From: Trametopsis cervina
Taxonomy: Eukaryota; Basidiomycota; Agaricomycetes; Polyporales; Irpicaceae
DNA length: 32,801 nt
Direction of reading: 5' to 3'
NCBI GenBank assembly: GCA_022385755.1
Contig: MU278360.1
Coordinates: 733,216-766,016, forward strand
Part shown: positions 1 to 32,801 of the stretch, in pieces
How positions within the stretch are numbered: the first letter of the stretch is position 1
How the letters are laid out: every line of letters begins with the position of its first letter
Translations under genes and position numbers: made by a program
Notes under the pieces: model-generated
Told to the model about the DNA's origin: nothing
Databases searched by the model: none
The model's input: only the letters and a program-made list of their open reading frames with translations

Positions 1-27
1 GAAGAAGAGATGCTGAGGAATCTCCAT
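1..27 (-). CDS. possible 5' end of a leftward gene (runs off the window)
   Basis: Read leftward, an ATG at 27 opens a short frame (MEIPQHLFF) that stays open to the window edge. It is preceded, at 28-100, by a pyrimidine-rich leader typical of fungal 5' UTRs. Only nine codons are visible, so no product can be named. The start call rests on the leader and on its being divergent from the P450; it could equally be chance. Confidence 0.25.
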
Positions 28-478
28 TGCGGTGGTGGTAGAAGGGGGGAGGAGGATGTGGCGGAGGTCGAGGATGTCGGGAGGAAGGAGTGAAGGACGC
101 GGCAGGGCAAGTCATTCGCGAAGGTGAAGAGTTATATCCTTTGTGAATTGAGGCTGACTCTGGCTGACAGTCTTCAATGCAAGCCTCTGCTCAGGCTACC
201 AAAATACGACAACGAACTTTGTATTGGCTCCATGTTCGGAAAGCCGTTAATGGACTCACCCATCATCGACGCAGCCTAACTAGACTGCATACCATTTTGG
301 TCAGTGCCCGATCGTCAAGCGCCCATTGATTAGAACCCGCTAGCACGGCGCCCGCATCTACAAAAAGACCGGGAATCCCGTATATTTCGGCGGCCGGTCG
401 TTCAACATATCCCCCTATATTACTAGCCCACGACCATGGTATGACTTTCCCCGCTCCCAGTCGTGGTTCACATCTGAC
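28..478. promoter_or_regulatory. intergenic region upstream of the P450
   Basis: No convincing gene is seen here. The left part is purine-rich on the plus strand (pyrimidine-rich leftward), which fits a leader for a gene going off the left edge. The rest would hold the P450 promoter. No clear TATA box or binding site stands out. Confidence 0.4.
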
Positions 479-2927
479 ATGCATACGTTGATTTTGCTTG
501 CACTTTTCACAGGTGCGCTATTAGCCATCAAGAGAATACTAGACGTGCACAAGGCTCTTCTGGAAATCCAGTGATTAGATATGTTTCTTTCAATGCATCT
601 AGATAAATGCTGAGAGATTTCCCGCAGTCGATGGCCTGGGGCAATTGTACTTCTACCCTCCCGTGGATTGATCTACTTTATCTTGAAGCCGAAGCCAATC
701 AAGTATCTCTGGAGGGGAGGCTCGCGTCCCTGGAGGGATAAGCACACAGAGTTTGCAAATTATGGCGTGGACATAATGAGTATAGTGGGTCTATATCCCA
801 ACCAGTCTTATCCAACTTCTGAAGTCATGCAAGACCACAGTATTACCAAATGTTAATCGAAGCTTCTCAATCGCGGACGCCGCGGCCATCAAGGTCACTA
901 CACGGTTTTTGTTATGAATTTACGAACTCTTACGAATGTCTCAATTCCTTGCAGGAGATCACTACGCATAGAAATCGCTTTGTCAAACCAGTCCGGCAGT
1001 ACAGAGCACTCCTTTTCTATGGCCACAACATTGTCGCCTCAGAGGGGGATCAGTGGAAACGATATCGGAAGATCTGTGCTCCTGCTTTCTCTGAAGTATG
1101 TGCTAGCTGTGGAAATACTACACGGAAGTGCTCATACCCTCTAGCGTAATAACAAAATGGTATGGGAAGAGACCGTCAGGATTATGAGCGATTTATTCGA
1201 CACCGTTTGGGATGACAAAAGAGAAATCGTAGTTGACCACGCCATTGATATCACCCTGCCTGTGAGTCGCGTAACTTCATGCAGTTATGTTTACTTAGGT
1301 ATGCAGATTGCCTTGTTTGTCATAAGCGCAGCTGGATTCGGACAAAGGATCCCATGGACAGGTGGCGAAGTTATACCCGACGGCCACCAAATGTCCTTCA
1401 AAGTGCGTTTTCATCTATCACCGTCATTTATGCGATACTTACATGGAGCGATAGGAGGCGTTGCACATCCTTTCCACCGAGATATTTGTGAAAGTTATTG
1501 CACCTAAATGGATCGTCAAGTATGGACCGTTGCGTTTCAGAAAGGTCGAAACCGCATATAACGAACTTGAGGTGAGTTCTCCGTGCGGTTCTACTGTCCT
1601 TACTACTAATCCGCAATCACGACTCCATATAGCTGTACATGAACGAACTCATCCAAAAAAGAAGGAGTTCTGAGAAGAAAGAAGAACGTTATGATCTTTT
1701 AAGTAGCTTATTGGATGCCAATGAGGAGGGTGCCGATGCATTAACAGATAGCGAGCTTCGTGGTACGTCGCCAGATTTTTGTGCCCTTCACATACAGCTT
1801 AATTCCCGCAGGCAACATCTTTATCTTCTTGTTAGCCGGTTAGTGGAAGAAGTTGTGCGTCATTGCGGCAACGGGACTAATACTCGACCCAACTAACTAG
1901 GTCATGAGGTTAGTATTCCGCCTCGGATCGCTTTGACTGGAGCTCACACTAAAGTAATAGACGACGGCCCATACACTTTGTTTTACGTTCGCGATGCTGG
2001 CTTTGTACCCAGACGAGCAAGAGAAACTGCACAGACATATCAAGAGTATCGTTTCCGACGGGAAAATACCGGTGTGTCAAAACATTTCATAGAAGCTTGC
2101 GAAAGCGTAGGCTTATTTTCGTCTTCATCAGACCTATGAGCAAATGAATGTGTTGACACAATCCATGGCGTAAGTACTGCATCCCATGCTCCCCAAAGCG
2201 GTAGTCCTGACGCTGCTAAAGTGTTCTCTATGAAACGCTGAGGATGTTTCCACCTGTGCGTAATTATCATAAATTATCAGCGCTCTATTTAACGTCCTTG
2301 GCACAGGTTCACACCATTCCAAAGGTAGCTGCAGAAGACACAGCACTTACCACAGTCAACGTTGCCGGAGAAATAGTTACGGTTCCCATACCCAAAGGGA
2401 CACCCTTGACGATTAACACACCCGGACTTCACTATAATCGTGCGTCAGCAGATCATCGTATTTATAAGATGGTTACTCACTAGGTTACGCTACGTATATA
2501 GCCCGTTATTGGGAAGACCCGTATGCGTTTATACCAGACCGATTCCTGGGCAACTGGCCGAGAGATGCGTTCCTTCCTTTCAGCGGCGGACCTAGGTCAT
2601 GCATTGGTCGTCGGTGCGTTTCTATGAGAGCGTAACCTCACAATCGTCCGTGCTTACGTTATAATTTTGTTGTCGCAGATTCTTTGAGACGGAAGCTATC
2701 GCGATCTTGACGATGCTTATCTCTAAATATACAATTGAAGTCAAAGATGAACCTCAATTCGCACATGAGACATTCGAGCAGCGCAAGTCCCGTATATTGA
2801 GTGCAAAACCTGTGCTCACACTGACGTAAGTCGCTGGATTATCTGAGAAATCTTCGAGCTATCCTTCATGAGTGTTTTCTGCAGGCCGCAACGGGTCCCG
2901 TTGGTCTTCAAGAAGCGTTCAACCTAA
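479..2927 (+). CDS. cytochrome P450 monooxygenase, microsomal, complete
   Basis: Seventeen exons join to 1578 nt (525 aa): 479-570, 628-788, 841-893, 955-1095, 1145-1261, 1307-1402, 1455-1571, 1633-1762, 1812-1838, 1901-1908, 1961-2071, 2132-2169, 2222-2255, 2307-2439, 2484-2613, 2679-2825, 2885-2927. The N-terminus (MHTLILLALFTGALLAIK) is a membrane anchor. The I-helix oxygen-binding motif AGHETT lies near 310-316 and is partly encoded by an 8-nt exon (1901-1908). The K-helix ETLR is near 368-371, and the heme loop FSGGPRSCIG at 452-461 has Cys459 as thiolate ligand. Family knowledge: heme-thiolate monooxygenases on the ER using NADPH-P450 reductase, oxidising secondary metabolites, lipids or xenobiotics. 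The substrate cannot be told from sequence. All diagnostic residues are present, so it is probably functional. The ATG chosen gives the expected anchor length. Confidence 0.93.
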
Positions 2928-3409
2928 CATCATTCTGATGTGTTTATTCTTTCGGCTCCATGAAGTACCGGTGCTGTATACTATATACTTGTTGACTGGA
3001 CAGGATCTAGAGTGATTTTCACGGAGAAAACGCAACTGGAAGTGAACGTAGCGTTCGTTGCAGGAGGCTCTCGCTGAGGATCCACGAGTTCCTCTACATC
3101 CACTGTTCCCGCATCTCTCGCATTTGTGATATTTCACTAGCTTCCACTGTGCTGTACATCATTGCCCAGGCGAGGATTGGCGTTCATGAATTTCTAAGGT
3201 TTTCTATCTTACAAAGGCAATGATGGTACAACCTGGAAAATTACACGTGACAAGAAATACAGAGGCGGCTACTCGTGCAAAGAGGAATACATGAATGACA
3301 TGAATGCGTAGTCAAGAGGTAATACAGAGGCGACCGATCAGTTGTGGGGAAAGCAAAATGACAAACCCATTTGTTACCATCCCACAATCTTGAACGTCAA
3401 GGAGAGTGA

Positions 3410-4128
3410 TCAGACGAAATACATTGCACACCTAAGCTTCGATTGTCCAAAGCCTTCTTTCCAAGGTTCGAGGTTGAAAGTCGTGCTGCTGCTTGACGAG
3501 TGCTCATCGGCGAACTCCAGGTCAGGTCTGAAATGGAATTCTGCTCGGGCGCAAGCTCGCTGCAAAAATGAACAATGTCAGCGAGTGTACTAGTTCTTGC
3601 CTTACAGGAACATACATCGGCATCTATAGAATGGCATAAATACGAGTTGGACCAGAGGACGGCTGACGTACAGTATACTGGAGCCGGAATAGACACCGCG
3701 CGTGTTGCGGCGGAATAGACGTGGCATAACGCATAGGAGAGCTCCTGTATTCTGTCGATGACGGTGAGTTTCTGGGCACTTGACCAGGATAGCATCAATT
3801 TTGAACGTGACTTACTGATCTGCAGACCACTGTGGCTCGTTCTTGAGTACAACATAGTGACTCGGTCGACTCGCTAGTAAAAGTTGATCAGACCAAGGAC
3901 TACGCAAGTACAAAATTGCGACTTTACTTCCTAAGAGACCAGCATGAGACTGGAGATAGAAATCCATGTAAGTCGAATGTACAATCTCCTTGTCTACGAC
4001 AAGACCAGGGAGACAATTTCCACTATTGTCGCTATGCGCTCTGTTCTATGGGTGAGCTATACTCTGTCCTCGGCATCTTATGGCGATATGAAACGTACTG
4101 ATCTGTAGGGAAGAATCGAACGTGATGC
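3410..4128 (-). pseudogene. Argonaute, C-terminal part of the PIWI domain only (5'-truncated)
   Basis: Six exons on the minus strand join in phase: 4063-4128, 3928-4031, 3816-3873, 3672-3751, 3616-3623 (8 nt) and 3410-3559. They encode about 155 residues of the PIWI C-terminus: [39 protein letters not shown] (His is the last residue of the slicer DEDH set), ALCHVYSAATRAVSIPAPVY, YYAD, and a tail ending MYFV then stop. Argonaute binds small guide RNAs in RNA silencing. The N, PAZ, MID and first half of PIWI, including the catalytic Asp/Glu positions, are not found upstream. An AT-rich patch begins about 60 nt beyond the last recognisable exon. It is best read as a truncated copy; the surviving exons show no stop or frameshift, so the truncation may be recent. 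Family assignment is firm; status as pseudogene is inferred. Confidence 0.85.
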
Positions 4129-5012
4129 CTAGGTGTACGTAGCCTTGTTGATTAGCGAACTGCTTACATTTCCAATATACTAGCAATAATAAAAGGACTA
4201 CTATTATAACTATGAAGAGTAGTATAAGGACTACCTTTAATATGTAATATATACGACTGCCGATGTGTCCGTATGTGGCTGCCATGTTGAAAGACTGGGA
4301 GAAGAGAAGCGAAAGAGTTGAGGGACTCCTGGAGAGCGGGGAGGGTTCTGGGAGATACTTATATCGATTTGAATGTTCCCAAAGCGGTATTAGAAGCTGT
4401 TATGTTAGAGATCCGCTCCCCTGCGGTGACGCACGCGTACGAGAAGATGGGCTGAGAAGGGTCGCGCCACTACTCGACGCGTTCGATGTCGTGCACGTGA
4501 GCGCGAATGTCCCGCAAGTGTCAAGGATAAGACAAGCAGCGTGTAGCGGCGAACTGAGAAAGGCTCCAAAATACTGCGTTTGCTTTGTGTAAAAGCGGAC
4601 TAATCCACGACACTGGAAAACGGCATCAGCCTCCGATAACGAATTACCCCTTTCCCGCCGGACATCTCTATAGGCACGAGGAGTCAAATCACGATATCTG
4701 AGTTGGCCGCTTCCCATCGAGGTGACATGGGGTCAAGGACCCTGGCAAGTGTGTCAAGACGGTGCATGATTAGCACGAGTAAGGCGTGTATGCCGGTCAC
4801 ATCTGATAGTATATCACTGCCGATACACATCACAAAGCACGACAACAACGGATGGCTTACTCGGGAACACTCATACTGCAGTCTTTCATGAAGTGCTGTA
4901 TGCATAGATTATAGGAAAGCAATACTCATCTCCGTACATAGCGCCTGCAAAGCTGCCTTTCCAGACGGCAGAAACTTATAAAATGGTATCGTACGCTGTC
5001 AACCCGCACTAC
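4129..5012. other. no confident gene; AT-rich patch next to the Argonaute break
   Basis: The missing Argonaute exons should lie here on the minus strand, but no PIWI, MID or PAZ motif can be read. Positions 4185-4255 are very AT-rich with a repeated aaggactac unit, unlike the flanks. A minus-strand ATG at about 4285 follows a pyrimidine-rich leader but opens into a hydrophobic low-complexity frame. Several overlapping open frames at 4260-4720 on both strands look like chance. The part nearest 5012 is the 3' flank of YPT1. Confidence 0.5.
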
Positions 5013-6128
5013 TCAGCAGCACCCGCCCGATTGGTTCTGCTGCACAGTCTGACCGGGTGTGATAGTTGTCGACTTGCCGGTGCCCGCTGTGGTCGAAGTA
5101 GATCCCATCCTGTCAAGGGCGAATGTGAGCGCGACATGGCAGAATGAAAGGTAATGTGCTCACCGATCCTTAATCTGCTTCGCCATAGTCAAGAAAGCTT
5201 GCTCGACATTGGTTGCGTTCTTCGCAGAAGTCTCCAGGAAGGGGATGGAAAGCTGGTCGGCAAAGTCCTGTGGGATGCACAGCCTCAATATGGTGACAAG
5301 GATCACAATTAGAGCAACCGCACCTTCGCCACGCTGTATTCAACTACCTTCTTGCTCGTCAAATCAGATTTGTTGCCGACAAGGAGCTTGTTGACTCCCT
5401 CCGATGCATAGCGGTCAATCTCCTGAAGCCATTGCTTCACGTTGGTGAAGGTATCTGCAACCAAGTCAATACCAAAGGCAAATATCGTGCGCTAGCATAA
5501 CGTTCGACGAACCGTTGTCAGTAACGTCGTATACTACTATAATGCCGTGCGCGCCACGGTAGTAAGAAGAGGTGATTGTTCGGAATCGTTCTTGACCTAG
5601 TTCACGATGTCATGAGTCGAAGGTCAGAAGAAGCTGCTCCTTTGACAGCTCACCTGCAGTATCCCACTAGATGGACAGCGTAAGAATTGCGTCAGCGGGT
5701 TTCGACGGGAACCACTATCAGCGGCAACGTGAAGTAGGTATGGCACGACTGCGCAGCCTCGAGGCCACGGGCAGTGCTTTATTGCTCATGAGGGGCAGGA
5801 CTCGCTAAAACGACTCGCACGTAGCGTGCAATACCAAACCAAGATACATATTACACATTCAACGTAAGACTTACAATCTGGAGCTTGACGGTCTTGCCCT
5901 CGAGTTCGATAGTACGGATCTTGAAGTCAACACCAATGGTGCTGATATAGCTCTCGGTGTATGTATCATCCGCGAACCGCAGGAGGAGACATGACTGTGG
6001 CGATTGCGACCAACGTGAGTGGTCTCGATGAGTCGTATAAGTGAGAGGGTGAGAGTACTGACCTTGCCCACGCCGGAGTCGCCGATGAGGAGGAGCTTGA
6101 AGAGGTAGTCGTATTCGCTTGTGTGCAT
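5013..6128 (-). CDS. YPT1: Rab-family small GTPase Ypt1/Rab1
   Basis: Seven exons (6063-6128, 5875-5994, 5654-5666, 5513-5596, 5324-5454, 5164-5267, 5013-5109) give 615 nt, 204 aa, the usual length for Ypt1. The third exon is only 13 nt. All G motifs are present: GDSGVGKS 16-23, switch I Thr41 within STIGVDF, WDTAGQE 63-69, NKSD 122-125, ETSAKN 150-155. The C-terminal CC is geranylgeranylated in this family. Ypt1/Rab1 cycles between GDP and GTP to drive ER-to-Golgi transport and autophagy. [17 protein letters not shown] and the effector region are essentially those of Ypt1 orthologues. The ATG at 6128 gives the expected short N-terminus; the frame is open a little further upstream but without an ATG. 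Divergent from the protease gene. Confidence 0.97.
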
Positions 6129-6764
6129 GTTTGGTTTGGTATTGTTAGACACCAAGGACGTGGTCTAGAAAGAGCAAGGAGAAAAAAGGGATCGACGACG
6201 TAGAGGGTGGACTGGCTGAGGTGAAGATACAAGTGTAGAGGAGAGCGTCGTTTGGGGCGGTGATTCAGTGTGACGCGTGTCTTTGGCGCGCATTCCGCCC
6301 GATAATCCCCTTTTTGGGCGGTCGACGCTGGGCCGCCGCTGTGTTTCGCAACAATAACCTGCGCAATGCCAGGAGCATCTCAAACAGTTGGCATCAGGGT
6401 CAGTAGCTTTGGCGGGCGGTGAAAGGACCTGCAGTATATGTGTTATAATGTAGGTCTTGCGTCAACCAAGTCTTCTATTTACGCTAACAACCGCTTGTCT
6501 CAGATGTAAACAAGAACCTCAGTAGGATAGAATACAATCGATATAGCCATGCAAGAATGTTCTTGTGCTATTTTCATTCATTTGTTGTGTAGGTGAACCA
6601 CTCTGGATGCCTCCAGAAACGAGGGCACGGACATTTGTATGACAGGTTCGCTCGTCGCAATTCTGACCAGTGGCTGACTGCTGGGTAGCAGCAGTCAGCC
6701 TCGCGCATGGTATCGCAATAGCCCTTGCTGACAACTGGACTATGTCTTCTGCCCACTCATCGTC
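6129..6764. promoter_or_regulatory. divergent promoter region, YPT1 / aspartic protease
   Basis: The 636-bp gap separates two start codons pointing away from each other. On the YPT1 side a pyrimidine-rich leader (about 6150-6240, read leftward) precedes the ATG. No tRNA, repeat or further gene was recognised; open frames here are short and overlapping. Confidence 0.5.
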
Positions 6765-8459
6765 ATGATGGCGTTACTCCTTTGTCTTCTTAAATTCGTC
6801 TCACTGGCGACGCTCGTACGAATTACGTCTGCAGAGTCCATACCACTTGTGCGCGTTCCGCGCCAACAGCCATCCCCGGCGGTCTTGTCGGTCAACAGCA
6901 ATATATCGGTCTCGGATAACGATGGCTTGTGAGTTAATTCGTTGGTTCCATCATGATTTGCCTCACCTCCTCCCCGCTACTGCAGCGCGTATCTAGCGAA
7001 AATGAAGTACGCATTGGTAATGTTCCTCAGTCAAGTCATCGGCTAACACTTCACCGTCAGTATCGGGGCACAGGACTTCATGATGCTCCTCGATACAGGA
7101 TCATCTGACTTGGTACGTTTTCTGTCCATCATCCCTGAATATGAGTGCTGACGGACTATCAGTGGGTAGTATCTTCTGAATGTGAAGATGCAGACTGCGG
7201 GAAAGTCCCCACATACAAATCCTCTCCGACACTTAATTCCACCTCCACTCAGTTTCATCTTGAATACCTCATGGGCGCGGTTTCTGGCGCAATCGGCACA
7301 GAAACAATATCACTGGGATCTTTTGAAATTATTTCTCAAGCATTTGGTAGGTCGGAAATATAATTCCTATGCCGAGGGTATGCCACTCAATTTCCCTTCA
7401 GCAATGGCGAACCAGACGGAAGGCTTAGGCCTCGCTGCTACAGGCAACAGCGGCATCCTTGGACTTTCATTTCCGTTCGAGGCTTCTATTCCAGATACCT
7501 CCGGCGCAACTGTGCTTGAGAATCTGCTCATGCCATTCAACGATTCAGACCGCTACATTGCCATCAAGCTAGGAAGGGACGGCTCGAACTCATCATTCAC
7601 TATCGGGGAGCTCGATTCTACATTCGCCAATTCGACAAGCGAACTCACGTTCACTGCTGTTACGCCTTTCGCGGGAGACGTTTACGATTACTGGAAGATG
7701 CCGCTGCAGTCTCTCACCATCAACTCAACAACGTTTCCCTTGTCTAATTCTGGTGTCCCGGGCGCGTCGACGCCTATTGCAGTCTTCGATACTGGCACAA
7801 CGCTTATTTTGGGCCCTGCCGACGATGTTGAGAGGTTCTGGATGTCTGTCGGTGCTTCCAGGAAGACGGATGAAGGCTGGCAGGTTCGATGTGACCGGGG
7901 CATGAGCGTAGGCTTTGTCCTCGGACAAGGTTCAACCCAGAAGGAGTACAATATCGACCCTGAAGACCTAAGCTGGATGCGCGGCGGACGAGACGGCGAG
8001 TGGTGTATGGGCGGTGTGCAGGCCAACGATGACGTGAGCATTCACGGGTTATTCCATGCTTCTGCCAGCCTGATTGCACTTTCTTCCAGGTGTCCTCTGG
8101 AGACTGGCTTCTGGGCGACACTTTCCTGCGAGTAAGGTACACAGTACCTAGACTATATTATTGACTAATCTACTTTCCAGAACGTGTACATTGTTCACCA
8201 CGCAGCAACGGGGTCTGAGCCACCCCAAGTGGGATTGTTAGGTCTGACAGACCCGGCCGCGAGCATGCAGAACTTCCGATTGATACGAGGCGAAGACCCC
8301 ACCGGTCCTGTTCCGGTCCTGACAAACACGACGCAGCACTCACACGGCTTGTCAGCTGTAGCAATATACAGCATATCAGGTGCATCAGGCTTTGCGTTCG
8401 GGGCAGTGCTCACTGTCATCATTTATCTATACATCGATAGGAGAACAAGTAAATATTAA
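6765..8459 (+). CDS. pepsin-type (A1) aspartic protease with C-terminal membrane segment
   Basis: Seven exons (6765-6928, 6986-7006, 7061-7112, 7163-7346, 7402-8033, 8090-8131, 8181-8459) join to 1374 nt, 457 aa. A hydrophobic signal peptide (MALLLCLLKFVSLATLV) opens the protein. The first catalytic motif is DTGSSDLW with Asp73, and the second is VFDTGTTLILG with Asp270; both are intact. WLLGDTFLR is the usual late A1 block. NxS/T sites are frequent, as expected of a secreted glycoprotein. Residues about 424-448 form a transmembrane helix followed by a short basic tail (DRRTSKY), so the enzyme is probably anchored at the cell surface or in the vacuolar pathway rather than freely secreted. There is little room for a long propeptide before the catalytic core. 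Two adjacent ATGs (6765, 6768) could start. Confidence 0.93.
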
Positions 8460-8608
8460 TTGTACATATCTCACAACATCGCTACAGTACAATTAATGTT
8501 ACACGGGTGACAAATGACACAAGAGAAAAGGGGTAGGAGATAATGCATAGCGTGGTCCGTAGCACGGGGAGACGGAAAATGCGAAATTCTCGCTGGCCGA
8601 AAGGCGCT

Positions 8609-9199
8609 TTACTGCGCTTTCCGATCAGGGTTCATCGGTCCTCGGGAGTACGAAGGCTGATATCCAGGTTGGAAATGGTGTTGATATGCGCCTGAGGGAG
8701 AGCCCATGTAGTCTTGTGGGTAACCAGATTGATGATTTCCGACAACTTGCGGCTGCCATCTGTAAGGATTCGGAAGTCAGGTCTGAATGTTGGAAGTCAT
8801 CCTGAATGGACACACCCTTCCTGAATACCCATTCGCCAGTTGCAGATAGGGCATATCCAAATTTTCTGCGATTTCAGCGGAACAAGGGGGACGAAGCACA
8901 GCTCGAACCAAGTCCGGGCTTTGGCTGGCTGGACAGCAGCTAAGATAGATACATTATGATCCAATTCAAGTGTCAGCGACGGCTGTACTGACGATTATGG
9001 CACATAGGGCATATTCGAGGTGTCTGGTCTCCATGTCTGTCTGTCTTGATACGAGTCGGGAAACCAACTAGTGGACAGTCTAGTCATAGAACACAGCCCA
9101 CATTACGTGAAAGCACGTACAAGCAATCGGCAAGCAAACTAGATGATTGCGTATCAGTGCAATAGCGGCAAGAAGGGGCTATTGCGACTTACTAAACAT
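8609..9199 (-). CDS. small CxxC/CxxC zinc-ribbon-like fungal protein
   Basis: Five exons (9193-9199, 9121-9138, 8993-9067, 8816-8939, 8609-8759) give 375 nt, 124 aa. The first exon is only 7 nt (ATG plus four bases). Two cysteine pairs, CPMC 28-31 and CPIC 63-66, frame a conserved core (RTWFELCFVPLVP, then IWICPICNW) that I recognise from a widespread fungal family of about 110-130 aa with a zinc-ribbon-like fold; no function is established to my knowledge. The C-terminal third is rich in Gly, Tyr, Gln, Pro and Ser, as is usual for the family. The gene converges on the protease gene with only 149 bp between the stops. The homology core makes the exon joins reliable. Confidence 0.88.
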
Positions 9200-10829
9200 T
9201 GAGAGAGGTCTTTTCTGGTGCTGTGGTGGTAGAGAGGAGAGCAGTGCAGAGGCTTGGCCAGCCACGCTACGGTCACTTGCCAGGCTCCGCAGTGCGAACG
9301 TACATACCGAGTTCGCCGATCACTGCGGAGATTCCCGGGACAACGGGAAATTCACAGATATGTCCTAATTAGGTGTACTTGGTTCATGATAAACGGTCTC
9401 CGCGTTCCAGCTACGGGGTTGGGAAGCTTCATTGGCATACTCACTCCACCCTGTTTCTCTTCGCATAGGGAGGGTATCGCAATATGTCCTTAATCAGTAC
9501 AAAAGGCACTATGTGTGTTGTTTTACATCGAAACTGAGCGCAACCAGTTCTACCCAGCAGCCCGATGTCGCGGGACACGTTGCGGTGCCTGGTCTCAAAT
9601 ATGCCCTAACCAAGAGAGGCGAGCATACTCAGGTCGTGCCCTTGCTCATGGGGCTAGGTTTTGTGTAACCTAAAGGCACTGACAGCGAACAGCAGCGTAT
9701 CAGCCCTCTGCACGGTCAAGCGAAACCGTCATCACCGAGATAATGCGTCCATGAATGATGAATAGGCTGTCATTGGACCGAGCTCGTACTGGAGAAGTGC
9801 TTATTCTATGACGCCCAACTTGTACATGTTCTGCTTCTCCTATTGGTGGGATCTTGCTATCTACCATCGTGATTTTGTATCCCAGGTCGCCTATCTGCCT
9901 ACATCTCAATCTAGGTATCACTGAGCGTTTAGCATGTCACTTCCTGTCAGCGGTACAAATAATATAGCACCACGACAATCATGCAGTAGCCGACGTCGAT
10001 TGCGTGTCATCTTCTCTCGGGACGGTGAGCTGAGGACTTACTAGCCCAGTCTTCGCTCGGCCAGTCTCGAATCGCCGTATGTGTTGCGCCAACTAATTAT
10101 GTCGCGCTTAGGTCTGACTGCCAGCACATAGAGAGAATTCGCGTATAGCCGCCTTATCCCGCCAGTCAGTGTGGAGATGTCAAACATACTCAAGGCTATG
10201 TAGAGCGCCGACAATGAGGGTCCAGACCCGAGCCCACAGCACTTCGAGCACGACGGCCTCTACTACGCACAATTGCACCGCTGGAAGAGGTGCCTGTGTC
10301 CGGACGTTGTTGCCCGTTCCTGGTTGTGGATATGATTGGCAGACACGCAGAACAGGATGATCTGCGGGTGCTCTCGAGAACCTACTCCACCAATGTGCCT
10401 GAGGGGCCAGCTTTGTTCTTGTTCCCTCCGTTCATATGACCTCCGGTACAGTTATATGTGTCGCCTTCGGTACCGCATCTCAACCAGAGGAACATCTAAA
10501 CGCATCCGTACAAGTCAAAGGATCGCCTTCATTCCAGCCTTCCTTCGCCCCGGATGCTTTTCTCGCCGAGACGCGAGAACAAACGTGGATGAATAACATC
10601 CCGCCCCACATGATAGAAGGTACGGCGAACGGTGGAATAAATAAAGACCTAAAACCGGAGACAAGCTACTAATCGGTGCGGATTAGGGTACAAGAAATAA
10701 TTAATGCTACCGAGTGAGATGTATTTACGACACGGGGTTTACTTGAAGTGCGTCCATATGTACGTCCGTGGTATGACATGGAAGTCCAAGAATACGACAA
10801 AGTAAGACACGGAGACTCTGAAGGGTGAC
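9200..10829. other. 1.6-kb stretch without a confident gene
   Basis: Some stretches look protein-like but could not be joined or recognised: a minus frame at 9700-9921; a plus segment at about 10205-10340 reading PQHFEHDGLYYAQLHRWKR, preceded by a possible acceptor; and a plus frame at about 10403-10672 ending ETSY. The plus pieces could be exons of a small, fast-evolving or decaying gene. No tRNA, TE motif or low-complexity repeat was seen. Confidence 0.4.
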
Positions 10830-13695
10830 TTACTGCTGCAAAAAGTGCGATGGGCCCACTAAGCCAGCGTCCTCGTCGCCTTCGGCCGGAGAAAGCATGT
10901 CTTCTGGTGACGGCGCGAGAGGTGCGCTAGAGAAATGCATAACACCATCTTCGTACGGCATTTGGTAAACTGGGAGGAGCGCAGGAACGCTCGAGACTGG
11001 CTGATGGATAAGCGAGACCTGCGAGGAACTACCTGCGAGATTCGTGGCATAGGGGTAGGGATTGTAGTAGGGCTCTTCGACTTGGTCGAACGAGAGACCT
11101 GACGCCATAGCGGGCCCGAGCATTAAGCTGGGAGAAGCTGTCATAGGATTCTTGGAACTTGACGCATGCTGAAGTGACCCCGTCACCTGAGGGGATCCTG
11201 CATACGAGGATGTTCGGCTAGCAATCGGAGAAGTCCCGTACATAGAGGTGGACTGCGAGTGTGGGCGAGACGATGAACTGGTTGAGGGCCAGCTGCTGTC
11301 ACCGGTTACCGAAGTTGACGGTGCTGAAGAAGATCGCGACGACGAATGGTCGGGTATCGTGAGAGGCGGGATCGTCAATGACCTACTGGCCTGTCTTCTG
11401 GCGAAAGTCTGGGCGTCTTCGCCCGCTGGTATACGAGATTGAGGATCGGGAAGGCTACTGAAGAGTGATCCTGTGGGGAGATGCATCTGCTGGCCGCGAG
11501 GATGTTGGCAGATCATCCTTACGGTATCAATACGCTCCTTGCTTTTTGAAAACAGCCATCTCATCTCGTTCATGGCACGGATGCACGCCTCTACCTCCTC
11601 GCTCGCTCCAAACTTGTCTGCAAGAATAATAGCAGCGAAGAAGCATCCGTCTCTGACGAGCGATGCATCGTACTGGAAGAAAGTGGTACCGAGGTTCTCC
11701 TTGATGATATTGAGAACGTCGAGAGCGACCGAGTGGCACAGAGCTATTGATTGCTCGTGCAGCGCATACACTTGTTGTAGCGCATGACCCGTATCGCCAG
11801 GTGATTCGACCACCTGCGGCACAATAGCGGACGCAGGAACCAAGCGTTGTCTCAGACTCTCGCGGATTCTGTTATCTGAGGGATGAATCAGATACGCAGA
11901 TTTGTAAAATGGTGAGAACGTACGGCATTCGAAAATGAATATCTTCACAGGACTGCGTTTTAATATCAGATCGTGCAGAATTGACCTGCCACATACCTGC
12001 CACCCATGGACAAATCTGTGCAAGTTTTCCCTATCGATGATGCCCCCGGGGTCTGCGCTTCGCAGGCTGTCGAGGTCGGTCCAGCATTTGGCGAGTCCTG
12101 CCCATGCTTTCTTGAGGACGTCTTCCTTCACACGATCGGTCCGCCGAGCCATAGGGCCAGTCAGCGCTGCGTTTATCGTGCGACAAACGGAGGATATCCG
12201 GCCGGGGATGGAGATGCATTGGGACGTAAACCAGTAGATATCGGATGCACGGGAGCCGTCTGCGCGTCCTGGAAGCGTCTCCTCAAACGTGCTTAAGTCG
12301 TAATCAGTGCTGTTAAGGAAGCGAATAAGTGACATGCTAGAAGAGTGAATGATCTCGGACATACAGAAGAATGCGGCCCCCTCGTAGCCCACTTGTTACA
12401 CCGTCTGTGATATGCGCGTACCAGAAGAGTCGCGCGCGTGCAAGGGCGTCAATATATTCGCCTTGTCCGGTGTTTATGGTCGCCCTAGGAGTCAAGCCGC
12501 AAATGTTGTACGCTTGACTCAATGTTGCTTCATACATCACCTGCTGTACATTAGCGTCCGCAGTACTTCTATAAATGGGAGCGTACCAGTCTGTCCATTG
12601 GCCGCTGGATTTCTACATCATACGCCCGTGAGATGACACAACATGTTGTAGGAGCAACCTGCCATACCTTGGGTGAGAGGGAGGAGAAGCAATAACAAGC
12701 GCACTCCGTCCCAGGAGACCGTGCGTAGAATGCTATGCAAATCTATCAAGTAAAGTAGCTCTTGCAACATGTCCTCGATCAGTTTTCGTCTCGACAGCTG
12801 ATCAGGAGCATCGTGGTCTGCGTCCTCCACTCCGGCCTCGTTGACGCCGAAAGTTGCGGCCCAAACAACGAGGGTCATCGCAATGAGTTGGCCGGGAGCT
12901 TCCAGCGCTTCTGTGTCACCCCCACAGAAACGCCAATATCGTTCGCGAAATTCGAGCGGCTCGAGAATCGGGACTGTGCAGGATATGAGATTAGTCTGCG
13001 GGAAAAGAATTTGAGCCCATTCCTGCTCACGTTGAATCTGCAATCTGGCGAAGAATGCGGAGTCAAAGAACTCGGGTGCCAAGCGAGGTATGACACTCGG
13101 CGGCGGCGTCGTGCTTCTTATAGAGTCCTCGTTTGCGGCCTTCCCATACACAGCTCTAACGGTACATAATGCTCAGAAAACGCATAAGCTGAAAAGAAGG
13201 CACGTACTCCGCCTGTTGTAGTCTCCGCCCTCGTCGCAACAGCTTTACAGCTTTAACCTCCGCAAATTCATCGCTGATACTCTATGAGCACCGTGTGGTA
13301 ATCTGATGGGAATCAGACACGTACACGCATTTGAGGCCTCTCTCCCGACAGTTTGAGCAGCCAGCCTGTTGGCTGGATGCGGGCAGATCCTTTAGATCGC
13401 ATCGGACTCTGTCCACAGTCAGGGAATGCTTTCTCTACAGACAAGTGAGCCAATCTGCTGTACCGTCTCATGCGACACGCCCCGCATGCGCTGAATTGCT
13501 CCCGTTTCTTAGGAGCCTACAGGCAAGCGATATATGTGAATGGCAGGGAGAGATGATGAGCTTTAAACGGACTAGTCTGACATGCGGCGCACGTACTTTG
13601 TTGCTCGCTGAGGTGGACCCTTGACGCGTTTGGACGCCGTATGGAGAACTGCTTCGCGCAGGGTCTTGCGGAGGCGAAGTCCGCCGCGGAGACAT
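10830..13695 (-). CDS. Zn(II)2Cys6 fungal transcription factor
   Basis: Ten exons (13597-13695, 13464-13516, 13325-13408, 13208-13273, 12668-13155, 12587-12612, 12365-12540, 11997-12309, 11924-11942, 10830-11875) give 2370 nt, 789 aa. The binuclear cluster uses Cys44, 47, 54, 68, 71 and 78 (CGACRMRRVRC, CSNCRERGLKC); the loop between the third and fourth Cys is long (13 residues). A middle region (SWDGVRLLLLLLPLTQ, ARARLFWYAHITDGVTSGL, GWQIFIFECHN) matches the conserved regulatory domain of a basidiomycete Zn-cluster family. The C-terminal 250 residues are Ser/Pro-rich, probably a low-complexity activation region. Family role: nuclear, binds CGG-type sites. Target genes are unknown. Exons of 26 and 19 nt are placed by homology and phase. 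A perfect donor GTAAGT overlaps the stop, so the true 3' end could differ. Confidence 0.9.
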
Positions 13696-14999
13696 GAAAT
13701 AACAGAATATGCCGGTGCTAACAGTCAAGGGGGAAAGTCAAATGCTGGGTGAGCGCGTGGAAGCAGATCTCTTATACGTGATGCAAGGGGAAGTCCGAGA
13801 GGCTGGACACATTGATGATTTCTAAAACAAGCACATGTCGCGTCGAGTTATGTGACGTTTATGGGCTGTGAGAATGAAGCATTGAACGGGGCAAGAGGAT
13901 ACGAGAAAACGAGGAGGCAGGGTGATATGAAGTACGTCGATTGATGGAAATAGAGAATGACTTGACAAGAGCATGAAAGGCAACACCGGTTCAGGCGTTC
14001 GAGGCGCATAATAGTTATGGGAGGCCTAGGGTTGATTCCCGCGTCGTTCGCTGGACTGTTTGGATTAGCTCGAGAATGACCAATAAAGTCGTAGGTGGAT
14101 ACCGTGCACGTTTAGGCCTTCTCCCGGCGGTTGAATTTAGATCGACGTCCGCGGCGGCTTGCATGGTTTGATGTGCGAATGCGATGGACGTCCGTCCGCG
14201 CACGCATGGATGACATGTCGGACGCACAGGGCCTGGCTCGAAAGAAAGATTTGTGCGTTGGGATTTGCATTGGACCAGGGGAGATGAAACAGGCACAGAT
14301 GAGGCTGAGAGCTGCCCGCCTTCTCTCCCTGCAGGTCTGCTGCCGGGGCGACAAGAATACAGCGTCTTGCGGAGGCGCGCGGAAGTGGTATATCGCCCCG
14401 ATAAGGAAGGCGTGGATGAATGTTAGCGACGGGTTGGCAGCCGTGTCTGACAGTTCCTATGGATTTCACGCAGGTGAGGTAATTTCTGAGTATCGCCCGC
14501 GACTGGAATCTGTCCTGCCTTACGACACAAAGACGCATCAAAATTGGTGGGCGTTGGAGGAAGAAACGGACGGACATGCGAACATTTTTTCTCTCTCGCT
14601 GAGCTCCTTCCAGTCGACCTCTTGTCAGCCAATCAGCCACTAAATGATACGGTCTGCATCATATCGCCCACTTATCCCAGACCAGAGCGCCGTGCAACGA
14701 GGCCGCGAAAGGCGACAGACCCCTGGCAAAACAATCGATTGCACTCCAGGAGAACAATGTACTGATGGTCATCCCATCGAGCATATCCCGCCCGCTCGAC
14801 GATCCCTGGGATGCAATAAGTACGCTTGTCCGTGTCAAACAAACTCTGGTTCGCACGTTATCTGGCCGACCGAAACCCAAATCGCCGGACGGTCCCATTG
14901 GCGCGCGGACAGGGTCGAGACTTCCATGCAACCACAATCCGACCGCCTGCCACCATCTCATTCTACACCCATGGGTCGGTCGCGCCGTATACACGTGTC
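13696..14999. other. 1.3-kb intergenic region upstream of the transcription factor
   Basis: This should hold the 5' flank of the transcription factor and the 3' flank of NOP16. Two nearly coextensive open frames (14131-14643 plus, 14137-14640 minus) give unconvincing proteins; stop-poor GC-rich DNA explains both. No tRNA, repeat or TE signature was recognised. Confidence 0.5.
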
Positions 15000-15974
15000 C
15001 TACGTTTTCCTCAACAGCTGCGCGAAGCCTCCAGCCTTCTTGATCGCACGCGTGAGCTGGCCCGCAGTCCGCTGCGCAGCATTCAGCTTTCTATCCCTAG
15101 CCATTGCTTCCACATCTTTGCCATACTTCTCTACCAGTCGTTGAAGCACGCCGAGTTCTCCGTTCGAGGAAAATCGGGGCACCGCACCCGTGTCACTTTG
15201 TGAAAGCTGCTCCAAACCTAAACAATGCATGGTGATTGCGCCAAGAGGTTAAATATCCGGTATTCATTCAGCACGGACACGTTGATTGACGTCGATAGCG
15301 GACTCACTTTGCACCACGTGTGTACTCGACGCGACAGATCCGTCTCGAGGTACATTGGAGCTTCCAAGATTGACCCACCCAGATAGGCTGTCTTGTTGTG
15401 ACGGATCAGGGATGGCGTCTTCAATTAGTCTCTCCGCAGGCGCAGTGCTTTGCTCGTCGTCCTCGGGGAGAACGACGTCTACGATATTGCCGTTTTCGTC
15501 ACGGATGATCCTACCAAAGCCCCTGCGAACGCCGCTGGGACCCGCAGCATTCCCCGCGGAACCTTCTGGCGTGCTTTCGACTTCCATCCTCTCCGATGTC
15601 GCGATGCGTTCTTCACCTAATGGCCGCTCCACTCCTCCAGACGCTGTCGGTGTGAGTGATGCTGCAAGCCCGAGAGCTTCGTAGCTGGCCGGAGATGGGC
15701 AATGAACTAATATCAGCAGCAAGAACGCAGCCGTCCCAGAATTCAGACGTACTTTTGCCGTACTGTCTTCATTCTGTCCCACGAATCCTGCAACACTTTA
15801 GGGCCACGGATAGCTAGAACAGAAGTACGGTGTGAACATGACAGCCGCAAACGGATGCCAGTGTGTGGGTCACCAACGGGGTTGCTTCTTCAGAATTTTC
15901 TTTGCTCTCCTCGAATGATGCACGGGAGTGTGCGAGCTTGAGCGCATTTTTCGTCGTTGTCTCGGGTTGGCCAT
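15000..15974 (-). CDS. NOP16: ribosome biogenesis protein Nop16
   Basis: Four exons (15878-15974, 15753-15813, 15308-15684, 15000-15217) join to 753 nt, 250 aa. The start MANPRQRRK and the block RRAKKILKK then PPIRGPKVLQDSWDRMKTVR is the Nop16 signature, followed by NYEALGLAASLTPTASGG. The C-terminal block EKYGKDVEAMARDRKLN and QRTAGQLTRAIKKAG is also diagnostic. The central part is acidic and variable. Nop16 is a nucleolar factor in pre-60S ribosome assembly. The basic N-terminus fits nucleolar targeting. It starts 248 bp from QCR10 and may share a promoter with it. Confidence 0.95.
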
Positions 15975-16221
15975 GGCTGACTTTTTGCAGAATTGTCCTC
16001 TTTTTTGCTTCCACTAAGCAAGCTTGAGCTGTTCAGTGTGCGCGTGGATGCGACGGTGTGCGACAGTAGTGGTGGTGGTGGAGAATACACTTCTCGCGTA
16101 GATTCACCCTGAGCGATCTATTTTTCTGCAGGCGCCCGCTGCCTAACTCGGTATACCTCGTCTCTCGCGTCCACCACCACAGCCCGATCGCCCCCGGCAC
16201 TCTCAACCACCTCTTTTCACC
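15975..16221. promoter_or_regulatory. short divergent promoter, NOP16 / QCR10
   Basis: Only 247 bp separate the two start codons. A CT-rich, CACC-rich leader (about 16150-16220) precedes the QCR10 ATG, ending in the context caccATGG. No clear TATA box is visible on either side. Confidence 0.55.
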
Positions 16222-16614
16222 ATGGCTCGTGTCGCATACCAACCCAGAAATGCTGCAAAGGTCACCAGCGAGGTACGGGAGCTGCTCTGTGCGCTCCCAA
16301 CGCGTGTATTGACCTTCTGTCGTTCTCAAGCTTGCTCGCAAATGGACACCGAGTGCCGCGTTGTGGGGTGCTGGTGCTGGTGTCTTCGCCCTCTATGTGC
16401 GTTGATCTCGGACGGAGTGCATACAATCGCGACTCACTTGACACGTTTCGTCATCAGCTTTTATCCGTTACACCACTAGTGAAGCGTGAATTCCTAGTCA
16501 AGGTTCCAGTCGTGAGTAACGACGTCCTTTCTCTGCCACCGGTGTCGCTAAAGCCGAGCACAGTTGGGAAGCTACTATGAGGACAAGACTCCAGCGTCAG
16601 ATAAACCCTTCTAG
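16222..16614 (+). CDS. QCR10: ubiquinol-cytochrome c reductase subunit 10 (complex III)
   Basis: Four exons (16222-16272, 16331-16396, 16458-16511, 16564-16614), all in phase 0, give 222 nt, 73 aa. The layout is that of Qcr10/UCRC 6.4-kDa proteins: a basic N-terminus (MARVAYQPRNAAKVTSE), one membrane helix (SAALWGAGAGVFALYLLSV), then LVKVPVLGSYY and the conserved end DKTPASDKPF, comparable to the yeast ending of the type DHTPPEDKP. It is a peripheral single-helix subunit of the mitochondrial bc1 complex. A 73-codon gene with three introns illustrates the intron density here. It converges on the HAD gene with 152 bp between stops. Confidence 0.9.
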
Positions 16615-16766
16615 GCTCTATGTTAGATCCACTGTTACACCCATTCTCTCTGCAGTGTAGTCGGTGAATAGAAATGCCCGGCGCCATTCGTGATATTCTA
16701 TTGCACAGCAGAAGAGAGTTTGTGATAGCCTGGGCTCTGCATCGCCCCAAAGGGCGGAATGCAAGT

Positions 16767-18093
16767 CTACAATCTCGACGGAGTCGCCTGGCTCGATTCA
16801 ACGCCGCTGGTAAGATCCAAACCCAGTTTCTCTTCTAACTTTTGCAGGGCGCCGAAAGACCCACCAATGGGCACGTCTACCAATACATCAACGGAACGGA
16901 CGGCGGGTTTTGCCAGGTGTCACTCACGAATCGTCTCCATTCCAAGTTTCTGCGCGGCCTTGAGGTTACTATGTATCCGATCAGATCCCAACCGCGAATG
17001 CGAAAACAAATGCGGCTGTCCGTACAGTCCAAGATCATCCAGGAACACGGCCTCATGTGGGCTGATGTTGTTTTGCTTGCAAGCTAGCAAGTAGAACTCT
17101 GGTTCAGGTTTCCTATGGATAAAGGGATCAGGTGAGACGGAGCAGGCCACATGGAGGTGATCCAGGGGTGACTGACCGCATGCCATGTTCGCTGGAATCG
17201 TAAAAATTATCGAACATCTCGCGCAGTTGTGAGCTTACAGCACCCTCTCCCCATCCGAGCCAATTAATCTCATCTCTCAAACTTAGTGCGGCATATTTTT
17301 CGGGCACGGGTTTTCCTCCACCGAGTGTCTCGACGGTCGCCGTAGCCCAATTGTTAGTTAAGGCTATGACCCTCCACCTTCCAGCAGCTGGATGAACTCA
17401 CTGTCAACGTCAAGCGGGAAGATTGATAACAATGGGTACCTCGGATACGGCGTATCGCCTCCACGACCATATTGTCGTACGCTCGGGATAACCGCATCAT
17501 CCTGCCGAACAACTGTCGCAAGGCTGTCGTCAACGACCGGCCCATCTTATGGGTAGGAACAATGGTTGACCTCTCTGCCGTCTATGTTTAAACTTTGCGG
17601 AAGCGGAGGACATACTGGGCAGGTGGAGACGGGGTTAACTTTGCTTGACTGGCTTCGAAAAGTCGTGGATCAGGGACATAACACACCTATACCTCGTTGC
17701 AGGCAAAGTTCGCGGTACCATACGTTGCCTAGCGTTGTGTCCGACAAGTCTCGGCCAAAGTCTTCGTAGAACGTGAACAACGGAATCTCTCCGCGCTCGA
17801 ACCTCTGCCAGGCTCCACGCGAGCCTCGCCGTGTACTGTATTGCAGAACCACGTTGAGATACACGTTCTGTCGGCGCTGTTCTAGCCGCGAGTGGGTGCC
17901 GACTCACATGGAACAATTGATATAATCGTGCGGTATTCCGTGTTCCCGTTCATATTCTGCAATGGCGATGAGGGGGCTGGCGCAGACCACACCGCCAATC
18001 TGCCAGAGCAACTCGAGTCGGTCGAACTCGCGTACATTAAGGGACGAGGTTCCTCACATCAAATATTACTGCTTTCAGCTGGGGCGAAGTCAT
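16767..18093 (-). CDS. HAD-superfamily hydrolase (epoxide hydrolase N-domain / ACAD10-like)
   Basis: Nine exons (18058-18093, 17908-17999, 17693-17835, 17571-17614, 17440-17512, 17177-17387, 17026-17112, 16928-16968, 16767-16876) give 837 nt, 278 aa. HAD motifs are in order: I, VIFDIGGVV with Asp12; II, ALTNNW with Thr140; III, RKPEPEF with Lys201; IV, FLDDLG with Asp225/Asp226, followed by NLKAAQKLGMETI. The match is to the HAD subfamily found in the N-terminal half of soluble epoxide hydrolase and ACAD10. The usual second Asp of motif I (DxD) is Gly14 here, so the general acid/base is absent; reaction and substrate are uncertain. Cytosolic or peroxisomal location cannot be decided. The homology core makes the exon joins firm. 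Confidence 0.9.
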
Positions 18094-18981
18094 GCTTACG
18101 GTAGCGACAGAAGAGAGCCAAGTAGAGCAGAGGCAGTGAGGATCTGCTGTTGTGGTCGGTCGTGCATCAGCTCAGGGCGAGCGGGTGGTGGTTTGTGGGC
18201 GCTCTCAGCCACGAAAGTGACCGGTATCCGGCTCGGCATGTGCCGCCATCAACGATCGTAATATGCAACAATCACGTCCCCGAGTCAAGTCTGGTTAATT
18301 TCGGGCTCGACCAAGTTCAAAGTTGCGCAAAGCCCGCCTCGCACTTCCTCTCTTCTAGGGTCGCATTGTGCACGGTGTTTCTCGGTATGTCGCAATGCTG
18401 CATACTCGCCAAAACTCGTGTCTTTTTGTGCCTTATCCAGACACGACGATCCATCGAGCCTGACCCAGGTGACCTGGAAGACACAATGCCCAAGCTTCGC
18501 CATGGGCCAGAGCTTGCATTCCACCGTCTCTGCAGCTCTCACGAGATACGCTTCCCTCTGCTGCGGCACCTAATATTTGGGCTGCACCAAGCCCATGTCT
18601 CGGGCCTTGTGCTAGCTTGTCTGGGCATGACAGACAGGTCGGACCTATTCCGTGCACTCCCAATCTATATTTCGTTGCGACGTCTGGCAGGACCTGGTCG
18701 CCTACTCTGCTAGCTGCTCCGCTATCCGCGCAAGATGACCTGTTCCTGCTCTCTTCTATGCTTTCCAGTCTAAGTCTGTCAGGGTCTGTCTGAGTTGACA
18801 TGTGTGAGCCCCTCGTGTCAAAGCCCTGACTCGCGCTGCTACAGACGCCGACGTCGCCTCCGAGATAGGACAGACGAGCTCAGCGAGCCTCCTCAGAGCT
18901 GGTGCTGCGCGTAGCCAGTGATTATTCTTGCTCCCAGACCACTGCCGTCTTTCGCTCGCTGCTGCTTTGCACCCGGCTGTC
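18094..18981. promoter_or_regulatory. divergent intergenic region, HAD hydrolase / penta-EF-hand gene
   Basis: The 888-bp region between two outward starts contains several long overlapping open frames on both strands (for example 18150-18713 plus and 18433-18801 minus). None has a domain I recognise, and their overlap suggests stop-poor DNA rather than coding. One minus frame (18285-18569, Cys-containing) looks somewhat protein-like but lacks an ATG-led start. Confidence 0.45.
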
Positions 18982-20240
18982 ATGTTCCAGCCTAATCGAT
19001 CTAGCATGTATCAGGGATATGCTCAAGCACCGCCCATGGCGACTTCGTACTCTCAGCCTCCACCGGGGTACCACCACCCCTCTCTTACGCCATCTCAATC
19101 TCACTCTCGCCCACATCGTCATCACTCTCACTCTCTCTCACAAGCAAGACCACCTCGCAGTGGATACCCCGTGAGCCGCGATGAACTGTGGCAGATATTC
19201 AACCAGGTCGACGCAGATCGCAGCGGAGCGATATCGGTGACAGAGCTGCAAAGGGCCCTCAGGAATGGTGCGTGACGGAGACTTTGATATCTAAAGTATT
19301 TGCGGCTAATCAGTTGAGCATCCTGCAGAAGACTGGCAGCGTACGCGTTCTTTCCTTCTCGGAAGCCCCGATCTGTCTAACGCACCCTGCGTTACGTTCG
19401 AAAGCTTTCGACATTGACACAGTGAAGATGCTTATGAACTATTTCGTGCGCTGGACCTCCTTGTTCATTTCCCTCGTATTCGACTTACATTCAATCCACT
19501 CACAGGACAGAGACCACAATGGGACGATAGGCTTCGACGGTACATGTCCCTAGCAGTCGCGATGATCATTCTTTCTCATTGTAACTCCCAGAGTTTGCCG
19601 GGCTTTTCAAGTACATCTACGAATGGCAGCAAGTCTTCAAACATTTCGATCGTGACAATTCACATACCATTGACCGCAACGAAATGCAAGCCGCCTTAGG
19701 CCAGTTCGGGTACAACCTGAGTCCGCAATTGAACGCATTAGTTCAGATGAAATACGGTACGACACGGAACCTTCGCTCTTGTTGACCTCGCTTAAAGTCC
19801 CATTGATTGTGTAGGCGCACTCCCGACATCGGAGTATGCTCCGTCACCTGGCATCACATTCGACCGCTTTGTTAGAGCATGCGTCTCCGTTAAATGGCTT
19901 TCCGATACCTTTCAGAGGTTAGTTAGTTCTCCCCATGCCTCGCGTACTCGCAGTATCAGTATTGACTGCCTTGAGTAGACACGACTCAGATCGAGACGGC
20001 TGGATCACTGTAAACTATGAACAGTTCATGAAGGTATTGCGTACACTCTCAATGGCGGGATATAACAGGCACCCTGACACGTCGTCATCCCGCTCAGATA
20101 TTCTTCGAAGCCCCTTAAGAGGTCGTACTCTCCAGACCGGTGTAAGTCGCGAGTTGGCGGCCTGCAACCCTGACGGGTTGATATCTTTCGAATCCTGGTT
20201 CTCTCATCTCACCGTGGTAGATGATATGATGAAGCCTTGA
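18982..20240 (+). CDS. penta-EF-hand calcium-binding protein (ALG-2 / Pef1 type)
   Basis: Seven exons (18982-19267, 19329-19340, 19405-19445, 19506-19539, 19592-19756, 19815-19917, 19979-20240) give 903 nt, 300 aa; the second exon is 12 nt. The N-terminus is a Pro/Gln/Tyr/His-rich low-complexity tail, as in sorcin/ALG-2/Pef1 proteins. EF loops follow: DADRSGAISVTE, DRDHNGTIGFDE, DRDNSHTIDRNE (the Gly position is His), a degenerate fourth (GITFDRF), and DSDRDGWITVNYEQF. Such proteins bind Ca2+ and act in membrane and ESCRT-linked processes. After the usual end (EQFM) the frame continues about 65 residues with an EF-like piece (NPDGLISFESWF). That extension, or an unspliced last intron, is the least certain part. 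Confidence 0.9.
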
Positions 20241-20628
20241 TGCGTACCTCCGGGATACTCACACACCCTGCTTGCCATGTACGATAGCTATATATCCTGA
20301 CTTTATGTGTTATTACTCTTGTATCTATGTACAATGACCCATCGTACATTTCTCTACGGTTAGACTGCAAATGCAGGAGTTATGTCATGGGACAGCGGGT
20401 TACAGCGGGCCAGTGTGCCCGAGCGCTCCACTGAGCGTCGAGCATGTGAATCTCACTGTCAATGATGTTGAGCAGCCGGACGCTAACGTGAAATCAGCTT
20501 CCACTCTGTTCTCCCCAACAGCCCCTTGGACGGAGTAACCAATATTCTCACATCCTGTTCCCCAACCGCCGTGTTCAACGTTATATACGCGTGGGGGCCG
20601 TCTTCTCTCAACCTCTGCTTCGATCGCC
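20241..20628. promoter_or_regulatory. intergenic region, penta-EF-hand 3' end to acyl-CoA synthetase start
   Basis: A 388-bp gap between tandem genes. It should hold the terminator of the upstream gene and the promoter of the acyl-CoA synthetase. No further gene or repeat was recognised. Confidence 0.45.
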
Positions 20629-23600
20629 ATGCCTCTGCCCAAACAAATCCCTATCCCGTACCCTCCAAATGCAGACTATGCACACCAGGCGTACGAGGTC
20701 CCTGGCACGAAGAGACCGGGGCAGACAGGCAAGTGACGCAGTGCCTCGATTTCTCGTGTCTTTTCACTTAACATTAATGTATGAACAGGCCACTATCGTC
20801 ACAGTACGTGTTTGTCTCCAGAGATAGCTCTAAGACATGTAACAGAGCCTCTATGACGCAGGTGCATTCCCGCTATTGACGATGGAGTCGCCTGACACGA
20901 TGGTGAACATGGTCGAGTTCTTCGACTCAGGCCTGCAGCGCTTGCCCTCGCGAGATGAGCCCTTGTTTGGTAGACGCCCTGTGTTGTCCCGGAATCCGCT
21001 GAAGTTGGCGAACTACTTTGAGTGGATAAGTTGGGATACGGTCGACCATCGCCGGAGATATGTGGGGAGCGGTTTGCGCAAGTTGTTCAACGATGGAGTG
21101 GGTAAGAGCGGCGAGCTAGACATCGTTGGTATATACAGCGGTAACTGCCCAGGTGAGTTGTCACAGTGTGCGGTGGAGTGGCGCGGGGATAGGACTAAAT
21201 TTACGGGGCTGGGGATGCAGAATGGCAGATCGTGGACATGGGCATACAAGCATACGGCTTTGTGTCGGTTTGTCTGTATGACACGATGGGCAAAGATTCC
21301 GCAGGCATGTTCATTCCTCAACTTTACACATCGGATCAGAGAACTAACGATCGTGATTCTTAGAATATATGTATGTTCCGCCCAAATCCCAATAACGCAT
21401 CTAACCACGTATCTTGAAGCATTAACCACGTCGAAATGAGTGTTTGCGCGTGCGCGCCGGCGCAAGTGACGACCATGTTGAGGATGGCGGCGGCCTCAAA
21501 GATACCGACTATAAGGTGTATCATCTCAATGGACCCTCTTCCTACCGAGGAAATGCAAGTACTTGCTGCATGGGGCCAGACGCTGGGTATCAAAGTAATT
21601 GATCTGCCTGAACGTACGTGATTCACTTGGACAGGCAAGAGTCGACACTCATATACGTCCTGTATATAGTCGAGAGGATCGGAAAGGAGAACTTGAAGAA
21701 CATTACTTACCCTCAGAAGAACGATGTTGCAACTATTTGCTACACATCCGTAAGTGTTCCAGCATATACAGTCAACCGTCTGGGATTAATTGGAACACAC
21801 AGGGTACAACAGGAGTACCCAAAGGTCAGCTAAGACGGTGAATCGCTGCAAGGCTTTGAAGCTGACTACAGACAGGCGTTGTCATGTCGCATGGCTTGGT
21901 CGCCAACTCCATCCACGCGCAGGTTCACGGAATCGAAACCGATGCAAGACCAACAGCGATCGGGTTCCTCCCGCTTGCGCATTGCTACGGAGTTAGTGCT
22001 CTGCCGTAAATACTGCATAGTGACTAGTTCTCATCCGAGATCGTTTTCTTTTCTTCAGCGCATGTGCGACGGAACCGTTATCTCAGCCGGAGGGCGCATC
22101 GGATACTGGTCAGGCGACCCATTGCTCCTACTGGAAGATCTTCAAATCCTGAAACCCAACTCGTTCTACGCGGTCCCGCGTGTCTTGAACCGAATCGTCC
22201 AGGCGGGGATGGCAGCTACGACTCTGCCAGGTCTCAAGGGAGCCTTGTTCAGACATGCTCTCCAAGCCAAACTGGACAGATTCTACGCGACAGGTGATGT
22301 CACTCACCCGCTATGGGACCGACTGGTCTTCAAGAAGGTCTGTTTGAGTGCATTTTGCCTTTAAGCTATCGATCTGCGGTTCTGACAATACGTACAGGTC
22401 CGAGCTGCAATCGGTGGTAACGTCGTCATGATAACATCTGGCTCTGCGCCCATGACGAAGACGGCTGTTGACTTCATCAAGGTGGCGCTTAGTGTAGTGT
22501 ACATCGAAGGTGAGCTCCCGTTATGTTCCCCTGGTCCTTCATGTCACTGATTCGCGCGTCACGACATCTAGGGTGAGCTTTTGAAATGGATTGCCATCTA
22601 CGTCATGGAACACTGACCGATATGGGTATGTTCTAGCTACGGCGGGACCGAAAACATGGGCACGGCTACGCGACAATGGTGGTCAGACAAGGACGCTGGC
22701 GGAACTGTCGGCCCACCGCAGCCTTGCGCCGAAATCAAGCTCATCGACGTACCCGCCATGGGCTACACTTCCGAGGACAGGCCCTATCCGCGTGGCGAGA
22801 TATGCGTGCGTGGTGACATGTGCTTCACGCATTATTATAAGGGTATGTCGGACGGCGTCCCTTGGCTGAGCGGCTGTTAATCATTACTATTTGACCTAGA
22901 TGAGAAGAACACAAAATCCGCCATTGACGAAGAGGGCTGGCAACATACTGGGGATGTTGCGCACATCGACTCGGTCGGACGTCTGACCATTATCGACCGG
23001 GTGAAGGTAAAGTCCATACTTGCTTCCCTCCTACGCAGCGCGCTCATTGTCACACCTGAATTCTAGAACATCATGAAGCTCTCCCAAGGAGAGTATGTGG
23101 CAATCGAACGAATTGAGGCATTGTACACCGGCACTCCGACCGTCCTGCAAATATACGTGCACGGAGACTCGCTCCAATCCTACCTCATTGCCGCCGTCAT
23201 TCCCGACCCCGCTGCACTCGCAGAGCTTGCCTCCAAGATCTGGAAAAAGAGTGTCTCGCCTACAGACGCTGCAGCGCTAGACCAAGCTATCAAAGAGCCT
23301 GCAGTGTACGAACATTACATGACCGTACTCAATGCGCAAGGAAAATCTGCTAGTTTGGCTGGGTAAGCCGTTACCTTTGTTCACTGACTTAATACGCGCA
23401 TCCTGACCGTTGCGGATTTTGCGCCTTAGGTTTGAGATGGTGAAGCGCATTCACCTCACGAATGACTTGATGTCGATCGACGACGGCTGCCTTACGCCAA
23501 CGATGAAGATCAAGCGGTCAGTATCATCATGTTCCTATATCTCCTCGCGGCTGGCACTGAGTCTTCATCGTATTACAGGAAGGATGCATACACTAAGTAC

Positions 23601-23663
23601 AAGGCTGAGTTGGACGCACTGTACAGTCTCCCGGAGCCGACGTCCAAGCCAGCCAAACTCTGA
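20629..23663 (+). CDS. long-chain fatty acid-CoA ligase (acyl-CoA synthetase), PTS1 ending
   Basis: Seventeen exons give 2100 nt, 699 aa: 20629-20728, 20789-20807, 20848-21152, 21221-21304, 21364-21370, 21420-21613, 21670-21749, 21803-21824, 21876-21991, 22059-22337, 22398-22509, 22572, 22637-22842, 22900-23006, 23067-23362, 23430-23516, 23579-23663. It activates fatty acids with ATP and CoA. Motifs: [13 protein letters not shown] at the N-terminus, AMP-binding [11 protein letters not shown] 261-271, [15 protein letters not shown] 439-445, [25 protein letters not shown]. The C-terminus PAKL ends in AKL, a PTS1 variant, so a peroxisomal beta-oxidation role is likely. Introns 1 and 4 start with GC, exon 5 is 7 nt, and exon 12 is a single base completing Gly440. 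The intron-2 borders are ambiguous (another donor lies at 20804); the version given keeps phase. Confidence 0.93.
22572..22572 (+). other. putative single-nucleotide exon of the acyl-CoA synthetase
   Basis: The base G at 22572 lies between two ordinary-looking introns: 22510-22571 (gtgagc...ctag, 62 nt) and 22573-22636 (gtgagc...ctag, 64 nt). It supplies the middle base of the Gly codon in the invariant EGYG motif. Without it the downstream frame is lost. The alternative is a weak donor at about 22518 that would insert three residues (ELP) into the motif. Confidence 0.75.
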
Positions 23664-24079
23664 TCGTGTCAGGCCCGTGATAACATCTTTCGCATACCGC
23701 TGCGTACTACGCTGCTGCTCAACGAAATGCGACCTTTCTCATGTAGTTATGGATTTTTGTTTTATTAGTTGTCCTTGTTTCTTGCTATCATTTGTGGATA
23801 TCGACGATTGGAATCTTCTTAAGACCTTCTCATCGTGAACTATATGCGCCCGCAGAGACAGGCCGCATCATATCCAGATAGCAAAACATATCGGTGATAT
23901 ACATTCCCTGATGGGCTCCTGTAAGACGTCTACAAAGTGTACGGACTACGGGCGAAGTCTACAACAACGACGGATATAAGAGATAATACATGTAAAGAAC
24001 AACAGACAACAATGTAAAAATGGGGATCTCAAGGCTTTATTGTGAAATGTCCGGCCATGATCTTTTTTTGGAGAAGGTT
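23664..24079. terminator. convergent 3' flanks of acyl-CoA synthetase and MFS gene
   Basis: About 416 bp between two stop codons facing each other. It is more AT-rich than the genes, as expected for 3' UTRs and polyadenylation regions. No gene was seen. Confidence 0.45.
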
Positions 24080-26308
24080 CTATCTTCTAGATGGAGACTT
24101 CATCCCTTCTGCAATCTTCTTTGATGGTGTTGTGCCGAGTATGGATATTAGAACCATGACAAAGACCCAGAAATAACGTAGCGGCCAGAACGTAAAACTG
24201 ACAGAGAAGGCAAAGAGCGTCGAAGCGAAGGCAGGCGCAAAAGCCCGGGCGAAACACTATCGAAAGAACGCATCGTGAGTGATCGTATCGCCTCAGCAGT
24301 ATGAGGATGTAGACTTACCATTGCGAACTGGGCCAACCCGTTGGTCTTTCCGAGAGCTGAAGGGGTAGGCGCACTGTCCTTGACAAGGATCATGCTCACA
24401 CTGTCAAGCCATCAGCATACTGTCGCATGTACGAACCTTGCTACACCACTGGGTATCTCAGAGCAGCAGAGCACTGAACCGTGAGCCGCAAGGCAGGAAA
24501 ATGACGACTCACGAGAACCCGAGACACGCAACCCTGGCCATGCCTAACAGTACGCCGATCCCGCACCACAGCAACCCCTTCGTCCCTGGCGTAACGCCGA
24601 CAATCGTGGTGATCATGGACCCCTCTTCTGTACCGGGGACCTCGCCGACCACGGCACCCCATCGAGCAATGACGTTGAGTGCGGGGAGAAAGGCGTAAGT
24701 GTATGGCCAAATGCCCATACAATTGTTGTACATTTTTGCGTGATTGAACCTTCGTAGTAGGTACGGCATGAAGAAGAGCTGAAGGCTGGCGGAGATTGCG
24801 CCCGACGTAGCAAGCGCGAGCCCGATTTCAGCGGCCTACGGATGGGATAGATGACCGTGAGACGTAGAAGGATGAGAACGAGGTGGCGTCTACGCACAGT
24901 GAAAGCAAGACCTCCGGTGGGGATAGGTGAATAACAGTACAGGACAAATATGACATCGAAAGCGGTATTTCTGTCGATGACAGCTCATCAGTCGGGCAAT
25001 AACTCTATCGCTTTCATATATCGAACATACATAAATGACAGGGCGAGCCCGCTCAAGCAGAGCGCACGGATAACGGGTATAGCAAGAAGCTGTTTGACAC
25101 CAATTGCCTGCCCTGATTTTTCTGAGATGCTGTCAAAGACGGGAGAGGTAGGTGAGCGCAATGAATCGTGAGTTTTTCTCCGTTTGCTCGGTAGTGTCTG
25201 GGAAGGAGTGAGCTCTCCCGGAGAATGGGCGATGCATTGGACGTTACGTACTTCCTCGAGACAGAAGATACCAAAAACGACACCCGCGAGCGCGATGGTG
25301 GCGGCGACTAAGGACGGTAAAAGGTACGGGTAGGTCCTGAAAAGGTGATTATCGAATAGCGATGGGTACTTTTCGGCGGGATTGGAGAACGCGCCGCCCA
25401 GAAGAGGTCTGAATGTTTGTAGCGGTAAGCGATTAACGTTGAGTCAAGCAGTCAATGATCGCGCACCCTATGATAGCTCCGAGGGGCCAGCAGAGACCGT
25501 ATATGGGAAACGCTACGGCCTGGTTTGTATGGTCTGTGATCTCCGCAATGACGGAGTGCACCACAGCGACGTTTCCGGAGAAGAGACCAGCTGCAGGAGG
25601 CGAAGAGATGTGAATGGAGGTTCGGGAATCATACAGCAGAGAATTCACCTAGACTCCTGGCAAACAAGACCATAAAAAGGCTCTGTGAGAAGCCCATTAT
25701 CACTGTGCCGAGCGCGATACCTGTGATGCCGGCTAGTACGACCGGCTTCCGTCCAATCTTGTCTGAATACAAAGGATGGGCGGTCAACAAGGGTCTCGAA
25801 GGCACGCCGATGCGGCAGCGCAGCAGGATCTACATGAAAAGGGTGCTCACCGGAAAGTCGGGCCCACTGGTAAATGGAGAACAACTGCGCCACGGCGAAA
25901 CTACTTTCCTGTGAGCACATTTCGCAACGTCAGTACTACAGCATATTTTGCTATACGAGTACTAACCACTAAGCCGCTGTACAGACCCGTCTTCGAGCGA
26001 TCCTCTGTGAGGTGCAGGTGGTCCATCATCTCGTTCACATACGGAAAAATCTGTGTGAACATAATTGGGTCGACCAGTCTCACAGCACACAGTGTCGCCA
26101 GCTGAGCCTTAGGGAGCGGTGTCACCCCGTGCCGCCTAGCAGGCATGCTACCGTCCTCGAGTCTCTCCCCAAGCTTGATAGCATCCTCCAGGTCCTCGTT
26201 CAAGAACGGCCGCGATTCATCTGAGGCGGATATGGGCGTAGGGGCTTCTCCATAGCCATCTTTGGACTGTTCGTGAGAATGGCCCGTGCTTGTCTCATAC
26301 GCACCCAT
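24080..26308 (-). CDS. major facilitator superfamily (MFS) transporter
   Basis: Ten exons (25967-26308, 25851-25908, 25649-25762, 25467-25590, 25252-25408, 25031-25197, 24898-24970, 24513-24835, 24319-24400, 24080-24256) give 1617 nt, 538 aa. A hydrophilic N-terminus of about 60 residues precedes the first helix (LATLCAVRLVDPIMF). The MFS motif A is present between helices 2 and 3: WARLSDKIGRKPVVL. About twelve hydrophobic segments follow, split by a central hydrophilic loop (SKRRKTHDSLRSPTSPVFDS). The pattern fits the fungal proton-driven drug/metabolite antiporter-like group; the substrate is unknown. The C-terminus is short and basic. Exon joins keep phase throughout. It is divergent from the Ser/Pro-rich gene. 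Confidence 0.94.
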
Positions 26309-26904
26309 GCTCGTCCACGACGTTGGCGTTGGGGACGACTATCGACAACGGCGTCGTTGGATCTGAAGTGGAGGAGCTGGCGGGAAGAGGTGAGAGCGTA
26401 TTGCTAATAAATGACATTATATCGTCACTTGAATCCAAGGAGACAGCAGCCGGCCGGCGGAAGAACATGAGAGCCCAATCGTTTTACGTGAAAGTTGTGT
26501 CTCCTTCCTTTCCGGGACATCAACTGACGACTCGTACCGTGATGGGCGCGCTTTCTCTTGCTCTCGACCTCCCAACTGCCTCACTGCTTAACATCGTTCG
26601 CACTCAACCAGCAAGACACGGCAAGGGAAATATTCTGAGGAGGGTTGAAGACGGCGAGTGTGCCGAGACGGCCAGCCTGTTGATTGGAGCAATAGTGCCT
26701 CTCACGGCCCGCTCCAGAACGGATCACGTGTCGAGTTCCTGAGACCAGAGTGGCGCGTCTCCAGAGGTGAGCAGTCTGATTTCGCTCGGGCCCAGCCTCG
26801 TCTCTTGCCCTTCGTCTCTCACTCGCTTTCCCGACTTGCAGCGCAACGTTCGCCCTCTACCATCTCGTCTACCCTCACACTTTCGTCAGCATCCTGTACA
26901 CACT
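26309..26904. promoter_or_regulatory. divergent promoter region, MFS transporter / Ser-Pro-rich gene
   Basis: A 596-bp region between outward starts. The right end (about 26790-26900) is a strongly pyrimidine-rich leader (tctcactcgctttcccgac...) directly before the next ATG. No other element was recognised. Confidence 0.5.
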
Positions 26905-27775
26905 ATGAACCCCGAGACCCTTGTGCTCGTCGCTCCTCGCCCAGTGCGATTAGCTACTCCCGCTCCTTTCTCCTCCTTCACCCCATCTTTCTTGCACCGC
27001 CCGCAGGCGGTCAAATCATCTGCCTCTGTCAGGCTTATCTCGGCACCCACAGATGCATTCGACAACCTCAAGCTGTCTTCGGATTCCGACGAGGATCTCG
27101 CTCCGCAATCTAGCGAGCGCGATCGCTCGATCTCCCCACGTTTATCATCTCTGTACGTGTTTCCCTTGTCTTTACATGCCTGATGTTTTGCATAGGATAT
27201 ATGTCTATGACCGTTTGACGTTCGTTTTTGGTGCGTGTATATGGAGACCATTGCTGAAAATGTTATCTCTCCTGTAACAGATCTCCGGCTCCATCAGAGG
27301 CGATGGAGGAATTCCTCTCCATCTTGCGGCCGACATTCTCCATCTTCCCGCCCACGTCGCCTATTCTTCGCCCCGGCAATGGCATCGCGCATGATTTTGT
27401 ACCGTATCGCCGCGGCCTTTCCTCCGCCATGTCGAATGAAGGCCTTGGGCTGAGTATCGCTGATCAGAGTGACGATACAAACAAGGAGAACGAGATGGTC
27501 TCTTACCCCTTCAGACTGCTTGCCTCCAGCCCCCTCTGTGAGTGCTGTCTTCATTGTCAGACGCTATTGTGTGCTGAAGCCATCACTCAGCATCTCCTAT
27601 CACCCGCGCTCATAATCCCTTCCCGCGACACCCTGCTTTTGACGGTCAGGCCTCTGCTTTCCTAAGCCAGCACTCAGCATCAAGCAGCCCATCTCCCATT
27701 TCAATGGCATTATCTCCCGCCACTGTCCCTCTTCCCCTCCCTACTCCGGAAGAGATGGACCACGAGCTCCCCTAG
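26905..27775 (+). CDS. unrecognised Ser/Pro-rich protein
   Basis: Three exons (26905-27152, 27281-27537, 27591-27775) give 690 nt, 229 aa, ending in a tag stop. I do not recognise a family. The protein is rich in Ser, Pro, Ala and Leu, has an acidic patch (SSDSDEDLAPQSSERD), a more ordered-looking block (MEEFLSILRPTFSIF), then HDFVPYRRGLSS, and closes with PTPEEMDHELP. There is no signal peptide, membrane helix or zinc motif. It is probably a largely disordered nuclear or cytosolic protein with phosphorylation-prone SP/TP sites. Support comes from in-phase introns with good borders, the pyrimidine-rich leader, and an open frame over three exons. It is the last clear gene before the AT-rich repeat zone. 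Confidence 0.75.
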
Positions 27776-28712
27776 GTGCACTCCCGGGCTGTCACTGACA
27801 ATTGTATACCCAGAATACTGCAAGCATTTCTTGTACGTTTTTTCTTCACGTCAAGAACAAACTCCATGATACCTCTTCTCTCCACCTCACTCAATCAAGC
27901 AGATTGATTGACTTGTATAATCCCTCTGTCTTATTCTTATTCCTTCCCTTCTATATATTTTCTCCTCTTTAGCTTTAGTCCTCTTTGTCTTGACTACTCT
28001 GCTGTATTGTTCCAATTTGCCATCATAGGCCTGCTAGTACTACCTGCTCTTTCACAGTACATCTTTCTCTCCCTCCTATACTCAAGTACTCATCAGGCTT
28101 TATTCTGCTGCTTCTGTTACACTACAGTTATACACTATGTGATTATGTACATCTTGTAATTAAATGATCCTGATTTTCCCATGCAATTCTGAAATAGTAT
28201 TGTAATGGGATATTGTAATTATACATGGCTATAGGCAGATAATACTGTACATTGTAACTGAGTGATGCTAGTCTGTTAGTAGCAGGAGACCAGTGCAATA
28301 TTTAGTGGATATCAAAAGTCAGCTGTGGGAAATAGCAGCAAAAAGAGAAGTTCTTGTGGAATGATGTGATCACTGTTTCAAGCTGTGCTCACCAGCACCA
28401 CCACACCCTTTGTTTACTTATATTTGTCGCTTCTGCTCCTGTCTTTGCTGTGCAAAATCACATAGAATTCAAGAGATATGGTAGTTATGTAGATAAGATA
28501 CTTGTATATAAGCCCACAAAAGAGACAGAAACACCATTGCGCATTTGCCTTCTGCTGAAGAACTTGTTATGTACTCTCTTAAAAACCTTCAACTCTGCCA
28601 GGAATAGAACTTGCAATTGAACAAACAGTTACATGCTGGGTGTAATATCATTGCATCACAGTGGCTTACAATAAAGTAATACATTATTGCCTAGCAATGT
28701 CATGATTATACA
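27776..28712. other. AT-rich, pyrimidine-skewed intergenic DNA
   Basis: Base composition drops sharply here, and 27900-28160 is strongly T/C-rich on the plus strand. Open frames are short and hydrophobic, as expected from T-rich DNA. No gene, tRNA or tandem repeat was seen. This is probably old repeat-derived sequence or an island border. Confidence 0.5.
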
Positions 28713-29017
28713 TGTAGCGCCCAATTTATTCGATTTATTTTATTTTATTTTGGTGCATCCTACACGTCTTCGCAATCACGTGACTCGTCGACACGGTCTC
28801 ATGACCTGCATGATCACATGACTTGCACATGCACACGCACTCGCGCTCCTCGCTCGGCCCGGACTGATAGTGACATTACCGGCCCTGCAACTCCGCATGG
28901 CTTCCGGATCCTTCCGGAACCTTGGACTCTTCTCTTTCCCAATCTATTGGACTCCTGGTCCATCGGTCTATGACTCAGGCTCGGCATTGGTAATTACGCC
29001 CAAAGTGGCACCATTCC

Positions 29018-29126
29018 TATTGTCCCCCTCGGTCTATTGTCTCCGTTTCTTATTGTTCTTCCTTCTATTGTCGCACTGCACTATTGTTCTATTGTCTTGC
29101 TGCCATGTCCTATTGTCTTTATTGTC
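29018..29126 (+). repeat. cluster of eight TATTGT motifs in LTR A
   Basis: The six-mer TATTGT occurs eight times in 109 bp, always on the plus strand and mostly preceded by C or T. It lies just upstream of the TATA box, where an LTR enhancer would be. ATTGT is the core bound by HMG-box proteins, so an enhancer role is possible but inferred. Confidence 0.6.
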
Positions 29127-29161
29127 CTACCCTAAAGTGGTCCGTGCGCAGCCTTCAGTGG

Positions 29162-29168
29162 TATAAAT
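29162..29168 (+). promoter_or_regulatory. TATA box of LTR A
   Basis: tataaat, about 60 nt upstream of a leader that shows a canonical intron donor. The facing repeat B has tatataag in the comparable place (about 32602-32609, minus strand). Confidence 0.6.
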
Positions 29169-29225
29169 ACCCGGCCTCCTTCACTCCTGGCCCTCATCTC
29201 GACCTCTTGGTCTTCACTGGGCTAG

Positions 29226-29293
29226 GTAAGCCTTTTATTATCTTACTTGTACTTAGATAGCTTACTAATACAACTTGGTCTTCACTGGGCTAG
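29226..29293 (+). other. likely intron in the LTR A leader, bordered by a 20-bp direct repeat
   Basis: It starts gtaagc, contains the perfect branch sequence tactaatac, and ends ctag. The 20 bp cttggtcttcactgggctag occur at 29206-29225, just before the donor, and again at 29274-29293, as the intron's 3' end. Confidence 0.6.
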
Positions 29294-29442
29294 ACTTGCG
29301 CATAGTTTGCTAGCGGTTCACTCCTGCATAAGGAGTCTACACCTTTTGGTGTCCTGAGATAAGAGCAGCTCCCTGAGCGTCACGTGACCCTGTCTCCGTG
29401 ACAGCACCCGGCTACCACTTTATTCTGATTCTTTTCAATGAT

Positions 29443-30194
29443 ATGCCTGTTTTAGTCATATTGTACACCTGTGCTAATGTACCTATAGATTCATATAGCT
29501 ATGGGGTTTCTGCGATACAGCCATTCCCTTCGGACATGTCAAATCTACTAGAATTTCCTCATTTGGTATGTGAACAGTATAAAACTCAAACTATATATTA
29601 ACTATATTAGCAGGCTACAGTCTCTGGATTTACCGACTATGGATTCTCTATAGAAAACACCAAATTGAATAACACCATTCAGTCTATGTTACAGCCAGCA
29701 CCACTTATGTTGACATCATCAGATGCTCACAATTTAGGTTTAGCAATCAGCCCAGATTAGTGAGACTATGGATAACATGGATAAATGCTGATATATACAA
29801 TATAAAAGCCCGCATAAATCTTATGCAGTATATATCTACAATGGGTATATCAAACGACTTTATGAATCAGGCCCGATTCAGTTCACTACTTTTAAGAGCA
29901 ACTTTGGTAACCATGGCTCGCAATCTACATGCTCTATTGACTATTCTCAAAAAACTTGGATTATCTAGTTCATATCAAGATATAAATGCCTCGGCATTTA
30001 TATGTCATTCAGTTTTAAAAATAGTGCATGCTGTTTATATCATCATCGACCTTGGATGGGCCATCAAGATATACAGAAATAAAGCCCGTATGTATGGACA
30101 AGCTTTACAGTTAGCAGTAAGCTCTGCTTTGATTGACTGCAGTATCCTAGGTATGAGTAGTAAATACTTGACTAGGATTTTACTGACTCTTTGA
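29443..30194 (+). pseudogene. unrecognised, apparently broken coding stretch inside the AT-rich island
   Basis: A frame from ATG 29443 runs to an intron-like junction (about 29569-29611) and on to a stop at about 29759. A second, longer frame (29760-30194, and open some way upstream) reads LWITWINADIYNIKARIN and further helical, Leu/Ile-rich sequence to a stop at 30192-30194. The two frames do not join simply. I recognise no domain. It begins about 40 bp downstream of LTR A, so it may be internal sequence of that element or older host-like sequence behind it. Confidence 0.4.
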
Positions 30195-30425
30195 TTGTCT
30201 TAAAATTTGATGGCGAGGACATCAGTGCAATTTACAGAGGAATAATAGGTATATGAGGCACTACTGGCTATTTGTACCAGACAGATCTCCCACAGCACAC
30301 ATCTGGGGATAAATACGAAGCAAGTGTGGCAGCATTAACTCAAAATCAGCTTTATACTTTTATACCAGTTCTTTTCAAGTATTTTAAGCTTCAGTAGTGT
30401 AATTGGATTCTGTTGACTAGCCAAT

Positions 30426-32239
30426 CTACATTGAATAATTTCCCTGACCAGCACTAGAAACAGAAACAGTCTGGCCCAAAAGCTTTACATCAATAACTTG
30501 CTGTGAGAATGCTGCAGTAACTGTATGGTTAACTGCACCACAGGGAATTGTTGTACAATGCCTATGATCTGGTTTAAGGATCATCAACGTACCACGGACC
30601 TACTTGACAACAACATGAAGGTCAACATCAACAAAGTTAGCCCCACCTCTAGCTAGCGAGTTGTGGGAAATCTTGTATTTGGGTTTTGAACAAATCGCCA
30701 AAGGGCCTTTGACCACCAACATGTCTGTCTTGATGGTACAACTGACACACAGCGAAAAGGCATACTTACAGTATGCAGAATCAATATGTGTCCACCTGAA
30801 AGAATGTTAACATTATCCGCACAAATTTCGACACAAATTAACATGTACACAATGTAACCGTGAGACAAATATATTTCTGGAGGTCCATGTTCAATTTCAG
30901 GAAACTTGTGGACTTTACCATCAATCTCTATCTCAAATCCTTTCTCTGTTCTATGTTAAGGACAATAAAAACAGAATGAAATTGAATAAATACCTTCGGC
31001 TACATTGTGACTTGCAAGACGAGGCATGTCTGCATCACGCAAGCACTCCCTAACATGGTTCATCACCTTGCTAGGGGCTGCAGACTCAATGATGGCCCAA
31101 AGCAAACTTGTCATACCAATGACATCGTGATTGTGTTCAATCATTATTGCCTTGTTGAGTTTCTTACTGTAACTCTTCGCAAGATTGTATATAGTTGCAT
31201 GCTGTGGACCGCTATTAACTCCAAATTGTATCATGAAGCCCTCATGAGTTGGCCACACATAGTCAGTATTGGATTTGAGCACCAAATAACACTACTTACC
31301 CAAACATTGCAATGCTCACTGCAGACAGTTTGAATGACACCTTTAGCTACATCGAGTAGGGTGTTGTTTGCAATTCCACGTAAAACAACTAGCTCAATCT
31401 CCAGGGTATCTAGCAATCCATTAGTGAAAGCACAACAATCAAGAAATAAATACATACTCACAGCAGTCCTAGAGTAATAGATCACTGACTGCTCTGGCTC
31501 CACAACTTCAAATCCATTCTGGATACCGGCGTAGATGTGATTTTTGGGCAAAGTATCTGAATCAACCTCTACCATGAATCTGTGAAGAGGAACAGATGGG
31601 GTTGAGTCTCGAACTCGCTCAATGACCGCAATACTCATGTGAGCTTCTGAAATGTTGCCACTTTTGGCAATGAGCTCAGCAAGGGAGTAAACAGAACTGT
31701 TAATGTCAAGCTCATGAACCTACGTAATTAGAACTGCACAAGTAACTGATTATATGATAGATACATACCAGTTTATGCTTTTCCTGATGCGTAGCATGAG
31801 TCCGGATATGTGATTTGTATAGGTCAAGTTCTTACTGTAACTGCTGAAATAACTTCTGCTTGTCAGAACCAAAAGCAGTTCAGTTTGTGGCTGCAATCAG
31901 GCCTAAACGCAAGATGGCATTATACTGAAGCATTATTCACATCAGTAATCTGTCTTATGATCCATCCTAAACACTCACATCTTCTGCAGACTGTGGATGA
32001 ATCTTTCGAACTGTTTCAAGAAGCTCAACCAGATCTTGAGGGTAGCCAGATAGCTCAACCATAGTGTGTGGCTGTACAGATGTAAGTATCTGTGGGCTAG
32101 ACTCCTGTAAAATGATGTCGCATGCCACAGTATCAAGACAATTCAGGATCCTATATACATACATAGAGAGATAGGTGTTCACCTTGTTGAAACTTCGAAG
32201 GAGCCATTCTATCATCACTTTATGGCAAAAGCGTGACAA
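30426..32239 (-). pseudogene. multi-exon gene relic with HxD...HxH pattern, interrupted by stops, 5' end cut
   Basis: Minus-strand exons can be followed from 32239 to 30426. Blocks in order: WLLRSFNK, QPHTMVELSGYPQDLVELL, EKHKLVHELDINSS, FMVEVDSDTLPKNHIYAG, LLWAIIESAAPSKVMNH, EIEIDGKVHKFPEIEHGPP, MWTHIDSAYCKYAFSLC, GGANFVDVDLHVVVK, then a TAG (30600-30602), and 57 more open codons in the same frame including ILKPDHRHCTT. A TAA lies at 31832-31834. THID followed by a distal HRH resembles the metal ligands of a cupin or 2-oxoglutarate/Fe(II) oxygenase fold; that is inference. An acceptor-like site at 32240 with no exon before it suggests that the 5' part was lost, possibly at repeat B. The intron-phased blocks argue strongly that it once coded for protein. 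Confidence 0.6.
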
Positions 32240-32335
32240 CTACAGTTAAAAAGAAAGTATTCTCATAATGAAAATAATTATACTAACTAATAGTCTACTA
32301 AGTACCAATAGAAACGAAGTAAGAAGCCAAAGAAA

Positions 32336-32801
32336 TGTCATGGAGACTGGATCACATGACATCTAGGGATTACTCTAGTCTCAAGACACCTTACGGTGTA
32401 ATCCTCTTATTCAGAGAAAAACAGCTAGGAAGCTGTTGTAACAAAACTAGTTACTCACCAAATATAAGGTCTAAACCTGAGGATAGGGTTTAGGGTTATA
32501 GAGTGGGCTTGAGAGTGGTGAGGTGCTGAGTAGGCAAGCAAAGAGTAGTCTGGATCAACAGAGTAGATAAGACTAGAGGGCAATACCCTCAGAAGGGGTG
32601 GCTTATATACAGGTGAGGGAAGACCCCTGAAACTCCCTAGACCTCTAATACCTAATCATGTGATCTACTGAGTAAGCCAGGTTCTATTTGAAATAGCCTT
32701 ATCAACCAATGGGAGAAACCTCTGGGTTCCACCAGCTTCCATGCTCTTATCTGGTCTCATGACCGTGTCAGATGACTATAATCTATCCTAAAGGAGAATC
32801 T
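32336..32801 (-). mobile_element. LTR-like repeat B, facing repeat A (runs off the window)
   Basis: Read leftward, this segment contains a TATA box (tatataag, about 32602-32609), a pyrimidine-rich leader, and a terminal block with the hairpin acacc...ggtgt and the catgtgat palindrome ending in TGACA at 32336. The terminal block and a segment near the window edge (gacacggtcatgagacc) match repeat A in order, so both belong to one LTR family. Its outer end lies beyond 32801. No reverse transcriptase, integrase or clear primer-binding site is seen inside. Confidence 0.6.

Follow-up and report, generated by a model that had tools for sequence, protein, structure and literature searches.

Can a single nucleotide serve as an exon in a fungal metabolic gene? 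The question is raised by a short interval within a 32,801-nucleotide stretch of Trametopsis cervina DNA (contig MU278360.1, positions 733,216 to 766,016, from GCA_022385755.1, an assembly of 59 contigs and 29.4 Mb), referred to here as the window. In this interval, the base G22572 is flanked by two sequences that each look like a complete intron. Very probably, G22572 forms a coding exon of one nucleotide, used constitutively, between two ordinary GT-AG introns that are removed successively by intron definition. The anatomy, the frame, the alternative splice forms and the protein models of relatives were examined directly, and from these we infer the actual splicing and its order, the constitutive use and the presence of the same DNA structure in relatives. 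It would be the smallest possible exon, found in a mushroom metabolic gene and probably conserved across several orders.

The gene and its reading frame at G22572

Exon-by-exon reconstruction of the gene gave a coding sequence of 2082 nt in 17 exons, encoding 693 amino acids with no internal stops (Table 1). The product matched PF00501 with 215.3 bits, against a gathering cut-off of 29.9, and thus contains a predicted AMP-binding domain. By this match and by the names of its relatives, it is a putative long-chain acyl-CoA synthetase. The closest named relatives among the matches listed were proteins from Cytidiella melzeri (70% identity, covering the full query) and Irpex rosettiformis (69%), both of which belong to the Irpicaceae in the Polyporales. 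The protein ends in PAKL, and we take the terminal AKL to resemble a peroxisomal PTS1 signal, making a peroxisomal location putative. Elsewhere in the window, an open frame at 7182–8135 matched the aspartyl protease family PF00026 (56.9 bits), and another, at 15264–15782 on the minus strand, matched the Nop16 ribosome biogenesis family PF09420 (44.3 bits).

The gene has 16 introns: the pair around G22572 and 14 others of 49–68 nt, two of which are of the GC-AG type. Several of its other exons are also short (Table 1).

Table 1. Features of the acyl-CoA synthetase gene, in window coordinates (slashes mark exon–intron borders or codon interruptions).
Feature	Position	Strand	Description
Long-chain acyl-CoA synthetase gene (AMP-binding enzyme), putative	20629..23663	+	Exon-by-exon reconstruction, PF00501, match to relatives
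GC-AG intron	20729..20788	+	Donor GCAAGT
Short exon	20789..20803	+	15 nt
GC-AG intron directly 5' of exon 5	21305..21363	+	Donor GCATGT
Exon 5	21364..21370	+	7-nt microexon AATATAT, from the reconstruction; codon 164
Short exon	21803..21824	+	22 nt
Exon 11	22398..22509	+	Ends GAA G, phase 1
Intron 11 (first of the pair)	22510..22571	+	62 nt; GTGAGC...CTAG; branch-like CTGAT at 22547–22551
Exon 12 (predicted)	22572	+	One base, G, in the middle of the Gly434 codon (G/G/C); from the frame and AG/G/GT
Intron 12 (second of the pair)	22573..22636	+	64 nt; GTGAGC...CTAG; branch-like CTGAC at 22613–22617
Exon 13	22637..22842	+	Begins C TAC GGC GGG ACC GAA: remainder of Gly434, then YGGTE

Given the end of exon 11 and the start of exon 13, the frame demands exactly one base between them. 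G22572 sits between TAG and GTGAGC, with the sequence AG/G/GT occupying positions 22570–22574, and the join 22509–22572–22637 reads GAA GGC TAC, restoring the EGYGGTE motif. Intron 11 is in phase 1 and intron 12 in phase 2. Each has a complete donor, a branch-like site, an acceptor and a normal length, and the A of the CTGAY element lies 21 nt (intron 11) and 20 nt (intron 12) before the end of the intron. The first-pass annotation had proposed this arrangement, and its coordinates, lengths, phases, borders and both branch-like sites were re-derived without change. Its central claim, that the frame requires the single base G22572 and that this base makes the Gly of EGYGGTE, is well supported by the reading frame, by the splice signals and by the comparison with relatives described below. 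The residue number has to be corrected, as the full 693-residue model makes this residue Gly434 rather than Gly440.

The splice signals of the pair were ordinary rather than outstanding. The donor of intron 11 scored 7.3 and its acceptor 6.0, compared to 4.9–10.0 and 2.5–7.6, respectively, in the 14 other introns, while the donor (6.1) and acceptor (3.9) of intron 12 were inside the range for the gene, close to its low end; the matrix was built from only those 14 introns, which were scored with themselves included, and therefore flatters them.

Gene models of relatives at codon 434

Relatives were pooled from three protein searches, taking the best 120 of each, which yielded a sample of 190 of the closest proteins, consisting of 158 genome-derived gene models and 32 transcript-like rows. 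After alignment, indels were counted position by position within windows of four residues. At codon 434, an indel was present in 62 of the 158 genome-derived models and in none of the 32 transcript-like rows (Fisher p = 1.4e-6, a value that treats related species as independent and so overstates their independence). At no other position of the protein did indels in genome-derived models exceed those in transcript-like rows by so much. All 32 transcript-like rows had the Gly without an indel, in the context EGYG (31 rows) or QGYG (one row). Gene predictors falter exactly where the present gene requires a one-base exon, and transcript-like sequences have no irregularity there.

Codon 434 is not the worst internal position by raw counts, which were exceeded at codons 64–68 and 187–191 as well as at the ends of the protein. 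At these two internal sites, the length differed in 150–158 of the 158 genome-derived models and in 29–32 of the 32 transcript-like rows, and they are apparently lineage-specific indels of this protein, inside exons 3 and 6. Around the remaining introns, to a distance of two codons, the largest counts ran from 1 to 11 of 158, leaving aside introns 4 and 5 on either side of the 7-nt exon. The next-largest excess away from the protein ends was at codon 164 (28/158 versus 0/32), the site of the 7-nt exon 5, and for this reason exon 5 is probably also conserved and misannotated in relatives. Indels were also seen at codon 45 (20/158 genome-derived versus 0/32 transcript-like), where the acyl-CoA synthetase gene has no intron.

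Of the genome-derived rows, 96 had no indel; these read EGYG in 88 cases and EGWG in three, with one each of TPYG, EGES, LRYG, EGYA and EGAG; the eight indel-free rows with a motif other than EGYG were left out of the anomalous count. The intact EGYG models, 88 of the 158, count against a shared one-base exon. They include that of Irpex rosettiformis, the second-closest relative listed, and may represent genes with a single intron, with no intron, or with a correctly modelled one-base exon. Two models in the sample, P0072 (Amanita inopinata) and P0178 (Phellinidium pouzarii), carried EF-hand domains in addition to the AMP-binding domain, possibly because neighbouring genes were fused by annotation.

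The shape of the errors was examined in the 62 anomalous models. One extra residue was present in 26 of them, 25 of which read EGxYG, with T as the commonest x (seven cases). This pattern would arise if the predictor shifted the first donor four bases downstream to the GT within donors resembling GTACGT or GTGAGT, since four equals one modulo three, and the extra T would be compatible with the donor GTACGT. Nine rows lacked three of the four motif residues and five lacked two; the remaining rows had 2 to 20 extra residues. An insert followed by GYG was found in four of the 62. In Panaeolus cyanescens, Termitomyces and Pisolithus marmoratus, the inserts were 19, 17 and 15 residues long, corresponding to 57, 51 and 45 nt, and all three start with a Gly that permits GGT and end with a Pro that permits CCA ahead of G. 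All three match a layout of GT, branch (CTNAY) and YAG, followed by G and then YG, a layout that is fitted by about 1.5% of random segments, or about 15% when Gly is imposed at the first position. These three models (two from the Agaricales and one from the Boletales) appear to have the first intron of the pair translated up to the same G and the second removed. The fourth, P0077, has a four-residue insert that does not fit the layout and was rejected as a case of intron read-through.

The spread over orders covers the named, looked-up rows among the 62 with an indel. These came from the Polyporales (Cytidiella, Phlebiopsis), Boletales (Pisolithus), Agaricales (Panaeolus, Termitomyces), Russulales (Stereum), Jaapiales (Jaapia) and Gloeophyllales (Heliocybe; Gloeophyllum trabeum looks normal). 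No indel at codon 434 was found in the small sample of six Hymenochaetales rows, which include Rickenella and Sanghuangporus and one of which reads EGYA; the order was checked for three of the six, and the other three presumably belong there.

Because of the indel excess at codon 434 and the three apparent read-throughs, the one-base exon, as read from the protein models of relatives, is probably old in the Agaricomycetes and often misannotated. It seems likely, if less firmly so than the exon itself, that it predates the split of the Polyporales, Agaricales, Boletales and Russulales, survives in many of their genomes, and is the cause of the motif errors in the AMP-binding domain of about 40% of the sampled public models. 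Public gene models would then contain a systematic error with a known cause, and a predictor permitting one-base exons would fix it.

Alternative readings of the interval

Foremost among the alternatives, although improbable, is a single non-canonical intron of 126 nt, running either from 22510 to 22635 (GT...TA) or from 22511 to 22636 (TG...AG), with the internal AG/G/GT left unused. Such an intron would give an mRNA and a protein identical to those of the one-base model, so that neither the frame nor reads from mature mRNA can discriminate between the two. However, it needs a non-canonical border despite the presence of normal-scoring, normally spaced canonical sites and two branch-like sites exactly there, and it would be about twice as long as the longest of the 14 other introns of the gene. 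The three models of relatives that seem to read through just the first intron of the pair, ending in YAG/G, are likewise a better fit to two introns. We also searched for sites comparable to the observed one, with thresholds set at the observed scores and requiring AG/G/GT and, on both sides of it, an intron of 45–80 nt that contains a CTRAY element. There were none among 64,814 other 127-nt stretches on both strands of the window (overlapping and therefore not independent) and none among 20,000 dinucleotide-shuffled copies of the interval. When the branch requirement was dropped, 36 of the 64,814 stretches and five of the 20,000 shuffles qualified. By both the stretch and the shuffle tests, a chance occurrence of AG/G/GT inside one intron is unlikely.

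Canonical splice forms were enumerated from GT or GC donors at 22440–22649 and AG acceptors at 22500–22679, allowing either one intron of 40–220 nt or two introns of 40–120 nt each, no more than 60 nt apart. This gave 27 open, in-frame forms, five with a single intron and 22 with two. EGYGGTE was kept by the one-base exon form and by none of the 26 others. The one-base form scored 23.3 bits, the next two-intron form 13.1 bits and the best single intron 7.1 bits; the last (22499–22636) loses four residues ahead of YGGTE. A single canonical intron is thereby dismissed as very improbable; one example would run from 22520 (GTTATG) to 22636. This example had been named in the first-pass annotation as the alternative that would insert ELP into the motif; the insertion stands (EGELPYGGTE), while the donor is at 22520 instead of about 22518. 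The form is open and in frame, but its donor and acceptor together reach only 1.6 bits, and the lack of any indel at the motif in the transcript-like relatives (0/32) speaks against a single canonical intron in general.

Runs of G are places where long-read assemblies may slip, and a further alternative is an assembly error in the GGG run at 22571–22573, with a true sequence that differs by one base. We regard this as barely credible: the run is just three bases long, the assembled length exactly meets the demand of the frame, the 601-base stretch around G22572 matches one place in the assembly, and the same codon troubles the gene models of relatives too. Equally slight is the chance of a stwintron, in which one intron is nested in a splice element of another and the order of removal is fixed: short back-to-back introns in a fungus bring to mind the stwintrons described in ascomycetes, which share with the present pair two adjacent introns and consecutive removal, but those are nested with a split splice signal (PMC5639578), whereas neither intron 11 nor intron 12 breaks a splice element of the other and both sets of signals are intact.

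Splicing, precedents and origin of the intron pair

For short introns, intron definition is the generally accepted mode of removal. As two back-to-back, complete GT-AG introns, introns 11 and 12 would each be recognised in this way and would leave one after another, because the acceptor of intron 11 and the donor of intron 12 are too close for simultaneous binding. The order of removal would be free, with either intron first, since an exonic AGG is present at the donor of intron 12 both before the removal of intron 11 (22570–22572) and after it (22508, 22509 and 22572). Stepwise splicing of the pair, as suggested in the first-pass annotation, is plausible. Omission of G22572, by joining the donor of intron 11 to the acceptor of intron 12, shifts the frame, which then runs into a stop in exon 14 (codon 531). 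Inclusion must therefore be efficient, or else the transcript is wasted, and the fidelity of splicing at this base would decide whether the enzyme gets made. Intron definition for short introns and sequential removal around a one-base exon have been argued for Arabidopsis (PMC4674806). In a human MPC1 minigene, exons cut to one base, and even to none, were still spliced (PMC9929638), so that one base would be no barrier in principle.

One-base exons were said in the first-pass annotation to be very rarely reported. This is correct, yet earlier cases exist. Among them is a coding gene from a fungus with matching geometry, CYP621A of Fusarium, whose one-nucleotide exon was presented as the first in any gene of a fungus (Nelson and Syed 2026, PMC12940212). 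The exon described there also has AG/G/GT, placed on the middle base of a Gly codon that belongs to a conserved motif, likewise leads from phase 1 to phase 2 in what looks like a single intron of about twice the usual length, is also associated with wrong gene models, and is conserved in many species (PMC12940212). CYP621A differs in being an ascomycete P450 supported by RNA reads, while the present exon belongs to a basidiomycete acyl-CoA synthetase and is predicted from sequence; the CYP621A exon is described from Fusarium species, whereas the present one would be common to several orders (PMC12940212). The predicted exon adds to the known one-base coding exons and repeats the AG/G/GT in a Gly codon seen in CYP621A. 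If the exon is indeed ancient, one-base exons would tend to recur at the middle base of Gly codons (G/G/N), as a G there is favourable to the acceptor side and the donor side alike.

Coding exons of one nucleotide are also known in plants, in APC11 (PMC4674806) and in APC11 and VPS55 (PMC8831610), where they are conserved in land plants and, as in the present gene, are needed for the frame and were missed by annotation. In Arabidopsis APC11, unlike here, the base is an A, the upstream intron is about 330 nt long, and the base was mutated as a test (PMC4674806). Single-base exons between introns were described in 2016 in fungal snoRNA host transcripts of Candida, with a G in cluster II; those transcripts are non-coding and have no reading frame at stake (PMC5033589). 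The P450 genes of the white-rot basidiomycete Phanerochaete chrysosporium similarly combine small exons with short introns, the shortest reported microexon being 6 bp (two amino acids) compared to one base here (PMC1184071). A single-base-pair exon is reported from a placozoan mitochondrial gene (PMC5436844), and the term is also used in a paper on Ophiostoma mitochondrial genomes (PMC12308204). Within the open-licence literature searched, as far as the accessible texts go, we found no one-base exon in any basidiomycete, which is not proof of priority, and a search for microexons in fungal acyl-CoA synthetases matched only work on fatty acid synthesis in oleaginous fungi.

Both donors carry the eight bases ggtgagct, at 22509–22516 and 22572–22579, as had been pointed out in the first-pass annotation, where the second intron was suggested to have arisen by local duplication. 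That suggestion was not supported: 592 of 2000 shuffles that kept the splice ends scored at least as high, and beyond those ends the pair is no more alike than shuffled introns. Introns 11 and 12 had the top global score among the 120 intron pairs of the gene, but by just 8.5 versus 8.0, and ranked third locally. A possible origin is given by the rescue model of Nelson and Syed, in which one exon base is lost and a cryptic intronic AGGGT is then used (PMC12940212). If relatives span the pair, one intron and none, they would form a natural series for studying the origin of one-base exons and one-base intron shifts.

Among other adenylating-enzyme loci in the same genome, the motif is uninterrupted in L018 and L021 (QGYGMTE) and in L038 (SGYGMSE). 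In the paralogous acyl-CoA synthetase on contig C15 (L028), the same Gly codon holds just one intron, 58 nt long and in phase 1, at 357086–357143 (CAAG/gtaagt...acag/GTTAC), which also favours the one-base reading of the present gene. Because of this lone intron in one paralogue, the phase-1 intron of the present pair may have come first, and the second may have been added later, one base downstream.
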